Shown one piece after another: positions 1 through 64,000 of a stretch of 64,000 bases of DNA. Origin of the DNA: Pseudoscardovia suis (GTDB taxonomy: Bacteria > Actinomycetota > Actinomycetes > Actinomycetales > Bifidobacteriaceae). Numbering within the stretch: position 1 is the first letter of the stretch; each line of letters starts with the position of its first letter. The translations under genes were made by a program, and so were the position numbers. Location: NCBI RefSeq assembly GCF_002797875.1, contig NZ_PGFC01000002.1, positions 124,001 to 188,000 of the forward strand, in the 5' to 3' direction. The notes under the pieces are model-generated. The model searched no databases. It worked only from the letters and a program-made list of their open reading frames with translations, and was not told where the DNA came from.

Positions 1-265
1 GTCGCGACGTTCACCTGACCCCGTCGATGCTTGTTCGGCTGCAAAGAGGTTTCTGTGCTTCAATGCGCGAGTGGTGGCTGGCACATAGGTGGGTTAGGTG
101 ATGTGTTTGGTTTGGGGTTTGGCTTGTTTGCTGGGGTTGTGGTGCGTGGGCCTGTCGGTTTGGCTGTTATGTGCACGTGGTGACTCGCACATTAGCGGCA
201 AGTTTGTGTGCCGCTTTGTCGTGTTGCGCAAATCGCATGGGGAAGCGACATGGCACAATGGGAGC
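1..265. repeat. Repeat-bearing gap upstream of plsC
   Basis: No gene is supported here. From about position 60 to 195 lies the first copy of a roughly 135-bp sequence that recurs at 1258-1395 on the other side of plsC. Each copy has imperfect palindromes of the type ATGTG-N-GTGGYGRCT-N-CACAT at its ends and a GT-rich middle containing the shared string GGGTTTGGCTTGTTTGCTGGG. The first 59 bases could be the end of something outside the window, but I recognise nothing in them. A -10-like CACAAT at 254-259 sits just before the plsC start. Confidence 0.6.
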
Positions 266-1174
266 ATGGCATCCAAAGGCAAACCATCGCCGCGTTCCGC
301 GGTCTCGCCGTTGAGCGACGCTCAGGTCAAGCGCTTGGCAGCTGAGCATACGCTAGTGAATCCGTGCAACAACCATCCGTGCGGTCCTCGCGTCGACAAT
401 ATCGAGGAGATTAACGCGCAGAATCCCCGTGCCACAGCGGTGCTGCGCGATATGGTCAAGTGCGATTTGCGTTCCCACTCGCGCAACTACGCATGGGGCC
501 TCGAGAACGTGCCAGAAACCGGCCCCTTCATCACCGCATGCACGCATATCACGCTGTATGACGTGTTCATTCCCATGATCGGCCTGTTCGACCAGGGCCG
601 TCGTCCGCGCTTCATGGCCAAGGCCGAGATGGCGCACTGGCCCATCGTGGGCTGGGGCCTCAAAACCGTGGGAATGCAGCCGGTCAAGCGCCATTCGGGG
701 CAGGCCAGGGCCATCGAGGAGGAATCCATCTCCATCATCACCTCCGGCCGGCCGCTCACCGTGTGGCCCGAGGGCACGCTGACGCGCGACCCGAAGAAAT
801 GGCCCATGACGTGCAAGAACGGCGCCGCGTACATAGCGCTCGAATCCAGCCGCCGCCTGGGCTACCAGGTGCCGCTGTTCCCGTGCGTCACGTGGGGCGC
901 GGCGAGCATCAACCACCTGTTGCCGTGGCCGCGCAAGAACGTGGTGATGCATTACGGTGACCGGCTGGACTACGCCGATTTGCTCGAAGGCAGCGAAAAC
1001 TGGGGCGAGGAGCCGCCGTCCGTGAACGTGGAGGTGCTCACCAACCGCATTCGCGCGGTGCTGGAGGCGAATGAGGCGGAGATTCGCGGAGAGGAGCCTC
1101 CGGCGGAAGGCGTGTGGGATTATCGTCTGATGCAGCGGGTGCCTCGCAGCCAGTTCCCCGCGGCGCTGGATTAG
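266..1174 (+). CDS. plsC: 1-acyl-sn-glycerol-3-phosphate acyltransferase family protein
   Basis: Predicted 302-residue membrane-associated acyltransferase that would transfer an acyl chain to lysophosphatidic acid to make phosphatidic acid. The family block H-X4-D is visible as HITLYD near residue 94, and the substrate-binding EGT block as WPEGTLTRD near residue 169. The reading frame is open further upstream, to 98, but that part reads through a GT-rich repeat, so I chose the ATG at 266. It lies 6 nt after a CACAAT -10-like hexamer, which would make the mRNA leaderless; a GGGAG directly before it could also serve as a ribosome site. It is followed by gpsA and ddl, so phospholipid and cell-wall precursor genes cluster here. 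The acyl chain and exact acceptor specificity cannot be read from sequence. Confidence 0.88.
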   Translation: MASKGKPSPRSAVSPLSDAQVKRLAAEHTLVNPCNNHPCGPRVDNIEEINAQNPRATAVLRDMVKCDLRSHSRNYAWGLENVPETGPFITACTHITLYDVFIPMIGLFDQGRRPRFMAKAEMAHWPIVGWGLKTVGMQPVKRHSGQARAIEEESISIITSGRPLTVWPEGTLTRDPKKWPMTCKNGAAYIALESSRRLGYQVPLFPCVTWGAASINHLLPWPRKNVVMHYGDRLDYADLLEGSENWGEEPPSVNVEVLTNRIRAVLEANEAEIRGEEPPAEGVWDYRLMQRVPRSQFPAALD

Positions 1175-1257
1175 TTGAATCGGCCGGTTGGTTGAACTTG
1201 CCGGTTGACTGAACTGGCTGCTTTGCTGGGAAGCCGAGGCGGGTGGCAAGCTGCTGC

Positions 1258-1500
1258 GCAATGTGCCAGTGGTGGCTGGCACATTGGTGGGTTGGGTGGT
1301 TTGTTTGGCCAGGGGTTTGGCTTGTTTGCTGGGTTTGTTGTGTGTTGGGCTTCCGGTTTTGCGCCTATGTGTGGGTGGCGACTGGCACATTGGCTGGGTG
1401 AAGGCTGGCTGTGGTGCAATGTGTGGGTGACGACTGTCACATTGCGGGGGTGGATTGTTGACGGTGACGTTATGTGCGGGTGGTGGCTGGCACATTGCGG
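1258..1500. repeat. Palindromic repeat cluster downstream of plsC
   Basis: This gap (1175-1743) holds the second copy of the repeat found upstream of plsC and additional palindromes. The clearest is at 1259-1286: ATGTGCCAG, a TGGTGG spacer and CTGGCACAT, extended by one base pair on each outer side plus another C/G. Related imperfect palindromes lie at about 1372-1394, 1418-1443 and 1470-1497. The region is GT-rich on the plus strand and so gives long open frames on both strands that do not look like proteins. No coding gene is supported. A possible gpsA promoter, TTGACC at 1682-1687 and AATAAC at 1704-1709, lies downstream. Confidence 0.7.
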
Positions 1501-1743
1501 GATGGATTGTCGGTGGCGGAGCCGGGCTGATTGGCTCACTCGACTTGGCTGAGGTGCGGGCAATGGGGTGATTGTGAAGCGTGGTGATTTGCGGTTCGCC
1601 TAGAGTTTTCTTGGGGCTGTTCTGCATGAATCCGGCTTGAGAATGAGCATGAGAGTCGGCTGACCATTAGCCTGACTATTGTTGACCGGAGAATTATTGC
1701 GTCAATAACTATCCGAATTCAAATCGGCCAGAAGGAGCGTCGC

Positions 1744-2742
1744 ATGACCAATGTCACCGTGTTGGGAGCAGGAGCCTGGGGAACCGCATTCGGGCAAGTG
1801 CTCGCAGATGCTGGCAACCGCGTGACCATGTGGGCCATCGAACCTGAAATCGTCGAAGGCATTAACACAAACCATTGCAATGACGTGCGCCTGCCAAGCG
1901 TCACGCGCCTGCCCGATGCCATGACCGCCACCGGCGATCGCGCCCAGGCGGTCGCCAATGCGCAGATCATCGTTGTGACCATCGCCGCGCAGCATGCACG
2001 CGAGGCCTTAGAGCAGTTCAAGGAGCTCATCCCGGGCGACGCCATCGTGGTGTCCCTCATGAAGGGCATCGAACGAGGCACGTACAAGCGCATGGATGAA
2101 GTGGTGCGCGAATCGCTGGACTTGCCGGCGAATCGTTTCGCATGCCTGTCGGGCCCCAATCTTTCCGCCCAAGTGGCGGCACGTGAACCGGCCGCAGCTG
2201 TGGTGGCCAGTGAAAACCCCGAGGCGGCGCGCTTCGTGGCGCAGACCTGCACCACGGATTACTTCCACACATTTGTGTCGAAGGACGTGCCCGGCGTTGA
2301 GATGTGCGGGTCGCTCAAGAATGTGACGGCTCTCGCCGTGGGCATGGTGCGCGGCGCCGGTTATGGCGACAACACCGCTGCCATGGTGCAGACGCGAGGC
2401 TTGGCTGAACTGTGTGCGCTTGGTCGTGCAATGGGCGCGGATGAGCGCACGTTCTTCGGGTTGGCTGGCGTGGGCGATCTCATCGCCACGTGTGGCAGCA
2501 CGCTGAGCCGCAACTTCACGTTCGGCGCGAACCTCGGCAAGGGCATGAGCGTGGACGAAGCTCGCGAGGCGAGCAACGGCGTGGCGGAAGGCGTGCCGAC
2601 GACGGATGCCGTGGTGGCGCTGGGCAAGCGTTACGGCGTGCCCACGCCGCTTGCCACTGCGATGAGCCATGTGCTCGCCGACGGCATCAGCTGCGAGCAG
2701 ATGTTGCACGAAATGTTCGGCAGCGGCATCACCGAGGAATGA
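1744..2742 (+). CDS. gpsA: NAD(P)-dependent glycerol-3-phosphate dehydrogenase
   Basis: 332-residue cytosolic enzyme that reduces dihydroxyacetone phosphate to sn-glycerol 3-phosphate, the backbone for phospholipids. The N-terminal Rossmann motif GAGAWGTAFG is at residues 8-17, followed by the typical MKGIERGT segment. The catalytic lysine region GSLKNVTALAVG and GAGYGDNTAAM mark the C-terminal helical domain. The length matches the family. The start has a good ribosome site (GAAGGAG) about 7 nt upstream. It lies between plsC, which uses its product after acylation, and ddl, an arrangement familiar from actinobacteria. Nothing looks truncated. Confidence 0.96.
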   Translation: MTNVTVLGAGAWGTAFGQVLADAGNRVTMWAIEPEIVEGINTNHCNDVRLPSVTRLPDAMTATGDRAQAVANAQIIVVTIAAQHAREALEQFKELIPGDAIVVSLMKGIERGTYKRMDEVVRESLDLPANRFACLSGPNLSAQVAAREPAAAVVASENPEAARFVAQTCTTDYFHTFVSKDVPGVEMCGSLKNVTALAVGMVRGAGYGDNTAAMVQTRGLAELCALGRAMGADERTFFGLAGVGDLIATCGSTLSRNFTFGANLGKGMSVDEAREASNGVAEGVPTTDAVVALGKRYGVPTPLATAMSHVLADGISCEQMLHEMFGSGITEE

Positions 2743-2819
2743 GGTTTTGAGGATTGCGCGGGTTTCGATCCGGCTGGTACGGATGCTGTGTGACTGAGGC
2801 TGTGTGACCGAGGATTGCG

Positions 2820-2975
2820 CGGCTGAAGATCGAATGACCGAGATTCGCGCGGCACAGACTCGTCCAGTCGGAATCCGCATAGTCGGAATCCGCCCAGCTG
2901 GAATCCGCGCAACCGGATTCCCGGTCGGACTCCGCGCAACCGCAATCCGCTCCCATCGGAATTCCTCGTAATCTG
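2820..2975. repeat. Degenerate short repeats around GGAATCCGC
   Basis: The gpsA-ddl gap (2743-3124) contains a run of imperfect units of about 14-18 bp built on GGAATCCGC or GCGCAACCG, for example at 2868-2878, 2884-2894 and 2898-2910. They read like a decayed microsatellite. No gene is supported; a possible -10 element TACAAT at 3035-3040 may belong to ddl. Confidence 0.45.
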
Positions 2976-3124
2976 AATCCTTCATAATTTTTACGCAACA
3001 ATCACTCCACTAACAAAGCCCACCAATAAACCCCTACAATCCAATCGCCGCCACCGCGCTTTCGCGCGGCAGGCAGCCATCACCGCCGTGCGCACCGCGC
3101 AGCGGCAATCGGAAGGAAACCATC

Positions 3125-4282
3125 ATGGCCAAGAAGCGAATCGTCGTGCTGTACGGCGGCCGCGCTGACGAACATTCCATCTCCTGCGTCTCCACCGCCG
3201 GTGTGCTCAACGCATGGAACAATGACAAGTTCGAGGCGATTCCCATCGGCATCACCAAGGACGGCCACTGGGTCTACGGCGGCACCGACCCGCGCACGTT
3301 CAAACTGGACGGCGCGCATATGCCGACCGTCGAGATCACGCCCGAATCGCGCCCCGTCGTGCTCAACATCGGCCAGGGACGCGACGGCTTCCTCATTGGC
3401 GAGCACGAGGGTTTCACGACTCCCGGCGCGAGCGAGGACCTCGAGTCACTCGGGCATATCGACGCAGTATTCCCCGTGCTCCACGGACCATACGGCGAGG
3501 ACGGCACCGTGCAGGGCTTGCTCGAAATGATGGGCGTGCCTTACGTCGGCTGTGGCGTGTTCGCGTCCGCCGCTTGCATGGACAAGCATTTCACCAAGAC
3601 GCTGCTCAAGGCTGCGGGCATTCCCGTGTCGCCGGGCATCACGCTTGACACGCGTTCCTATGATGCGCCGAGCGGCTTCAAGGCCAACGGTGCGGCACTG
3701 CTGGACGCGGTGCGCAAGGCCGGCCTAGAATATCCGCTGTTCGTCAAGCCCAGCCGTGCTGGAAGCAGCTTCGGTGTGACGAAGGTCGAGGAGGAATCCG
3801 CCGACGCGCTCGCCGCCGCCGTGTTTGAGGCAAGCCACCATGATTGGCGCGTGCTGGTGGAGACCGGCATCACCGCCCGCGAGATTGAATGCGCGGTGTT
3901 TGCGCCGAAGCCCGGGGAGACGCCTCGTCCCGCATGGCCGGGCGAAATCGTGCTCGATCACGCTGCGGTCGAAGACCAGTTCTATGACTACGACAGCAAA
4001 TACACCGATGCCAGCGCTTCGCACGTGGAAGTGCCGGCGAAGCTGCCTGAAGAGCTGCTGCGCAAGGTGCAGCAGACTGCTGTGCGTGCGTTCGAGGCTG
4101 TGGATGGTGCCGGCCTGAGCCGTGTTGACACGTTCGTGAAGCCCGATGGTGATGTGCTGGTCAACGAAATCAACACGATGCCTGGTTTCACGCCGATTTC
4201 CATGTATCCCAAGGCATGGGAAGCCAGTGGCATTGCGTACCCTGACCTCATCGAGGCGCTTATCGAAGGTGTGCTTGACTGA
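3125..4282 (+). CDS. ddl: D-alanine--D-alanine ligase
   Basis: 385-residue ATP-grasp ligase that joins two D-alanines for the peptidoglycan pentapeptide. The N-terminal VVLYGGRADEHSIS block, the ATP-grasp VKPSRAGSSFGV loop and the C-terminal metal-binding NEINTMPGFTP block are all present. The omega-loop segment YDYDSKY carries the tyrosine typical of D-Ala-D-Ala ligases rather than the phenylalanine of D-Ala-D-Lac ligases, so glycopeptide resistance by this route is not suggested. The start follows GGAAGGAAACCATC, a strong ribosome site. It follows gpsA in the same direction but is separated by 382 bp with its own likely promoter. Confidence 0.96.
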   Translation: MAKKRIVVLYGGRADEHSISCVSTAGVLNAWNNDKFEAIPIGITKDGHWVYGGTDPRTFKLDGAHMPTVEITPESRPVVLNIGQGRDGFLIGEHEGFTTPGASEDLESLGHIDAVFPVLHGPYGEDGTVQGLLEMMGVPYVGCGVFASAACMDKHFTKTLLKAAGIPVSPGITLDTRSYDAPSGFKANGAALLDAVRKAGLEYPLFVKPSRAGSSFGVTKVEEESADALAAAVFEASHHDWRVLVETGITAREIECAVFAPKPGETPRPAWPGEIVLDHAAVEDQFYDYDSKYTDASASHVEVPAKLPEELLRKVQQTAVRAFEAVDGAGLSRVDTFVKPDGDVLVNEINTMPGFTPISMYPKAWEASGIAYPDLIEALIEGVLD

Positions 4283-4380
4283 TTAGTCGTGTGGCTGACG
4301 GGCTGTGTAGCTGACGGGACGGTTGCCTCTCGGATCGGTTAGCGGACGGATCGGTTGGCTGACTGGTTGTCTGGGTGGTT

Positions 4381-4451
4381 GGTTTCACGTGGAACATCGG
4401 TCTCGTGCGAAACCATTGATTTCGCGCGGCGCATTGGTTTCACGTGGAACA
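4381..4451. promoter_or_regulatory. Two parS-like CACGTG palindromes at the ends of an 18-bp tandem repeat
   Basis: GGTTTCACGTGGAACA occurs exactly at 4381-4396 and again at 4436-4451. Each core differs by one base from the chromosomal parS core GTTTCACGTGAAAC. Between them, at about 18-bp spacing, lie two decayed relatives (4399-4416 and 4418-4434), so the segment reads as four tandem units with only the outer two intact. It lies in the convergent gap between ddl and the MscS-like gene. ParB binding is an inference from motif similarity. Confidence 0.5.
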
Positions 4452-4545
4452 TCCGTGACGCACATCCCCATCAATCTCGAACGACGAACGCCCAGCGGCT
4501 GGAATGGCCGTCGGGCGTTCTGTATGTCTTCAGCGCGCGGATGTT

Positions 4546-5382
4546 TCAATCCTTGGGCGTGGGGGCGGCTGCCGATGCCTCCACCGACGCCGCACCATCC
4601 ATCACCAGGCAATCGAGACCGTTCATCGCGCGCGCCACTTGGTTGCGCACCACCGAGGGAATCAGGCCAGGCTTGGCGAAAATCACCACATTGCCTTCCG
4701 CGCCGTATGGTGAGAATCCGGTGTAACGCACCTGGCACGGCCGGCCGTCGAGGCGAATATCTTCGGTGCCGGCATTCGTAGCACGTTCGATTTCGAGAGC
4801 TGTGGCATTCAGATCGCGGTCGCCGCGGGCAGTGAACGGCACGGTTATGAATGCCTCGTTCGCTTCCGTCATCTTCGTCAGTCCTGCGGTGTTGAGCACG
4901 GAGTTCGGAATCCAGAATTCGTTACCGTCGCGCGAGATGACGATGGTGTTGCGCCACGTGACATCCTTGACGATGCCTGAATAACCGCTCACGGTGATTT
5001 GGTCGCCAGGTTGCACGACCTTGCCAGCCATGAGTCCAAAACCGCCGATGATGTTCGAAATCGTGTCTTTCAGGCCGAAAGACAACGCGATGCCTGTGAC
5101 GCCCAAGGCGGTGACCAGCGTCGTGGGCTCCACGCCGAATACTGGTTTGAGCACAATGAGCAGCCAGAAAAACCAAATGAGGATGCGCGCGCAGTTGACG
5201 AAAATCGATGCGCTGGGAATGTTGGACTTGTCGAGTGCCTTTCGCAGGGCCTTGCATACGATTCGTTCAGCCACCCACGCGACGGCGATGGCGACTACGA
5301 AGAAGATGATGCGGCTGAGGTTGTTGGTGAGCCACGTAATGGCGATGTTCGTGTTGGTAACGACGGTGTTTGTGGTGTCCAT
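4546..5382 (-). CDS. MscS-family mechanosensitive ion channel
   Basis: 278-residue membrane channel expected to open under membrane tension during osmotic downshock. Three hydrophobic segments are visible near residues 12-35, 45-75 and 80-115. The third is the glycine/alanine-rich pore helix with the ALGVTGIALSFGLKDTISN pattern, followed by the beta-domain start QPGDQITVSGYSGIV. The frame extends upstream to 5463, but that part is Pro/Thr-rich and unlike the family, so the ATG at 5382 was chosen. The compact length matches small MscS proteins. It converges on ddl and has no obvious operon partner. Confidence 0.87.
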   Translation of the reverse strand: MDTTNTVVTNTNIAITWLTNNLSRIIFFVVAIAVAWVAERIVCKALRKALDKSNIPSASIFVNCARILIWFFWLLIVLKPVFGVEPTTLVTALGVTGIALSFGLKDTISNIIGGFGLMAGKVVQPGDQITVSGYSGIVKDVTWRNTIVISRDGNEFWIPNSVLNTAGLTKMTEANEAFITVPFTARGDRDLNATALEIERATNAGTEDIRLDGRPCQVRYTGFSPYGAEGNVVIFAKPGLIPSVVRNQVARAMNGLDCLVMDGAASVEASAAAPTPKD

Positions 5383-5520
5383 GTCGCTGACAATAGCGGA
5401 ATTTCTGGGGGAGCGCGTTGGTGTTTTCTGTGGGGGTGGGTTGGTGCTTCCTGTAAGGGGCATGTTGGTGCTTCCTGTGACTGTGCTGGCAGATGAGGTT
5501 TGGGCTGGACGGCTGGGGTT

Positions 5521-5619
5521 CGCTGCGCTGTGCCTGGATGTTTTGGGCGGGGCGGGGTGGGGCTGATGCGGGCGGGGAGGGGGCGCTGCGCTGTGCCTGG
5601 ACGTTTTGGGCAGGGCGGG
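5521..5619. repeat. 36-bp direct repeat, G-rich
   Basis: Positions 5521-5556 and 5584-5619 are the same 36-bp sequence with two mismatches, offset by 63 bp, in a G-rich stretch upstream of the MscS-like gene. Shorter GTTGGTGCTTCCTGT repeats occur at about 5439 and 5464. Open frames across this region are composition artefacts. No gene is supported between 5383 and 5826. Confidence 0.6.
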
Positions 5620-5717
5620 GATGGGCGCTTAGATGGGCGAGTGGACGGGCTCGTGGATGGGCTGTGCTGGCGGTTGGGGCAGGTGGCACCGGGGCGGAGT
5701 CGCGGGCGTGGCTTGAT

Positions 5718-5746
5718 TTGCGAAAAGTCGTCGGATGCGTTAAAAT
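5718..5746 (+). promoter_or_regulatory. Probable rpmB promoter
   Basis: TTGCGA at 5718-5723 and TAAAAT at 5741-5746 are separated by 17 bp, a good sigma-70-type arrangement about 80 bp upstream of rpmB. The AAGAGGAG ribosome site follows at 5811-5818. Confidence 0.55.
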
Positions 5747-5826
5747 GCTGAAGTTGTGTGTTCAAGCTCTGCTTGAATGCAGCAGACGTAAGGTTTCAAC
5801 CGCAAGGTTAACAAGAGGAGTCCATC

Positions 5827-6024
5827 ATGGCAGCTCGTTGCGCAGTGTGTGGCAAGGGTCCGCAGACCGGTTTCAGCGTATCCCATTCCCACATCCGTAA
5901 TAAGCGCCGTTTCCTGCCGAACCTTCAGACTGTTCGCACCAATGCCGCTGATGGCACCACCGTCAAGGTCCGCGTGTGCACGTCTTGCATGAAGGCTGGC
6001 AAGATCCAGCGCGCCAAGGCGTGA
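5827..6024 (+). CDS. rpmB: 50S ribosomal protein bL28
   Basis: 65-residue ribosomal protein of the large subunit. The N-terminal [21 protein letters not shown] and the central [13 protein letters not shown] are the family signature. Cysteine pairs at CAVC and CTSC match the zinc-binding form of L28, which is expressed in zinc-replete cells in actinobacteria that carry both forms. It is monocistronic, with its own promoter and a strong terminator directly downstream. The start is fixed by a good ribosome site. Confidence 0.96.
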
Positions 6025-6046
6025 ATTGCTTTTTGCATTACGCTTC

Positions 6047-6071
6047 AGCCCCGGGTTCCCGGGGCTTTTTC
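6047..6071 (+). terminator. rpmB terminator
   Basis: AGCCCCGGG, a TT loop and CCCGGGGCT followed by a T run: a classic intrinsic terminator 22 bp after the rpmB stop. Confidence 0.9.
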
Positions 6072-6130
6072 ATTTCCATTCCACATCCCGCTGCCGCAGT
6101 GGTAGGTTAAGTGTCCGATTTTTGAGGCGT

Positions 6131-6389
6131 AACTTCCCTCTTCGGCGAGTGGTTCGTGGGTCGCCGAAGGGGGAGGTTGGGAGTCCTTTTTAGGGGTGTG
6201 TAACGTCCATCTTCGGCGACCCTTGAATTTGTCGCCGATGGTGGAGGTTGTGCGGGCTGGGGGTGACGTTTAACGTCCGTTTTCGGCGAGTGGTCCGTGG
6301 GTCGCCGATGGCGGAGGTTTGGGTCTCCCTTTAGGAGACTGTATCCTCCGTCTTCGGCGACCCTTGAATTTGTCGCCGAAGGGGAGGTT
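6131..6389. repeat. Array of four hairpin repeats (A-B-A-B)
   Basis: Four inverted-repeat units of 47-48 bp start at 6131, 6202, 6272 and 6343, a period of 70-71 bp. Each has arms of about 18 bp, of the type AACNTCCNTCTTCGGCGA pairing with TCGCCGANGGNGGAGGTT. The loops alternate: units 1 and 3 share GTGGTTCGTGGG-like loops, and units 2 and 4 share CCCTTGAATTTG. The spacers after units 1 and 3 also resemble each other, so the array looks like a duplicated 141-bp A-B block. It lies between rpmB and recG and contains no supported gene. Hairpin RNA or protein-binding roles are unknown. Confidence 0.8.
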
Positions 6390-6424
6390 GGGATTTTGTT
6401 GAGATGGGGTGGGCGTAAACAGTG

Positions 6425-6499
6425 CAGTCTGGTATCCCGACACGCCCACGGTCACAGCGCCTGCGGGGATTAGAAGCGATTACCTTGGTTCTTATATGC
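6425..6499 (-). mobile_element. Degenerate solo end of a MITE/IS element
   Basis: Read on the minus strand, this segment aligns with the left end of the element at 57613-57935. The terminal AGGAACCAAAG block is altered to AAGAACCAAGG, and the inner CTAATCCCCGCAGGCG to GGCGTGTCGGG region is well preserved. Only one end remains, with no matching partner, so it is an old remnant just upstream of recG. Similarity was judged by eye at roughly 80 percent. Confidence 0.65.
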
Positions 6500-6565
6500 T
6501 GATGGCGCGCGCACGGGCGTGTATACAAGTAGGTATGCATGCAGGTATGCGCGGAAGGAGAAGCC

Positions 6566-9064
6566 GTGAAGGTGACTTTGCAGACGGCGATGTCGTCGAT
6601 CATGACGAACAAGCGTCGCGCCGGGGCGTTGAAATCGCTGGGCGTGGAGACACTGGAGGACGCGCTGCTGTATTTCCCGTTCCGCGTGACGCCCGCCGTG
6701 GAGGTCAAGCCGATCAGCGAAATCCATGCAGGGCAGAAAGCGGCGTTCCCCGCATTCATTGAGCGTGTGGCGGTATTCCCAATGTCGCGAGGCGGTTCGC
6801 GCGTTGTGGTGAGCGTCGTCGATGATGCCCAGACATGGGAGCGAGGCGCGGTGGCTGCATCGAATCCCGCGCTGCCGCTCGAAGGTTTCGCTGGCATGGC
6901 GATTCGCCCAGCCCATGCGTCACTCGTGTTTTTCTCATACAAGAAGCATTATGTGGACTGGTTGTGCAGCAGGCTGCGGGAGGGGCGGCAAATCGTCGTA
7001 TGCGGTGATGCGAGCGAATACAACGACCGCTTGCAATTCACCCATCCTGCCGTGATGACCATAGCGTCTTCTGACGCTGACTCTGACGTTGACGCCGTTA
7101 CGAATGCCCATGTCCACGCCGACGCCGCAAATGTCGGCGAGGCATTGCAGCGCGTATGCCGTCCCCAGCCGGTGTATCACGCTAATTCGCGAATCTCATC
7201 CGAGCACATCCATGATGCAATACTGGGTGCACTGCGCATATTGGAATTGCAAGGCATGCAGCCTAACGAATCCGAGGAATCCGCCCACGTTTCATCGCAA
7301 AATCAGCAAGATCAACCTGTACCACAGATTGCATCCGCAGCCGCTGGACCGACGCTCGCACCGCCTGAACCTGCCGTAATCAATCCTGCTCGGCTAGCCG
7401 GCGCCATTCCCGACATCATCAGCGACAGCCTGCGCGCCGACCACGGCTTGCTGCACCGCGCCGAAGCATTTTGCGCCGTGCACAATCCCTCCACCACGGA
7501 CGAATTTCAGCGCGGCATTGACACACTGCGATATGAAGAGGCCCTCGTATCGCAGGTCTCGCTGCTGCGCGAACGCGCCGACGCGCGCAAAAGCCAGGCA
7601 TTCGTGTGCGATCCGCCCGACGATGCCGATGTGGAGCAGCGGTTCATAGACTCCCTGCCGTTCGGCCTCACGCAAGGGCAGAAGCAGGTAATCGCCGACA
7701 TCGACGCCGATATGATGCGCACATGGCCGATGCAGCGCCTGCTCCAAGGCGAGGTGGGGTCTGGCAAAACCGTGGTGGCGCTCGCTGCGATGCTGCGCGC
7801 CGTTGGGGCTGGCAAACAAGCGGTGCTGGTGGCGCCCACGCAGGTGCTCGCCGAGCAGCATTTCGAAGGATTACAGCGCATGGTGTCAACAGTGCCGGGC
7901 TGCGAAGACGTGCCCGTGGTGCTGCTCACCGGCGGCATGAAGCTCTCCCATCGGCGCAAGGCGCTCGCCATCACGGCCAGCGGCGCTCCGTGCTTGGTCG
8001 TGGCGACCCATGCCGCCTTCTCCAAGTCATTCCAAGCGCCGAACCTTGCGCTTGTGGTCATTGACGAACAGCATCGTTTCGGAGTGGAGCAACGCCAGAC
8101 GCTTTTTGAAGGTGACGGTCCCACACCGCACATGCTGGTGATGACCGCGACTCCGATTCCGCGCACCGCGGCGATGACGTGGTTCGGCAATCTCGATATC
8201 TCATGGCTCACTGAACTCCCCGGCGGCCGCAAGCCCATCACCTCCGTGGTGATCAACGAGGCGGACAATGCCACGATGGGACAGATGTTCGTGCACATAC
8301 GCAGGCGCATAGATGCGGGCGAACGGGCATACATCGTGTGCGCGCGCATCGACGAAGGGGATGCGCAATCCTTCGACGAAGGCTACGATGCGGCCCCGGT
8401 GGCGCCGGAAGCCGACCTAGATGGCGATGGCGTGCCCGATGACGCACAGCCGGCCGTGCCTTTGCACTCCGTTGAACAGATGAGCCAACGCTTGGAAGCG
8501 CTGCCGCAGTTCCGGGGCGTCACCTTCGCCACTCTCACCGGGCGGGATGGCGACGAGACGAAGCACAGCGTGATGGAACGCTTCTCGTCAGGCGAGGTGC
8601 AGGTCCTGGTCGCCACCACGGTGATTGAAGTGGGCGTGGATGTGCCGCAGGCGAGCAACATTGTGATCTTCGACGCCGAGCATTACGGCCTGAGCCAGTT
8701 GCATCAGCTGCGCGGTCGCGTGGGGCGCGGCGGCACGAAGAGCTGGGCGTTCTTCATCACGCGCGCCGAACCCGGGTCGCTGGGCGCACAGCGGCTGGAT
8801 GTGATTCGCACATCCACGGATGGTGCGCACATCGCCCAGGCGGACCTTGAACTGCGCGGCGTTGGCGATGTGCTGGGTGACGTGCAATCCGGCAACCACA
8901 GTTCCCTGCGGCTGCTGCGTGTGGTGGCGGACGCCGACGTGATCGAACAGGCGCGCGCGGATGCCGAGAAGCTGCTGGAGTCTGACCCTCAGCTTACGGG
9001 CAATGTGGAGCTTGCCGGTGCGGTGGTGGACTTCATGCGCAGCACGCAGGCTGATGCGGCATAG
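6566..9064 (+). CDS. recG: ATP-dependent DNA helicase RecG
   Basis: 832-residue superfamily 2 helicase that remodels stalled forks and recombination intermediates. The N-terminal wedge/OB domain begins with SLGVETLEDALLYFPFRV. Walker A GEVGSGKT is near residue 397 and the DEQH box (DEQHRFGVEQR) near residue 500. Helicase motifs TATPIPRT, TTVIEVGVDVP and QLRGRVGRG follow. The frame is open from an ATG at 6539, but GGAAGGAG at 6553-6560 sits 5 nt before a GTG at 6566, which I prefer. Compared with typical RecG, acidic or low-complexity inserts occur after about residue 165 (Asp/Ala/Val-rich) and around 230-285. Confidence 0.93.
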   Translation: MKVTLQTAMSSIMTNKRRAGALKSLGVETLEDALLYFPFRVTPAVEVKPISEIHAGQKAAFPAFIERVAVFPMSRGGSRVVVSVVDDAQTWERGAVAASNPALPLEGFAGMAIRPAHASLVFFSYKKHYVDWLCSRLREGRQIVVCGDASEYNDRLQFTHPAVMTIASSDADSDVDAVTNAHVHADAANVGEALQRVCRPQPVYHANSRISSEHIHDAILGALRILELQGMQPNESEESAHVSSQNQQDQPVPQIASAAAGPTLAPPEPAVINPARLAGAIPDIISDSLRADHGLLHRAEAFCAVHNPSTTDEFQRGIDTLRYEEALVSQVSLLRERADARKSQAFVCDPPDDADVEQRFIDSLPFGLTQGQKQVIADIDADMMRTWPMQRLLQGEVGSGKTVVALAAMLRAVGAGKQAVLVAPTQVLAEQHFEGLQRMVSTVPGCEDVPVVLLTGGMKLSHRRKALAITASGAPCLVVATHAAFSKSFQAPNLALVVIDEQHRFGVEQRQTLFEGDGPTPHMLVMTATPIPRTAAMTWFGNLDISWLTELPGGRKPITSVVINEADNATMGQMFVHIRRRIDAGERAYIVCARIDEGDAQSFDEGYDAAPVAPEADLDGDGVPDDAQPAVPLHSVEQMSQRLEALPQFRGVTFATLTGRDGDETKHSVMERFSSGEVQVLVATTVIEVGVDVPQASNIVIFDAEHYGLSQLHQLRGRVGRGGTKSWAFFITRAEPGSLGAQRLDVIRTSTDGAHIAQADLELRGVGDVLGDVQSGNHSSLRLLRVVADADVIEQARADAEKLLESDPQLTGNVELAGAVVDFMRSTQADAA

Positions 9065-9225
9065 TTCGTAATAGTTCGCAGCGGTGCCTCTTTCGCGGGC
9101 GTATTGCCTCGGGCGTGTCTTGGAGCGTGGTTTTCGTGTGCGTTTCTCCTTGCGGCTCCGACCTGGGCGTTATAGGCGCTATGGGCGGTGCGGCGCAATT
9201 CGAGGGCAATCCGTACAGTTGAAGC

Positions 9226-10149
9226 GTGCTTATCGATATCGTCTCCGTGTTCCCCGAGTATTTCTCCGTGCTTGACTTGAGCCTGTTGGGCAAGGCGCAG
9301 AGCAAGGGGCTTGTGGAAGTTCGCGCCCATAATCTGCGTGATTGGACCCACGATGTGCATCATTCGGTGGATGATACCCCGGTGGGTGGCGGTGCCGGCA
9401 TGGTGATGAAGCCCGCGGTATGGGCGGAATGCTTGGACGAGCTGCTGGGATTGGAACCGCAGGATATGCCGCAGGTCGATCCGACGGCGGAATTATGGGA
9501 CGAGCCTGTGCAGGACTCCGCTGCCGAGAACCTTGATGACGCTGCGAATCCTGACGATACTGTTGATTCCGCCAGCACTGCTGGAATTACTGACGTCGCC
9601 GACACCGTGCTCATTTTCCCCAATCCGTCCGCGCCGCTGTTCACCCAGCGTGATGCAACGCAGCTGAGCCATGCCCGTCATTTGGTGTTCGGTTGCGGGC
9701 GTTATGAGGGCTACGATGCCCGTGTGCCACGGTATTACAAGGCGCGTGGCGTGGATGTGCGTGAGTATTCAATCGGTGATTATGTGCTCAATGGCGGGGA
9801 AGTGGCGGTATCCGTCATGCTTGAGGCAATCACGCGTCTGCTGCCTGGATTCATGGGCAATCCTGAATCGATTGTCGAAGAATCCTATACGGGCAGCAAC
9901 GCGCTGCTCGAGCACCTGCAATACACCCGTCCCACCACATGGCGCGGCATCACCGTGCCGGCCGTGCTCACCAGCGGTGACCACGGCAAAGTCGACCGAT
10001 ATCGCCGTGACCAAGCGCTCGCCCGCACGGCGGACATTCGCCCCGACCTCATCGAAAAGCTTGATTGCGCGGCCTTGAGCAAAGCGGACCGCAAGACGCT
10101 CATCGCATTGGGGTGGGAGGTCAGTGGTCGCAATCCTCGCAAGCTGTAG
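9226..10149 (+). CDS. trmD: tRNA (guanine(37)-N1)-methyltransferase
   Basis: 307-residue SPOUT-class enzyme that methylates G37 of tRNAs reading CNN and CGG codons, using S-adenosylmethionine, to prevent frameshifting. The start LIDIVSVFPEYF, the knot region HLVFGCGRYEGYDARV and YSIGDYVLNGGE are diagnostic. It is longer than usual (about 240-280 residues) because of an Asp/Ala-rich insert at about residues 75-128. The start is GTG, with a -10-like TACAGT ending 6 nt before it, suggesting a leaderless transcript. It follows recG in the same direction and is separated from rimM and rpsP, with which it is operonic in many bacteria. Confidence 0.94.
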   Translation: MLIDIVSVFPEYFSVLDLSLLGKAQSKGLVEVRAHNLRDWTHDVHHSVDDTPVGGGAGMVMKPAVWAECLDELLGLEPQDMPQVDPTAELWDEPVQDSAAENLDDAANPDDTVDSASTAGITDVADTVLIFPNPSAPLFTQRDATQLSHARHLVFGCGRYEGYDARVPRYYKARGVDVREYSIGDYVLNGGEVAVSVMLEAITRLLPGFMGNPESIVEESYTGSNALLEHLQYTRPTTWRGITVPAVLTSGDHGKVDRYRRDQALARTADIRPDLIEKLDCAALSKADRKTLIALGWEVSGRNPRKL

Positions 10150-10242
10150 CACTGGGTCGTCGCACTATTCGAGTAAGTCGATTGATGGCGGACGGTAAAC
10201 ACCGATGATGGGAATGTGGCAGCAGATTCCGCCTGGGAGCCG

Positions 10243-10899
10243 TCAGTCGGTGTTGGTGGTGTCGGTGTTGTCCGCGTCACCGGTGTTGTCGGTGCTGTCC
10301 GTGTTGTCCGCGTCATCGGTGTCGTCGCGATCGATGTAATACACCGTTGTCTCACCGTACTTCTTGCTGTTCGACACTCTCCATCCGGCAGGGGCGGCGG
10401 CTGGTTGCGAACGACCGGAACGTTCGAGCACAATCTCGCCATCCGGCGCCACCATGCCATGCTCCACAAGGCCTGCGAGCAATGCTTCGCAGTTGTTGGT
10501 TTCATAGGCATACGGCGGATCGATGAACACCACATCGAACGCCTCGCCGCCGGCAGGGAACATGGTGACGAACTTCTCCGCTTTGCTCCGCACGATGCGG
10601 GCGGTGCATGAACCATCCCATGCCTTGGAACGCTTCAGTGCCTGCAATGTCTTGCCGATGGATGCTGCAGCTGGTCCGGCGGACTCCACACTCACCAGAG
10701 AATCCGCCCCGCGGCTCAACGCCTCTAGTCCCAAAGCGCCGGTGCCTGCAAACAAATCGAGCACACGGGTTCCGTCCAGCAGCCCCCATGATTCCAGATG
10801 CGAGAAGATGGCTTCTTTCGTGCGGTCCGTGGTGGGGCGCGTGCCCGTGTGCGGAGCTGCGATTTCGAGCCCTTTGAATCGACCTGAGATGATGCGCAT
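10243..10899 (-). CDS. rsmD: 16S rRNA (guanine(966)-N2)-methyltransferase
   Basis: 218-residue S-adenosylmethionine methyltransferase acting on G966 of 16S rRNA. The start MRIISGRFKGLEIAAP, the SAM-binding VLDLFAGTGALGLEALSRGA and the catalytic FIDPPYAY are the family blocks. The ATG at 10899 is chosen although the frame is open to 11094; a CATAAT -10-like hexamer ends 6 nt upstream. The last 28 residues or so are an unusual run of Asp, Thr and Asn encoded by degenerate 6-9-bp tandem DNA repeats (about 10243-10325), absent from typical RsmD. It converges with trmD. Confidence 0.93.
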   Translation of the reverse strand: MRIISGRFKGLEIAAPHTGTRPTTDRTKEAIFSHLESWGLLDGTRVLDLFAGTGALGLEALSRGADSLVSVESAGPAAASIGKTLQALKRSKAWDGSCTARIVRSKAEKFVTMFPAGGEAFDVVFIDPPYAYETNNCEALLAGLVEHGMVAPDGEIVLERSGRSQPAAAPAGWRVSNSKKYGETTVYYIDRDDTDDADNTDSTDNTGDADNTDTTNTD

Positions 10900-11151
10900 G
10901 GCTCCATTATGCCGCACGGGGTGCAGACCAAAGCGCCCTGGCGGGGTTGGATGCAATCGCTTCAGTGAAACTGGCGGAAATGCAGCGATCCCCGGAATGG
11001 ACAGCGGTTTGCGCGGAATGCGACGCAACAGGTAAGGTTCGTGATATAACGTTACATAATCGCAATGGCAACCATTTAGCATACATTGCGCCACTGCGGG
11101 AACTTTGTGGAATGCAACGTAGGACGTGTTGATGCGGCAGGAGGTATGCGC

Positions 11152-12270
11152 ATGGCCAAGAGAGTGACGATCCGTGATGTCGCTCGTGCCGCAGGTGTGT
11201 CGGTCTCCGCTGTGTCGCAGGTGCTCAATGGCAAGGGGCGGCTCTCATCCGACACGCATCGCAAGGTTGAGGATGCCGTCGCGCGGCTTGGATACATCCC
11301 CGATTCCCGCGCCCGTTCCATGCGATCATCGCATTCGCGCACCATCGGCTTAGTTGTGCCGCAGATTCGCAATGATTTCTTCGCGTCGCTTGTTTCAGCG
11401 GTGCAAGATACGCTGTGGCGCCACGGATACGCCACGCTCATCGGTTCATCTTTCGATGACGATGAACGTCAGGATGCCTTTTTGCACACCCTGCTGACGC
11501 AGCGCATCGACGGGATTATCTGTGTGCCCACAGCACATGGAACGCCCGGGTTGGAGGCGGTGCTCGCCAACGACGTGCCGCTCCTGTTTGCGGACCGCAC
11601 GATTGACGGGTTCGAAACGATCCCTCGCGTGCTTGCTGATCCTGAACCTGGTCTTAGCGAGGCGTTGCGCGACATTCATAAGCATGGGCACGCCAAAGTG
11701 GCGTTTCTTGCCGGGCCGGCAACAGTCCTGCCTACATTGGCGCATCGGTGTGACGTGTTCCGTGCAGTGGCGACGCCGCTTTTCGGCGAAGACAACATCC
11801 TCGTTCGCACCGCGTCAAGCCCCGCGGAACTGCCCGGGCTTGCGGTGCAGGATGCTGTGGAGTTCGGCGCCACGGCTTTGATCTTCGGCCATTCGCCCAC
11901 CACGCTGCGCACCCTGCCATACTTGGTGAGCACCGGGCTGGAACCGGGGCGTGACATGTCGATCGTCTCATTCGATGAAGTGCAGACCTTTTCTGTGTAC
12001 CGTCCCCGCATCAGTGTGATTTCCCAGCAGGTCGCCGTCATGGGGGAGAGCGCGGCGCTTGAGATGCTGGCGCTTGTGGAACATGCTGATACCGCAGACT
12101 CCAGTGTCGCTTCCGCAGCCGACTCTCATGGTTTCGCTGATGCCTCTGACGCCGATACCGCAGACTCCATATTGACGTCCGCAGAACCTCCCGTACCTGC
12201 AACAAAGCTCATCTCCACCCACTACATTGCCCGCGACTCCGTATGTCCCGTTCCCACTCATGCCGCGTGA
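11152..12270 (+). CDS. LacI-family transcriptional regulator
   Basis: 372-residue DNA-binding regulator. The N-terminal helix-turn-helix VTIRDVARAAGVSVSAVSQ and the hinge helix are typical, followed by a periplasmic-binding-protein-like effector domain from about residue 60. AGGAGG at 11139-11144 is best spaced to the second ATG at 11152, so I chose that over 11146. Near the C-terminus, about residues 310-350, is an Ala/Asp/Ser/Thr-rich insert that interrupts the normal end of the effector domain. No sugar transport or hydrolase genes lie beside it, so its target cannot be inferred. A palindrome TAACGTTA at about 11048 could be an operator. Confidence 0.88.
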   Translation: MAKRVTIRDVARAAGVSVSAVSQVLNGKGRLSSDTHRKVEDAVARLGYIPDSRARSMRSSHSRTIGLVVPQIRNDFFASLVSAVQDTLWRHGYATLIGSSFDDDERQDAFLHTLLTQRIDGIICVPTAHGTPGLEAVLANDVPLLFADRTIDGFETIPRVLADPEPGLSEALRDIHKHGHAKVAFLAGPATVLPTLAHRCDVFRAVATPLFGEDNILVRTASSPAELPGLAVQDAVEFGATALIFGHSPTTLRTLPYLVSTGLEPGRDMSIVSFDEVQTFSVYRPRISVISQQVAVMGESAALEMLALVEHADTADSSVASAADSHGFADASDADTADSILTSAEPPVPATKLISTHYIARDSVCPVPTHAA

Positions 12271-12462
12271 GTTCCTCGAGGCATGCTTTGCGGAGAATCG
12301 TGCTACTGCTGCATTTGTCCCCGGTTTTGAAACTGTTCAGCACTTTTCATGTTTGGGGAACGTCCAACAAATAGAATATGGCACATATGCTGCATTGACT
12401 CTTTGTGGTTTACCTGGTGTCTTCTCGCCTGGACTCTGAGTTCTATTTTCAAGGAGAAAATC

Positions 12463-13125
12463 GTGTCGAATTCTCATAACAGCGGCTCTGCTTCCGGATG
12501 GAAGCCATGGGCGGCTGGCGTTGTGGCATTCGTGGCCGCCTGGTGGTTTTTCTGGTTCCTGCTGGTTCCTGTCGGCGACCGCTATCTTCCTTTGATGCTG
12601 GGATACCGGCTTACCATGATTGTGAGTAATCCCTTTGTGATGCTTGCCATCATCAGCGTCTGTGCGTTGACGTGTGCACTCGTGGTATTCCAATGCACAA
12701 ACCGGCGTGTGAATGTCGCCTTCATCACGGCGTTGAGCTGGCTCTATGTGATTGCCGCCGTTGCCGCAATCATGCTCAAGAGCCGAGGAGTGCAGGGAGT
12801 CAACTTCAACCCAGGTAATATCGTCGCTCAGTTGCAGGTTTCGCCTGCCGTTGTGCTCTTCAACATCCTGGTGTTCGTTCCCGTGGGGATCATGGCACAC
12901 TCCCTTCATCACGCCGGCATTGCATATGCAACGGCGGCAGCGGCAATCGTTACGATGGAAGCCGGCCAGTATGCGTTCCATCTGGGTGTGTGCGATATCG
13001 ATGACATGATAGCGAACGCCATAGGATTCACGATGGGCTATCTCGCCATGTCGCTCTGGCGCCGCGCACACCGCGTGATGCGCGAAGGCGCGTGGTATGT
13101 GATTGGCGGAACTTCCGCCGATTGA
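12463..13125 (+). CDS. VanZ-like integral membrane protein
   Basis: 220-residue membrane protein with about five or six hydrophobic segments. The family pattern is visible in the second half: FNILVFVPVG, then a conserved EAGQ-type glutamate/glutamine and DIDDMIANAIGFTMGY. VanZ homologues are linked to glycopeptide tolerance in enterococcal transposons, but most chromosomal members have no known role, so no resistance is claimed. The start is GTG at 12463 with AAGGAG 6 nt upstream; the frame extends to 12349 without support. It follows the LacI-type gene in the same direction with a 192-bp gap. Confidence 0.82.
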   Translation: MSNSHNSGSASGWKPWAAGVVAFVAAWWFFWFLLVPVGDRYLPLMLGYRLTMIVSNPFVMLAIISVCALTCALVVFQCTNRRVNVAFITALSWLYVIAAVAAIMLKSRGVQGVNFNPGNIVAQLQVSPAVVLFNILVFVPVGIMAHSLHHAGIAYATAAAAIVTMEAGQYAFHLGVCDIDDMIANAIGFTMGYLAMSLWRRAHRVMREGAWYVIGGTSAD

Positions 13126-13130
13126 CACGA

Positions 13131-13164
13131 GCGGGCTTGAGCCGTGGAATCTGCCCGTTTTGCT
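13131..13164 (+). terminator. Probable terminator after the VanZ-like gene
   Basis: CGGGC and GCCCG arms with a 16-nt loop, followed by TTTTGCTTTT. The stem is short but the T-rich tail is convincing. Confidence 0.5.
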
Positions 13165-13250
13165 TTTGTGAGGATTTTGGCAGATCCGTGGAATCAGCCC
13201 TGTGCGAAATGTAGTGGTGGAAGTGCAAATTCATTTGATACGAATGACTC

Positions 13251-14087
13251 ATGAACACTGTGAATAACACCGCGGCCAATGAAGCCGCTTCCGATTCTGC
13301 ACACCACACGCATGATGAGATTGTATCCCGCAACAGCACATTGGATGTGCTGCTTAACCGCCGCAGCATCCGCGCTTACACCGATGAACCGGTGAGCGAA
13401 CAGGATATCGACGCCATCGAGGCAGCAGCGCAACGCGCCGCCACCTCCCAGTTCTACAACGCATGGTCTGTCATCCGCATCACTGATACGGATCTCAAGA
13501 AGAAACTCGCCGAAGTGGCACGCCAGCCATATGTCGCCACGGCGCCATTGCTGTATGTCTTCATCGCCGACCAACATCGCAACTACCGCATCGCCGAGGC
13601 CAAGGGCGTGGCGGAAAACGACATCACCTACGGCACGAGCTTCATGCTCGGCCAGGCGCAGAATGACGCCGTGCTCGCACTCCACGCCATGGAGACCGCC
13701 GCGGAATCCCTAGGACTTGGCGGCGTGATCCTCGGCTCGCTGCTTAACAACATCGATGAGCTCATTGACCTGCTGCACCTGCCCGAGCACACCTTCCCCG
13801 TGCTGGGCCTTGCTCTTGGCCATCCCGCACAGCAGCCGCAGCTCAAGCCGCGCATGCCGCGCAACCTGCAGTTCTTCGACAACGCCTATCCGGCGGATAG
13901 CGAGAATCCTGACATTCTGGCGCATTTCACGGATTTCGATGCGACCGTGCACCAGTACTACGATCTGGGCGATAGCTCCAAGCCGGTCGCTGGTTTCACG
14001 GACCAGATTGCGCAGGGCGCCACAAGCGATGCGCCAATCAAGAAGGATTTGCATGGCCACGAGGTGAAGCAGGGATTCACTGACTGA
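13251..14087 (+). CDS. Nitroreductase-family FMN oxidoreductase
   Basis: 278-residue flavoprotein predicted to use NAD(P)H to reduce nitro compounds, quinones or a native substrate. NRRSIRAYTDEPVSE near residue 37 begins the flavin-binding fold. The QNDAVLALHAMETAAESLGLG segment and GGVILGSLLNN follow the NfsA/FRP type. About 28 residues at the N-terminus and the last 30 residues extend past the core fold. The start follows a region without a clear ribosome site, so the exact N-terminus is uncertain. The physiological substrate cannot be read from sequence. Confidence 0.85.
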   Translation: MNTVNNTAANEAASDSAHHTHDEIVSRNSTLDVLLNRRSIRAYTDEPVSEQDIDAIEAAAQRAATSQFYNAWSVIRITDTDLKKKLAEVARQPYVATAPLLYVFIADQHRNYRIAEAKGVAENDITYGTSFMLGQAQNDAVLALHAMETAAESLGLGGVILGSLLNNIDELIDLLHLPEHTFPVLGLALGHPAQQPQLKPRMPRNLQFFDNAYPADSENPDILAHFTDFDATVHQYYDLGDSSKPVAGFTDQIAQGATSDAPIKKDLHGHEVKQGFTD

Positions 14088-14183
14088 ATGTGGCTGAATC
14101 GGGCTAAAGCTGACTGAATCAGCGCAATCCTCAACAGCGCAATCCTGATAATTCCTCGAGAATGATGCAGGAGCACTAACGCC

Positions 14184-14228
14184 AATAATGCAGGCCAACC
14201 GGAATGAACGCGGTTGGCCTGCATTATT
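14184..14228. terminator. Bidirectional terminator, nitroreductase / rimM
   Basis: Perfect 18-bp inverted repeat (14184-14201 with 14211-14228) and a 9-nt loop between convergent genes. T-rich bases flank it on both sides, so it can serve both strands. Confidence 0.88.
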
Positions 14229-14319
14229 TGAGATTTTTGGGTGGTGTCCCTCTGGGGTGCTTTCGGCTAGTGCAATGGAGGCAGAATTTACAGTTACAGC
14301 AGAGATACCAGAGGGGCGA

Positions 14320-14883
14320 TCACAGCAGACCATCGGGCGGCGTGAGCCGCACAAAGCCTGCCTCTAGATCCACTTCGGGCACAATCTGCTCGACGAATGG
14401 CACAAGGGCAGTGGAGCCATCCGAATCCTTGCGAACCTCCAACAGGAACTGCGCGGGGGAGTCAAGCACATCGCTCACCGTGCCGATCTTCTCAGCCGTC
14501 GCAGCATCGTCGCCCACCAGCACGTCAAGATCAATAAGGTCTTCGGGGTAGAAAGCGTCCTCATCCTCCATCTCTTCAGCAGAATCCGCCTCACAGAAGA
14601 GCTCGGTGCCGTTGAGCGCCTCCGATGCATTGCGGTCAGTGACGCCTTCGAACAGCACGATCCAGCGTTCGCGGAACTTGCGGGAGCGTTCCACGCGGAA
14701 CTCACGCCCGTCCTTGCTTACCAGCACGCTTCCCGGGGCGAAACGCCGATCAGGGTCGTCGGTGAACACCGTCACGTTGACTTCGCCTTTGAGCCCTTGG
14801 GCGCGGCCGATGCGGCATACGCGCAGCATGTCAGGCTGCTCAGCGGGTGTGGTGTGCTTGATGGGGGAATCCGAATCCGTCAT
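14320..14883 (-). CDS. rimM: Ribosome maturation factor RimM
   Basis: 187-residue assembly factor that binds uS19 and helps mature the 30S head. The N-terminal VCRIGRAQGLKGEVNV block defines the RimM domain, and the C-terminal PRC-barrel contains DLDVLVGDDAATAEKIGTVSDVL. An acidic linker of about 15 residues (DSAEEMEDEDAFYPED) lies between the halves. It lies downstream of khpA but is separated from it by a terminator-like hairpin, so it may have its own promoter or be read through. Confidence 0.94.
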   Translation of the reverse strand: MTDSDSPIKHTTPAEQPDMLRVCRIGRAQGLKGEVNVTVFTDDPDRRFAPGSVLVSKDGREFRVERSRKFRERWIVLFEGVTDRNASEALNGTELFCEADSAEEMEDEDAFYPEDLIDLDVLVGDDAATAEKIGTVSDVLDSPAQFLLEVRKDSDGSTALVPFVEQIVPEVDLEAGFVRLTPPDGLL

Positions 14884-14956
14884 AACCGCCAGTCTACCGA
14901 AACCCCCACCTTGGCGTTCTTTCGCTTGCCCTTGTTTGGTGGACTGGGATAAGAAA

Positions 14957-14980
14957 AGGACCCCGGCGAACCGGAGTCCT
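14957..14980 (-). terminator. Terminator after khpA
   Basis: Hairpin with 10-bp arms (one mismatch) and a 4-nt loop. On the minus strand it is followed by TTTTCTT, so it ends the rpsP-khpA transcript before rimM. Confidence 0.75.
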
Positions 14981-15010
14981 CAAAAATTAAGAAAGAAGCG
15001 AGTCTGCGCT

Positions 15011-15244
15011 TTAGCGGCGGACATCCATAATGTCAACACGCACCCGGTGATCAGACAGCGCTTGGGCGACGGTGCGAATGGAATTCGCGGTGCGGCCGCC
15101 ACGGCCGATCACGCGACCGATGTCTTCAGGATTCACACGCACGCGAAGCAGTTCCCCGCGATTGTTTTCGTAGGACTTGACCGACACATCGTCGGGAAAA
15201 TCCACGATATTGCGAATCAGATGTTCCACAGCCTCAGCAAGCAT
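15011..15244 (-). CDS. khpA: KH-domain RNA-binding protein KhpA
   Basis: 77-residue single KH domain with the GXXG loop in GRVIGRGGRTANSIRT, which contacts single-stranded RNA. The family (KhpA/YlqC) binds many RNAs and, in streptococci, affects cell elongation with KhpB. It starts 2 nt after the rpsP stop, so the two are cotranscribed and probably translationally coupled, as is usual for this neighbourhood. Confidence 0.93.
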   Translation of the reverse strand: MLAEAVEHLIRNIVDFPDDVSVKSYENNRGELLRVRVNPEDIGRVIGRGGRTANSIRTVAQALSDHRVRVDIMDVRR

Positions 15245-15246
15245 GG

Positions 15247-15717
15247 TTACTCAGCCTTCTCTTCAGCTTCCTCGGCGGGAGCTTCCTCAGCCTTGTCAGC
15301 TTCGGCGGCTTCGGCAGCGGCAGCAGCCTCTGCATCAGCCTTGGCCTTGGCTTCAGCCTTGGCGGCCTTGAGCTTCTGAGCCTTGTTCTCTTCCGCCTGG
15401 ACGCGAGCAGCGGCATCCGGGCCTTCCTCCACGGTCTTCAGCGTGCCTTCAGCACCAGGCAGGCCCTTGTACTTCTGCCAGTCACCGGTGATGTTGAGCA
15501 GCTTGAAGACGGCTTCGGTCGGCTGTGCGCCGACGCCAAGCCAGTACTGCGCGCGCTCGGAATTGATCTTGATCGTGGAAGGCTGCGTGTTCGGGTCGTA
15601 CGTACCGATGGTCTCGATTGCACGGCCGTCGCGCTGCTTGCGGGAATCAATCACCACAACGCGGTAGAACGCGTAGAACTTCTTGCCGAAACGCTGCAGA
15701 CGAATCTTGGTTGCCAA
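15247..15717 (-). CDS. rpsP: 30S ribosomal protein bS16
   Basis: 156-residue small-subunit ribosomal protein. The core begins [21 protein letters not shown] and ends near residue 85. It is followed by about 70 residues rich in Ala, Glu and Lys, a tail much longer than the usual 80-90-residue protein. The start codon is TTG at 15717: AAGGAG at 15725-15730 lies 7 nt upstream, the first codon after it gives the expected ATKIRL, and no ATG is in place. The open frame to 15825 is leader sequence. It heads the rpsP-khpA operon. The tail is presumably surface-exposed and disordered. Confidence 0.94.
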
Positions 15718-15839
15718 AATGGCTCTCCTTATGAATTGGTTTGCTAGCAGACATCGCTGTGTGGGGCACGGAGACGCCTGTTCGCGTTGCTCCCGTACGC
15801 ACGGTATAGAGGGCCCCGGGCGCACAGATAACAGAGGGA

Positions 15840-15845
15840 ATTATA
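15840..15845 (-). promoter_or_regulatory. Probable -10 element for rpsP
   Basis: On the minus strand this is a consensus TATAAT about 120 bp upstream of the rpsP start; no good -35 is visible. The resulting leader contains GC-rich inverted repeats around 15785-15835. Confidence 0.4.
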
Positions 15846-16003
15846 TGCGATGGCATGGATTTGCGCCACCGAATGTCGCATGGCCCGGAATGCGGTGGCG
15901 CCTGTGGTTACAGAGCTGGCATGATGACTCTTCGGCTGTATTGCGTCTGCCGCGTTCCGCGTTTCGGATGCCACATTGTTCGTTGTTCCCTGAGTGGACG
16001 TAT

Positions 16004-17608
16004 CTATGCGGCGCCATCGATGCGGAGCGTGACGATCTGCGCTTTGTGGTCCGTGCGCGGCACCGTGAGCGTGTGTTGGTTCAATGTCGTGATGCCTTCG
16101 GTATGGAACACATGGTCAAGTTCAAGCATGGCAGGCACGACTCCCCACGACGCCGGCCACGATACATGCGCGCCGCTGTGCAGCTCATAGGAGGAATCCA
16201 CGAAGCCGCCGTCCTTGAGCGCGGCACGGAACGAAGGCAGTGCCGAGTTGCTGTTGAAATCGCCCATGGCAATGACCGGCGCGTTCGCTCCTGCTCCGGA
16301 CGGCGCGCCTAGGCGGGCGATGCCGGCCAGTCCCGCCGCCCAGCGTTGGGCACCGCGATGGGGGGATGCCGTGTGCACGTTTGCGAAGGTGACATTGACC
16401 CCTCCGACCTGAAGCGTTTGCGCGGGAATCGTGGCGGCATCGATATCGGTGGCATCGCTCACTTGCGCGATGGGTGTGACGCGGCTGTAGAGGATGTTGA
16501 ACCCGCCGTTGTCTTCGTCCGTGGGGTTGCCTGCGGTCATGTGTGGTAGCTCGTCGGCGATTCCCTCTGCTTGCAAGCGTTGCTGCAAGTCAGCGCTTGC
16601 CTCTTGCACGGCGAGCACATCCACGCTGTATTGCTTGACCGCGTGCACGATGGCGCTGGCGTCTGCATTGCCATACCGCGTGTTGATCGTCATCACAGTG
16701 ACGCATGATGCCGCGGTGCCGGCCTGCTGTGTGGTGTCTGTGGCAGTGGTGGAGTTAGCGGTATCGGGTGCGGCGTTGGTGGATGCCTTGGTGATTGATG
16801 TGCAGGAATCCAACGCCGTTTGCCGTTCGGTGACGCTGAGCGTTTGGGATTGTTCCGGCATACCAAGAATGTGGTTCACGGTATCGGGGAGTGCGATGAA
16901 GTATCCAGCGGAGAACAACACGTCGATTGCCAATGCCACGAATGAGCAGATGGCCTGGGCGGGGTAGTGTTTTGCCACCGAGACCACGAGCAACACCGCA
17001 AGCGGGATCCATAGCAGGGGCACCAGTGCAATGACATTGATGAATGTGGCGTGAAGATGGTCGACGCTTGCCGGGAGGAATCGTGTTGCCATCCACAGCA
17101 CGAGGATGGCGAGCGCAATCCACAAAATGATTCCGAATGCCGACATATGGCCTCCTGCTTGGCGGGGTTTGGATGAAAGGGTGGAAGACGAACGGGCGCT
17201 GGATGTGCGAGTGTCGGATGCGAGGGTAGTGCGGGTAGTGCGATTAGCGCGGCCAGTGCTGTTGGTGCGGCGACGGGTGGGGTGTTGAGTGCGCGATTCC
17301 GTGCTTCGCGAATTTGCATCGCTGCGTGCTGTTTTCTGACGGTATGTGCGTTTGCTGGTGGTGCGCTGAGTGCCTCGGGATGGCGAGTTTTTCGCTAAGC
17401 CCACAGATGATGAGGTTGCAGATGATGAGCTTCGCGATGATGTGCCACGCGACGACGTGCTCTTCGAGCGAGCCCGATGGATGGCGTTGTTCGTTGCGGT
17501 CTGGTAGGAGGTGGCTTCGTCGTCGCTGCTTGCGGCGGTGCGCTTGAGCAGCACGTCGCGCGCTTCGGCGGTAGCACGATTGCGCGCGTTGGATTTCCTC
17601 TCGCTCAT
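16004..17608 (-). CDS. Membrane-anchored exonuclease/endonuclease/phosphatase-family protein
   Basis: 534 residues from the first start. Residues 1-154 are almost entirely Ser, Thr, Arg and Ala, a basic disordered region. Three hydrophobic segments follow (about 158-180, 186-210, 216-242), then a C-terminal EEP domain. Catalytic blocks include VMTINTRYG, AVQEA, NVHT, MGDFNS and LDHVF near the end, matching metal-dependent phosphoesterases. Two starts are plausible. The ATG at 17608 has GGAGGAG 5 nt upstream. The internal ATG at 17146 has AGGAGG 4-5 nt upstream and would give a 380-residue form without the basic tail. The topology suggests an extracellular catalytic domain. The substrate could be nucleic acid, a phospholipid or a sugar phosphate. 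Confidence 0.82.
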   Translation of the reverse strand: MSERKSNARNRATAEARDVLLKRTAASSDDEATSYQTATNNAIHRARSKSTSSRGTSSRSSSSATSSSVGLAKNSPSRGTQRTTSKRTYRQKTARSDANSRSTESRTQHPTRRRTNSTGRANRTTRTTLASDTRTSSARSSSTLSSKPRQAGGHMSAFGIILWIALAILVLWMATRFLPASVDHLHATFINVIALVPLLWIPLAVLLVVSVAKHYPAQAICSFVALAIDVLFSAGYFIALPDTVNHILGMPEQSQTLSVTERQTALDSCTSITKASTNAAPDTANSTTATDTTQQAGTAASCVTVMTINTRYGNADASAIVHAVKQYSVDVLAVQEASADLQQRLQAEGIADELPHMTAGNPTDEDNGGFNILYSRVTPIAQVSDATDIDAATIPAQTLQVGGVNVTFANVHTASPHRGAQRWAAGLAGIARLGAPSGAGANAPVIAMGDFNSNSALPSFRAALKDGGFVDSSYELHSGAHVSWPASWGVVPAMLELDHVFHTEGITTLNQHTLTVPRTDHKAQIVTLRIDGAA

Positions 17609-17844
17609 GCGGTCTCCTCCATCTTCGTTTCAGTGCCGGTTTCGTTTCAGTGCTGGCGCTTGGCGCTTAATTTTTTGTATTCAGCGCACCACGCAGTTCA
17701 ATACCCCAATGCACAATAACGGTCGATCAATTCCAGTAAATCGCCCTGATAATGAACTCACGCGAGCGACAAGCCAACCAGATACAACTCATTAAAAACG
17801 TGGCATTGCTGTGCTTGATGCCCCTACAGACCGCCATGATACGC

Positions 17845-17885
17845 CAATCGGGTGTGCAGTGAAAGAACCACCACACACCCGATTG
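17845..17885. repeat. 12-bp perfect inverted repeat downstream of ffh
   Basis: CAATCGGGTGTG at 17845-17856 and its reverse complement at 17874-17885 enclose a 17-nt loop in the 342-bp gap between the EEP-family gene and ffh. It has no T tract on the minus strand, so it may be a factor-dependent terminator or a binding site. Nothing else is supported in this gap. Confidence 0.6.
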
Positions 17886-17950
17886 ATCGGATGGCTGGGA
17901 TTTGCAGCCGCAATCATGGCAATCAGCTGCACAGTCTCAGCGGCACAACC

Positions 17951-19561
17951 TCAGTTGCCCATGAGACCGTTGAGCCCGCCCATCGCGCCAAGCTGGGACT
18001 GCAGGTCCTCCAGGCTGGGCATCTGCTGAGCGGCTGGCTTGGCGAACGCGCTGCCGCTGGAGTTGCCTTTGCCAGCGAGCTTGTTGCGCAGCGCTTTCTC
18101 CTCAGCTTCGCGCTTCATCGGATTGCCGGACTTGCTCTTACCCTTGCGGCCCTTCTTGGAGGACTTGTTGTTTTTCTTCGAGCTGCCGTAGCCGGGCACT
18201 CCGGGGATGCCACGCGCACCGCTGCTCATGCGCTTCATCATCTTTGCCGCTTGCTCGAAACGGTCGAGCAGGTTGTTGACATCGGTCACGGTGCGACCGC
18301 AGCCGTAGGCGATACGGGCGCGACGCGAGCCATTGATGATGGAGGGGTTGCGACGCTCTTCCGGGGTCATTGAGTAGATGATGGCTTCCGTGCGGTCGAT
18401 TTCACGCTCATCCAAGGCGTCGATCTGCTGACGGTATTGTGCCATGCCAGGAATCATGCCCAGGAGTTTCTTCATGGAACCGAGCTTGCGCACCTGCTCA
18501 AGCTGCTCGATGAAGTCGTCAAGTCCGAATTCGCCTTCGGACATCTTCGTCATCGCCTCGCGGGCCTGCTTTTCGTCGAATTGACGTTGCGCCTGCTCGA
18601 TGAGCGTGAGCACATCACCCATGTCGAGAATGCGGGAGGCCATGCGGTCGGGGTGGAACACCTCGAAATCCTTCAGACCTTCGCCAGTGGAGGCAAACAG
18701 GATGGGCTTGCCGGTCACGCTCGCCACGGACAGCGCGGCACCGCCACGGGTGTCGCCATCAAGCTTGGAGAGCACCACGCCGGTGAAGTCAACGCCTTCG
18801 TCGAACGCCTTTGCGGTGTTGACTGCATCCTGGCCGATCATCGCATCGATGACGAACAGCACTTCATTGGGGTTCACGGCGTCGCGGATATCGCGCGCCT
18901 GCTTCATGAGCTCCTCATCCACGCCCAGACGGCCTGCGGTATCGATGATCACCACGTCATACAGCTTGCGCTTGGCGTATTCGATGGACTCGCGAGCGAC
19001 CTTCACCGGGTCACCGGTTGCCTGACCGGGGGAGACGACGTCGGAGCTCGCCGTCTGCACGCCCGGTTCAGGAGCGAACACCGGTACATCGGCGCGTTCA
19101 CCCACGACCTGCAGCTGCGTCACAGCGTTAGGGCGCTGCAAATCGCAAGCTACCAGCAGAGGCGTGTGACCTGAATCCTTGAGCCAGTAACCGAGCTTGC
19201 CTGCGAGCGTCGTCTTACCAGCGCCCTGAAGGCCGGCAAGCATGATGACCGTAGGTGGGTTCTTCGCGAAATTCAGCGGACGGTCGACGCCGGCGCCCAA
19301 GATGTTCGTCAATTCTTCATTGACGATCTTGACGACTTGCTGGGCTGGATTCAGCGCTTCGGAAACCTCAGCTCCCAACGCGCGTTCGCGCACGCGGGCG
19401 GTGAAAGAGCGGACCACGTCGAGCGAGACATCGGCGTCCAGCAAAGCGCGGCGGATTTCGCGAATCGTGCCATCAATGTCCGATTCGGTGAGCTTGCCCT
19501 TGGAGCGCAGGTTCTTGAAGGCTCCGGTCAAGCGGTCGGTGAGTGAACTAAAAGCTGCCAT
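17951..19561 (-). CDS. ffh: Signal recognition particle protein Ffh
   Basis: 536-residue SRP GTPase that delivers signal-bearing ribosomes to the membrane. The N domain begins FSSLTDRLTGAFKNLRSKGKL. The G domain has the P-loop LAGLQGAGKTTLAGKLGYW, with VIIDTAGR and LSKLDGDTRGGAALS. The methionine-bearing M domain spans about residues 325-460. The tail (about 460-536) has a basic SKKNNKSSKKGRKGKSKSG stretch. It is upstream of rpsP on the same strand, the usual actinobacterial grouping, though the EEP-family gene intervenes. Confidence 0.96.
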   Translation of the reverse strand: MAAFSSLTDRLTGAFKNLRSKGKLTESDIDGTIREIRRALLDADVSLDVVRSFTARVRERALGAEVSEALNPAQQVVKIVNEELTNILGAGVDRPLNFAKNPPTVIMLAGLQGAGKTTLAGKLGYWLKDSGHTPLLVACDLQRPNAVTQLQVVGERADVPVFAPEPGVQTASSDVVSPGQATGDPVKVARESIEYAKRKLYDVVIIDTAGRLGVDEELMKQARDIRDAVNPNEVLFVIDAMIGQDAVNTAKAFDEGVDFTGVVLSKLDGDTRGGAALSVASVTGKPILFASTGEGLKDFEVFHPDRMASRILDMGDVLTLIEQAQRQFDEKQAREAMTKMSEGEFGLDDFIEQLEQVRKLGSMKKLLGMIPGMAQYRQQIDALDEREIDRTEAIIYSMTPEERRNPSIINGSRRARIAYGCGRTVTDVNNLLDRFEQAAKMMKRMSSGARGIPGVPGYGSSKKNNKSSKKGRKGKSKSGNPMKREAEEKALRNKLAGKGNSSGSAFAKPAAQQMPSLEDLQSQLGAMGGLNGLMGN

Positions 19562-19637
19562 AGCTCTCTAGTCTATTGCAAGGCGTGGAATCGGAAGGTG
19601 CGCAATAGACAGCGCCGTCGCACTATGGCAGATAGCC

Positions 19638-19678
19638 TTCGATCCTGTGCCCCATCGTGGCGGGGCACAGGACCGAAA
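19638..19678 (-). terminator. Hairpin downstream of cysS
   Basis: About 16-bp arms with one mismatch and a short loop (TTCGATCCTGTGCCCC at 19639-19654 with 19662-19677). It has no T run, so it may be a GC-rich terminator of the kind common in actinobacteria. Confidence 0.55.
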
Positions 19679-19699
19679 TGGAATCAGCCTGGAGTGGAA

Positions 19700-21313
19700 T
19701 CAGCCCAGCTTCCACGTCGAGGGTGCGGCGGGCTTGTCTTCGATAGAGATGCCAGCTGCCTGCAAGGCGTCGCGAATGGCGTCCGCTGTGGCGAAATCCT
19801 TGGCTTTGCGCGCCTGGGCGCGTGCCTGGAGCTGCGTGTTGACCAAGGCGTCCAAAGCGGCGTGCTCGGCGTCTGCGTTCCCGTTGACCGATGCTCCGCC
19901 TTCCGTGGCGTCGCCTGCCCACGGTTGTGCCAGGGGGTCCAGGCCAAACACATCAAGCATGGCGCGCACTTGCAGCAGCGCGTCCTCCACGCCAGTGCGT
20001 GCAGACTCGTCGCCGGATTCCACTTGCGAAAGCAGCGTGTTGCCGTTGCGGATCGTGCTGAACACCACGCCCAGTGCGGTGGGGACTGTGATGTCGTTGT
20101 TCATCGCGGCCACGAAATCAGCGGGCATCTGGTCGGCGTTCAGTGCGGCAATCGCCTCAGCGGTGGGTTGCGCGCCCACGGCATCGCCGGCGCGTTGCAC
20201 GAAATTCACAATGCGATCATGCGCTGCCTCGGCCTCGGTGAGCGACTGCTCGCTCCATTCCAACATCGAACGATAATGCGCGGAAGCGAGGGCATAACGC
20301 ACCACCCAGGCGCTGTGATTTGCCATGACGGCTTGGATGGAAAGGCCGGTGCCCAGCGATTTGCTCATCTTCTCGCCCTTGGCGGTCACCCATGCCAAAT
20401 GCATCCAACGGTGGGCGAATCCCCAGCCGGCGGCGCGGGATTGCGCCATCTCGTTCTCGTGATGAGGGAAACGCAGGTCAAGGCCGCCGCCATGGATATC
20501 GAATTCGTCGCCCAGATAGCGGTGCGACATCGTGGAGCATTCCAGATGCCAGCCCGGACGTCCGTCACCGAACGGCGCATGCCAGCGGGCGTCCAGTGGA
20601 TCGGATGCCTTGGGTGCCTTCCATAGCGCGAAATCGCGGGGATCATGCTTGTCGGGGGAGGCGTCCGCATCGTTCACGGGATTGTATTTGTCGGGGCCGG
20701 TGGCGTCCACGGAGGGTCCCATGCGATCGGCCACCTCGGCGTCCTCGTCGGCGGCCTTGGTGCCCTGCTCCTGGTGCGTGAGCTCGCCGTAGGCCGGCCA
20801 GCTGGGAACGTCGAAATACACATTGCCACTGGGGGTGCCGTCTGCGTTGGGCACCACATAGGCGTGGCCGCGGTCGATGAGGCGCTGCACGAGGTCGATC
20901 ATGTCGTTCATGTGGCCGGTGGCGCGCGGTTCGTATGTGGGCGGAATGACGCCGAGTGTGTCGTAGGCGTGGCTGAATTCGCGTTCGTAATGGTAAGCGC
21001 GCGCCCACCAGCGCTGGCCGGCGGCGGCTGCCTTGTCAAGGATTTTGTCGTCGATGTCGGTCACGTTGCGGATGAGCGTGACGTTGTAGCCGAGCTTTGT
21101 GAACCAACGGCGAATCACATCGAAAGCGACGGCTGCACGCAGATGGCCGACATGGGGTGAGCTGTCCACCGTGGCGCCACACACATACATGCTCACTTCG
21201 CCGGGCTTGATGGGCTCAAACGGCGTGATGGAATGCGTTGCGGTGTCATAAAGCTTCAGACCGGCGGCAGCTGCCGAGACGGCCTGAGGCGTGGTGTTTT
21301 CGGTGTTGCTCAT
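19700..21313 (-). CDS. cysS: Cysteine--tRNA ligase
   Basis: 537-residue class I synthetase that charges tRNA-Cys. The HIGH-type motif is [15 protein letters not shown], the zinc site includes the cysteine of MYVCGATVD and the WHLECS and HHENE blocks, and the KMSKS motif appears as GEKMSKSLG. The MshC paralogue is shorter, and the C-terminal DALR-type helical region here supports CysS. The start is uncertain: ATG at 21313 (MSNTENTT), 21343 and 21361 are in frame and none has a strong ribosome site. I chose 21313 because the longer options add sequence unlike the family. Confidence 0.94.
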
Positions 21314-21468
21314 AGTGCCGAGATTACTTACGTTGTGTGACATAGAAAACGTTGTTTCCATAACTTTTTCTGATGAATCGTGCAAATGGACGAGTCGAAT
21401 CGCATGAGCCGTCTGCCTGCGACACCACATTTTGCACGAGGTTACGTCTCCGTGCCACAATGGGGGCT

Positions 21469-22227
21469 ATGTCTCAGTCTCAGGTGCTTATCTTGACGCA
21501 TGCCCCTTGGGAACGCCCCGGTCGCATTCTCGACTCACTTGATACATGCGGTGTTCCTTATACGACGCTTTCAATACTCAAGGATTCCAAGCCGGATTTG
21601 CCGGATTTTGACTCACTAGCGGGCCTTGTGCTCATGGGCGGCCCGATGGGTGCGCAGGATTTCGACCAATACCCTGGTCTCAAGGCCGAAGCCAAGCTTG
21701 CGAAGGCCGCGATCGTGGCCGGCAAACCGACGCTGGGCGTGTGCCTGGGGCACCAGATCATGGCGACGGCCTTGGGTGGCAAGCTCAAGCCCGGCAAGGC
21801 TCCGGAGATTGGTTTCGGCACCATTACGCGCCTTGAAAACAGCCACGAGTTCCTGCCCATGTGGGGCAAGAAGGCGACGGTGCTGCACTGGCACAATGAC
21901 TGCGTGACGCTTCCCGCTGGTGCCACGCCGCTCGCCAAGTCCGATCTGACGAAGGTGCAGGCGTTCCGTTTCGGTTCCGGTCTGGGTATGCAGTTCCATC
22001 TCGAGGTCAATCCGACGCTGTTCGATGAATGGATGAGCGAGAAGGAGATGACGAAGGACCTCAAGAAATCCGATGTGGCGCGCCTGCGCGAGGAATATCC
22101 GCAGAAGGACGCCCTCATCAAGCCTTTCGCCGAAGCCGTGTTCACGGGATTCGCCGCGCGGTGCCGCAGTCAGATCCAGACGATGGAAGCGGACGAGCCG
22201 ACGGAAGAGAAAATCGTCATCAGCTGA
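21469..22227 (+). CDS. Class I glutamine amidotransferase domain protein
   Basis: 252-residue stand-alone GATase1 domain. The nucleophile elbow LGVCLGHQI holds the catalytic cysteine near residue 90, and the FHLEVNP block supplies the His and Glu. Homologues are often annotated as GMP synthase-like because of similarity to the GuaA glutaminase domain, but no synthetase domain is present, so GMP synthesis should not be inferred. It may be a gamma-glutamyl hydrolase-like or amidotransferase subunit. TTGCAC at 21432-21437 and CACAAT at 21456-21461 (18-bp spacing) end 7 nt before the ATG, a likely leaderless promoter. It is divergent from cysS. Confidence 0.83.
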   Translation: MSQSQVLILTHAPWERPGRILDSLDTCGVPYTTLSILKDSKPDLPDFDSLAGLVLMGGPMGAQDFDQYPGLKAEAKLAKAAIVAGKPTLGVCLGHQIMATALGGKLKPGKAPEIGFGTITRLENSHEFLPMWGKKATVLHWHNDCVTLPAGATPLAKSDLTKVQAFRFGSGLGMQFHLEVNPTLFDEWMSEKEMTKDLKKSDVARLREEYPQKDALIKPFAEAVFTGFAARCRSQIQTMEADEPTEEKIVIS

Positions 22228-22440
22228 CAGCGCCTGCAGACTGTGTGGCACACTATGGTGCCCCATGAGGCGCATCGGTGAGATTGCGCTAGATTGCGCT
22301 AAATTGTGCCGGATTATGTCCCCCTGTGCCATGCGCGCATATGCGGCATGTACGGGGCGATGCATACGGCATGCCTCGGTTGCGCCGTAAGCGTGCGGAG
22401 GGGCTTACCGTCACGCCGCTCACGTATCCTATGAATCACT

Positions 22441-24462
22441 ATGCCAAGCACTCCAACATTTGATCTCGGTCTCGAGCACGTTTCCCTGTCATTCGCAACA
22501 AAAAACATCTTCACTGACGTCACGCAGGGCGTCAACGAGGGCGATCGCATCGGCATTGTGGGTCGCAACGGCGATGGAAAATCCACACTGCTTAAGCTTT
22601 TCAGCGGCGAACAGACGCCGGATGACGGGCGCGTGACGCGTCGCAATGGTCTTACTTTCGGCATTCTCGAGCAGCGCGACCACCTCGACGACAATGCGAC
22701 GGTGCGCACCGCGGCATTGGAGGACCGCGCCGATTACGAATGGGCGGCGGATGCGAAATCCCGAGAGGTCGTGGAGACGCTGCTTGCTGGCATTCCGCTC
22801 GATGCAAAGATCGGACAGCTTTCCGGCGGTCAGCGTCGTCGCGCCGACCTGGCGCGGCTGCTGCTGCGTGACTGGGATATCCTTGCGCTCGATGAGCCGA
22901 CCAACCATCTTGACATGCTCACAATCCATTGGCTTGCTGAGCATCTGAAGAACCGCTGGCCCGCAGGTCAGGGCGCTCTGCTCATCGTCACACACGACCG
23001 TTGGTTCCTTGACGAGGTGTGCGAGAGCATGTGGGAAGTGCATGACGGCATGATCGATCCGTTCGAAGGTGGATACAGCGCCTACATCCTGCAACGTGTG
23101 GAACGCGACCGTCAGGCGGATGTGATGGAGACAAAGCGGCGCAATCTCGCTCGCAAAGAGCTCGCATGGCTCACGCGCGGCGCCAGGGCACGCGCCACCA
23201 AGCAGAAGTTTCACGTGAAACAGGCGCGTGAGCTCATCGCGGATGTGCCGCCGGTGCGTAACACGCTTGAACTGAAGCAAATGGCGACATCGCGTTTGGG
23301 CAAAGACGTGGTGGACCTCGTTGACGTTACGAAAATCTGGCCAGCCGCCGACCCGGCCAATCCTGGTCCTGATGCTGTGAGCGTGCAGGTGGCGGTCGAT
23401 CCCGCCGCTCGTCCGCTCGACGCAGACGGCAACCCGATGGGGCCGGACACCGCTGCTGCGCAAACCCGCACGATTACTGGCAAACGTGTGCTCGATGATG
23501 TGACATGGCTGATCGGGCCGGGCGACCGCTTCGGCATCGTGGGGGCAAACGGCGCGGGCAAATCCACGCTGCTGGGCATCATTGACGGCACCATCGAACC
23601 GACGCTCGGGCATGTGAAAATCGGAAAAACGGTGAAGTTCGCTGTGCTCTCGCAGCAGCTTGACGAGTTGGAGAAGCTGGGCAAATACAAGATCAAGGAA
23701 GTGCTCAGCCGCTACAAGCCTTCATACATCGTGGATGGCAAGGAGACGACGCCGGCGCAGATGATGGAGCGTCTCGGTTTCACGTCGGCTCAGCTCATGA
23801 CGCCCATCGCCGATCTTTCCGGCGGGCAGAAGCGCCGCATGCAATTCCTGCTCATTTTGCTCGATGAGCCCAATGTGCTCATCATGGATGAGCCGGGCAA
23901 TGACTTGGACACCGATATGCTCGCTGTGATGGAGGATGTGCTTGATACGTGGTCGGGTACGCTCATTGTGGTCTCTCATGACCGGTATCTGCTTGAGCGC
24001 GTGACCGATCAGCAGTTCGCGCTCCTTGACGGCAAGGTGCAGCATCTGCCGGGCGGCGTGCAGGATTACATTGACGAGATGGAACGCCGTGGAGGTGCCG
24101 CAGCGCGCTTTGACAAGACGCAGTTCGACAAGCAGAGCGCATCGCAAGCTGGGGAGCAAGGTGGGCGGCAGGATGCCGCGGGCGTTGCGGATTCATCGGA
24201 TGCCGCTGAGCCTTTGGATCCTGCGGAAGCCAAGGCACTGCGCCAAAAGAAATATGAGGCGGGCAAACGCATCAGCGCTATCGAACGCAAGCTCAAGAAG
24301 CTCGAGGCGCAGATCGCCGGCATCGATGAGCAGATGGCGGCGCATGACCCCAGCGATTACGAAGGTTTGAACGATCTCAATCAGCAGCGTCAGGCAGTGG
24401 AGACCGAGAAATCCGGGCTGGAAGACGAGTGGATGGAACTCAGCGAACTCGTGGAAAGCTAA
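22441..24462 (+). CDS. ABC-F family ATPase
   Basis: 673-residue duplicated ATP-binding protein without membrane segments, probably acting on the ribosome. The first cassette has Walker A GRNGDGKST, signature LSGGQRRRADLARLL and DEPTNHLD. The second has GANGAGKST, LSGGQKRRMQF and an altered Walker B, IMDEPGNDLDTD. A linker separates the two cassettes, and the last 70 residues or so are a charged coiled coil, as in Uup-like proteins. The start at 22441 has a -10-like TATCCT 10 nt upstream. A CACGTG palindrome matching parS lies inside the gene at 23207-23222, encoding FHVK. Confidence 0.9.
   Translation: MPSTPTFDLGLEHVSLSFATKNIFTDVTQGVNEGDRIGIVGRNGDGKSTLLKLFSGEQTPDDGRVTRRNGLTFGILEQRDHLDDNATVRTAALEDRADYEWAADAKSREVVETLLAGIPLDAKIGQLSGGQRRRADLARLLLRDWDILALDEPTNHLDMLTIHWLAEHLKNRWPAGQGALLIVTHDRWFLDEVCESMWEVHDGMIDPFEGGYSAYILQRVERDRQADVMETKRRNLARKELAWLTRGARARATKQKFHVKQARELIADVPPVRNTLELKQMATSRLGKDVVDLVDVTKIWPAADPANPGPDAVSVQVAVDPAARPLDADGNPMGPDTAAAQTRTITGKRVLDDVTWLIGPGDRFGIVGANGAGKSTLLGIIDGTIEPTLGHVKIGKTVKFAVLSQQLDELEKLGKYKIKEVLSRYKPSYIVDGKETTPAQMMERLGFTSAQLMTPIADLSGGQKRRMQFLLILLDEPNVLIMDEPGNDLDTDMLAVMEDVLDTWSGTLIVVSHDRYLLERVTDQQFALLDGKVQHLPGGVQDYIDEMERRGGAAARFDKTQFDKQSASQAGEQGGRQDAAGVADSSDAAEPLDPAEAKALRQKKYEAGKRISAIERKLKKLEAQIAGIDEQMAAHDPSDYEGLNDLNQQRQAVETEKSGLEDEWMELSELVES
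23207..23222. promoter_or_regulatory. parS-like site inside the ABC-F gene
   Basis: AGTTTCACGTGAAACA contains the complete 14-bp palindrome GTTTCACGTGAAAC (23208-23221), identical to the core of chromosomal parS sites bound by ParB. Only the first outer base departs from the 16-bp consensus. It is read through as TTT CAC GTG AAA. ParB binding is inferred, not shown. Confidence 0.65.
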
Positions 24463-24514
24463 GCGGGTCTGCAACAGCAGATGGCGTGCGGCAGACGGAA
24501 CCGACGCCCTGGTG

Positions 24515-25396
24515 TCAGGCACTGGCTGAAAGACGCACGTAGCCAGTTGCTTTGAGCGTGAAACGGATGCGGGAGGCGACGAACAGGTCCACTGCATGTT
24601 CCACCGGAGTGCCATCCGATGTGTAGGCATCGCGGCGGATGCGCACGAGTGGCGAGCCGGTCGGCACATTGAGCAGCATTGCATGCTCCTCCGATGCTTC
24701 GAGGATGTCGAGGTTCTCTTCGGCGTCGCTTACCTCCACGCTGAATTGGTTGCGCAGCGTTCCGTAGAGCGACTTGCCGAAATTGGGGATTGTGAGCATG
24801 TTGGGGAAGAGGCGTGCCGGCAGGGCGCTTTGTTCCAAGGAAAGTGGCGTGCCGCTGAGCTTGCGCAGCCGGCTCAGCGCATATACCGGTGTGCCTTCCA
24901 CAAGCCCTAGGTGGCGGGCCGTGACCGGAGAGGCGACGGTAAGCGTGGCGTTGAGCACCGTGGTGTCAAGGGTGAAGCCCTGCCGTCTGGCGATGGCGGG
25001 CAGCGACTCGATGGTGTCGATGTTGCGAATGAGCTTGCCATCCGAGACAATGATTCCGCCTTTGCGCCCGATGAGGCGCACGATTTCATGGTTGCGCTCC
25101 ATCGTATCGAGCGCAGAACGCAATGCCGCCCGCGTGACGCCCAGCCGTTCGGCGAGCGCTCGCTCAGTGCCGATGCGCTCGCCGCTGATGAGCTGGTCGG
25201 TGCGGATGATGGTGCGGATCCGTCGGATGATTTCTGTGCGTTCTTGCGCGGGCGTTGCCGTTGGCGTTTTAGGCGGCGCCTTGCTTGGCGTAATGGCCGT
25301 CAGCGTGGTGGCTGGTGCGGTGGCCATCAGCGTGGTTGTCGCCATCGCCGTGTTCTTTGGGGTTTTCTTCGTGGTGTTCAGGTGAATGTCTCCCAT
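24515..25396 (-). CDS. GntR-family regulator with UTRA effector domain
   Basis: 293-residue transcription factor. After about 50 Thr/Ala/Pro-rich residues, the winged helix-turn-helix runs from about residue 54 (IIRRIRTIIRTDQLISGERIGTERALAERLGVTRAAL). A UTRA ligand domain occupies about residues 125-290 (VYALSRLRKLSGTPLSLEQS, then VRIRRDAYTSDGTPVEHAVDLF). The long N-terminus means a downstream start such as ATG at 25345 is possible. A perfect inverted repeat lies 46 bp upstream at 25442-25480, a good candidate autoregulatory operator. It sits at one end of the amidase-kinase-symporter locus and is the likely regulator of it. Confidence 0.88.
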   Translation of the reverse strand: MGDIHLNTTKKTPKNTAMATTTLMATAPATTLTAITPSKAPPKTPTATPAQERTEIIRRIRTIIRTDQLISGERIGTERALAERLGVTRAALRSALDTMERNHEIVRLIGRKGGIIVSDGKLIRNIDTIESLPAIARRQGFTLDTTVLNATLTVASPVTARHLGLVEGTPVYALSRLRKLSGTPLSLEQSALPARLFPNMLTIPNFGKSLYGTLRNQFSVEVSDAEENLDILEASEEHAMLLNVPTGSPLVRIRRDAYTSDGTPVEHAVDLFVASRIRFTLKATGYVRLSASA

Positions 25397-25441
25397 GATG
25401 CCGCTCCTTGTTCTCTACCTATTCCGCATGCTATGGGTCGA

Positions 25442-25480
25442 ATGTGTTGTGGGAATTTCCAGTACATTCCCACAACACAT
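25442..25480. promoter_or_regulatory. Perfect 15-bp inverted repeat, candidate GntR operator
   Basis: ATGTGTTGTGGGAAT (25442-25456) and its exact reverse complement (25466-25480) flank a 9-bp spacer between the aminotransferase stop and the gntR start. There is no T tract on the minus strand, which argues against a terminator. A partial half-site (GTGTGTTGTG) occurs near 26895, just upstream of the aminotransferase start. Confidence 0.65.
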
Positions 25481-25516
25481 GCAGGCGCGTGGGCGGCATG
25501 GAACGAGTCCTAGGCG

Positions 25517-26881
25517 CTACAACCCCAGCGTCGTGAGTGTCTTGGTGAACGCGTCCATGAACCAGTCCACGTCGTCTTCGCTGAACACCAGCGGTGGGCG
25601 CAGCTTAAGGATGTTGCCGAATCGTCCACACACAGAGGTCAGTACATGGTTGTCGCGCAGCGTCTCGAGTATGTCGAGTGCCGCCTTCTGGTCGGGGTCG
25701 GTGGTGCCGGGGCGCACGATTTCACAACCGATGTAAAGACCGGCCCCACGAACATCGCCGATGCATGGGTGTGCGTTTTGCAGGCTCTGCACGGCGGTCT
25801 TGAACACGGCGCCGACTTTCTTTGCATTGCTCATTGTGTCTTCGTCGCGCATCACGTCGAGCGTCGCTTGCGCCGCTGCCATGCACACCGGATTGCCGCC
25901 GAAGGTGTTGAAATACGGTATGGAGCCTGCGAAGGGTTCGAGCACTTCGTGTCGCGCCGCCATGAGCGAGGTGGGAAGGCCATTTGCCATCGGTTTGCCG
26001 GACGTCACCAGGTCCGGTACGATGCCTTGGCGTTCGAAGCCCCAGAAGGCGTCGCCGGTGCGGGTGAAACCGGGCTGCACTTCATCGGCAATCCACACGC
26101 CGCCCAGTTCATGGACGGTGTCGATGACCGGCTTCAAGTATCCCACGGGGTCAGGGTACACGCCGTCGGATGAGAAGATTGAATCGGCAAGCAATGCGGC
26201 GAACTTGATGCCATGCCGGTTCATGTCGGCGACGGCTTTGCGCACTTCGTTCGCCACCCAGGTGCCGAATTCCTCGGCGGTGCATTGCGAAGCGGGTTTT
26301 CCGTTGATGACGAGGCGATAAGTGTCGGGCGTGGGGATCATGCGCATCGTGAGTCCTAGTGTTTGTGCGGTTCCCAAGGCAGGGGAGAGCTTGGATGTGA
26401 GCGCAGAGTTGCCGTGGTATGCCTCATGCGTCACAATGACGCCCTCACCTCCCGTGTATGCTTGCGCCACCCGTACCGCGAGATCGTTTGCCTCCGATCC
26501 AGTGCACTGAAACATGACGCGGTCGAGGGGAGCAGGCATCGTCGAGAGGATGTCTGTTGCGTAATTGAGGATGTTCTCGTGCAGGTAGCGCGTGTGCGTG
26601 TTGAGCAACGAGGCTTGGCGCGCTATGGCTTCCACGACGCGCGGATGGCAGTGCCCCACGGATGCGACGTTGTTGTATACGTCGAGGTATTCAACACCAT
26701 CTGCGTCCCACAGATGGCTGCCCTTGCCCTTCAACAGATGAACGGGGTGCCTATAGAACAAGCGATATGCCGGTCCCAGGACCTCGCGTTCCTCGGTGAG
26801 TTTGCGGGTCTGGGGGTCGAGTGCATCCGCCATCTCGGGGCGGAAGCTGTTGGTATCCATGATTGTGGAACGTGTTGCCAT
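25517..26881 (-). CDS. Class III PLP enzyme, AGXT2L-like (ammonio-phospholyase candidate)
   Basis: 454-residue fold-type I PLP enzyme. The cofactor aspartate is in ADEVQPGFTRTGDAFWGF, and the Schiff-base lysine in TSGKPMANGLP. The GKP-NG form and FSSDGVYPDPVGY resemble the AGXT2L group, which splits phosphoethanolamine or 5-phosphohydroxylysine into an aldehyde, ammonia and phosphate instead of transaminating. Ordinary class III aminotransferases usually have KGIGNG-like lysine motifs. Two sugar/choline-kinase-like phosphotransferases nearby would supply the phosphorylated substrate. It is divergent from the amidase operon and upstream of the GntR gene. A second in-frame start is at 26860. 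Transamination of another amine remains possible. Confidence 0.82.
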   Translation of the reverse strand: MATRSTIMDTNSFRPEMADALDPQTRKLTEEREVLGPAYRLFYRHPVHLLKGKGSHLWDADGVEYLDVYNNVASVGHCHPRVVEAIARQASLLNTHTRYLHENILNYATDILSTMPAPLDRVMFQCTGSEANDLAVRVAQAYTGGEGVIVTHEAYHGNSALTSKLSPALGTAQTLGLTMRMIPTPDTYRLVINGKPASQCTAEEFGTWVANEVRKAVADMNRHGIKFAALLADSIFSSDGVYPDPVGYLKPVIDTVHELGGVWIADEVQPGFTRTGDAFWGFERQGIVPDLVTSGKPMANGLPTSLMAARHEVLEPFAGSIPYFNTFGGNPVCMAAAQATLDVMRDEDTMSNAKKVGAVFKTAVQSLQNAHPCIGDVRGAGLYIGCEIVRPGTTDPDQKAALDILETLRDNHVLTSVCGRFGNILKLRPPLVFSEDDVDWFMDAFTKTLTTLGL

Positions 26882-27346
26882 GACGTGCTTCTTTCCTGTG
26901 TGTTGTGTCCTATCTCAACGGTTATGCCCGGTTTCATGGGGCCTGGGACTAGGCGTGTGCTTCATAAGCGATGGAGCCATGCAGACCGGGCGGTTCCGCC
27001 AACAGTTGCACTCTAAGAACGTGCGGCGGGAGGGCGTGCGGCGGTGCATTACCGCGATGTAACGGTATGAGGTTCTTGCGTAAATGGTCGTCGCTTCTGC
27101 ACGTGTGACATCGATGGGGAAGTGTGGCGGCGCAAGGGTTTCATGCGGTGCTGAAATGTGCCCTTAACCGTGCATGCGCCTGAATTTACTGCGGTGTAAC
27201 GCTGCGCCGTGATGTCGAACATTCATCAAACTCACAATGGCATCGAAAGCTTTGAAACCTACCGGCACCAAGTTCGGCGGTTCATTCATCCTCCACATTC
27301 CCATACAGCGGACCAATACAGCGGCAGAAACGGAAGGAGACAGTTC
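26882..27346. promoter_or_regulatory. Divergent control region between aminotransferase and amidase
   Basis: A 465-bp non-coding gap feeding both arms of the locus. It contains TACCG and CGGTA around an 8-bp centre (about 27050-27067), a related GGTGTAACGC at 27190, and a half-site resembling the 25442 inverted repeat near 26895. No gene is supported; open frames entering from the amidase side lack a start signal before 27347. Confidence 0.4.
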
Positions 27347-28735
27347 ATGCTCAGCGTCAGTCAGTGCCGAGCGGCATATCTCAAAGGCGATCTCAAACCG
27401 AGTGCGGTGATTGCTGCCCATCAGCAATATGCACAATCCGTAGCGAAGGCCACGAATGCCATCAGCGTGCTCAACTCCCATGCCCCCGACCAAGCCAAGG
27501 AAAGCGACAAGCGGTATGCGGCAGGCAAGCCCAAGGGGCCACTGGACGGTGTTCCGGTGATTGTCAAAGACAGTTACCATGTCGCGGGGTTTCCGCGCTG
27601 GCATGGCAGCGCCATCCATGACGGCGACCCGGTCTCGGCGTTCTCCTCCGAGCCAATCGAACGGTTAGAAGAGGCCGGCGCCATTGTCATTGCGAAGGGC
27701 ACGATGCCCGACATGGGAATGCTTGCCAGCGGCATCAGTTCCCAATTCGGCATCGTGCGCAATCCGTGGGATGTGCGCATGAGCCCCGGTGGCTCGAGCT
27801 CCGGCGTGGGCGCCGCGCTCGCCAGTGGACTGGCGACATTCGGTTTGGGCACCGATATTGCGGGGTCTGTGCGACTTCCCGCCGCGCATTGCGGACTTGC
27901 TGCAATCAAGCCGACCCAAGGGCGCATCGCCTATTCGCCGGCAAGTGTCATGCGATCATCCGGTGTGTTGGCGCGCACGGTGGCTGATGTTATCGAAGGT
28001 CTGGCCGTTGTTGGTCAACAGTCGGCAAGCGACCCTTGGTGCCTGCCCGGCAGATTCGTGCCGATCCCGGCGCAGCAGGTGTTGGCGCGTGCTCCGCGAG
28101 TCGGCATGCTGCTTGACATGGGGTATGGCGTAGCGCCTGGACCGCAGATTGTGGCAGCCGTCGAGGCGGCAGCCCGTAGGCTCAACGACATGGGGTGCAT
28201 TGTGGAGCCGATTTCGTTGAGTCTCACCGATGCGGATTTCGATAACGCGGATCGTGTATTCAAAGCGCATGCAGCAGCGGAGATTCGCGGCTCTCGGCAT
28301 CCCGAGGCGGTGTTGGGGCTGGTCGCCGAATGGGTTAAGGAAGCTGAATGGCTCTCCATGGCTGACTACGAGGATGCAATGAACGGTTTGTTGGTCACGG
28401 TTGCGCGCATCCAGAAAGCCATTGAGCAGTTCGACTATCTCGTCACTCCGGTGATCCCTGTTGTCGGTTTCCCTGCGGAATCGCCTGGTCCAGGCGACGA
28501 TACGGAATTGCTTCACCACACTCAGTTCACCGCGTGGTGGAACCAGACAACCCAGCCAGCCGCCGTGTATTGCGAGACGATGGACGAAGCGACCCACCTG
28601 CCGATTGACGTGCAGGTGGTGGGGCGGCGCTTCGATGACGCCGGAGTATTGGCACTCGCTGGCGTGCTGGAATCCACTCGTGGGTTCGACATGGAGTTCC
28701 CGACGTTCGAGGAGGCACCTGATGGCAACGAATGA
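27347..28735 (+). CDS. Amidase-signature hydrolase
   Basis: 462-residue serine hydrolase of the amidase-signature family. The catalytic Lys is in VIVKDSY near residue 75, the cis-Ser in MSPGGSSSGVGAALASG near residue 150, and the nucleophilic Ser in GTDIAGSVRLPAA near residue 174, giving the Ser-cisSer-Lys triad. The family includes fatty-acid amide hydrolase and GatA; no gatB or gatC is adjacent, so tRNA amidation is unlikely. The start has GGAAGGAG about 10 nt upstream. The stop overlaps the next gene by 14 nt, so they are translationally coupled. In context it may release an amine or amino alcohol from an N-acyl conjugate. Confidence 0.87.
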   Translation: MLSVSQCRAAYLKGDLKPSAVIAAHQQYAQSVAKATNAISVLNSHAPDQAKESDKRYAAGKPKGPLDGVPVIVKDSYHVAGFPRWHGSAIHDGDPVSAFSSEPIERLEEAGAIVIAKGTMPDMGMLASGISSQFGIVRNPWDVRMSPGGSSSGVGAALASGLATFGLGTDIAGSVRLPAAHCGLAAIKPTQGRIAYSPASVMRSSGVLARTVADVIEGLAVVGQQSASDPWCLPGRFVPIPAQQVLARAPRVGMLLDMGYGVAPGPQIVAAVEAAARRLNDMGCIVEPISLSLTDADFDNADRVFKAHAAAEIRGSRHPEAVLGLVAEWVKEAEWLSMADYEDAMNGLLVTVARIQKAIEQFDYLVTPVIPVVGFPAESPGPGDDTELLHHTQFTAWWNQTTQPAAVYCETMDEATHLPIDVQVVGRRFDDAGVLALAGVLESTRGFDMEFPTFEEAPDGNE

Positions 28736-29729
28736 CATGGCAGTGAAGGAAATAGCCACAGAGACAACAACTGCGGCGGAAGTCGCTGTGAAACAGACGG
28801 TTGCAAAGGCGGTGCCTGCGAACCAGATCTGGACGTGGGGCGACGTTAAAGAAACAGACATCACCCCCAGCTGGGTGGGCGGCGATGGAATCTTTACCGA
28901 AGGCACATCCGCGGATGGCGCTGCCGTGTTGCGTCGCGTGTTCACTAAGGAAAGCCGCCCCTACGCTTCGCCGTTTGAGAGCATCGCCACGATGATGCAG
29001 ATTGCCGGCAATGCGGGTATCTCACCGCAGGTCATCTCGGTGGGTGAAGACGAAATCATCATGCGCAAGCTCCCTAGCACATGGCGCAATGCGAAGCTCG
29101 ATGAGTTGCGCGACCCGTATGTGCTGTGGGCTGTGCTTGAACAGCACCGGCGCGTGCATGAGCTCACGATCCCACAAGGGCATGAGGTCATGGAACGTGA
29201 CCTCATCGAAGACGTGTTCGGTATGCGTGACCTGTACCGCCACACCGGCAAGCGTATGCCAAGGGACGTGGACCGCCTGCTCAAGCGACTCGATCCCTTC
29301 ATCCGCCGCGTGGATGAATTTCATGAGCCGGCTGTGCCATGCCATGGCGATGGCGCGGCATCGAATGTGCTCCTCAATCCCCAGATTCGCCCCGGCGACG
29401 TGGCACAGCCCCTGCTGTGTGGCTGGACGGTGAGTGGCGTCATGGATCCATTGGAAGAGGCCGGTTCCGTGCTCTCCGAAGTCGGGCCCTTCTGCGGTGT
29501 GCCCTCCATGCTGATTAACGGCTTGGGGCTGCCATCATCGGCGCTGCCCGTCGCACAAGTTTTCGGAATCCTCGGCGACCTGTATTGGGCACTCATTGGC
29601 TTGTGGCGCAGCGCCACGACGGATACCCCTCAGATTGATTTTGCCAAATACGGCTTGTGGCGACTTGTCAAAGCCAATAACCAGCTGCTGCTACCGACCG
29701 GACCAGCGGAATGGCTCAACAGCCTGTGA
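28722..29729 (+). CDS. APH/choline-kinase-fold phosphotransferase 1
   Basis: 335 residues. The catalytic loop CHGDGAASNVLL (H-G-D-x4-N) near residue 203 and the metal-binding VMDPLEEAG near residue 238 place it in the aminoglycoside-phosphotransferase/choline-kinase superfamily. The usual nucleotide-binding lysine of the N-lobe is not clear: the corresponding VLRRVFT has arginines. The start overlaps the amidase by 14 nt and has GGAGG 6 nt upstream; a second ATG is at 28737. The first 30 residues are Thr/Ala-rich. Its C-terminal FAKYGLWRLVKANNQ parallels YWKYGIWKLMRAYTY in the next gene, so the two are probably ancient duplicates. The substrate is unknown. Confidence 0.75.
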   Translation: MATNDMAVKEIATETTTAAEVAVKQTVAKAVPANQIWTWGDVKETDITPSWVGGDGIFTEGTSADGAAVLRRVFTKESRPYASPFESIATMMQIAGNAGISPQVISVGEDEIIMRKLPSTWRNAKLDELRDPYVLWAVLEQHRRVHELTIPQGHEVMERDLIEDVFGMRDLYRHTGKRMPRDVDRLLKRLDPFIRRVDEFHEPAVPCHGDGAASNVLLNPQIRPGDVAQPLLCGWTVSGVMDPLEEAGSVLSEVGPFCGVPSMLINGLGLPSSALPVAQVFGILGDLYWALIGLWRSATTDTPQIDFAKYGLWRLVKANNQLLLPTGPAEWLNSL

Positions 29730-29773
29730 ATCGGCAATCATACGGGGTTCACTTTGCATGAAAGGAGTTTGAG

Positions 29774-30808
29774 ATGAACGTGAAGATCTACCAGCCTTTG
29801 GCACAATCGGGAACGGCGGCTGCTGACGACGGGAAGACGCTGCAGGAAGCCGCCCCATCACATACACCGATGGTGACTGAAGATCGCGTACGCCACTCGC
29901 AATACGTCGTGGTACCTCAGGATGTGCTCGCTGCCATCGAGGATGCCACGATATGGCAAGGACAGACGGTGACCGCCAAGCCGATGAGCGGAGGGTTGAC
30001 CAACGAGAATTGGAAGGTCATCGATGCCCAGGGAACGCCATATTTCCTCAAAGTTCCTGGCCAAGGAACCGGCTTTATTGACCGCAGCAATGTGGATGCC
30101 GGTACACTGCGTGCCTCCGATCTAGGGATTGGTGCCGCAGTATATGAGTTCGATCCCGACAGCGGTGTGGAGATCACCGAATTCCTCGACGGCTGGCGCA
30201 CCTGCACCACCACATCTCTGAGAACCCAGGAAGAGGGGCTGCAGGCGATGGATATCTACCGCAAGCTCCACGGAGGGGAGCAGTTCACGAACACAAACAC
30301 CCTGTTCGATCAGATTGATCTTCATCTGGATCAGCTTCGGGAGCATTCCATCGATGTGCCTTCGTGGGTGAATGGGTTGATTGATGAGTACCACGATGTC
30401 AAAGCACGGTTTCTGGCGTCTGGGCTTGACATCGTGCCTTGTCACAACGATCCCATGCCAGGCAATTTCATGGTCAAAGATCACCAGATGCGTATCATCG
30501 ATTTCGATTTCTGCGGCAACAACGAAGAAAGTTGTGAAGTGGCGCTTTTCATTGCTGAGATGTTCTACGACGATGAAGACATGTTGCCACTGCTTGAGGA
30601 ATACTTTGGTGCGGTCGACGAGCGTCATCTCGCCCGTGTTCGCGCTGCCCGTGTCATCGGCGACATCAAATGGGGCTTGTGGGGAATTATCAACTCCGTC
30701 GTACGCACTGTGCAATTCGACTACTGGAAGTACGGCATCTGGAAACTGATGCGTGCGTACACATACAAGAACCAGCTGGATTGGCCAAAAGTCAAAGAAT
30801 TCATCTGA
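29774..30808 (+). CDS. APH/choline-kinase-fold phosphotransferase 2
   Basis: 344-residue kinase-like protein closer to the choline/ethanolamine kinase pattern. The N-lobe lysine is in PYFLKVPG, the catalytic loop is CHNDPMPGNFMV near residue 223, and the metal site is IIDFDFCGNNEE near residue 242. All core residues are present, so it should be active. It follows phosphotransferase 1 by 44 bp with its own ribosome site (AAAGGAG). With the AGXT2L-like enzyme it fits a kinase plus phospholyase pair, as known for hydroxylysine and ethanolamine metabolism in animals. It could also phosphorylate choline-like headgroups. Confidence 0.82.
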   Translation: MNVKIYQPLAQSGTAAADDGKTLQEAAPSHTPMVTEDRVRHSQYVVVPQDVLAAIEDATIWQGQTVTAKPMSGGLTNENWKVIDAQGTPYFLKVPGQGTGFIDRSNVDAGTLRASDLGIGAAVYEFDPDSGVEITEFLDGWRTCTTTSLRTQEEGLQAMDIYRKLHGGEQFTNTNTLFDQIDLHLDQLREHSIDVPSWVNGLIDEYHDVKARFLASGLDIVPCHNDPMPGNFMVKDHQMRIIDFDFCGNNEESCEVALFIAEMFYDDEDMLPLLEEYFGAVDERHLARVRAARVIGDIKWGLWGIINSVVRTVQFDYWKYGIWKLMRAYTYKNQLDWPKVKEFI

Positions 30809-30934
30809 TTCACCTATCCATCCACTAATCATCCATTTACACACTCGACTCTGGGGCCTTGCGCAAGCCATGCCTTGTGCAGACGCTGTCTGCCACAGGT
30901 CGGTCGCACGGCCGCAGAGGGAAGGGTCATCATC

Positions 30935-31267
30935 ATGAAGGAATTCATTCGTTCATGGACGGCGAAGACCAAGATTATGGTTTTCGCAGTCCTGTACACC
31001 ATCGTTTTGGCATTCGCCGTTCTGCCACCACTCTACCTGTGGGGGAGCGGCCGCACCGCACTGTTCTTGGGTGCGCCGATGTCGGTCTGGTACTGGTTTT
31101 TCGACTTCTTCGCCCTGCTCGCCATCATGGGACTGCTCTATTGGGTCGAGGATGTGCGCGGGGAGGTCGATCCTGAGGAAGACGCTCCCGCAGACAACGC
31201 AACGCTCCCACCGACATCCGGAACTATCACCGCTGCTGCAGGTGCCACTAGCGGCAACATCAACTGA
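30935..31267 (+). CDS. Small two-helix membrane protein, symporter partner
   Basis: 110 residues with hydrophobic segments at about 13-36 and 48-68, the second followed by the acidic DVRGEVDPEED. The layout resembles the small accessory proteins encoded next to sodium:solute symporters (DUF3311/YhdT-like). It ends 16 bp before the symporter start, so it is cotranscribed with it. The family assignment is tentative, but the pairing is clear. Confidence 0.7.
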   Translation: MKEFIRSWTAKTKIMVFAVLYTIVLAFAVLPPLYLWGSGRTALFLGAPMSVWYWFFDFFALLAIMGLLYWVEDVRGEVDPEEDAPADNATLPPTSGTITAAAGATSGNIN

Positions 31268-31283
31268 GAGGAAGTGACACATC

Positions 31284-32840
31284 ATGGCAATCATGTTTGG
31301 CATGCTGGCATTGTTTTTCGCTGGCATCATTTTGATTCTTTTCATCACCAATAAGAACTCCCGTACATTCAATGACTATGCGGTCGCCGGCCGATCCTTC
31401 GGCCCATGGTACGTAGCCATGTGCTACGTGAATTCGTGGTGGCCGGGCACCGTATTCATCTCGTTCGCCGGCCTCACCGTAGCCTCTGGCGTCTTCGGAT
31501 TCTATGGACTCGCGTATTCCACCCTCGGTCTGGCGTTTATGTATTTTGTCGCGACACGGGCGTGGCGCTGGGGCAAGCAATACAATCTCGTTACCCAACC
31601 TGACCTCATGCGCCTGCGCTATTCATCCAAGGCAGTGGGCGTCGTCACATCCATCATCGGTGCCATCGCCATCTTGCCGTGGACGATTCTAGGCATGCAG
31701 GCGCTCGCCACCGTGTTCCACATCGCTTCACGCGGCAGCTGGGCACTGCCCGTGTGCTTGGGCGCCGGTCTGCTGGTCATTCTGGTCCGTCAAATCTGGA
31801 CCGTGCAGATGGGCATGCGTGGCCTCATCTACACCGACATGTATCAGGGGCTATTCGCTTATGTGCTTGCCGCAATCGTATGCGTCTACCTGCTCGTGGC
31901 GCCTTCTTCGCCCGCGAACTGGGGCGATCTGTCAACGATTTCCGCCGACCTGCTCAAGGTGCCTGGCGACGGCGGCTCCTATGGCCCGTGGTACCTGTTC
32001 TGCCAGGTGTTCACTGGTGTTGTGGGCGCACTGTGCTGGCCGATGAGTTTCGTGCGCATCTACACGGCTAATAACGTGCGCGCTGTCAAGAAGTCCACGA
32101 ACCGCGCCATTATCATCGCTGGCGGTTTCTACGCGTTGCTCACGCTCGTGATGCTTGCCGCGGCGCATATCCCCGAAGTGGCGGCAAATCCCCAGTCCGG
32201 CTGGACAACGCTGCTCCAGCAGTATGGTGGTGTATGGTTGCTCGGTCTGGGACTCGTCATGATTTTCGCTGGTTCCATCGGTCACATCGACGGTAGCGTG
32301 CAGGCAGCAGGAACGCAGATTGCCAACGATATCATTGGCAACCGCGTGCACCTCGACGATGCTGCCAAGACTCGCGTGTCCAAGATTTGCATGGTCGTGT
32401 TCGTGCTTGTCTCCGCCGTGCTTGCGTATTTCACGAACGGCATGTCACGCTTGCAGTTGCTGGCGCAGTTGTCGTATCAAGGCATTGTGCAGATTGCAGT
32501 GCCGCTGTTTTTCGGTATCTTCTGCAAGTTCGGTAACAAGTATGGTGCGCTCGCTGGCATGATTTCCGGTTTTGCCGTGGCGGCAGTTCTCACCGTCATC
32601 TACCCTGATGACATTGCGGCGCTGGGAAGCCTCACGTCTGGCGTGGTGGGCATGATCGTGAACCTTGCTGTGTATGTAGTCATTTCCCTGGCGACGCGTG
32701 GCAAGATGAGCTCTCAGGAGCTTGCTCACATCGAGGAGCTTTTCGCGGTTGCCTCTGCCCGCAGGTCCTCCGTGGCGGCGGTGGAGAGTGCAGCTGTGGA
32801 AACCGAGGTCATTGTCACCGAGGATGCCGTGGTGCAGTAA
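31284..32840 (+). CDS. Sodium:solute symporter (SSS family)
   Basis: 518-residue inner-membrane transporter with about 12-13 helices. The start, with FITNKNSRTFNDYAVAGRSFGPW, is the standard opening of SSS proteins, followed by YVNSWWPGTVFISFAG and the central QIWTVQMGMRGLIYTDMYQG. It would couple sodium entry to uptake of a small organic solute such as an amino acid, amine or vitamin. Being last in the amidase-kinase operon, it probably imports the substrate or product handled by those enzymes. The 40-residue Val/Ala/Glu tail is cytoplasmic and unremarkable. Confidence 0.9.
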   Translation: MAIMFGMLALFFAGIILILFITNKNSRTFNDYAVAGRSFGPWYVAMCYVNSWWPGTVFISFAGLTVASGVFGFYGLAYSTLGLAFMYFVATRAWRWGKQYNLVTQPDLMRLRYSSKAVGVVTSIIGAIAILPWTILGMQALATVFHIASRGSWALPVCLGAGLLVILVRQIWTVQMGMRGLIYTDMYQGLFAYVLAAIVCVYLLVAPSSPANWGDLSTISADLLKVPGDGGSYGPWYLFCQVFTGVVGALCWPMSFVRIYTANNVRAVKKSTNRAIIIAGGFYALLTLVMLAAAHIPEVAANPQSGWTTLLQQYGGVWLLGLGLVMIFAGSIGHIDGSVQAAGTQIANDIIGNRVHLDDAAKTRVSKICMVVFVLVSAVLAYFTNGMSRLQLLAQLSYQGIVQIAVPLFFGIFCKFGNKYGALAGMISGFAVAAVLTVIYPDDIAALGSLTSGVVGMIVNLAVYVVISLATRGKMSSQELAHIEELFAVASARRSSVAAVESAAVETEVIVTEDAVVQ

Positions 32841-32866
32841 GCATCGCATCGCAGACTTCATACAAC

Positions 32867-32902
32867 AAGAGGCGGCCCTCCGGAATCGGAGGACCGCCTC
32901 TT
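32867..32902. terminator. Terminator between the symporter and pgm
   Basis: 16-bp arms with one mismatch (32867-32882 with 32887-32902) and a 4-nt loop, lying between convergent genes. T-rich tails are short on both sides. Confidence 0.7.
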
Positions 32903-32973
32903 GCGTACCTTGCTGCGGGATTCACCGGCCTTGGCTATGCCAGCGACGTGTGAATCCTGTGCATGCGCACGTA

Positions 32974-34668
32974 CTAGTCGGCAAGCGCCTTGTCGACCAC
33001 CTGGGTGGCTTCTTCGAGCACCTTGTCAAGCGTCTCGGGGGAGTCGAAGGACTCGGCGTAGACCTTGTAGATGTTCTCGGTGCCGGAAGGACGAGCGGCG
33101 AACCAGTTGTTCTTCGTCGTCACCTTGATGCCGCCGATCGGGGCGTTGTTGCCCGGGGCCTTGGTGAGCTTCGCGGTGATGTCCTCGCCGCCCAGCGTCG
33201 TGGCGGTCACGTCGTCGCCGTTGAGCTTGGCGAACTTCTGCTTCTGCTCAAGCGTGGTCGGGGTGTCGATGCGCTTGTACCAGCTTTCGCCAAAGCGGGC
33301 GACCTGGTCCTTGTGCAGTTCGGCCGGGTTCTTGCCGGTCTTTGCGGTGATCTCTGCGGCCAGCAGGTCGGGGATCAGACCATCCTTATCGGTAGTCCAC
33401 ACGCGGCCGTCCTTGCGCAGGAAGCTCATGCCGGAGCTCTCTTCGCCGCCGAACGCGACCTCGCCGGTGAACAGCGGATCCACGAACCACTTGAAGCCGA
33501 CCGGCACCTCGACGAGCTTGGCGCCGATGGAAGCGGCCACGCGGTCGATCAGCGAGGAGGAGACGAGCGTCTTGCCGATGCCCGTGCCCTTGGGCCAATC
33601 CGGACGGTTCGGGTTGCCGTTCTTATCCTTGCCGAACAGGTATTCGACAACCACTGCGATGTAGTGGTTCGGGTTCATGACGCCCCAGTTCGGGCACACG
33701 ATGCCGTGGCGGTCAGCGTCAGGATCGGTGCCGCCCACGAGGTCGTACTTGTCCCATGCGCCGTTGTTGAGGGAGTCCACGAGTCCCTTCATTGCGTACG
33801 GGGAGGACGGATCCATGCGGATCTTGCCGTCGTGGTCGATGGTCATGAAGCGCCACGTCGGATCGACCTGCGGGCGCACGACCTCGATCGTGGTGCCGTA
33901 GATCTCATTGACGAGAGGCCAGTAGTTGACGGACGCGCCGCCGAGCGGATCGATGCCCAGGCGCACGCCGGAGGACTTGATCACGTCGAAATCGATGACG
34001 TTGCCGAGGTCCTCGACGTAGTGCTGACGGAAGTCGAACTTCTCGATGAGGTCGGAGTTGATGGCCTGCTCGAACGGGACGCGCTTGATGGACTTCCAGC
34101 CGGGGAGCAGCTCGTTGGCGCGGTTGGCGATCCAATTCGTGGTCTCTGCCGGTGCTGGGCCGCCGGTCGGCGGATCGTACTTGAAGCCGCCGTCGGTGGG
34201 CGGGTTGTGGGAAGGCGTGACGACGATGCCATCGGCGATGTCGTCGCCTTCGAAGCGCTGCGTGCCATCGGCCGCGCGGTTGTGGGTCAGGATGGCCTGC
34301 GACACGACCGGGGTCGGGGTGAAGTCGTCACGGGAATCGATGCGCACGCGCACGCCGTTGGCGACGAGCACCTCAATGGCGGTCTTCCATGCCGGCAGGG
34401 ACAGCGCATGCGTGTCGCGGCCGATATAGAGCGGGCCGGTGATGCCTGCGGCCTTGCGGTTTTCCGCAATGGCTTGGGCGATGGTGACGATATGCGCTTC
34501 GTTGAACGACGTCTTGAGGGAGGAACCGCGGTGGCCCGAGGTTCCGAAGCTCACGCGCTGCTCAGGCACATTCACGTCGGGGACGAGGTCATAGTACTTG
34601 CCGATGACCTCGTCGACATTGATCAGATCTTTTTCGGTGGCGGGCAATCCCGCATTCTTTGCAACCAT
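32974..34668 (-). CDS. pgm: Phosphoglucomutase (alpha-D-glucose phosphate-specific)
   Basis: 564-residue enzyme interconverting glucose 1-phosphate and glucose 6-phosphate. The substrate-entry block [10 protein letters not shown] near residue 42, the phosphoserine loop VTPSHNPP, the metal loop DPDADRHG and the sugar-binding GGEESSG are all present, and the length fits. The ATG at 34668 was chosen; the frame runs to 34839 through sequence with no family match. No clear ribosome site precedes it. It is divergent from the PTS cluster and converts PTS-derived glucose 6-phosphate toward polysaccharide precursors. Confidence 0.95.
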
Positions 34669-34833
34669 ACTTCTAAGTTTGCCACGATTCCATGACGTAG
34701 CGCGACACGGCACGCTTGGGAACAGCGTTGTGGCGCGGTGCAACGCGGCGCGATGCGACACGCCGCTTGCCGTCGGTGAGAGGACGCGCTTTGGCGGTTT
34801 TAGAACGGTTCTTCGTCGGAGCATCCGAAGGGT

Positions 34834-34862
34834 TTGCACGTCGTTGAAATCTGTTGTATCTT
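34834..34862 (+). promoter_or_regulatory. Probable promoter of the PTS operon
   Basis: TTGCAC at 34834-34839 and TATCTT at 34857-34862, 17 bp apart. Transcription would begin near 34869, about 10 nt before the RAT element, so the antiterminator is the first structure made. A second possible pair (TTGAAA 34844, TGTTAA 34868) overlaps it. Confidence 0.55.
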
Positions 34863-34879
34863 AACGGTGTTAAATGACA

Positions 34880-35028
34880 GGGTTGTTACTCGGCCAGAGG
34901 CAAGACCTGGGACGCGCGAAGCATTGTGCTTCAAGCAACGCCATTCGGCATTGCTTGCGAGACATTGGCTTTGTGGTGTCTTCGTAGCATTCGAAGCATC
35001 GTGCGCATCCCAGGTCTTTTTGTTTTTT
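34880..35028 (+). ncRNA. LicT/BglG-type RAT antiterminator overlapping a terminator
   Basis: RAT element at 34880-34908, reading GGGTTGTTACT, a short loop, then AGGCAAGACCT: the canonical layout of LicT/SacY/BglG targets. Its 3-prime half (34902-34908) is also the start of the left terminator arm (34902-34917), which pairs over 16 bp with one mismatch to 35003-35018 and is followed by T runs to 35028. The two structures are therefore mutually exclusive. The terminator loop of about 85 nt holds smaller hairpins. The downstream gene is the EII, and a LicT-type protein is encoded right after it. Confidence 0.92.
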
Positions 35029-35073
35029 AGCCGGTTTCCCTGCCCCGTCCCATTTAAGTCAAGGGAGATTCAC

Positions 35074-37224
35074 ATGGGCAAGAACCAGGAATCTGCGAAG
35101 GCGATAGTCAAGGGCGTCGGCGGTGTAAACAACATCAAGATGCTCACGCATTGCGCTACCCGACTTCGTTTCACGTTGGGCAGCACTGACAAGGTCGATG
35201 TGCCGGCGCTGGAGGCAACCAAGGGGGTGCTGGCTGTTGTCAAGCAGTCGGACACCGCGTTGCAGGTCGTCATCGGCGGTGGCGTCGAGCAGTTCTACGA
35301 CGAGATCATGTCGCTGCCTGAAATGGCGAATGTCAAGGGCGGCGAAGTCGAGGACGACGCTGACAGCGAGCTGACGAACGATCAGGTCAAGGCGCAGGAA
35401 CGCGCCAAGACCAAGGGCAAGAACAAGTGGGTGGATTCGTTCTTCGAGTTCCTCTCCGATTCGTTCCGCCCGATCATCGGCGTGCTTCTGGGCGCATCGC
35501 TCATCATCGCCATCATCAATGTGCTCATCGCATGCCATGTGGTCAGCAACGAGACACAGTCTCCGACGATGCTGTTCTGCAGGGCGATGTACCGCGGCGT
35601 GTTCTACTTCCTGCCGATCATGATCGCTTACAACGGCGCCAAGAAGCTCAAGGTGGATCCGTGGGTGGGCGCCGCCATCATGGGCGCTGTTATGACCCCC
35701 GAGTTCTTGGCGTTGGCTGACCCGGTCAAGTACGCGTCCATATTCTCCACGACTGACGGGCAGAATGCCGCTCAGTCCGCGCTCAACTGCGTGACGAACT
35801 CCACTCTGGGCACCGATTCGTGCACCACGCAGGTGTTCGGCATCACGATGCAGCTCAACGACTACTCCGGCAACGTGTTCGTGCCGTTGCTCATGGTCGC
35901 CGTGCTCGCCCTGATTTACAAGGGCCTGCAGCGCATCATCCCCAACTCCGTGCAACTCGTGTTCGTGCCGTTCCTCTCCATGCTCGTCATGATCCCGATC
36001 ACCGCTTTCATCATTGGCCCGATCGGCGTGTGGCTGGGCAATGGCTTGGGCATCGGCCTCGCATGGATGAACACCAACGCACCGTTCGTGTTCGCAATCC
36101 TCATTCCTATGCTGTATCCGTTCCTCGTGCCGCTGGGTCTGCATTGGCCGCTTAACGCCCTGATGCTCATGAACATCGACACGATGGGCTACGACTTCAT
36201 CCAAGGCCCGATGGGCACCTGGAACTTCGCCTGCTTCGGCGCCACGCTCGGCGTGCTCATCATCGCCATCCGCGAAAAGGACACGCAGATGAAAGAAACC
36301 GCAGGCGGCGCTCTCGCTGCCGGCCTGCTCGGCGGTGTCTCCGAGCCTTCCCTCTACGGCATCCACCTTCGTTACAAGAACGTGTACAAGCGCATGCTCG
36401 TCGGCTGCTTCGCAGGCGGTCTCAGCATCGCCATCCTCGGCTGGCTCTTCCCGGCGACGCTCGCCAACGGCCAGGTTGTGCGCGGCGTGACGACCACGGC
36501 ATTCGCCTTCACCTCGCTGCTCACCATCCCGGTGTTCAACCAGATGTGGGTCTACGCCATCTCCATCGCTATCGCATTCGTGGTCTCTGCAGTGCTCGTT
36601 GCCACGCTTGACTACCGCACCCCGGAGCAGAAGGCCGAAGCCCATGCACGCATCGCTCGCGAGCAGTCCAAGGCATCCGGTGCCGCTCCCGCCGCAGCTC
36701 CAGCTGCGACTGCCACTGCTGTGAAGGCTGCTCCCAAGGCCGCTCCGGCTCAGGACGCTGCAGTTGCGACGAACGAGATCCTCGCTCCGATTGCCGGCCA
36801 TGCCGTCACCTTGGAGGAGACCGGTGACGCGGTCTTCTCGTCGAAGGCACTGGGCGAAGGCCTGGGCATTGCTGACCCGAAGGATTCGAAGGTCGTCGCC
36901 CCGGTGGCTGGCGTGCTCAAGACCGTTGCCAAGACGGGCCATGCCTACGGCATCAAGACCGATGATGGTGTTGAGGTGCTTGTGCACATCGGCATCGATA
37001 CGGTTAAGATGAACGGAGAGGGATTCACCGTCGCGGTCACGAAAGGGCAGCGTGTCAATGCCGGTGATCTCCTTGCCACCGTTGATTTCGACAAGGTTGC
37101 TGCAGCCGGTCACCCGACCGTGACCGTGATGACCGTGACGAACACCAAGAAGCTCGCCGCCGTCACGCCGCACACCGGCATCGATGTCGCCGCTGGCGAT
37201 GCCGTGATTGACATCGCGCATTGA
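35074..37224 (+). CDS. PTS EIIBCA permease, Glc/Bgl superfamily
   Basis: 716-residue sugar phosphotransferase permease with order B-C-A, as in BglF. EIIB begins AKAIVKGVGGVNNI and has the phosphocysteine in THCATRLRF at residue 28. EIIC spans roughly residues 115-510 with about ten helices. An Ala/Pro/Lys-rich linker (about 530-570) leads to EIIA, with the active histidine in VEVLVHIGIDTVKMNG. AAGGGAG precedes the ATG at 35074. Sugar specificity (glucose, beta-glucoside or sucrose) cannot be decided from sequence; a glucose-specific PTS is known in Bifidobacterium longum, so glucose is plausible. Its leader is the RAT/terminator above. Confidence 0.93.
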   Translation: MGKNQESAKAIVKGVGGVNNIKMLTHCATRLRFTLGSTDKVDVPALEATKGVLAVVKQSDTALQVVIGGGVEQFYDEIMSLPEMANVKGGEVEDDADSELTNDQVKAQERAKTKGKNKWVDSFFEFLSDSFRPIIGVLLGASLIIAIINVLIACHVVSNETQSPTMLFCRAMYRGVFYFLPIMIAYNGAKKLKVDPWVGAAIMGAVMTPEFLALADPVKYASIFSTTDGQNAAQSALNCVTNSTLGTDSCTTQVFGITMQLNDYSGNVFVPLLMVAVLALIYKGLQRIIPNSVQLVFVPFLSMLVMIPITAFIIGPIGVWLGNGLGIGLAWMNTNAPFVFAILIPMLYPFLVPLGLHWPLNALMLMNIDTMGYDFIQGPMGTWNFACFGATLGVLIIAIREKDTQMKETAGGALAAGLLGGVSEPSLYGIHLRYKNVYKRMLVGCFAGGLSIAILGWLFPATLANGQVVRGVTTTAFAFTSLLTIPVFNQMWVYAISIAIAFVVSAVLVATLDYRTPEQKAEAHARIAREQSKASGAAPAAAPAATATAVKAAPKAAPAQDAAVATNEILAPIAGHAVTLEETGDAVFSSKALGEGLGIADPKDSKVVAPVAGVLKTVAKTGHAYGIKTDDGVEVLVHIGIDTVKMNGEGFTVAVTKGQRVNAGDLLATVDFDKVAAAGHPTVTVMTVTNTKKLAAVTPHTGIDVAAGDAVIDIAH

Positions 37225-37280
37225 AATCGGTTGACCCATCCGGATTCCATGCGCGGCCTGTCCAAGGAAGTGCAGGGAAG

Positions 37281-38156
37281 ATGGTAGGTCAACAGCATGA
37301 AGACATGAAGGTGCTACGTGTGTTCAACAACAACGTGGTGCTTGCCCACAGGACTGGATCAGACGAGGAAGTGATCCTCACCGGTCGCGGCTTGGGATTC
37401 CAAGCCCGGCCGGGTGATCTGGTCGACATGAACAAGGTCATTCGCACCTTCGTGCCTTCCCAAGGGCGCGACCCCGACCACGTCGCACAGATGCTGGCAG
37501 GGATTCCGCCCGAGATAATTCAAATCGTCTCCGACAGCCTCGCACCTGCAGGATTGCAGCAGATGGCGCAGGACAGTCCGTCGCTCGTGGTGGCGCTCGC
37601 CGATCACACGGAGGGTGCCATCCAGCGTCAGGAGCGGGGAATCAACGTGGAATATCCGCTGCAAGGAGAAGTCGAGAACCTGTATCCCGGCGAATACGCC
37701 CAGGGAAAAGCGTTCATCGACGCTCTCAACAAGCAGCTGGATAATCCGATTCCTGCGCAGGAGGCGGTTGCAATTGCGTTGCATCTTGTGAGCTCGGGTT
37801 TCGCAAACGGAGACCTGACCTACACCTACCAGATGACGGGAGTCATCGAGCAGGTGCTCGCGATAATCGAAGAAAGCTTTGGCGTGCGCCTTGATCGCAG
37901 TTCAGTCAACGTAGCGAGGTTCATCACTCATATGCGTTACCTGTTCGTGCGGATTTACCAAGGCAAGCAGCTTCATGAAGAACCATCACCGGTCGTGGAG
38001 GCCATTCGGGAATCCTTCCCCGAGGCGCTGCGATGCGCCGATGACTGTGCGGCCGTGATAGGGCTGAGGCTCGGCTCTGAGCTTTCGGCTGACGAAGAGT
38101 CATACATGACGCTTCATATCGCGAGGGTCGTCGGGGACGCGAAGGCGTCTCGCTGA
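37281..38156 (+). CDS. LicT/BglG-family transcriptional antiterminator
   Basis: 291-residue RNA-binding regulator. The co-antiterminator domain (about residues 9-60, VLRVFNNNVVLAHR) binds RAT, and two PRD domains follow. PRD1 has the histidines in LADHTEG and ALHLVSSGF, and PRD2 those in FITHMRYLFVR and MTLHIARV. These are phosphorylated by HPr or EII, so activity tracks sugar flux. The start at 37281 has AAGGAAG about 10 nt upstream; an internal ATG at 37305 is an alternative. It lies between the EII and ptsH and acts on the leader at 34880, a self-contained switch. Confidence 0.93.
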   Translation: MVGQQHEDMKVLRVFNNNVVLAHRTGSDEEVILTGRGLGFQARPGDLVDMNKVIRTFVPSQGRDPDHVAQMLAGIPPEIIQIVSDSLAPAGLQQMAQDSPSLVVALADHTEGAIQRQERGINVEYPLQGEVENLYPGEYAQGKAFIDALNKQLDNPIPAQEAVAIALHLVSSGFANGDLTYTYQMTGVIEQVLAIIEESFGVRLDRSSVNVARFITHMRYLFVRIYQGKQLHEEPSPVVEAIRESFPEALRCADDCAAVIGLRLGSELSADEESYMTLHIARVVGDAKASR

Positions 38157-38475
38157 GGTCGCCTTCGGCAGGTCGGTGTTGATGCCGTCGCCGGTGGGTA
38201 ACCGCCGCGTGCGTGAGGCGATGAATCGGGCATGAGACCATGTCACACATGGAAAACCGGACATTGATTCGGTTGACATGACCATCGCGGGCATAACACC
38301 CGTGTTGCGAACATGCATGAGTCCATGGCCGGGACGATGCAACGGTGAACATTGCATAACTGAACAAACCACATAGATTTTGGCGCTGGCGCAGGGGAAT
38401 GCGCCGCGCTGGATCGCACCCCACTTGGCGTGCGATGGGACGCTGGCAATCGCCAGCCTTATGAAAGGAACCCTC
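38157..38475 (+). promoter_or_regulatory. Control region upstream of ptsH
   Basis: A 319-bp gap without a supported gene. Two promoter candidates are seen: TTGACA at 38273-38278 with TAACAC at 38294-38299 (15 bp, short), and TTGCAT at 38352-38357 with TAGATT at 38374-38379 (16 bp). Separate transcription of ptsHI from the EII-licT pair is therefore likely. Confidence 0.4.
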
Positions 38476-38742
38476 ATGATTACTCGTACTGCTGTTATCG
38501 GTGCTTCCGTTGGCCTTCACGCTCGTCCGGCGGCTCTGTTCGCTCAGGCAGTGGATGACAAGGGCATCGACGTGACGATGGAGTTCAACGGCGAGGAAGC
38601 CGACGCCTCCAGCGCTCTGGAAATCATGACGCTCGGCGTCAAGGGCGGCGACACCGTCACCATTTCCACCGACGATGATTCTGCAGACGCAGCCATGGAT
38701 GAGCTCGCCCAGATGCTGACCCGCGACCTGGACGCGGAGTAA
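38476..38742 (+). CDS. ptsH: Phosphocarrier protein HPr
   Basis: 88-residue PTS carrier passing phosphate from Enzyme I to EIIA. His15 is in GLHARPAALF, and the regulatory Ser46 position is a serine (ASSALEIM). No HPr kinase is in the window, so Ser46 regulation is unproven. GAAAGGA lies 8 nt before the ATG. It is cotranscribed with ptsI, 14 nt downstream. Confidence 0.96.
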   Translation: MITRTAVIGASVGLHARPAALFAQAVDDKGIDVTMEFNGEEADASSALEIMTLGVKGGDTVTISTDDDSADAAMDELAQMLTRDLDAE

Positions 38743-38756
38743 ACGGACGGCGCAAC

Positions 38757-40451
38757 ATGACTAGCGAACACAAGGTTCTTCATGGCATTGGCGTGTGCGC
38801 AGGCACCGCTTCCGGTCCGGTCGCTTTCGTTGCGGAAGCCCCCGGCGTGGACGAAGCGGAGCCCAAGTGCACCGATGTCGATGCGGCAGTTGCCAAGCTC
38901 GACGAGGCGCGTGATGCCGTCGTGGCGCAGCTCAAGGCGCGTGCCGACAAGGCAACCGACGAAAAGTCCAAGGGTGTGCTGGGCGCAACCGCTCAGATGG
39001 CTGCGGACAAGGGCTTGTACAAGAACATCGTCAAGCGCCTCAAGGCTGGCGACGGCATGACCCACGCAGTGGCGGGTGCTGCCAGCGATTACGCTGCCAA
39101 ACTCGCCAAGCTGGGCGGTTACTTCGCCGAGCGTGTGACGGACGTCAACGATGTGCGTGATCGTCTCATCGCACAGCTGCGTGGCCTGCCCGCACCGGGT
39201 GTGCCCGACATCACGACCCCGGTGATTGTGGTCGCTCGCGACCTGGCTCCTGCCGAGACCGCGACGCTCCACCCGGGCAGCGTGCTGGGCATCATCACCC
39301 AAGAGGGCGGTCCCACGAGCCACACGGCAATCCTTGCCGCGCAGCTCGGCATCCCCTGCTCCGTCAAGACGAAGGGCGCGCTTGACGCCATCGCTCCTGA
39401 CGACACCGTGGCCCTCGATGGTGGTGTGGGCGAAGTCATCGTCTCCCCGACGGATGAGGAAGTCTCCCAGCTCAAGGACCGTGCCGAGCGCCGCGCTCGC
39501 GCGCTCGCCGGCTCCAGCGGCCAAGGCTCCACCCGTGATGGCCACCGCGTGGCATTGCTCGCCAACATCGGCACCGTGGATGACGCTCTCAACGCCGCGA
39601 AGTTCGACCTCGAAGGCTCCGGCCTGTTCCGTTCCGAGTTCCTCTTCCTCGGCCGCGACGAAGCTCCGACCGTCGAAGAGCAGACCGACACCTACACGAA
39701 GGTCCTCAATGCCTTTGGCAAGGATCGTCACGTTGTGGTGCGCACGCTCGACGCCGGCGCCGACAAGCCGCTCAAGTTCGCCAACCAGGAGCATGAGGAC
39801 AATCCGGCCCTTGGTGTGCGCGGTCTGCGCCTCGGCATGCGCCGTGTTGACCTGCTCGACACCCAGCTGCAGGCGCTCGCCAACGCTTACAAGGCGACCG
39901 GCGGCGACCTGTGGGTCATGGCCCCGATGGTCTCCACCGTGGATGAGGCCGAATGGTTCGCCACCAAGGCGCGCTCCTATGGCCTGCCCAAGGTGGGTGT
40001 CATGGTCGAGGTGCCGGCTGCTGCAATTCGCTCCGCACAGATTCTGTCGGTCGTGGACTTCTGCTCCATCGGCACGAACGATCTGTCGCAGTACACAATG
40101 GCAGCCGACCGCTTGAACGGTGAGCTCGCCAACCTGCTCACTCCGTGGCAGCCTGCGGTGCTTCACATGATCAAGGCCGCGTGCGACGGTGGCGCTGCGA
40201 CCGGCAAGCATGTGGGTGTGTGCGGCGAAGCCGGTGGTGATCCGCTCATGGCTCTGGTGCTCGCTGGACTTGGCGTGCAGTCGCTGTCGATGGCCCCCAC
40301 CAAGGTCAACGCTGTGCGCGCCGCCCTGCGTTTGCACGACTTCAGCACGTGCCAGCAGATGGCCGCCTACGCGCTCGACGCCCGCACGGCAGAGGATGCC
40401 CGCAAGGCTGTCATCGCGCTGGCCGACCCGACGCTGCTCGACCTGCTGTGA
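38757..40451 (+). CDS. ptsI: PTS Enzyme I
   Basis: 564-residue phosphoenolpyruvate-protein phosphotransferase that starts the relay to HPr. The phosphohistidine is in GGPTSHTAILA near residue 190. The C-terminal PEP-binding barrel contains EFLFLGRD-type and FCSIGTNDLSQYTMA blocks and the catalytic cysteine region GVCGEAGG. The N-terminal HGIGVCAGTASGPV opening is standard. With ptsH and the EII locus it makes a complete PTS in one stretch. Confidence 0.96.
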   Translation: MTSEHKVLHGIGVCAGTASGPVAFVAEAPGVDEAEPKCTDVDAAVAKLDEARDAVVAQLKARADKATDEKSKGVLGATAQMAADKGLYKNIVKRLKAGDGMTHAVAGAASDYAAKLAKLGGYFAERVTDVNDVRDRLIAQLRGLPAPGVPDITTPVIVVARDLAPAETATLHPGSVLGIITQEGGPTSHTAILAAQLGIPCSVKTKGALDAIAPDDTVALDGGVGEVIVSPTDEEVSQLKDRAERRARALAGSSGQGSTRDGHRVALLANIGTVDDALNAAKFDLEGSGLFRSEFLFLGRDEAPTVEEQTDTYTKVLNAFGKDRHVVVRTLDAGADKPLKFANQEHEDNPALGVRGLRLGMRRVDLLDTQLQALANAYKATGGDLWVMAPMVSTVDEAEWFATKARSYGLPKVGVMVEVPAAAIRSAQILSVVDFCSIGTNDLSQYTMAADRLNGELANLLTPWQPAVLHMIKAACDGGAATGKHVGVCGEAGGDPLMALVLAGLGVQSLSMAPTKVNAVRAALRLHDFSTCQQMAAYALDARTAEDARKAVIALADPTLLDLL

Positions 40452-40573
40452 GGCATGCCCTGATGCTCTGATGCTCTGATGTCCCGATGCGCTGCTGCGC
40501 TGACGGCTGGCTGCAAATGCCAGCTGCGTTGGTGACAGAAGCGCTGACGGCATCGGCGGCATCGGACGGATAT

Positions 40574-40623
40574 GGATATGGTGAGGCCCCGGGACCTTAA
40601 CGCCCCGGGGCCTCACCATATCC
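40574..40623. terminator. Perfect 20-bp hairpin after ptsI
   Basis: Arms 40574-40593 and 40604-40623 are exact reverse complements with a 10-nt loop, in the gap between convergent ptsI and serS. No T run follows, but the stem is very GC-rich. Confidence 0.75.
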
Positions 40624-40676
40624 ATTCACTGTCTTGTTGCTATCTGCAATCGTCAGACGGCAACAAGACAGTGAAT
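40624..40676. terminator. Perfect 17-bp hairpin before serS end
   Basis: Arms 40624-40640 and 40660-40676 match exactly, with a 19-nt loop. It abuts the preceding 20-bp hairpin, so two perfect palindromes stand back to back, probably one per strand. Confidence 0.7.
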
Positions 40677-40692
40677 GCGGCGCCTGTTTATC

Positions 40693-41976
40693 TCACGCTT
40701 CCCATGCGTGGGGTTCGATGACCTCAAGGCCGCCCATGTAGGGACGCATGGCCTTCGGCACATCGATGGAGCCATCCGGATTCTGGTGGTTCTCAAGGAT
40801 TGCAACGAGCCAACGGGTGGTTGCAAGCGTGCCGTTAAGCGTGGCGACCGGACGGGTGCCGTCCTCGGTGCGCTCGCGGATGTTGAGGCGGCGTGCTTGG
40901 TATTCGGTGCAGTTCGACGTGGACGTCAGCTCGCGGTAGCGGTTCTGCGTAGGCACCCATGCCTCGCAATCGAACTTGCGGGCAGCGGATGCGCCCAGAT
41001 CGCCTGCGGCGGTGTCGATGATGCGATAGGGGACCTCGACCTTGCCCAGCATCTCCTGCTCCATGGCAAGCAGCTGCTGATGCTGGTCGCGGGAATCCTC
41101 CTGCTTGCAGTAGACGAACATCTCCACTTTGTCGAACTGGTGCACACGGATGATGCCCATCGTATCCTTGCCGGCTGCGCCAGCCTCGCGGCGATAGCAG
41201 CTGGACCAACCGCAGTAGCGCAGCGGCCCCTTGGACAGGTCAAGGATCTCATCGGCGTGCATGCCGGCGAGAGCCACTTCGGACGTGCCGACGAGATACT
41301 GGTCATCGGGCTCGCGCAGACGGTAAATCTCGTCTGCGTGGGAGTTCAGGAAGCCGGTGCCCGCCATTGCCTCGGGGCGCACCAGCGTCGGGGTAATCGT
41401 CGGGATGAAGCCATGCTCCACCGCTTGGTCAACCGCCATCGTGAGCATGGCGATCTCCATGCGGGCCACATCGCCACGCAGGAAGTAGAAGCGCGATCCG
41501 GAAACCTTCACGCCGCGCTTCATGTCGATTCCCGCTACGCCTTCGCCCAGCTCAAGATGGTTCTTGGGCTCGAAACCTTCGGCGGCGAAATCACGGATCG
41601 TGCCGACCTTCTTGACGACGACGTAATCATCCTCGCCGCCCTCAGGAGCCTCAGGCTCCACGATGTTGGACAGCTTCCACATCGCGGTCGTGTATTCCGC
41701 GGACGCCTTGTCAGCGGCTTCCTTGTATTCGGAGACCTTCGCAGAGAGTTCCTTCGTCTGAGCGATGATGGCGGCCTTCTGATCGGCGGGGGCGGAAGCG
41801 ACCTTCTTACCCATTTCCTTTTGCTCGGCGCGCGCTGCCTCGAACTGGCGCAGCGATTCACGGCGGGCTTCGTCGGAGGAGAGGACTTCGTCGACGAGCT
41901 CCACGGACTCTCCGCGCTTACGCTGGGAATCCTTGACGATATCCGCATGTTCGCGAATGAAATTGATATCAAGCAT
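40693..41976 (-). CDS. serS: Serine--tRNA ligase
   Basis: 427-residue class II synthetase. The N-terminal coiled-coil arm spans about residues 30-105 (KRGESVELVDEVL, then QKAAIIAQTKELSAKVSEY). Motif 2 is seen as CYRREAGAAGKDTMGIIRVHQF, and motif 3 as NGTLATTRWLVAILEN. The tRNA it charges is represented nearby by tRNA-Ser at 43553. A GGAG ribosome site sits upstream of the ATG. Confidence 0.96.
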   Translation of the reverse strand: MLDINFIREHADIVKDSQRKRGESVELVDEVLSSDEARRESLRQFEAARAEQKEMGKKVASAPADQKAAIIAQTKELSAKVSEYKEAADKASAEYTTAMWKLSNIVEPEAPEGGEDDYVVVKKVGTIRDFAAEGFEPKNHLELGEGVAGIDMKRGVKVSGSRFYFLRGDVARMEIAMLTMAVDQAVEHGFIPTITPTLVRPEAMAGTGFLNSHADEIYRLREPDDQYLVGTSEVALAGMHADEILDLSKGPLRYCGWSSCYRREAGAAGKDTMGIIRVHQFDKVEMFVYCKQEDSRDQHQQLLAMEQEMLGKVEVPYRIIDTAAGDLGASAARKFDCEAWVPTQNRYRELTSTSNCTEYQARRLNIRERTEDGTRPVATLNGTLATTRWLVAILENHQNPDGSIDVPKAMRPYMGGLEVIEPHAWEA

Positions 41977-42170
41977 GACTCCAAGTTATCGTGTTTGCCC
42001 GACATGGGAGGGAGTCTGAACGAGCGGTGGAACGGTCGCGGTAGCCTTATGCGCATGGAGCGCAAGAATCGCGCATTGTCAGCAGAAATTGTCAGCATAA
42101 TATGGGCAAATTCTATGAAAATTATTCCGATTGTTTGGTCAAACCGCAGGTTGAGTGCACAATAATAGGT

Positions 42171-43349
42171 ATGCCCAGTCCTTGGAATGTCATCGTGCCC
42201 ATCGCAATCTGCATCGTCGCAGTGGTCGCCGTGGTGCTTCTTGTTCGAGCTTTGCGACGCCGACGTGTGGCGAAAGCCGCCCAAAGCCGTGCTGATGACA
42301 CCCGCGGATCCTACGCTTTCATCGTCAATCCGTCGAAGCCCGGCGCGGAGATGACCCGCACCTTCATCCAGGAATATTGCGCCGACCATGGCATCACCGA
42401 CCCCATTTTCATCGACACGAAGCTCGACAAGGATGGTTCGGTGTGTGCTCAGGAGGCGTTGGACCGCGGCGCCCAAGTGGTGGTTGCCTGTGGCGGCGAT
42501 GGCACCGTGCGCACCGTGGCGCAAACCATGGCTGGCAGCGGCCGCGCCATGGGAATCGTGCCCATCGGCACCGGCAACCTGTTTGCCCGCAATATCGGCG
42601 TGCCGCTGGGCGACCTTGAGGCGGCGATGGCGGTCGCCACGTCGCATGGTTCACGCACGGTGGATGCCGGATACCTGCAAATGCTGGATTCGCCGAATCC
42701 TGAATTCAAGCATCGCTTCCTGATTGTGGCAGGCGTGGGTTTCGACGCCGACATGATCGACGACACCGATCCCGAGCTCAAGAAAAGTATCAGTTGGATG
42801 GCGTACTTCGTGGGCGCGGTCAAGCATTTGTTCCAGCCCAAGGTGAAGGGGACCGTGCAGCTGGTGGATTCCAAGGGGCGCGTGCATGCACAGCCTGACC
42901 TGGAGTTCCGCACGGTCATGGCCGGCAATTGTGGGCAGATTCCTGGCTTTTCGCTCATGCCCGAAGCGCTGTTCGACGATGGGCTGCTTGATTTCGAGAT
43001 GATAGACACCAGCGGCGGCATGATCGGCTGGATGAATCTCTTCGGTGACGTGGTGCACCAGACCGTGGTGAAGAAGGCCAAGCAGAGCCCGTTCAGCGTG
43101 AGCTCCACGGTCGAGCAATTCCAAGGCATCGAGGCGACGGTGACGCTTAACACGCCGCAAACCGTGGAAGTGGATGGCGACATCTTGGGGCAGACGCGGT
43201 GCGTGCGCTTTGGCCTCGACCATCGCGGGCTGATCGTACGCGTGCCTGAGCTGCCTGAAGGTGATGTGACGGGAGTGATGCAACCCCTGACGCCCAGTGA
43301 TATCTCTGCCCTCAAGCGTCTGCACGGCGGTGAGTATGCATCCGCATGA
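42171..43349 (+). CDS. Diacylglycerol kinase-family lipid kinase
   Basis: 392 residues. An N-terminal helix (about residues 5-27) anchors the protein. The DAGK catalytic domain follows: FIVNPSKPGAE, then VVVACGGDGTVRTVAQTMAGSG and IPIGTGNLFARNIGVPL, the nucleotide-binding glycine loops of the DgkB/YegS group. It may recycle diacylglycerol or phosphorylate another lipid. TTGGTC at 42135-42140 and CACAAT at 42158-42163 (17 bp) end 7 nt before the ATG, so the mRNA is probably leaderless. The frame is open to 42102 but has no start signal there. It is divergent from serS. Confidence 0.88.
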   Translation: MPSPWNVIVPIAICIVAVVAVVLLVRALRRRRVAKAAQSRADDTRGSYAFIVNPSKPGAEMTRTFIQEYCADHGITDPIFIDTKLDKDGSVCAQEALDRGAQVVVACGGDGTVRTVAQTMAGSGRAMGIVPIGTGNLFARNIGVPLGDLEAAMAVATSHGSRTVDAGYLQMLDSPNPEFKHRFLIVAGVGFDADMIDDTDPELKKSISWMAYFVGAVKHLFQPKVKGTVQLVDSKGRVHAQPDLEFRTVMAGNCGQIPGFSLMPEALFDDGLLDFEMIDTSGGMIGWMNLFGDVVHQTVVKKAKQSPFSVSSTVEQFQGIEATVTLNTPQTVEVDGDILGQTRCVRFGLDHRGLIVRVPELPEGDVTGVMQPLTPSDISALKRLHGGEYASA

Positions 43350-43491
43350 TTCGCACGGGCTATCAGGCGCCATGTGACGGGCGACGATGGCGATGGGCGA
43401 CGATGGCGACGACAGCGGTAAGCGAGGTAAGCGAAATGAGCAGATGATGAAGCGAACAGAGTCGTCGTACTGAGTTCCGCGTGGCGCTGTG

Positions 43492-43497
43492 TATAAT
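43492..43497 (+). promoter_or_regulatory. -10 element of tRNA-Ser
   Basis: Consensus TATAAT 55 bp upstream of the tRNA. The -35 is not clear. Short direct repeats (GGGCGACGATGGCGA twice) lie at about 43379-43410. Confidence 0.45.
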
Positions 43498-43552
43498 CAA
43501 TACGTGTTTTGCGCTTGCCGGTGTGCATCCGGTGGGATTGCAAGACAATCAT

Positions 43553-43638
43553 GGACAGGTGTCCGAGCGGTCTAAGGAGACGGTCTTGAAAACCGTTGGG
43601 CGTAAGCCCCGCGAGTTCGAATCTCGCCCTGTCCGCCA
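43553..43638 (+). tRNA. tRNA-Ser (anticodon TGA)
   Basis: Acceptor stem GGACAGG pairs with CCTGTCC, the anticodon loop CTTGAAA gives TGA, and a long variable arm (TTGGGCGTAAGCCCC) marks a class II tRNA. The 3-prime CCA is encoded. The T-loop is GTTCGAATC. Confidence 0.96.
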
Positions 43639-43640
43639 TC

Positions 43641-43688
43641 AGGCTCTGTGAGCGGCGCTGGTTTCGGTGCCGCCCACAGAGCCTTTTC
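43641..43688 (+). terminator. tRNA-Ser terminator
   Basis: Long hairpin starting AGGCTCTGTG and closing CACAGAGCCT, followed by TTTTCGTTTTC, immediately after the tRNA. Confidence 0.88.
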
Positions 43689-43795
43689 GTTTTCAGGTGT
43701 GCCCCGGCGGATGTATGGGTTCCAGGCGGTGCGGTGCGCTGCATTCGGGGATTGCCGTGTCTGCGCCAGGGTGAGGCCCGCCGCAGACGGGGTAA

Positions 43796-45547
43796 TCAAA
43801 CAAGGAAGATGTCCCAGAACATGAACATGAAGAAGCTGAGGATTATCGCGAGCGCGTAAACGGCAATCCACACATAGTGACCGATGCCCGCGACGGCGGG
43901 GCGTGCCTTCCACGGGTTCTTGCGGTGGCGCACCGCGGTCTGCGTCATCGTGACGAGCAGCGCAGCGAACGCTATCGTGCACAGCACAGCGAGCACGCGC
44001 ACAGCATCCTGCCACACGGTCATCACGGTGGAGTTCGCAGTGAGGCCGAACACGCCGAGTGCCACATACACGATGTATCCCAGCCATGCGAGTGTGGTGG
44101 CGAATGTCAGTGCACCCAGCGTCCACAACCTTGTTGCCATGCCGGGGGCGAAGCCGGGGCGGCGGCGCGATTCCTTGGCGAGTTCGTCGTATTTGACAAC
44201 GACATTGCCGGTTTCGGCGCTGTCGGGGGAGCAATTCGCCGCAAGCTGCGCCACGGCCATTTCACGGTGTATGTGTTTCTTGCGCGAAGCATGCAGGGCG
44301 GGCACGGTGAGCCCGCACACGATGAGCAGCAGCAACGCCCCTACCTGCAGCACGGCAAGGCGGTCGACCGAATGCACCATGCCGCCGCCCACGCCGTTCT
44401 CCGATAAATCCGTCATGACGGCGCTCGCTTGCCATGGGGTGTCGTCGCCGGCGGTCATGGCGGTCGCCCATCCCTGCGTGGTGGAGTCCTGCGCATCAAG
44501 AGCGAAATTGGTGATGTCTCGTTCAAAATTCTCGGCAAGAGGTAGCGATTTCTCTGCTTTGGCGTCGCCCACGCGCATTTGATGATTGGCGCCTTTGTAA
44601 TAGCGCAGCAGCGTGTTCGTGTTGCCAGCATCCGCCATGAGGCTGCGAGCGGTTGCTGGCGCTTCGATCGTGGGCATCGACAGGTCGTTCGTGCCGTAGA
44701 TGAACAGCGTGGGCTGTGTTTGCGCCTTGAGGTACGGGGTCACGTCAAAATCGCCGTAATTGGGACCGATCGAGCCCATGTCAAGCGTCGTGAGACGACT
44801 GATGATGTGGTTTGTGGGGAATGGCACGTTGAGTTTGCGGAAGTAATCATCCATCGCATACGTCATTTGCTCACGTGGCGTGAACACCGGGGCGGACGTC
44901 ATGATGGAGAAGCTGACGTCGCTGCGCTCGCTGGCGATGATGGGCGTGATCCAGGTGCCTTCCGATTCCGCGTACAGGCCGACATTCGTTTTGCTGACGT
45001 GCACGGCGTCTACGCCATCGCCGATGCCCACCCAATTCTCAAGCACATCGAGGGATTGTTCGTAATCGTGTGCCATCTGCACGTAATCGCGATGCTGCCA
45101 TGAATAATTGTCCATGCGCTTGTCCGGCACGATTGTCGCCACGCCTGCGGAAGCCATGTCCCACGCGAGGTCGCCATACACGTCGGTGGCCTTCGCCAGA
45201 CCGGCCCCGGTGATGAACATGCACCCGGGGATTTCGCTGGGAAGCCGAGGGTGCTCGGCGTCAGGCCATTGCGGTTGCCGCGGCGTGCGCACGATGGCAT
45301 TCACGGTCACACCGTCCCCCACATGCACGGTCACGGTCAGCTCGTCCACGTCATAAGTGCCAATGGCGGCATTCACTGCGTTGTTGGCTGCAATAGACGT
45401 GTCGGAGCTATCAAGCGCGACGGTCGCGGTGGAATCCACCGGCTGCCATGAAGGCGCGATAATGCGCCCCAACAGGCTGAATGCCACGAGAAGCACCGCC
45501 GCAACGGCGACGATGATCAGGGTTTGCTTCCTTTTACGCATACTCAT
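43796..45547 (-). CDS. Membrane-bound alpha/beta hydrolase
   Basis: 583-residue protein with one N-terminal signal anchor (about residues 6-28), an extracellular alpha/beta-hydrolase domain and five C-terminal hydrophobic segments from about residue 395. The fold is indicated by MFITGAGLAKATD, the nucleophile elbow YAESEGTW, the acid in IYGTNDLSMP and the histidine in YKGANHQM. The elbow is A-E-S-E-G rather than G-X-S-X-G, still acceptable for the fold. Homologues are annotated as dienelactone hydrolases or prolyl peptidase-like enzymes; the substrate is unknown. The start is uncertain (45541, 45547 or 45574). Confidence 0.75.
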   Translation of the reverse strand: MSMRKRKQTLIIVAVAAVLLVAFSLLGRIIAPSWQPVDSTATVALDSSDTSIAANNAVNAAIGTYDVDELTVTVHVGDGVTVNAIVRTPRQPQWPDAEHPRLPSEIPGCMFITGAGLAKATDVYGDLAWDMASAGVATIVPDKRMDNYSWQHRDYVQMAHDYEQSLDVLENWVGIGDGVDAVHVSKTNVGLYAESEGTWITPIIASERSDVSFSIMTSAPVFTPREQMTYAMDDYFRKLNVPFPTNHIISRLTTLDMGSIGPNYGDFDVTPYLKAQTQPTLFIYGTNDLSMPTIEAPATARSLMADAGNTNTLLRYYKGANHQMRVGDAKAEKSLPLAENFERDITNFALDAQDSTTQGWATAMTAGDDTPWQASAVMTDLSENGVGGGMVHSVDRLAVLQVGALLLLIVCGLTVPALHASRKKHIHREMAVAQLAANCSPDSAETGNVVVKYDELAKESRRRPGFAPGMATRLWTLGALTFATTLAWLGYIVYVALGVFGLTANSTVMTVWQDAVRVLAVLCTIAFAALLVTMTQTAVRHRKNPWKARPAVAGIGHYVWIAVYALAIILSFFMFMFWDIFLV

Positions 45548-45677
45548 ACTGTATCCAAATGCGGTGAATGCCATGCATGGATTATGCTTATGGTGCGATT
45601 TACGCTCGCGGTCAATCCGGTTGCGGCGCATGAAAGACGCTGCGAAAGACGCTGCAGTAAACAAGGAAGTGATTGCA

Positions 45678-46781
45678 ATGTCAAAGACGACGATGAAATC
45701 AACGATTTATTACGGGCCGCGCGATGTGCGCGTGGAGGAACGTCCCATCCCCGAGCCTCAAACGCCGGAGGATGCAGTGATTCGCGTTGTGCGCACATGC
45801 GTGTGCGGGTCGGATCTGTGGCCATACCGCAGCAAGGATGTCAACACGCCAGGCACTCCGATTGGCCATGAATCCATCGGCGTTGTCACTCAGGTCGGTG
45901 CGGATGTGACGGTGGCGGCGGTGGGTGATTTTGTCATTGTGCCATTCCCCATCAGCTGCGGTGAATGTGCGGCATGCAAGGCGGGTTTTGAATCCAGCTG
46001 CCTTAACGGCGGGTATTTCGGCGGTGGTGCCGAGGGCGAAGGGTGCCAGAGCGAATACTTGCGGGTGCCTCACGCCAATGGGACTATTGTCAACGTTTCC
46101 CAAGCGCTTGCGGCAGGCGACATTCCCGGCGCGCCTGCAAGCTCGAAGGCATTCAGCGATGAAATGCTTGCTGATTTGCTGACCCTTTCTGACGTGATGG
46201 GCACGGGCTACCATGCGGCGGTCAGCGCGGAAGTCACGTCTGGATACACGGCTGTTGTGTTTGGCGATGGCGCCGTTGGCCTGTGCGGTGTGCTGTCTGC
46301 CAAACTGCTGGGGGCGTCGCGCATTATTGCGATGAGCCGCCATGAAAATCGTGCCGCAATCGCGCGCGAATTCGGAGCCACCGACATCGTGCCGGAGCGT
46401 GGCGATGACGCCGTTGCGCGGGTGATGGAACTGACCGGTGCCGGGGCTGACGCGGTGCTGGAATGCGTTGGTTCCGCCCAGTCGTTCGACACTGCGCTGA
46501 AAGTGGGGCGTCCGGGTGCCGTGATTGGGCGCGTGGGGCTGCCCCACGGGGTGCAACTTCCGGCTGAGGCGACCTTCTACCGCAACATAGGCATCAAAGG
46601 CGGCCCCGCGCCTGTGCGCACCTACGCGCGCCAGCGTTTGCTGCGGGAAGTGCTGAGCGGAAACATCCATCCTGGTCGCGTCTTCACGAACACCTATACG
46701 ATTGACGAAGTGCCGCAGGCTTACGCCGACATGGATGCCCGCCGCGTCATCAAGGCGCTCGTCACAGTCAGCGAAGTGTGA
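45678..46781 (+). CDS. Zinc-dependent alcohol dehydrogenase (MDR family)
   Basis: 367-residue medium-chain dehydrogenase. The catalytic zinc ligands are in TCVCGSDLW and GTPIGHES, and the structural zinc cysteines in CGECAACKAGFESSC. The NAD(P) Rossmann loop is VVFGDGAVGLCGV. It should oxidise an alcohol or reduce an aldehyde; the specificity is not readable. AAGGAAG lies upstream of the ATG at 45678, and a second ATG is at 45693. It is divergent from the membrane hydrolase, with a short gap. Confidence 0.9.
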   Translation: MSKTTMKSTIYYGPRDVRVEERPIPEPQTPEDAVIRVVRTCVCGSDLWPYRSKDVNTPGTPIGHESIGVVTQVGADVTVAAVGDFVIVPFPISCGECAACKAGFESSCLNGGYFGGGAEGEGCQSEYLRVPHANGTIVNVSQALAAGDIPGAPASSKAFSDEMLADLLTLSDVMGTGYHAAVSAEVTSGYTAVVFGDGAVGLCGVLSAKLLGASRIIAMSRHENRAAIAREFGATDIVPERGDDAVARVMELTGAGADAVLECVGSAQSFDTALKVGRPGAVIGRVGLPHGVQLPAEATFYRNIGIKGGPAPVRTYARQRLLREVLSGNIHPGRVFTNTYTIDEVPQAYADMDARRVIKALVTVSEV

Positions 46782-46913
46782 TTAAGCGAGCGGTGATTCG
46801 GCGAGCGGTGATTCAGCACGTGGATTGAACGCTTGCAAGGTAGCTCCTTCTGTTTTGCTGAGAGCTGAGAAAGAGCGACCTGAAGTGCCTTTCCCGCGTA
46901 CAGGAGAGTGTGG

Positions 46914-46947
46914 TACCTTTGGTAAAGGTAATGGATTGTGCTATGTT
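46914..46947 (+). promoter_or_regulatory. Promoter with overlapping palindrome for the surface protein gene
   Basis: TTGGTA (46919-46924) and TATGTT (46942-46947) are 17 bp apart. The -35 lies inside the perfect palindrome TACCTTTGGTAAAGGTA (46914-46930), so a repressor or activator bound there would control the promoter. The region is AT-rich compared with its surroundings. Confidence 0.5.
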
Positions 46948-46999
46948 TATTTTCTTTGCTAAGTGTGAGCATAGTTCAAATCATATGTAAGGTGTGCAA

Positions 47000-47032
47000 C
47001 CGGTGAGATGGCGATGACAGCCGTCTCACCGG
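47000..47032 (+). promoter_or_regulatory. Leader hairpin 20 nt upstream of the surface protein start
   Basis: CCGGTGAGATGGC pairs with GCCGTCTCACCGG (12 Watson-Crick pairs and one G-U) around a 7-nt loop. It has no T run, and sits just upstream of the ribosome site, so a role in translation or mRNA stability is possible. Confidence 0.55.
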
Positions 47033-47051
47033 CGATGAAACGGAGCGATCC

Positions 47052-50000
47052 ATGGGATGGATACGGTGGCCAGGTACGTCACGAGACAATCTGTCCGCAC
47101 AGGGCGAGGGGCGGATGTACGAAGAGCCCCAGTCAGAAGCAGGCCAAGCGCGACCGTATGCCACCACTCGCCATGGGAAGGCACCGAGTCACCGGCTGTT
47201 GTCCGTCATATGCCTTCTCGTTGTCGCCTGCATGGTTCTTCCGCTGACCAGCGCTGTGGATTCCCACCGCACTGCGACTGCCGCTGACTCCACTGCCGCC
47301 GGTTTGTGCGATCCTTCCACGACCGTGCATTACGGCGACGGTAGCTCCGACATCACCGCCGACGACACCGGCATAGCCACCTACGTGGGCGGCAACATGT
47401 ACATTGGCTCCCCCAAGAGCGGAGCCACGTGGAGCGCCGACGCCATCAACGGTTCGTACGCTGTGGAAGCCGAAGGCCAGACCGTGGTCAGGGGAGACCT
47501 GCTGGCGCGACCCATCAAGACGGGCTCGGATGGCAAATCCTTCTTCACCCTCGGCATGGTGGCGTTTGGTGCACAGTACCTTCCCGCTGCCGGCACCACC
47601 ATCCTTGCCGTGGGAGGAAAGGTAGGCAGCAATCCGGGAGCTATTTCCACCCTTGGCGGTGGCGACACCGACCACGCGCAGGCATGGAACGCCGGCGTCG
47701 GCATCAAGAGCAAGGCGACGAACACCTCCACGGAATACGGCTACAAGGCCTACATCGCGGGCAATAAATCCACCGTGTGGGGTGATGACACCACGCCGTC
47801 GGTGAGGGCATACACGAACACCGCGTCTAATGCCGTCACATGGAGCGGCACCACGGGGCTTGACAAGAGCGGCATCACAGGTGCGGCGAACTATCAGAAA
47901 ACCATCGCCAGCTTGTCTGAGAACCTTTCGTCTCTGACCTCCACCGGCGTCGTCACCACCGGTGTGGCACCCACCGGCTCGTACACGCGCTACAAGTACG
48001 ACAGTTCGCGATCCTATGGCATGACCTTCACCAACGATACCGTGAACTACACGGTAGGCTCCCAGACCTATTCGGGCATCAACAACGAGAAGGTGCTGTT
48101 TTTCGCCGGCGACGGCCACTCCAACAACCAGGTCTTCAACGTCACCGTCAGCCAGTTGAATTCCGACGGATACCGCGGACTTGATTTTGCGTTTTCCAAC
48201 ATTCCGGCCAATGCGAGTGTCATCATCAATGTTGTCAAGGACGATGGAAGCTCGCTGGAAAACACCGATACCGTGAGCTTCAACACGGGTTGGCGCTTCT
48301 GGTGGAACAATGACGAGATTTCCAATGGTTATGTGACCTCTGGGAAGCATGCCGTGGATTCGTCAATCAGCAATGCCTATGCGACCGCAGGCGAAAGCAT
48401 CATGTGGAATTTCGGCGACGCAGGATCGGTGACGATTGGCGGCGGCAAAGCATATGAAGGGTTGAAGGCTGCAGGCGGCCTCGACAACAACGCATCGCTT
48501 GATGATCCGGCAGCCGCCATGCTCGGATCCATCCTCATTCCCAGCGGATCCTTCGACGACCACGCGACGACGAATGGCCGCGTATGGGTGGGCGGCGACT
48601 TCATGATGAACAACCCCACGGGCAACGCCAATGGCGCGAGCACCGCGTCGGTCATCGACATGGATCAGGAGCGTCACAACCTTCCGTGGGGCATGAGCAG
48701 CAGCAGCTGCTCTGCAATCGGCTGGTGGAAGTACGGCAGCGATGTGAGCGGTGTCCCCGTAGGGGGTTCGTCATGGGGCGTGTTCGCTACAGAAGATGAT
48801 GCCAACAACGATACGAACGCCATCCTGTATGTTACTGACGATGCGAGCAATGATTGGGCATCGGCGAACGGCCGCCTCGAAGTGCACGGCCTGAACATCA
48901 ACGCCACCTATTACGTGCGGGAGGTGTCGCCGCCGGACGGCTATAAAAACAACGACAACGTTTACACTGTGAAAACAACGTCCGAATGGGCGGCAGACAG
49001 TAACAAATACGTCAACGGCGTCTACATGGTGCAGGGAGACACTGATTCAAAGGGAAACCCTGAGTGCGGCATCAATATCTATAACATATGTGACGCTCCC
49101 AGTTCCGTCTCGTGGAAGAAGGTCGCATCCGACGGCACCAAGCTGCTTCCCGGGTCGAAATGGTCATTGACGAATACCGGTACGAACGCCGAATACGAGG
49201 TCGATGACCTTGCTGACCCGGTCACGGGTCTGACATTCACGACTTCGACGGGCACAACCTTTCTTGGCTTGATGTCTGGCAACACCAATCAAACCAAGGT
49301 GACGGTGACATCGGACGGCGTCACGTCAGCCATCCGCTATGCCTCCACGGACCCTGACGTCGCCTCGATTAACTCCACGGGTCTCGTCACCGGGCATGCT
49401 GTGGGCAGCGCGCAGGTCATCGCCTATGCAGGAGACAAAACCGCCACCATTCAGGTGCGTGTGGTGTCATCAAGCTCCCCTACGTCTTCCGGGTCAGGCG
49501 ACTCCATCAGCATTCGTGGTGCGTCCGTCATGCAGCCCCACGAGCAGCAGAAGCTCATGCTGCGTCAAGGCGGGGTGGCATTGCCCAATCCGTCCGTGGC
49601 GACATGGACATCCAGTGATGCAACAGTGGCAACGGTAAACGGTGGCAATGTGACAACGGGCGATTGCACATCCGCCTCCGGCTGCCAGGTCACGATCACC
49701 GCGCAGTACCAGGGCTACACCGACACTTTTAACATAACGGTGGCCTCCTCCAACGTCGTGACGTGGAAGAACCCCATCACGATCTACTACTACACGCCGC
49801 GCCGTCTGTCGTGGAACGCCTACTACCTCCACTACGCCTTCGTGAAGAACGGCTCGGCGGTATTCGACAACAGCGACATCAAGATGGACTCGGCGTGCTC
49901 CAACTGGGTCAAGGCCACGGTGACGGACGCCGACGCGCTGCCCCTCGTCGTGACCTTCACCGACACGCCGTATCAGGCGGGCACTACGCAGACCAACGCG

Positions 50001-52160
50001 CATTGGGATTCCAACAACTCGAAGAACTACTACCTGGCCGCCGGCTACGACACCTATGTGTTCGACCAGGAATCGAACGGCACCAACCACACCGCCCCGT
50101 CCTGCTCCGTCACCTCGCTGAGCGTGACCGGCAGCAATGTGGCGGCAGACGGAACGATGACGATGCAGTCGGGAACCAAATCCCAGCTGAACGCCACCAT
50201 CACGCCGACCGGTGCGGCGAAAGTCACATGGACATCCGACAATACGACCGTCGCCACCGTCGATGGCACGGGCCTGGTCACGGCGCTTAAGGTCGGCACT
50301 GCCACGATCGCCGCGACGGCAGGCGGCCAGCAGACGCTGATCAACCTTACGGTTCGTCCCAACACCGACGGCGAGGTCATTGTGGAGGGCAACGACGAGA
50401 TGATCGTCGGCCGCACACAGACGCTCACCCCCCAGCTCGACGGCGAGAAAGCCGTCACAATCACCTCATGGGAGAGCTCGAACCCCGACGTCGCCACGGT
50501 GGACCAGACCGGCCGTGTAACCGCGGTCTCCACCGGCACCGCCACCATCACGGCCACCGGATACGCTACGGTAGCCGGACCCGACAGCGGGTCGAAAAAG
50601 GGTATGATCTCCCTGAAGGTCGTCACCACACCGCCGTACTGGAACGATACCGACGCTATCAGCGGCCAGTTCACGGTCAACGGCCTGCCGGACGGCTCCT
50701 ACACGCTGTGCGAGACGACGCCGCCGAGCGGATACGCGGCGAGCGGTACCTGCTACACCTTCACGCTGTCAGCAGGCAAAGTGACGACGACAACCATTCC
50801 GTCTACAGGCGTGACCAATAGCCAGACCAGTGTCACATGGACCAAGGTGGACGCCTCCGACACCAATACGAAACTCTCAGGCACCCAGTGGAAGATCACG
50901 GGAAGCGACGGAACATCCGTGTGGTGTGTTGCTGACGGCGGCACCGCCAAAACCACGTTCGCGGCGAATGTATGCAGCGGCACCGCTCTGGCCGACGCCA
51001 ACGGTTCCAATGACGGCGTCATCATCGTTCAGGGCCTGCCTGCTGGTTCGTATACGCTCAAGGAGGTTCAGGCACCCGCCAATTACAAACTGAGCACCGC
51101 TACATACAACATGGTGATTTCGGGCAACTCCACGGTGAAGAGCACTGTGGGCGGCGATTCCAACCTGCATATTGAGAATGACAAGGATTACGGCAAGGTT
51201 CTGTGGGTCAAACAGGACGAAACGACGCATGCGAGCATCACCGGTTCACAGTGGGACCTGCGCCGTTGTGACAGCGACGTGAACGATGTGTCCGAGGTCA
51301 GTGCCGACAAGTGCAAGACCTCTGTAAAATCTTACGAAGACACGACAGCGTTCACCTTCGAATATGATTCCCTGGTTCTTGGCACGTATTACCTGCTCAA
51401 AGAGACCAATGCCCCGTCCGGATACCTGCTGGGCAGCAAACCGTGGTATGCGGTCAAAGCCACGAGTGCGGCGACTCCCGCTACCATCACGCCGCTGTCC
51501 AAGGATTCCGCGGTGCAAGGGCAGGTCGGCGATCCGACGACCGACGGCACCTACCCGATTTACAACCGCAAGGCGGCAACGGCCACATGGAATAAGGTCG
51601 ACGGTACCGGCGCGGCATTGGAAGGCGCTGAATGGACGCTCACCCAGTACAAGGACACGGCGGATTCCACAAACCCATCCGCTGCGCTGCGCGTTTACAC
51701 AATCACGTACACCAAGCCATCGGGAACGGCCACACAAGGCAGCTACTCCATGACCTGCACGACCGGCACATCCAGCAGTCTGTGTGCAGAGAATGGGGGC
51801 AGTCTGTCCGTGACCGCGCCCACAGATAAGCCGGGCGTGACCGCGCTGTCGTATTTCATGGTCTCTGGCCTGCCGTGGGGCTATTACGTCCTCACCGAGA
51901 CGAAAGCGCCTTCCGGTCATTCCATCGATGGCACCATCCCCGGCCAAGCGGTTGGCGGTGACACGGCGAAATTTGCCATCGAATATGGCACGGTGACGAA
52001 CCAGAATTCCGTCACGGCGCTTCCTCTGACCGGAGGAACATGGACACCACGTCGCGTGTTGGTGCTCGGCGCGATTCTGTTCACGCTGTCGGGCGCGGCA
52101 TATGCCGTGGCGCGGCGCAGTGGATGGCGCAGTGGATGGCGCAAGTCCGGTCGTCGGTAA
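47052..52160 (+). CDS. LPXTG-anchored multidomain surface adhesin with CBM25/26-like module
   Basis: 1702 residues. A signal peptide (hydrophobic core about 49-68, cleavage near 78) leads to a large region (about 95-600) resembling a choice-of-anchor A domain. Bacterial Ig-like (Big_2) repeats with ATVD and GTATI patterns lie at about 750-900 and 1030-1190. Between them, residues about 903-1008 read as a starch-binding module (TIYYYTPRRLSWNAYYLHYAF, then AHWDSNNSKNYYLAAG). Five SpaA-type E-box motifs (for example KETNAPSGYL, TETKAPSGHS) mark isopeptide-linked domains, mostly in the last third. The C-terminus has LPLTGG near residue 1657, one helix and a basic tail. No sortase gene is in the window. 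Confidence 0.88.
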   Translation: MGWIRWPGTSRDNLSAQGEGRMYEEPQSEAGQARPYATTRHGKAPSHRLLSVICLLVVACMVLPLTSAVDSHRTATAADSTAAGLCDPSTTVHYGDGSSDITADDTGIATYVGGNMYIGSPKSGATWSADAINGSYAVEAEGQTVVRGDLLARPIKTGSDGKSFFTLGMVAFGAQYLPAAGTTILAVGGKVGSNPGAISTLGGGDTDHAQAWNAGVGIKSKATNTSTEYGYKAYIAGNKSTVWGDDTTPSVRAYTNTASNAVTWSGTTGLDKSGITGAANYQKTIASLSENLSSLTSTGVVTTGVAPTGSYTRYKYDSSRSYGMTFTNDTVNYTVGSQTYSGINNEKVLFFAGDGHSNNQVFNVTVSQLNSDGYRGLDFAFSNIPANASVIINVVKDDGSSLENTDTVSFNTGWRFWWNNDEISNGYVTSGKHAVDSSISNAYATAGESIMWNFGDAGSVTIGGGKAYEGLKAAGGLDNNASLDDPAAAMLGSILIPSGSFDDHATTNGRVWVGGDFMMNNPTGNANGASTASVIDMDQERHNLPWGMSSSSCSAIGWWKYGSDVSGVPVGGSSWGVFATEDDANNDTNAILYVTDDASNDWASANGRLEVHGLNINATYYVREVSPPDGYKNNDNVYTVKTTSEWAADSNKYVNGVYMVQGDTDSKGNPECGINIYNICDAPSSVSWKKVASDGTKLLPGSKWSLTNTGTNAEYEVDDLADPVTGLTFTTSTGTTFLGLMSGNTNQTKVTVTSDGVTSAIRYASTDPDVASINSTGLVTGHAVGSAQVIAYAGDKTATIQVRVVSSSSPTSSGSGDSISIRGASVMQPHEQQKLMLRQGGVALPNPSVATWTSSDATVATVNGGNVTTGDCTSASGCQVTITAQYQGYTDTFNITVASSNVVTWKNPITIYYYTPRRLSWNAYYLHYAFVKNGSAVFDNSDIKMDSACSNWVKATVTDADALPLVVTFTDTPYQAGTTQTNAHWDSNNSKNYYLAAGYDTYVFDQESNGTNHTAPSCSVTSLSVTGSNVAADGTMTMQSGTKSQLNATITPTGAAKVTWTSDNTTVATVDGTGLVTALKVGTATIAATAGGQQTLINLTVRPNTDGEVIVEGNDEMIVGRTQTLTPQLDGEKAVTITSWESSNPDVATVDQTGRVTAVSTGTATITATGYATVAGPDSGSKKGMISLKVVTTPPYWNDTDAISGQFTVNGLPDGSYTLCETTPPSGYAASGTCYTFTLSAGKVTTTTIPSTGVTNSQTSVTWTKVDASDTNTKLSGTQWKITGSDGTSVWCVADGGTAKTTFAANVCSGTALADANGSNDGVIIVQGLPAGSYTLKEVQAPANYKLSTATYNMVISGNSTVKSTVGGDSNLHIENDKDYGKVLWVKQDETTHASITGSQWDLRRCDSDVNDVSEVSADKCKTSVKSYEDTTAFTFEYDSLVLGTYYLLKETNAPSGYLLGSKPWYAVKATSAATPATITPLSKDSAVQGQVGDPTTDGTYPIYNRKAATATWNKVDGTGAALEGAEWTLTQYKDTADSTNPSAALRVYTITYTKPSGTATQGSYSMTCTTGTSSSLCAENGGSLSVTAPTDKPGVTALSYFMVSGLPWGYYVLTETKAPSGHSIDGTIPGQAVGGDTAKFAIEYGTVTNQNSVTALPLTGGTWTPRRVLVLGAILFTLSGAAYAVARRSGWRSGWRKSGRR

Positions 52161-52174
52161 TGTGTCGGTGAATG

Positions 52175-52212
52175 GGTGAATGTGTCGGCGATGTGTCGCT
52201 GGCACATTCACC
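52175..52212. repeat. Inverted repeat related to the plsC-flanking palindromes
   Basis: GGTGAATGTG (52175-52184) and CACATTCACC (52203-52212) form a 10-bp stem. The AATGTG to CACATT outline resembles the palindromes at 1259-1497. A 14-bp tandem direct repeat (GCAAGGCATGCTGA twice) follows at about 52228-52255. Confidence 0.5.
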
Positions 52213-52280
52213 GGCGCACCACGCGCGGGCAAGGCATGCTGAGCAAGGCATGCTGAGCCAAGGCGGCACGCTCAACAACG

Positions 52281-52323
52281 CATGAGGGCCATGCATCCCA
52301 TTGGAGGATGCATGGCCCTCATG
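52281..52323. terminator. Bidirectional terminator, surface protein / gdhA
   Basis: Perfect 18-bp arms (52281-52298 with 52306-52323), a 7-nt loop and a TTTT tail on the plus strand, between convergent genes. Confidence 0.88.
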
Positions 52324-52425
52324 TTTTATGCATTTGCGATGCACGGTCTGTGCGTGCACCGTTTTGCGTTATGTGTTTGCGCCCGCTGCCGCCATTCAAC
52401 ACAGTGGCAGCGGGCAACTACAGCG

Positions 52426-53772
52426 TCACAGGATGCCCTGTGCCACCATCGCGTTGGCGACCTTCTCGAAGCCGGCGGCGTTGGCGCCCAGCTGCAGATC
52501 GCCTTCGTGGCCGTACTTCTTGGCGGCGTCGAGCGAATTGTGCACAATGCCCACCATGATGTCATGCAGCTTGGAGTCGACCTCTTCGAAGGTCCACGAC
52601 AGGCGCTCGGAATTCTGGCTCATTTCAAGAGCGGACGTCGCCACGCCGCCGGCGTTCGCAGCCTTGGCAGGGCCATAGAGCACGCCGTTGGCCTTGTAGA
52701 CGGCAATTGCCTCCGGGGTAGACGGCATGTTGGCGCCTTCGCACACCACGGTCACGCCGTTGGCGACGAGCGTCTTGGCGGATTCCTCGTCGATCTCGTT
52801 CTGCGTGGCGCACGGCAGGGCAATGTCGCCCTTGACGGTCCACACGCCCTTGCAGCCCTCGTGGTATTCGGAGCCAGGCACGCGCTCGGCGTATTCCTTG
52901 ATGCGGCCGCGGTGACCGAGCTTGATGTCCTTGACAACGTCGAGGTTGATGCCGTTGGGGTCATACACGTAACCGTTGGAATCGGAGGCGGTGACGACCT
53001 TGGCGCCCAGCTGCTGCGCCTTCTCGGTGGCGAAGATGGCCACGTTGCCGGAACCGGAGATGATGACGGTCTTGCCGGCGAAGCTATCGTTGCGCAGGGT
53101 CTTCAGAGCTTCCTGCGTGTAGTAGCACAGGCCGTAGCCGGTGGCTTCGGTGCGGGCGAGCGAGCCGCCGAACTCCAGGCCCTTGCCGGTGAGCACGCCG
53201 GAGTATTCGTCGCGGATGCGCTTGTACTGGCCGAACAGGTAGCCCACTTCGCGGCCGCCCACGCCGATGTCGCCGGCGGGCACGTCGGTGTCAGGTCCGA
53301 TGTGGCGGCACAATTCCGTCATGAATGCCTGGCAGAAGCGCATGACTTCGGCATCGGACTTGCCCTTGGGGTCGAAGTCGGAGCCGCCCTTGCCGCCGCC
53401 GATGGGCAGCGTGGTCAGGGAGTTCTTGAGGATTTGCTCGAAACCGAGGAACTTGATGACGGATTCGGTCACGGACGGGTGGAAGCGCAGGCCGCCCTTG
53501 TAGGGGCCGATGGCGCTGTTGAACTGGATGCGGTAACCGCGGTTGACTTGCGGCTTGCCGGAATCGTCCACCCAGGCGACGCGGAACTTGATCACGCGCT
53601 CCGGTTCGATGAAGCGTTCGAGAACAGCATTCTTCTCATACTCGGGATGGGCTTCCACAACCGGCTGGAGGGTTTCGAGAACCTCACGCACGGCTTCGAG
53701 GAATTCGGGCTGGTCGCCATCGCGGCGTTCGGCCTGTTCATAGACGCGCTTCACATAGTCATTCGTGAACAA
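52426..53772 (-). CDS. gdhA: NADP-specific glutamate dehydrogenase
   Basis: 448-residue hexameric-type enzyme making glutamate from 2-oxoglutarate and ammonia. The catalytic lysine is in PIGGGKGGSDFDPKGKSD, the substrate region is GPYKGGLRFHP, and the nucleotide-binding loop is VIISGSGNVAIFATEKAQ. The length matches the NADP-dependent bacterial form. The ammonia could come partly from the predicted phospholyase locus at 24515-32840. Upstream (53773-54074) is an AT-rich 300-bp gap with no supported gene and a likely promoter. Confidence 0.96.
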   Translation of the reverse strand: MFTNDYVKRVYEQAERRDGDQPEFLEAVREVLETLQPVVEAHPEYEKNAVLERFIEPERVIKFRVAWVDDSGKPQVNRGYRIQFNSAIGPYKGGLRFHPSVTESVIKFLGFEQILKNSLTTLPIGGGKGGSDFDPKGKSDAEVMRFCQAFMTELCRHIGPDTDVPAGDIGVGGREVGYLFGQYKRIRDEYSGVLTGKGLEFGGSLARTEATGYGLCYYTQEALKTLRNDSFAGKTVIISGSGNVAIFATEKAQQLGAKVVTASDSNGYVYDPNGINLDVVKDIKLGHRGRIKEYAERVPGSEYHEGCKGVWTVKGDIALPCATQNEIDEESAKTLVANGVTVVCEGANMPSTPEAIAVYKANGVLYGPAKAANAGGVATSALEMSQNSERLSWTFEEVDSKLHDIMVGIVHNSLDAAKKYGHEGDLQLGANAAGFEKVANAMVAQGIL

Positions 53773-54074
53773 TGCTTCTCCTTTGTTTCTTTTGCTGTTT
53801 CTTTCGATTTTGATTTTTACGGCGCGGGCGCAGCTCCGCGCTGAACGGCGATGCGATGAGTCATCCTTGACGGTTTGCCAATCGTGTACGTCGCTTCACA
53901 CATCGTAAGCCGCCGCGCTTCGAATTGATAGGCGTGTTGGTTAAATTCGTTGCCAAAATTATGAAAAAACACCGTGAAAACCGCTCAATTACGAGAGTTT
54001 GCGAAAGTTGCAAATTCGCATGTGAGTCCACGGCCCATTCCGCATTCTGGACTTCAGGCGTGCGGCGCAATGCC

Positions 54075-54971
54075 TCACGCCTGCGCTTCCTCCGACTCGT
54101 CGAGGGACGCGAAACCGCCGAGGAGCACGGTGTTGCGCACGGTCAGGGCCGTGATATTTTCGCCAGCCTGTGCATAATCGCGCACCATGAGGTCATATAG
54201 GTCGAGCGTGCGCTGCGAGTACGTGCTCAGTTCGCCGCGCAGATATGTTTCGAAACTCGTGAAATCCTTCGTGTCGTCGCTGGTGCGCAGTGTGCGCATG
54301 GCCGCTCCGAGCCGGGGATAGCGGTTCGCGAAGTCCTGCGCCCATGCGACCTGCGTGGCGATGATGCGCTCCTGTTGTTCGATGCGAGCAGTGCTGAGCG
54401 TCGGAAGATACGGTTCGAGATTCGTGCGGTAGTAGTCGGGGTCGGTGGATTGCATCATGCGCGCATATTTCTCGGTGAGCAGGTTGCGTCCCTGTTGTGC
54501 GGCCTGCCGCAGGTCGGCAAGATAGCTGATTTTTGCATCGTGCGGCCATGTGAGGAATTGTGACAGACGCATCTGGTGGAACGTGGGCCAGTTTCCTTGG
54601 CACGCTGCGCGACCGCCTTCGTTGTTGACGCCTTGGAATTGCTGCCATTCCTCGCGCACAATCGCCTCTTCGACGGGTGTGCCGCCCGGCATGCCGATGC
54701 GCTTGTCCGGGTCGAGGGGAGCGGTGGACACAGGCGTGCCGTCGATGTCGATGATGGGCTTGGCAGCGTCGTCCGTGGTGCTGACGTTGGCACTGTTGGT
54801 GGTCGGAGCAGTCGCGGGGGCATGGGAGGAATCCGTGGTATCTGCCGGTGACACGGTGTCTGTCGATGGCGCCTCAGGGTCGGATCCATGCGATGTGGAT
54901 TCCGACAGGTCACCGATTCCGCCGAAGTCGCTGACGAATCCTTTGTCTTCCTTATGAGTGGGACGGAGCAT
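54075..54971 (-). CDS. DUF4125-family protein
   Basis: 298 residues. The first 85 or so are Asp/Ser/Thr-rich and disordered. The conserved part begins about residue 100 (EEAIVREEWQQFQGVNNEGGRAACQGNWPTF) and is mainly helical, with ISYLADLRQAAQQGRNLLTEKYARMM. The function is unknown. Its start codon shares one base with the stop of the DUF4037 gene (TGATG at 54973-54969), indicating tight translational coupling and a common function. No membrane segment or signal peptide is seen. Assignment to DUF4125 rests on recalled family pattern. Confidence 0.8.
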   Translation of the reverse strand: MLRPTHKEDKGFVSDFGGIGDLSESTSHGSDPEAPSTDTVSPADTTDSSHAPATAPTTNSANVSTTDDAAKPIIDIDGTPVSTAPLDPDKRIGMPGGTPVEEAIVREEWQQFQGVNNEGGRAACQGNWPTFHQMRLSQFLTWPHDAKISYLADLRQAAQQGRNLLTEKYARMMQSTDPDYYRTNLEPYLPTLSTARIEQQERIIATQVAWAQDFANRYPRLGAAMRTLRTSDDTKDFTSFETYLRGELSTYSQRTLDLYDLMVRDYAQAGENITALTVRNTVLLGGFASLDESEEAQA

Positions 54972-57007
54972 CAGTCACCTTCCTTCATTTTTGTGTAGTC
55001 GCGCATCTTTTCATCCACGTATGGCCGATGCCAGTCGAGGAACGTCTCATCGCTGCGAGTGAGCCCCAGTTCCTGCAAGACGGCTACGATCTGGCGACAC
55101 ACGGAGTCAACCAGCTGTTCGGCACGTGGACTCAGCACATCCGCGCCAACCACATTGTCTAAGGCAACGGTGGAATCTGATGTAGCGGGATTCAAGATGG
55201 CGGTGGAATTCGTGACACACAGGGAATCCAGGTCGCACAGTGCCTCCAGCGGCGCGCACACGCCCCGCAACCTCATGCCAGGGCGTCGTGAAAGTTTGCG
55301 CAGCGCTGCAAATTGCCATTTGTAATACGGCATGTAGCCTACGGTCAGGGGATTGTTGAGCAAAAAAGCAAGCGATGTGACCGCGGTGCAAAATTCGCTT
55401 ACGCACATCCGCATCGCCGGTAGGTCGCCGCGCCGTGCCATACGAGGCAGGTTGTATTGACCGGCTTGCGCCGCCATGCCCAGGCGTTGGGAGATGCGTC
55501 GCAGGATTTCCTCGTCGGGCATCGAACGGAATCCTTGGCGCACGTGGCTGAACGCTCCCAAGGGATCGGCGAAAACGCGGCCATTCGTGGCAGCGGCAAG
55601 CGTCGGTTCGTCAAGGGTGACCCATAGGCGCGGGTCTGTGGGAGCCTCGGGCATCCCGGTGATAGATTCAAAGAATTCGCCGATCCGGAACACTCCCACG
55701 CGCTTGCCCGCATGGTCGGATTCCACACGGGGGCCAAAGCCGTGGAATTGCTGGGGCAACGCATCGTAGTCGGCTTGCAACTGCGCGCCGAATCGTGCAT
55801 AGTCCTCATCGGTCAGCCATAGGCACACGCCCGGGCCGAAATCATGGTCGCGGCTCAACTCATCGTCGAAGCCATAGCATTCCGAGCCGTGGCCGACGAG
55901 TCCGGCGGCGATGCGGTCGCGCACCCGCTCATATTTCGCGGCGATCATGGGCTTGCAACATTCGTCCCAATACGCGCGCGCCAGCGACAGTCCCGTCACA
56001 TTGTCCACAATGCGGATGGCCGTGGTTGGCTGGTGATTGTCGCGATTGTGCTGGTCTTGCGGGCGTTGTGGATTCTGCTGGCCTTGAGCCTGCTGACTTT
56101 GCTGGTCCTGGGGCTGATCTGCGAGCTGCTGCCCGGACTGCTGTTGGGATTCCTGCTGGGCGTGGAGGTCATCCGCTGCTTGCCGCGCAGCGTCCAGCGC
56201 ATGCTGCGCGGTTTCCCTGTTGTCGCGCGTCACGCGGAAGTAATCGCTGTCTTCGCCATAGCGCTCGCGGATTATGCGCAGCGCCGCATCATATTCCCTC
56301 ACGGAGGTGGCAGGGTCGCCGCGCAGCAGGAGCACATGCGCCACAGTGGCATGGGCGGCGGCTGCATGGGCGGAATCCAGACCGTTGTCAAACAAGCTCA
56401 CGGCGTGGGACGCATGGTCATAGGCTTCGTCCAGCTTGCCTTGCGCGGCAAGGCTCAACGCCAGGTTTGAATGCGTGGAGGCGATGTCGACGACGGTGTC
56501 GGGGGACGTGGCACGCACGGAGTTTTCAAGGATTTGCAGCGCCGTTGTGAATTCGTCGATGGCGGCGTCATGACGATTGGTCTCTTGATACAACAATGCC
56601 AGGTTGTTGTGCAGGGCAGCGAGTTCGTGGCTGTCGGGCGCAAGCGTGGACTTCGCTGATTCCAGCGCCTGGTGGTACAGATCCTCGGCCTGCTCGTATT
56701 GATGCGCGGCGCGCAGCTCCGTGGCGGCGTTGATGAGAGTGTTCGTGAACTCCGGTGTGCCCTCCAGCCCCAGGCTCAGCGCCAATTCCAATGATTGCTG
56801 CACAAGGGGAAGGTTTTCTTGATGGCGTCCGCGTGACCGGTAGAAGCCGATGAGTTCGGCGAGCACGGCGAGGCGCGCCTGGGCATCGTCCGCTTCATCG
56901 GTCTGAGCCAACGATTCCAGCAGGAACTGTTCCACCTCGGTGGTGCGATGCTGGGCGAACAATTCATCTAAATCGCGATGGAAGCGGTCGATGTCGAATG
57001 ATTCCAT
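54971..57007 (-). CDS. TPR repeat protein with DUF4037 nucleotidyltransferase-like domain
   Basis: 678 residues in two halves. Residues about 25-265 form tetratricopeptide repeats (for example AALHNNLALLYQETNRHDAAIDEF). A Gln-rich linker follows (about 285-325). The C-terminal domain (about 330-678) has a polymerase-beta-like motif VGHGSECYGFDDELSRDHDFG near residues 371-391, with GS and paired Asp residues suited to metal and nucleotide binding. DUF4037 members are uncharacterised; a nucleotidyltransferase of a protein, RNA or small molecule is possible. It is coupled to the DUF4125 gene by a one-base overlap. Confidence 0.82.
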   Translation of the reverse strand: MESFDIDRFHRDLDELFAQHRTTEVEQFLLESLAQTDEADDAQARLAVLAELIGFYRSRGRHQENLPLVQQSLELALSLGLEGTPEFTNTLINAATELRAAHQYEQAEDLYHQALESAKSTLAPDSHELAALHNNLALLYQETNRHDAAIDEFTTALQILENSVRATSPDTVVDIASTHSNLALSLAAQGKLDEAYDHASHAVSLFDNGLDSAHAAAAHATVAHVLLLRGDPATSVREYDAALRIIRERYGEDSDYFRVTRDNRETAQHALDAARQAADDLHAQQESQQQSGQQLADQPQDQQSQQAQGQQNPQRPQDQHNRDNHQPTTAIRIVDNVTGLSLARAYWDECCKPMIAAKYERVRDRIAAGLVGHGSECYGFDDELSRDHDFGPGVCLWLTDEDYARFGAQLQADYDALPQQFHGFGPRVESDHAGKRVGVFRIGEFFESITGMPEAPTDPRLWVTLDEPTLAAATNGRVFADPLGAFSHVRQGFRSMPDEEILRRISQRLGMAAQAGQYNLPRMARRGDLPAMRMCVSEFCTAVTSLAFLLNNPLTVGYMPYYKWQFAALRKLSRRPGMRLRGVCAPLEALCDLDSLCVTNSTAILNPATSDSTVALDNVVGADVLSPRAEQLVDSVCRQIVAVLQELGLTRSDETFLDWHRPYVDEKMRDYTKMKEGD

Positions 57008-57204
57008 GCCTTCAGTCTACGATGGCGGTCGTCCGGTGCCGTGCATCAGGTGGCTGCGCATCAGGCGACTATCCGTCTGGAGGCTGCGCGTCTGTCGAAA
57101 GCGTGTGATGGTCGCCGCTGCGCATGTGCGTAATGGCGTAATGGTCGCTCGGCAAGGGAGTCCGATCGGCGCGATGCGGGGCGGCACGCCGTGAGCGGGC
57201 TCAA

Positions 57205-57233
57205 TTGGACAATCTGAGAAAATGCATTATGAT
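57205..57233 (+). promoter_or_regulatory. tRNA-Thr promoter
   Basis: TTGGAC (57205-57210) and TATGAT (57228-57233) with 17-bp spacing, 38 bp before the tRNA. Confidence 0.65.
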
Positions 57234-57271
57234 TCTTTAACTGTGCATGACGCTCACAAAGCGTTGAGCAT

Positions 57272-57344
57272 GCCACTTTAGCTCAGTAGGTAGAGCGGCT
57301 CACTCGTAATGAGCAGGTCGGCAGTTCGATTCTGCCAAGTGGCT
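57272..57344 (+). tRNA. tRNA-Thr (anticodon CGT)
   Basis: Acceptor GCCACTT pairs with AAGTGGC, D-loop region AGCTCAGTAGGTAGAGC, anticodon loop CTCGTAA giving CGT, T-arm GGCAGTTCGATTCTGCC. CCA is not encoded. Confidence 0.95.
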
Positions 57345-57348
57345 CCCC

Positions 57349-57378
57349 AAAATCCCGGCCGCATGACCGGGATTTTTC
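57349..57378 (+). terminator. tRNA-Thr terminator
   Basis: AAAATCCCGG and CCGGGATTTTT around a short loop, directly after the tRNA. Confidence 0.85.
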
Positions 57379-57447
57379 TTTCGGCACGGCCGGCGCCTCC
57401 ATCGATGCGCTTCCACCTATGATGGTGCGCTGCGCCGTGCCGAAATC

Positions 57448-57528
57448 GCGCGAGTGGCGGAACTGGTAGACGCGCAGGATTTAGGTTCCTGTGTCTTCGA
57501 CGTGAGGGTTCAAGTCCCTTCTCGCGCA
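57448..57528 (+). tRNA. tRNA-Leu (anticodon TAG)
   Basis: Acceptor GCGCGAG pairs with CTCGCGC, anticodon loop TTTAGGT giving TAG, long variable arm (TGTCTTCGACGTG) as in class II tRNAs, T-loop GTTCAAGTC. CCA is not encoded. Confidence 0.93.
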
Positions 57529-57536
57529 CGGTTCAC

Positions 57537-57569
57537 GGCCTTGCAGACATCGTGCTGCGAGGCCTTTTG
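57537..57569 (+). terminator. tRNA-Leu terminator
   Basis: GGCCTTGCAG and CTGCGAGGCC (one mismatch), then TTTTGT. Confidence 0.8.
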
Positions 57570-57604
57570 TCTATGCGCTCGTTCATGTGCGCTGCTTGCC
57601 CCAT

Positions 57605-57943
57605 GCTTTCTTGGTATATAGGAACCAAAGTTATTGCTTATAATCCCCGCAGGCGTTGTGGCCGTAGGCGTGTCGGGGTGTCGGACTCGGCTCCCGTGTC
57701 TTCATGGGGTGATGAGGACACGATCGAACAGGGCCCCGGAGTGCGGATTGTGCGGGGCGCGGATGAAGAAGAACGGCCATGACCGGCTCGGGCGCCAACG
57801 CTGGATGTGCCCGGGTTGCAGCGCGACGGAGACGCCCCGGAACCCGACACCTCAATCGAATGGACCGACCTGCACATGCCCGTCTTCAACACCTGAACGA
57901 GAAGTCTAAAGCAATAACTTTGGTTCCTATATGCCGCTTTCTT
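57605..57943. mobile_element. 323-bp MITE with target duplications
   Basis: Element 57613-57935. The inverted termini match at 26 of 27 positions, including 24 consecutive bases (57616-57639 with 57909-57932). Both sides are flanked by the direct repeat GCTTTCTT (57605-57612 and 57936-57943), an 8-bp target duplication. The interior keeps a short piece of a transposase reading frame but no full enzyme, so it is non-autonomous. An 8-bp duplication and a zinc-ribbon transposase start fit the IS256/IS1249-like group. It lies between tRNA-Leu and manC. Confidence 0.85.
57712..57909 (+). pseudogene. Transposase N-terminal fragment inside the MITE
   Basis: About 65 codons. The first 45 resemble a transposase zinc ribbon: CGLCGARMKKNG, then GRQRWMCPGCSA. 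The frame then passes into unrelated sequence near the right terminus, consistent with an internal deletion of the catalytic part. It is not expected to be functional. Confidence 0.6.
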
Positions 57944-57988
57944 CGCCATCGCTATGGAATCGCCACGGATATGTGAGAAGATAACCGT

Positions 57989-59116
57989 ATGAGTGGCGAA
58001 ATCATTGACAATTTCTACGCGATCATTCCCGCGGGCGGTGTCGGATCGCGTCTGTGGCCGATCAGCCGCAAGGATCGGCCGAAGTTCCTGTATGACTTCT
58101 TGGGAACGGGCAGCACGTTGATTCAATCAACCTACCTGCGCCTCGTGGCGCTGGCAGGCGACGGCCATGTGCTCGTGAGCACGGGGGAGCGCCATGTGGA
58201 GGCTGTGCGTGAGCAGATTCCCGCGCTCAAGGAATCCGATATCTTCGCCGAACCGGTGGGACGCGATTCCACCGCCGCCATTGCGCTCGCCACCGCGATC
58301 CTTGCCCGTCGGCATGGCGATGACATCGTCGTGGGTTCGTTCGCCGCGGACCATGTGATTCGCGACCAGCGTGCGTTTGCACAATCCGTGCGTCAGGCCG
58401 TAGCCGCCGCGCGCGCAGGCTACGTGTGCACGATCGGCATCGCGGCATCGCGTCCCTCCACCGCCTTTGGCTACATCCAGCAGGGCGAACCGTTAGGTGG
58501 CGCGATTGCGGATGCCCCCGACGCCTACACGGTGCGTAAATTCGTCGAAAAACCTGATGCTGCAACGGCTCAGGCATATTTGCTCACTGGCGAATACCGG
58601 TGGAACGCAGGCATGTTTGTGATGCGCGCCGGCACGCTGCTGGAACGCCTCAAGGAATACAAGCCGGTGATGGCGGGGCAGATTGCCCGCATCGCGGACG
58701 CATGGGACACCCCGCGTCGCGATGAGGTCATGGCATGCGAATGGGCGGGAATCGAAAAGATCGCCTTCGACTATTCCATCGCCGAACCCCTTGCCGCCGA
58801 AGGGGGAGTCGCGATGGTGCCCGGCGGGTTCGGCTGGGACGATATTGGCGATTTCAATTCGCTGGCGGCGCTGCTTCCCAGTCGCAATGCGCAGAACATC
58901 AAACTGCTGGGCGACAACGATAGCCTCGTGCAGCTTGACAGCGCAGGGGACGTGGTGGTTGCCGACGGGAACCGCACGATTGCACTGCTGGGCGTGAACG
59001 ACATGGTCGTCGTGGACACTCCCGACGCCCTGCTCGTTGCCCCGCGCGCTCGCAGCCAGGAAGTCAAGGACATGGTCAAGAAGCTCGACCAAAACGGGCG
59101 TGACGACATCCTGTGA
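57989..59116 (+). CDS. manC: Mannose-1-phosphate guanylyltransferase
   Basis: 375-residue nucleotidyltransferase predicted to make GDP-mannose from GTP and mannose 1-phosphate. The pyrophosphorylase motif is IIPAGGVGSRLWPISRKDRPKFL at residues 12-34, the sugar site FVEKPDAATAQAYL, and FDYSIAEPLA and FGWDDIGDFNSL complete the family set. The bifunctional phosphomannose isomerase domain is absent, so this is the monofunctional form. The MITE ends 54 bp upstream, so its promoter may have been shaped by that insertion. GDP-mannose would feed polysaccharide or glycolipid synthesis. Confidence 0.92.
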   Translation: MSGEIIDNFYAIIPAGGVGSRLWPISRKDRPKFLYDFLGTGSTLIQSTYLRLVALAGDGHVLVSTGERHVEAVREQIPALKESDIFAEPVGRDSTAAIALATAILARRHGDDIVVGSFAADHVIRDQRAFAQSVRQAVAAARAGYVCTIGIAASRPSTAFGYIQQGEPLGGAIADAPDAYTVRKFVEKPDAATAQAYLLTGEYRWNAGMFVMRAGTLLERLKEYKPVMAGQIARIADAWDTPRRDEVMACEWAGIEKIAFDYSIAEPLAAEGGVAMVPGGFGWDDIGDFNSLAALLPSRNAQNIKLLGDNDSLVQLDSAGDVVVADGNRTIALLGVNDMVVVDTPDALLVAPRARSQEVKDMVKKLDQNGRDDIL

Positions 59117-59151
59117 CATGGATCGACATGGCTGATAAGGGCGTTATTGAG

Positions 59152-59190
59152 AAGGGGAAGGCGGGTATCCGCATGCCGTCTTCCCCTTTT
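59152..59190 (+). terminator. manC terminator
   Basis: AAGGGGAAG-type arm (59152-59164) pairs with 59176-59188, followed by TTTT. Confidence 0.78.
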
Positions 59191-59299
59191 CGCCTGTCCG
59201 CTGTGTGAGTAGATTATTGAGAGGAACTTCATAGGCCGCAAGGTCAGAAGAATAGCCGTCAATTACATGGCGGTAAATACAAAGGAAAGGACCAGCATC

Positions 59300-60997
59300 A
59301 TGGCCATCAATCCTCCTGTTGATGCAACGCAGACCCCGGCGTGGGCTGCCCTGCAGAAGCATTACGACGAGCTGCAGGCAGAAGGCATCAACCTGCGCAA
59401 GTGGTTCGCTGAGGACCCCCAGCGCACCGAGAAGCTGAGCTTCCAGGCAGGCGACCTCTACTTCGATCTGTCGAAGAACCTCATCAAGCCGGAAACCCTC
59501 CAGCTTTTCGCAAACCTCGCCAAGGACGTCAAGCTTGATGAGCGCATCAAGCAGCAGTACACCGGCGTGCACATCAACAACACCGAGGACCGCGCTGTGC
59601 TCCACACCGCATTGCGCCGCCCGGTCGAGGATGAGGGCAAGTACATCGTCGACGGTCAGGACACCGTCAAGGACGTGCACGAGACCCTCGACCGCATCTA
59701 CGCCTTCGCCAACAAGGTTCGCTCCGGCGAATGGAAGGGCGTGACCGGCAAGACCATCAAGACCGTTGTCAACATCGGCATCGGCGGCTCCGATCTGGGC
59801 CCCAACATGGCTTACGAAGCCCTCAAGGCTTACGCTGACGCAGGCATTTCCGCTCGTTACGTCTCCAACATCGACCCGACCGACCTCGCCGAGAAGACGA
59901 AGGACCTCGATCCGGAGACCACGCTGTTCATCATCGTCTCCAAGACCTTCACGACGCTCGAGACCCTCACGAACGCCCGCTGCGCTCGCACCTGGCTGCT
60001 GGGCAAGCTCGAAGCTCAGGGCGCCATCGACGGCTCCGACGCTTCCAAGAAGGATGCTGTGAAGAAGCACTTCGTTGCCGTCTCCACCGCCCTTGACAAG
60101 GTCGAGGCTTTCGGCATCGATCCGACCAATGCATTCGGCTTCTGGAACTGGGTCGGCGGCCGTTATTCCGTCGATTCCGCCGTCGGCACCTCCCTGGCCG
60201 TCGTGCTCGGACCGGAACGCTTCGAGGACTTCCTGCGCGGCTTCCACACCATCGACGAATACTTCGCCACCACGCCGTTCGAGAAGAACGTCGTTGCCCT
60301 CATGGGTCTGCTCAACGTGTGGTATGTGAACTTCTTCAAGGCTCACTCCCACGCTGTGCTGCCTTACAACCAGTACCTGCACCGCTTCCCGGCATACCTG
60401 CAGCAGCTCACCATGGAATCCAACGGCAAGTCCGTGCGTTGGGACGGCACGCCCGTCACCACCGAGACCGGTGAGATCTTCTGGGGCGAGCCCGGCACCA
60501 ACGGCCAGCACGCCTTCTACCAGCTCATCCACCAGGGCACCCGCCTCATCCCGGCTGACTTCATCGCGTTCGTCAACACGAAGAACCCGACGCAGGATGG
60601 CGACCAGGATGTGCACGAGCTGTTCCTCGGCAACTTCCTCGCCCAGACGAAGGCCCTGGCATTCGGCAAGACCGCTGACGAAGTGCGCGCCGACGGTGAG
60701 ACTCGCGAGGACGTGATCCCCGCCCGCGTGTTCACCGGCAACCGCCCGACCACCTCCATCCTTGGCGACGACCTGACGCCGTACGCACTCGGCGAGCTCA
60801 TCGCCCTGTACGAGCACATCACGCTCGTCGAAGGCACCGTGTGGGGCCTGGATTCCTACGATCAGTGGGGCGTCGAGCTGGGCAAGGTGCTTGCCAAGCA
60901 GATCACGCCGGCCATTTCGCAGGATGATGACGCCCTCGCTGCGCAGGATCAGTCCACTCAGGGCCTCATCAAGTTCTACCGCGCACACCGCCGCTAG
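59300..60997 (+). CDS. pgi: Glucose-6-phosphate isomerase
   Basis: 565-residue enzyme interconverting glucose 6-phosphate and fructose 6-phosphate. [46 protein letters not shown] and the C-terminal [18 protein letters not shown] signature are present. AAAGGAAAGG precedes the ATG at 59300 by 9 nt; the frame to 59267 is leader. In bifidobacteria it supplies fructose 6-phosphate to the phosphoketolase shunt and links PTS-derived sugar to manC through mannose phosphates. Confidence 0.96.
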
Positions 60998-61099
60998 AAT
61001 CCACCCGTGCGGAACCGCAACCATTCGTGTGCATGGCAGTGCACAGCAGTGCATGACCGTGCATGATGGCTGTTTTCGGTAAAAGCGCGATTAAAAATC

Positions 61100-61135
61100 A
61101 AGGAGCTCGGAACCATGTGTCCCGAGCTCCTTTGT
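61100..61135 (+). terminator. pgi terminator
   Basis: Perfect 11-bp arms (61100-61110 with 61122-61132) and an 11-nt loop, followed by a short T-rich tail. Short GTGCATG repeats precede it (about 61028-61062). Confidence 0.75.
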
Positions 61136-61189
61136 ATTGTGAGGCGGCGGTTGCAGCCGCAATGCGCCACGCCCGAGTCAGAGGCGTTT

Positions 61190-61218
61190 TTGATTTGGTC
61201 GCAGGTTGTGGGTATTCT
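61190..61218 (+). promoter_or_regulatory. rho promoter and long leader
   Basis: TTGATT (61190-61195) and TATTCT (61213-61218), 17 bp apart, would give a leader of about 190 nt before rho. The leader contains a small open frame (61115-61387) that I do not accept as a gene. A long leader fits Rho autoregulation. Confidence 0.5.
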
Positions 61219-61410
61219 TTCTCACAGTTCCGCAGTTCGCATAGCGATTCCGCAAGAGTTCATGCTTCATCCCTCATTAGGTTTCCGCATGGCTGTTTGC
61301 TGCATTGCATTGGATTTTGTCGAACTTCGGTTGAGGAAGAAAAGGAATTCAACCTCGTATCTTATGGATATCCCGGCAGCGCAGTGAAGGCATTCGCATG
61401 ACCGGGAGCA

Positions 61411-63300
61411 GTGAAAGGTACACACAAAGTGGCAGATAGCCAGAATCTTTCATCATTGACAGTCGCGGAGCTCCGTGAGAAGGCCAAGAACATGGGCCTC
61501 AAGGGCTTCACCGGACTGCGCAAATCCGACTTGGTCAACAGAATCGAGCAGTCCCTGCCGCAGCCTGCCGAGGCTTCCGCTGCTTCGTCCGAGCGTGTTT
61601 CCGTCGAGGAACCGACCCCGTTGGTGCGGGTTGCAGATACCGGTGCGGGACGTCGCGTGACGCGCAGCGCCGGTCAGCCAATTCATTTCGATTTTGATGA
61701 CGTGCGCAGCAAGCGCAACCAGGCTCCTTCGCAATCCCCTCGCAAGGAGAACGCGGCGGAAGAGTCTGCACACACCGGTCAGCTCGATCTCAATCTTGAC
61801 CTTCCGCGTCGCCGTCACCGCGGGGCGGAATCGCGCGACAACGGACGCAATGCTAGCGTTGCCGCCGAACTCGACAACATCCTTGCCAATCTGCCCAATC
61901 GTGCGCATGACGCAGCCAACACTCCGTTGCCGCCGAACTCGCAGCACGCAGGTCGCGCAACGGGTGGTCAGCGCAACGATTACGCAGACCGCAATGACCG
62001 TGTGAATCGCCGTGACATGCGAAACCAGCGCAATGACCGCAATGACCGTTTTGCTGAGCGTTCCAATGACCGTCGCAACGTGCGCAACGACCGTAACGAC
62101 CGCAATGAGCGCGGCAATGCTCGCGTGCGTGAGGAGCGTGTGGAAAGCTACACGCCGGTCGCGGGCATTGTGGATGTGCTGGATTCCTATGCGTTCATCC
62201 GCACATCCGGCTACCTGCCTGGCCCCAACGATGTGTATGTGTCGATGAGCCAGGTGCGCAAGTACGGTCTGCGCAAGGGCGATGCCGTGCGCGGCTACAC
62301 GAAGGCGAATGGCGGCGAATCCGGGCGCGGCGGCAACGGGCGCAACGCACACCAGAAGTTCGTGCCGCTGCAGGGTCTCGAGACCATCAACGGCATGAGC
62401 GTGGAAGAAGCGGCGCAACGCCCGCAGTTCAGCAAGCTCACGCCGCTGTATCCGCAGGAACGTCTCAAGATGGAAACCACTCCCAACCGTCTGGTCGGCC
62501 GTCTCATCGACCTGTGCGCGCCCATCGGCAAGGGACAGCGCGGTCTGATCGTGTCCCCGCCGAAGGCTGGCAAGACGATCACGCTGCAGCAGATCGCCAA
62601 TGCCATCACGACGAACAATCCCGAAGTGCACCTGATGGTCGTGCTCGTGGACGAACGCCCTGAGGAAGTCACCGACATGCAGCGCACGGTGCAGGGTGAG
62701 ATCATCTCGTCCACCTTCGACCGCCCCGCAAGCGATCACACGATCGTGGCTGAGCTCGCCATCGAACGCGCCAAGCGTCTCGTTGAGCTGGGCCAAGACG
62801 TCGTGGTCCTGCTGGATTCCATGACGCGTCTCGCACGTGCTTACAACATCGCCGCCCCGGCGTCCGGCCGAATCCTTTCCGGCGGTGTGGATGCGCAGGC
62901 ACTGTATCCGCCCAAGAAGTTCTTTGGCGCCGCCCGCAACATCGAGAACGGCGGTTCCCTCACCATCATCGCTTCGGCGCTTGTCGAAACCGGCTCCAAG
63001 ATGGACGAGGTGATCTTCGAGGAATTCAAGGGCACCGGCAACATGGAACTGCGCCTTTCCCGCGATCTGGCCGAGAAGCGCATGTTCCCCGCCATCGACA
63101 TCAACGCTTCCGGCACGCGCCGCGAAGAGCTGATCACCGATCCGAAGGAACTCATGATCATCTACCGTCTGCGCCGTGCACTTGGCGGTATGGAGCCCGA
63201 GCAGGCATACAACGCGATTGTGCCGCGCATGAAGAAAACCGCGACGAACCGCGACTTCCTTGCTGCGCTCGCCACGGGGCAAAATCCCAACGCCGCGTAA
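61411..63300 (+). CDS. rho: Transcription termination factor Rho
   Basis: 629-residue hexameric RNA-dependent ATPase. The Rho N-terminal helix bundle is [19 protein letters not shown]. It is followed by about 170 residues rich in Arg, Asn and Asp (for example [12 protein letters not shown] near 225), a disordered insert absent from E. coli Rho. The RNA-binding domain begins [18 protein letters not shown]. Walker A is SPPKAGKT near residue 390, with [12 protein letters not shown] (Walker B) and the R-loop in the C-terminal half. The GTG at 61411 (GGGAG very close) and the GTG at 61429 (AAAGG 10 nt upstream) are both possible starts. Confidence 0.95.
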
Positions 63301-63376
63301 GTCTTGCGCACAACGCGACATGAGGCGTGGCGGCCCTAGAGCTCACACGTTCATAAATGATGAATGCATAAAATGA

Positions 63377-63415
63377 TGGCCGGTTTGCTGGGCAGAGCAA
63401 ACCGGCCAAGTTTTT
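63377..63415. terminator. Terminator between rho and thiC
   Basis: Perfect 13-bp arms (63377-63389 with 63396-63408), a 6-nt loop and a TTTTT tail, between convergent genes. Confidence 0.9.
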
Positions 63416-63430
63416 AATCCATGCGGCGAA

Positions 63431-64000
<570 letters not shown>

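Follow-up and report, generated by a model that had tools for sequence, protein, structure and literature searches.

Routes in which an amino alcohol is broken down through a phospho-lyase are known, and few genes have been assigned to them. Pseudokinases are known mostly from signalling. The RMM loci are described in PMC4207490 as containing hydrolases, a phosphotransferase, an SDR, a permease, a GntR regulator and an aminotransferase, with amino-2-propanol inducing the SDR. Here we analyse a window of 64,000 nucleotides (the whole stretch of DNA studied) from Pseudoscardovia suis, with a bifidobacterial gene cluster whose probable role is to take up an amide, release its amino alcohol, phosphorylate that and cleave the product to an aldehyde, ammonia and phosphate. 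Its unusual trait is that, of two kinase-fold proteins, one looks catalytically dead and yet, in the relatives we examined, adjoins the working kinase. We recognised no published description of this gene cassette, or of a choline-type kinase beside an amidase, among titles and the beginnings of abstracts, in which the subscription literature is thinly covered. The cluster has the following features.

24515..25396, minus strand: GntR/UTRA transcription regulator (Pfam UTRA 112 bits, GntR 28 bits)
25443..25479, no strand: inverted repeat, its two arms identical over 14 bases and 9 bases apart, lying between the lyase stop and the regulator start
25517..26881, minus strand: class III PLP enzyme, predicted amino-alcohol O-phosphate phospho-lyase (PDB matches, tree, residues)
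27209..28735, plus strand: amidase-signature hydrolase (Pfam Amidase 241 bits; conserved Lys120, Ser197, Ser220)
about 28722..29729, plus strand: KIN1, choline-kinase-fold predicted pseudokinase (profile match, AF2 fold, residues)
29774..30808, plus strand: KIN2, choline/ethanolamine-kinase-fold small-molecule kinase, predicted active (Pfam Choline_kinase 65.5 bits)
30935..31267, plus strand: small membrane protein, adjoining the symporter; its membrane nature was judged by eye
31284..32840, plus strand: sodium:solute symporter (SSS) family transporter (Pfam SSF 70 bits)

The first-pass annotation had listed a regulator, a PLP enzyme and, divergently, an amidase, two choline-kinase/APH-fold proteins, a small membrane protein and an SSS transporter, and each is an open frame in its place. 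Taking the ATG at 28722 as the KIN1 start, as read from the sequence, KIN1 overlaps the amidase by 14 bases. The same gene order, amidase-KIN1-KIN2-small protein-SSS, is found again in G003, G002, G614, G1242 and the Atopobiaceae locus L036, with about 49-96% identity per protein, and the layout is therefore beyond chance. Two starts may lie downstream of those annotated: the regulator homologue in G003 aligns only from residue 51, and for the amidase the alignment with several homologues sets in near residues 44-56, so that its start may be near 27347. The inverted repeat, spotted by eye and outside the spacer range of our motif script, is a possible operator or hairpin. The two arms are the only occurrences of its exact 13-base core in the window's genome (eight more places match with one mismatch), and the repeat is decayed in G003. 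A common operator motif was not found, each 11-base word being confined to at most two of the 11 stretches compared.

The PLP enzyme scores 242 bits with Pfam Aminotran_3 and has the expected GKP-NG lysine motif in the form GKPMANG, the PLP lysine being Lys296. Its best PDB matches are 6tor (326 bits) and 5g4i (293 bits), and GabT 4ffc reaches 191 bits. In a tree of 36 rows, in which long branches were flagged among the references and which leaves aside three class III proteins of the window's own genome (L003, L005, L006), the enzyme forms one group with human ethanolamine-phosphate phospho-lyase and the Arthrobacter phospholyase (100/100 split), apart from six transaminase/racemase references. 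Position 426 is Lys in all 30 lyase-group rows and Arg in all six references; the Arg conserved there in transaminases binds carboxylate. A further sign is that 14 positions are identical in the 30 lyase-group rows and absent from the six references, some of which are gapped at two of these positions. Score, tree and residues agree with the first-pass annotation that the enzyme is phospho-lyase-like and not transaminase-like, and it is a predicted phospho-lyase that would release phosphate, ammonia and an aldehyde. On the tree and these residues we reject a true transaminase; a firm grouping with transaminases, which the first-pass annotation had set as a refuting condition, is not what the sequences show.

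KIN1 and KIN2 differ in what they have kept. In KIN2, K93, H224, D226, N231 and D243 are conserved in 14 of 14 copies, and positions 300 and 303, where choline kinases have an aromatic pair, are Trp or Phe in all 14. Its AF2 model has a mean pLDDT of 87.5, with 3dxq and LicA as best Foldseek matches. KIN1 scores 20.5 with Pfam Choline_kinase, below the cut-off of 29, and its assignment therefore needed profile and fold evidence: the profile matches 3dxq at 68.9 bits, and the AF2 model (mean pLDDT 81; residues 1-29 and 43-52 under 50) has 3dxq and choline/ethanolamine kinases as its best Foldseek matches. In KIN1, Gly replaces the metal-binding Asp in 11 of 14 copies, among them the window copy; five copies (L068, L117, L119, L175, L176) have Ser or Glu for the catalytic Asp, and the residue aligned with KIN2 Asn79 is never Asn, at a place where the alignment is less sure. 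These losses make it unlikely that KIN1 still works as a catalyst, binding metal differently and acting on another substrate or at another position, although the window copy retains the HGD...N catalytic loop, both Asp residues are intact in two copies (L116, L118) and the ATP-binding Lys is conserved in seven of the 14. The other seven copies have lost this Lys, and the window copy, with Arg there, has neither the metal-binding Asp nor the ATP-binding Lys of an active choline kinase. The suggestion of two kinases thus holds for the fold of both proteins and probably fails for activity in KIN1; KIN2 keeps all kinase residues checked. From their residues only KIN2 looks catalytic, and KIN1 is probably its catalytically dead paralogue, a predicted pseudokinase.

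KIN1 and KIN2 form one clade each, with matching sub-clades. Their distances correlate at 0.93, a value that also reflects the shared descent of the whole cassette, since values with the amidase are similar (KIN1 0.94, KIN2 0.96). The same five among 394 sampled genomes of the class carry both, the KIN2 profile matching in 40 of the 394 at 1e-40, with the 35 outside the five at 5e-49 or weaker. KIN1-profile matches without an adjacent pair occurred in 12 of 18 matched genomes in one search and in 34 of 37 in another; genomes without a pair scored 1.5e-23 or weaker, and the KIN1 of pairs 2.9e-36 or better. G799, G896 and G926 have two non-adjacent KIN1-profile matches each. We tentatively propose, with somewhat less than even confidence, that small-molecule metabolism has, in KIN1 and KIN2, a kinase and a pseudokinase that form an obligate pair. 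After duplication of a choline kinase, one copy would have lost metal binding, perhaps once, in an ancestor of most lineages, and have been retained as a subunit with a structural, allosteric or substrate-presenting role. The pair would have been packaged with the amidase as a mobile module feeding phospho-lyases, which in one genome belong to a microcompartment.

The sequence itself shows the gene content, the grouping of the lyase apart from transaminases, the intact residues of KIN2 and the degenerate ones of KIN1, as well as the conserved amidase-KIN1-KIN2 unit and the module swap around one lyase described below. For the transport substrate, the order of steps, the chemistry, the regulation and the KIN1-KIN2 complex, we infer the following pathway. 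The SSS symporter and its small partner would bring an amide compound in, and the amidase would hydrolyse it to a free amino alcohol. KIN2, probably complexed with a catalytically dead KIN1, would phosphorylate the hydroxyl, and the PLP lyase would remove phosphate and ammonia to leave an aldehyde. We give an even chance to the reading of the locus as a UTRA-regulated catabolic unit of this kind, acting on a small amino alcohol in amide form. Among candidate amines, ethanolamine and 1-amino-2-propanol are the likeliest. An earlier proposal of import or release, phosphorylation and elimination of an amino alcohol is partly supported: the layout, the lyase-like PLP enzyme and the intact KIN2 residues fit it, and KIN1 is probably inactive as a kinase. 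The best specific NCBIfam models for the transporter, MctP (61 bits) and PanF (54.5 bits), are both far below their cut-offs, and they describe monocarboxylates and pantothenate, not amines, which counts against this reading of the locus. A homologue of the small protein adjoins the SSS gene in all eight other loci with SSS (L020, L021, L036, L068, L116, L118, L173, L240). No Pfam family was above cut-off in a scan of seven members of this small protein, so that it was not recognised as a known symporter subunit.

The amidase-KIN1-KIN2 cassette was seen in 12 genomes, and in all 12 the amidase lies less than 3 kb from the kinase pair. The lyase is linked in seven of these (three families), elsewhere in two (about 100 kb away in G1242, on a separate contig in G041) and was not found in G315, G345 and G807, where the best class III matches reach 219-267 bits versus 560-837 for lyases. 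This fixed core beside a variable lyase could also mean that phosphorylation comes first, KIN2 acting on the hydroxyl while the N-acyl amino alcohol is still intact, which would trap the imported amide, before the amidase frees the phospho-amine for the lyase. In known choline kinases the aromatic pair holds a cation; the pair at 300 and 303 is kept in all 14 KIN2 copies, while an acylated amine is non-cationic, and we therefore regard this order as improbable. For hydrolysis before phosphorylation, the three genomes in which no lyase was found imply that what phosphorylation yields there is either a different compound or one that is used in a different way. An allantoate/carbamoylase-type M20 hydrolase adjoins the cassette in G315 and G345, and G345 also has an NCS1-like transporter a few kb off, which suggests other substrates there.

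The same M20 neighbours, the missing lyases and the distant ones in G1242 and G041 would fit a cassette that is an independent system of ureide or other amide metabolism, merely standing beside a lyase. The seven linked cases argue against this, as does a module swap. B. boum (L033) carries an APH kinase and an amino-acid permease at a syntenic site where G614 (L173) carries amidase-KIN1-KIN2-small protein-SSS; the lyases that they surround are 93% and 91% like that of the window. This swap around one lyase suggests the same product class for both modules. Both modules also surround a single lyase in G002 (L021), and an APH kinase, a lyase and the cassette stand together in L079. Independence of the cassette from the lyase thus seems quite unlikely. 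A lyase is accompanied by another kinase family in 51 of 80 named loci, which are the best 80 of 581, not a census, and some of which are only a few kb long.

The amidase Lys120, Ser197 and Ser220, which we take to be the amidase-signature Lys, Ser, Ser triad, are conserved in 13 of 13 aligned copies; the alignment covers 13 of 14 loci (the L117 amidase, split over two frames, was omitted), with stops read as X (two in the L020 stretch, one in that of L176). The closest solved relatives of the amidase are entries named Amidase (3a1k at 122.5 bits, 3a1i, 8xac, 5h6s) and not FAAH. That it is a bacterial FAAH freeing ethanolamine from gut N-acylethanolamines, or that the pathway serves hydroxylysine, is very improbable, since FAAH chains are among its PDB matches but rank lower (6dhv 98.7 bits, 1mt5 88.1 bits), records named Microbacteriaceae and Propionibacteriaceae contain the cassette too, and no evidence was found for long-chain binding or hydroxylysine. 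Host N-acylethanolamines and collagen hydroxylysine, which the first-pass annotation had called attractive candidates, found no support in our sequence comparisons.

The locus would add an amide-fed entry module to the phospho-lyase routes for amino alcohols, and, through the module swap around the lyase, comparison becomes a means of deducing the substrate. A conserved pseudokinase in a catabolic operon, if true, would offer a simple system for learning what a kinase without activity contributes, and a few small proteins are enough for testing the proposed system.

Compared with known systems, the predicted lyase shares one tree group (100/100) with human ETNPPL/AGXT2L1 (PDB 6tor) and the Arthrobacter phospholyase (PDB 5g4i); unlike these, it neighbours amidase and choline-kinase-type genes. 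Compared with the HYKK-PHYKPL hydroxylysine system, KIN2 is choline-kinase-type. KIN1 and KIN2 are both like choline/ethanolamine kinases (LicA 4r77, 3dxq, human choline kinase) by profile and fold, but KIN1 lacks the metal-binding Asp. The permease-APH kinase-phospholyase module of B. boum has the same lyase family and a UTRA regulator, and it occupies the chromosomal site of the G614 cassette; the window has the SSS symporter, amidase, KIN1 and KIN2 in its place. The B. boum APH kinase resembles PDB 6ef6, presumably the aminopropanol kinase of a mycobacterial microcompartment, and an APH kinase of this type was not found in the window's genome (90% complete). A microcompartment is not indicated in that genome, where no BMC shell gene (PF00936) matched, a control search matching in two of 14 genomes, and an SDR like that of G183 was not found in the window. 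In G183 (L118, L177) the cassette, the SDR, microcompartment shell genes, the lyase and an aldehyde dehydrogenase lie within about 18 kb. This union of shell genes, lyase and cassette is like the RMM loci that PMC4207490 discusses for amino-2-propanol, and the aminotransferase of those loci may be a lyase of this family.

The genes of the candidate amino-alcohol locus were all found where the first-pass annotation had placed them. KIN1 and KIN2 denote two proteins of choline-kinase fold, UTRA a GntR/UTRA regulator and SSS a sodium:solute symporter.

24515-25396, minus strand, UTRA regulator
25517-26881, minus strand, class III PLP enzyme (predicted phospho-lyase, hereafter the lyase)
27209-28735, plus strand, amidase
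28722-29729, plus strand, KIN1 (predicted pseudokinase)
29774-30808, plus strand, KIN2 (predicted active kinase)
30935-31267, plus strand, small membrane protein, no Pfam family over the cut-off
31284-32840, plus strand, SSS symporter

If the KIN1 ATG is at 28722, the amidase and KIN1 frames overlap by 14 bases. The genome is 2.25 Mb (90% complete), and among the matches listed the nearest relatives of its lyase are Bifidobacterium records; it is taken here to belong to the Bifidobacteriaceae. Between the regulator start and the lyase stop lies an inverted repeat (25443-25479) with exact 14-base arms; its exact 13-base core is absent elsewhere in the genome sequence, no T-run follows it by eye, and its counterpart in genome G003 is decayed. 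A homologue of the small membrane protein adjoins the SSS gene in all eight other loci in which that SSS was detected.

The PLP enzyme had been proposed to be lyase-like rather than to group with transaminases, and scores, tree and residues bear this out. Its top matches among solved structures are 6tor (326 bits) and 5g4i (293 bits), both annotated there as phospho-lyases, which we take to be the human ethanolamine-phosphate phospho-lyase and an Arthrobacter phospholyase, respectively; the best transaminase reaches 191. In a 36-row tree, with long branches flagged among the references, a 100/100 branch places the two phospho-lyases with the window enzyme and 27 relatives, apart from E. coli GabT and ArgD, GabT 4ffc, racemase 9wrf and two proteins of the same genome. 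Fourteen positions are identical in all 30 lyase-group rows and absent from the six references, which are partly gapped at two of them; N70, N71, R98, N300, N325 and K426 are lyase-specific positions outside the gapped pair. K426 is Arg in all six transaminase/racemase references, and in transaminases Arg at that position binds the substrate carboxylate. The tree placement and these residues therefore argue, as far as sequence goes, against membership of the true transaminases, and the core idea of the first-pass annotation appears right about the predicted lyase.

Its two kinases stand as to fold, which is that of choline/ethanolamine kinases in both KIN1 and KIN2 (the KIN1 structure model is of low confidence over residues 1-29 and 43-52), but two active enzymes are unlikely because the KIN1 residues are degenerate. 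KIN2 retains Lys93, His224, Asp226, Asn231 and Asp243 in all 14 copies. In KIN1 the metal-binding Asp is retained in three of 14 copies (loci L068, L116 and L118) and is Gly in the other 11, including the window's; the N-lobe Lys is Arg in seven, and the catalytic Asp has been replaced by Ser in L068, L175 and L176 and by Glu in L117 and L119, so that only L116 and L118 have both Asp residues. In the tree the three copies retaining the metal Asp and the eleven Gly copies fall into separate clades (88/80), consistent with one loss event, on a branch that is not strongly supported. KIN1 (100/100) and KIN2 (91/81) are each one clade with matching sub-clades, and 88 of the 91 pairwise comparisons show greater divergence in KIN1.

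The KIN1-KIN2 pairing is strict in the tested sets. Among 394 sampled genomes of the class, the KIN1 profile matched five at 1e-10; the KIN2 profile matched 40 at 1e-40 and just those five at 4e-126 or better, its best match beyond them being 5e-49. Tandem pairs, sought via KIN1 in overlapping sets of 394 (class), 396 (order), 396 (phylum) and 189 (family) genomes, were found in 12 genomes, and the KIN1 profile also matched 12 and 34 genomes lacking an adjacent pair in the order and phylum searches, at 1.5e-23 or weaker. In all 12 an amidase lies no more than 3 kb from the pair, completing the cassette amidase-KIN1-KIN2; in G345 its homologue runs over two frames (L117 12165-13338), a genuine break or a sequencing error. 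A UTRA regulator is within the fetched stretch in 11 of the 12 and was not found in that of G807. Reached via the lyase, the trio also occurs in L036 (Atopobiaceae), L068 (Propionibacteriaceae) and L079 (Microbacteriaceae), where the highly diverged KIN1 was assigned from position and alignment and clusters with that of L174 in the tree (100/99). The striking feature is a conserved pair, predicted to be kinase and pseudokinase, within an amidase cassette of distant Actinobacteria. In L175 and L176 the cassette is next to a beta-PGM-like HAD gene and to ABC transporter genes, BPD_transp_2 in each and Peripla_BP_4 in L175 as well, and neither stretch yielded an SSS symporter.

The lyase is a frequent, non-fixed companion of the cassette. 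It is inside the fetched stretch in seven of the 12 cassette genomes (the window's, G002, G003, G614, G714, G723 and G183) and elsewhere in the genome in two (G041 and G1242). It was not found in G315, G345 or G807, where the best matches score 219-267 bits against 560-837 for lyases, and an allantoate/carbamoylase-type M20 hydrolase adjoins the cassette in G315 and G345, which argues against a single fixed pathway. A second lyase copy in G002 (L022 9339-10700, on a second contig), 88% like the window's, accompanies a UTRA gene, with no cassette within the 19.9 kb fetched. In six further loci (L041, L052, L053, L058, L059 and L063) close lyase relatives are next to ABC transporter genes, with a DeoR-type regulator in five and no match to either of two APH kinase families; these may import a phosphate ester directly.

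One or other of those kinase families is present in 51 of 80 named loci (the best 80 of 581, picked by lyase, some spanning just a few kb), recurrently as APH kinase, amino-acid permease and lyase. Both flanks match between B. boum L033 and L173 of G614; between them lie APH kinase and permease in the former and amidase-KIN1-KIN2-small protein-SSS in the latter, with the lyase gene inverted. Both modules surround one lyase in L021 of G002, and L079 has APH kinase, lyase and trio together. No APH kinase of these families was found in G614 or in the incomplete drafts of G003 and the window's genome. Given the swap at one site and the co-occurrences, both modules would, on the simplest reading, feed the same kind of phospho-amino alcohol.

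The proposed pathway, in which an amino alcohol is imported or freed, phosphorylated and split by the lyase, is plausible. Its suggested source in host lipids or collagen is unsupported, nothing in the analysis pointing there. In G183 the cassette stands with an SDR gene; beyond them and a set of symporter and regulator genes come microcompartment shell-protein genes on both sides of the lyase, with an aldehyde dehydrogenase after them (L118 8780-19901 and L177 654-6298). One shell gene matches no Pfam family and was identified from its 41-44% identity to the gene next to it. Shell queries gave no match in the 80 named lyase loci (best 80 of 581), so G183 is a single case. The best PDB match of the B. 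boum APH kinase is 6ef6 (170 bits), presumably the aminopropanol kinase of the RMM microcompartment system. RMM loci, as PMC4207490 describes them, include genes for an aminotransferase, a GntR regulator, a permease, a phosphotransferase and an SDR; amino-2-propanol is cited there as inducer of the SDR. Gene context, inducer and structure match together make 1-amino-2-propanol a serious candidate substrate alongside ethanolamine. Another actinobacterial ethanolamine route runs, according to PMC6529630, via gamma-glutamylethanolamide; a glutamine-synthetase-like gene is near the cassette in one cassette genome, G041. With its shell genes, lyase and cassette, the G183 region resembles the RMM loci of PMC4207490.

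Follow-up and report, generated by a model that had tools for sequence, protein, structure and literature searches.

Background

Starch-gripping modules of the CBM25 type usually sit on amylases, and pili are usually discussed as host-adhesion devices. Surface-held proteins that bind starch but are non-catalytic are known from Ruminococcus bromii, namely Sas20, Sca5 and RBR_09240, some of them with sortase motifs (PMC9112005). The pilus locus described for bifidobacteria comprises a major pilin, one or two ancillary pilins and a pilus-specific sortase (PMC7822027), and fibrillar adhesins are organised as head, stalk and anchor (PMC9210967). With regard to the substrate, adherence of bifidobacteria to starch granules is known from cultures as well as from the mouse gut, and B. 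pseudolongum coats and colonises these granules in the mouse intestine (PMC5386278). The proteins that B. globosum 45 upregulates on starch include pilin-related ones, their function having been left open (PMC13271388, 2026).

Here we describe a surface protein encoded in a stretch of 64,000 nucleotides from Pseudoscardovia suis, referred to as the window. We propose, with a probability of about 0.66, that it is one of a family of ancillary subunits, probably situated at the tip, through which sortase-dependent pili would dock onto starch or glycogen, a CBM25 or CBM26 module gripping the alpha-1,4-glucan. The following sections establish what the module is and how it is predicted to fold, that it is conserved in one slot, that a catalytic domain is absent and that relatives have a pilus operon.

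A CBM25 module within an LPXTG-anchored protein

The gene and the domains of its product are as follows.

47052..52160, + strand: LPLTG-anchored adhesin or ancillary-pilin-like protein with CBM25 (open reading frame and translation; 1702 aa)
47187..47300, limits approximate, + strand: signal peptide region, HRLLSVICLLVVACMVLPLTSA hydrophobic core (translation)
47466..48461, + strand: N-terminal head, pAdhesive_15 (PF20597; excised segment 27.9 bits, cut-off 23.8)
48756..48980, + strand: SpaA/CnaB-like pilin stalk domain (PF17802, 29.4 bits)
49272..49436, + strand: Big_2 Ig-like domain 5' of the CBM25 module (PF02368, 41.7 bits)
49602..49706, + strand: second Big_2-like stretch, very weak, just ahead of the CBM25 (PF02368, 13.3 bits, below the cut-off of 22.8)
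49770..50075, + strand: CBM25 module, aa 907-1008 (PF03423; PDB relatives 2lab, 2laa and 2c3v; fold match; site residues)
50139..50330, + strand: Big_2 Ig-like domain 3' of the CBM25 module (PF02368, 55.5 bits)
50400..50558, + strand: further Big_2 Ig-like domain (PF02368, 49.8 bits)
50658..51935, + strand: SpaA/CnaB stalk repeats (PF17802; three excised segments, 37 to 77 bits)
52020..52034, + strand: LPLTG sorting motif, then a hydrophobic stretch and a basic tail (translation and motif scan)

The protein is secreted, carries an LPXTG-type anchor and has CnaB/SpaA domains, all of which are features of an ancillary pilin, and Pfam hmmscan found five SpaA and four Big_2 stretches in it. Pfam searches with the whole protein and with excised segments found no hydrolase family, and a motif scan found no GH13 motifs. 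The original prediction, which had seen here a sortase-anchored adhesin devoid of a hydrolase domain, is therefore borne out by the LPLTG anchor and by the lack of a catalytic family in Pfam. Its placement of a starch-binding-like module between Ig-like domains also agrees with the layout, with one clear and one very weak Big_2 upstream and two clear ones downstream, and the YYY, WNAYYLHY and WDSNNSKNYYLAAG runs on which it drew are found in the translation where they had been reported.

The N-terminal head was modelled with AlphaFold2 as rich in beta structure (pLDDT 77), and comparison of the model with the PDB using Foldseek gave no convincing match over the head part. Backbone and tip pilins did match the model, mostly over some 90-180 columns, and these matches were assigned to the SpaA/CnaB-like domain at 48756..48980.

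That residues 907-1008 form a CBM25 module is supported by profile, by sequence relatives in the PDB and by predicted fold. First, PF03423 (CBM_25) matched the excised region with 39.0 bits (E 1.1e-9, cut-off 27.3) and, in a second scan, with 39.4 bits, and a profile scan of the whole genome found CBM_25 at the same place with 38.1 bits; the CBM25/26-like identity that had been suggested from the aromatic runs was thus upheld, and the Pfam search places CBM_25, above cut-off, at aa 907-1008. Second, phmmer against the PDB retrieved 2lab and 2laa, two CBM25s of a Paenibacillus polymyxa beta/alpha-amylase, with E of 2e-5 to 5e-5. Third, a profile trained on 31 other Bifidobacteriaceae CBM25s, from which the 1702-aa protein was left out, gave the module 34.0 bits, whereas no shuffle out of 2000 exceeded 15.0. 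Fourth, an AlphaFold2 model of the module, built from an alignment of 41 modules (pLDDT 83, pTM 0.78), had CBM25/26 structures as its top nine Foldseek matches in the PDB, with TM-scores to target of 0.62-0.68, a fold test that is not fully independent because the alignment given to AlphaFold2 contained CBM25 sequences.

It could be argued that an aromatic-rich beta-sandwich between Ig domains resembles a CBM by chance, given that hmmscan of the whole 1702-aa protein against Pfam does not list CBM_25; a search against NCBIfam also returned nothing for the module. However, the margin over the Pfam cut-off, the phmmer match at E 2e-5, the shuffles (none of the 2000 above 15 bits), the uniformly CBM25/26 character of the nine best Foldseek matches, and orthologs that pass the CBM_25 cut-off even as whole proteins, make such a coincidence extremely improbable, and it was rejected. 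What the blindness of the whole-protein search to CBM_25 does imply is that routine automated annotation could overlook the module.

Binding-site residues

The maltotetraose site of BhCBM25 is formed by W34, W74, H26, D81 and N76 (PMC4625611). At these positions the module has H927 (H26), W985 (W74), S987 (N76) and N992 (D81), the serine and the asparagine being the residues also found in the Paenibacillus CBM25 2lab. The position of W34 is taken by V937, with F938 adjacent and a longer loop preceding it, although the exact assignment is alignment-dependent. Among the adhesin modules of the family, W34 is retained in 32 of 39 and W74 in 33 of 39, in an alignment in which some rows are near-duplicates, and the Aeriscardovia orthologs (L048 and L050) retain the complete aromatic platform, including both tryptophans. 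The module of B. thermophilum (L106) likewise has the two tryptophans.

The module would bind starch or glycogen, and in this copy binding may be weak. Since CBM25 modules on their own have low affinity for granular starch, with a Kd of about 30 uM for BhCBM25 (PMC3398936), adhesion would need many copies, which fits multivalent display on a surface. An alternative is that the CBM25 fold has been kept in this lineage and useful starch binding lost, the module serving as a stalk domain or having drifted towards a different glycan, for example host mucin or an exopolysaccharide. Of the 39 modules only a few lack the W34 tryptophan, both Pseudoscardovia copies being among them, the valine and the longer loop ahead of it point the same way, and certain homologous modules are very diverged. 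Nevertheless, as in the Paenibacillus CBM25, the WDSNN-KNY loop is preserved and the residues equivalent to H26 and W74 are in place, a phenylalanine adjoins the lost tryptophan, and the whole platform persists in Aeriscardovia. We thus regard loss of binding as unlikely, and retain alpha-glucan binding as the preferred reading.

The adhesin gene is a mosaic when compared with that of P. radai (L044; window 47301-50700). Codons 84 to 1215, approximately, have 90-100% DNA identity, both ends of the gene have roughly 50-80%, and the flanking genes 79-91%. This looks like a recent between-species exchange of the head-plus-CBM segment, and because the region has recombined, dN/dS of the two Pseudoscardovia copies is uninformative.

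Conservation of the module across Bifidobacteriaceae

Homologs were retrieved across Bifidobacteriaceae with the N-terminal part of the 1702-aa protein. All 46 have an LPXTG-like motif and none has GH13 motifs. A CBM25/26-like module scoring above 10 bits was found in 35 of the 46, at about aa 800-1130, a count that leans towards detection because some of these proteins went into the profile. Overall, about two thirds of the homologs appear to have a module of CBM25/26 type at this position. Independent Pfam support was obtained for 32 of the 41 modules in the alignment, enzymes included, and the Aeriscardovia orthologs match CBM_25 above cut-off as whole proteins. Two homologs outside the matches above 10 bits, from B. 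pseudolongum subsp. globosum 2093B (L120) and B. criceti (L125), have instead a CBM26 above the Pfam cut-off. The modules of some homologs are strongly diverged, at 11-28 bits, and so not all of them need bind starch.

In a module tree, which is based on a short alignment and has many weak forks, the adhesin modules fall mostly in lineages of their own, namely, a group of 23, a Pseudoscardovia-Aeriscardovia group, and a group nested among amylase modules. Because of these separate lineages, recent random capture from an amylase was discarded as a general account of the adhesin modules. The starred branches of the tree require at least two changes between adhesin and enzyme labels, which suggests that modules were exchanged more than once.

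Several relatives depart from the single-module layout. Two or three tandem CBM25-like modules occur in B. pongonis (L100, aa 896-1344) and B. erythrocebi (L111, aa 845-1178), the first ones nesting among amylase modules on the tree. In Collinsella (L149, L154, L157 and L179), homologs of the adhesin head are followed by a pilin and a sortase, and no CBM module was detected. No CBM module was detected either in a second adhesin of P. radai (L129 3695-10487), of 2264 aa and with many SpaA-like repeats. The adhesin genes of B. boum, B. amazonense and B. pseudolongum subsp. globosum LMG 11569 are apparently split or broken, at the following positions.

L182 8811-11820: apparently split or broken adhesin gene
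L186 8694-13037: apparently split or broken adhesin gene
L183 8646-11004: apparently split or broken adhesin gene

Runs of 9-10 G lie near the start of the adhesin at L140 8566, L161 8827, L163 8878, L165 8812, L171 8748, L177 8864 and L179 8849, and are suggestive of phase variation in several relatives. A search of the gene at 47052-52160 for a homopolymer tract of the phase-variation kind found none, and it has no homopolymer of 7 or more.

Pilus operon context

The gene order of the family is adhesin, major pilin and sortase. A sortase lies downstream at 44 of 48 loci, drawn almost entirely from named genomes, most of which also have a pilin-like open reading frame between, and the exceptions include short contigs. 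In P. radai, the genes after the ortholog encode a pilin-backbone protein with an LPKTG anchor and a sortase of class C (254.5 bits, cut-off 160). By gene order and domain content, the homologs are assigned to an ancillary subunit of sortase-dependent pili, probably the one at the tip. At the locus in the window the corresponding place is empty.

52161..52425, no strand: gap of 265 bp to a convergent glutamate dehydrogenase gene; P. radai has here the major pilin, the class C sortase and a third open reading frame

No pilin or sortase genes were found beside the adhesin at 47052-52160. With its operon partners missing from the window, this copy is classed as an orphan relative rather than as a working pilus subunit, and wide conservation of the operon makes loss of the partners in this lineage the simpler reading.

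The absence of neighbouring genes for pilin and sortase, with a convergent housekeeping gene only 265 bp away, would be expected of a lone adhesin, anchored singly to the wall in this species and part of no pilus. On the other hand, the genome encodes six sortases and, elsewhere, a paralogous pilin placed between two of them (C2:55.7-60.6 kb), which could process the protein, and nearly all relatives are pilus operons. We give the singly anchored protein an even chance, and it is compatible with starch docking in any case. Outside the window, the same genome has a second pilus cluster (C2:50663-60584), in which a homolog of the head, 932 aa long, is accompanied by one pilin and two sortases.

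Starch context and proposed mechanism

In the same genome, CBM26 is matched ten times above cut-off and CBM25 once more, this second CBM25 being on an open reading frame with GH13 motifs, and so the genome looks well equipped for starch. Enzymes with CBM25 were found in 32 of the 41 genomes with the adhesin and in 24 of the 148 without it (Fisher p 2e-13, not corrected for phylogeny).

In the proposed mechanism, which includes alpha-glucan binding, the position at the tip and adhesion to starch as the steps that we infer, a beta-rich adhesive head at the N-terminus would be borne by a stalk of Ig-like and CnaB-type domains. Placed among the Ig-like domains, the CBM25 or CBM26 module would be exposed on a pilus, or on the wall itself, and would grip alpha-1,4-glucan chains. 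The cell would thereby be held on starch granules or glycogen, and separate secreted amylases would digest the substrate. For the copy in the window, with its operon partners gone and one site tryptophan replaced, the protein is probably a wall-anchored adhesin of reduced or altered affinity. These same two losses place our confidence that this copy docks starch from a pilus below that for the family, and we consider it somewhat less likely than not. The original prediction had overlooked the pilus ancillary-subunit family, the family-wide conservation of the module and the loss of one platform tryptophan.

A starch-binding module conserved in pilus adhesins would be a concrete link between adhesion to starch granules and starch-induced pilins, and its conservation in relatives suggests that their pili dock cells onto dietary starch. 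It is tempting to extend this to many sortase-dependent pili of animal-gut bifidobacteria and their relatives, as food-docking organelles whose ancillary-subunit CBM25/26 attaches cells to starch granules, a tentative proposal that we place slightly short of an even bet. If true, the adhesin by which bifidobacteria adhere to granular starch would be identified, pilin induction by starch would be explained, and some pili would be recast as tools for holding food.

Comparison with known systems

The module belongs in one family with BhCBM25 of the G-6 amylase of Bacillus halodurans (2C3V/W/X) and the P. polymyxa modules 2LAA and 2LAB, as judged from its profile match, its predicted fold and most of its site residues, the WDSNN-KNY loop of 2LAB being nearly identical to its own. 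However, the Bacillus and Paenibacillus CBM25s sit on hydrolases, whereas here the carrier is a non-catalytic surface protein and the W34 tryptophan is replaced. With the sortase-dependent pili of Bifidobacterium, the family shares gene order, LPXTG motif and SpaA/CnaB domains, from which the copy in the window differs by having no pilin and sortase neighbours. Fibrillar adhesins with pAdhesive_15 have in common with this protein a head, here above cut-off when excised, a stalk of Ig-like and CnaB domains and a wall anchor; the difference is the polysaccharide-binding module added to the stalk.

The starch binders of R. bromii are, like this protein, non-catalytic and held at the cell surface, but they rely on CBM26-like and X25 modules and are mostly dockerin or scaffoldin proteins, not a CBM25 in a pilus ancillary subunit. 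Full-text searches of open-access literature found no report of a CBM25/26 or starch module in a sortase-pilus subunit. Thus, non-catalytic starch binders at the surface, in R. bromii, and sortase pili, in bifidobacteria, were already known, and what appears to be new is a CBM25/26 within a pilus ancillary subunit.
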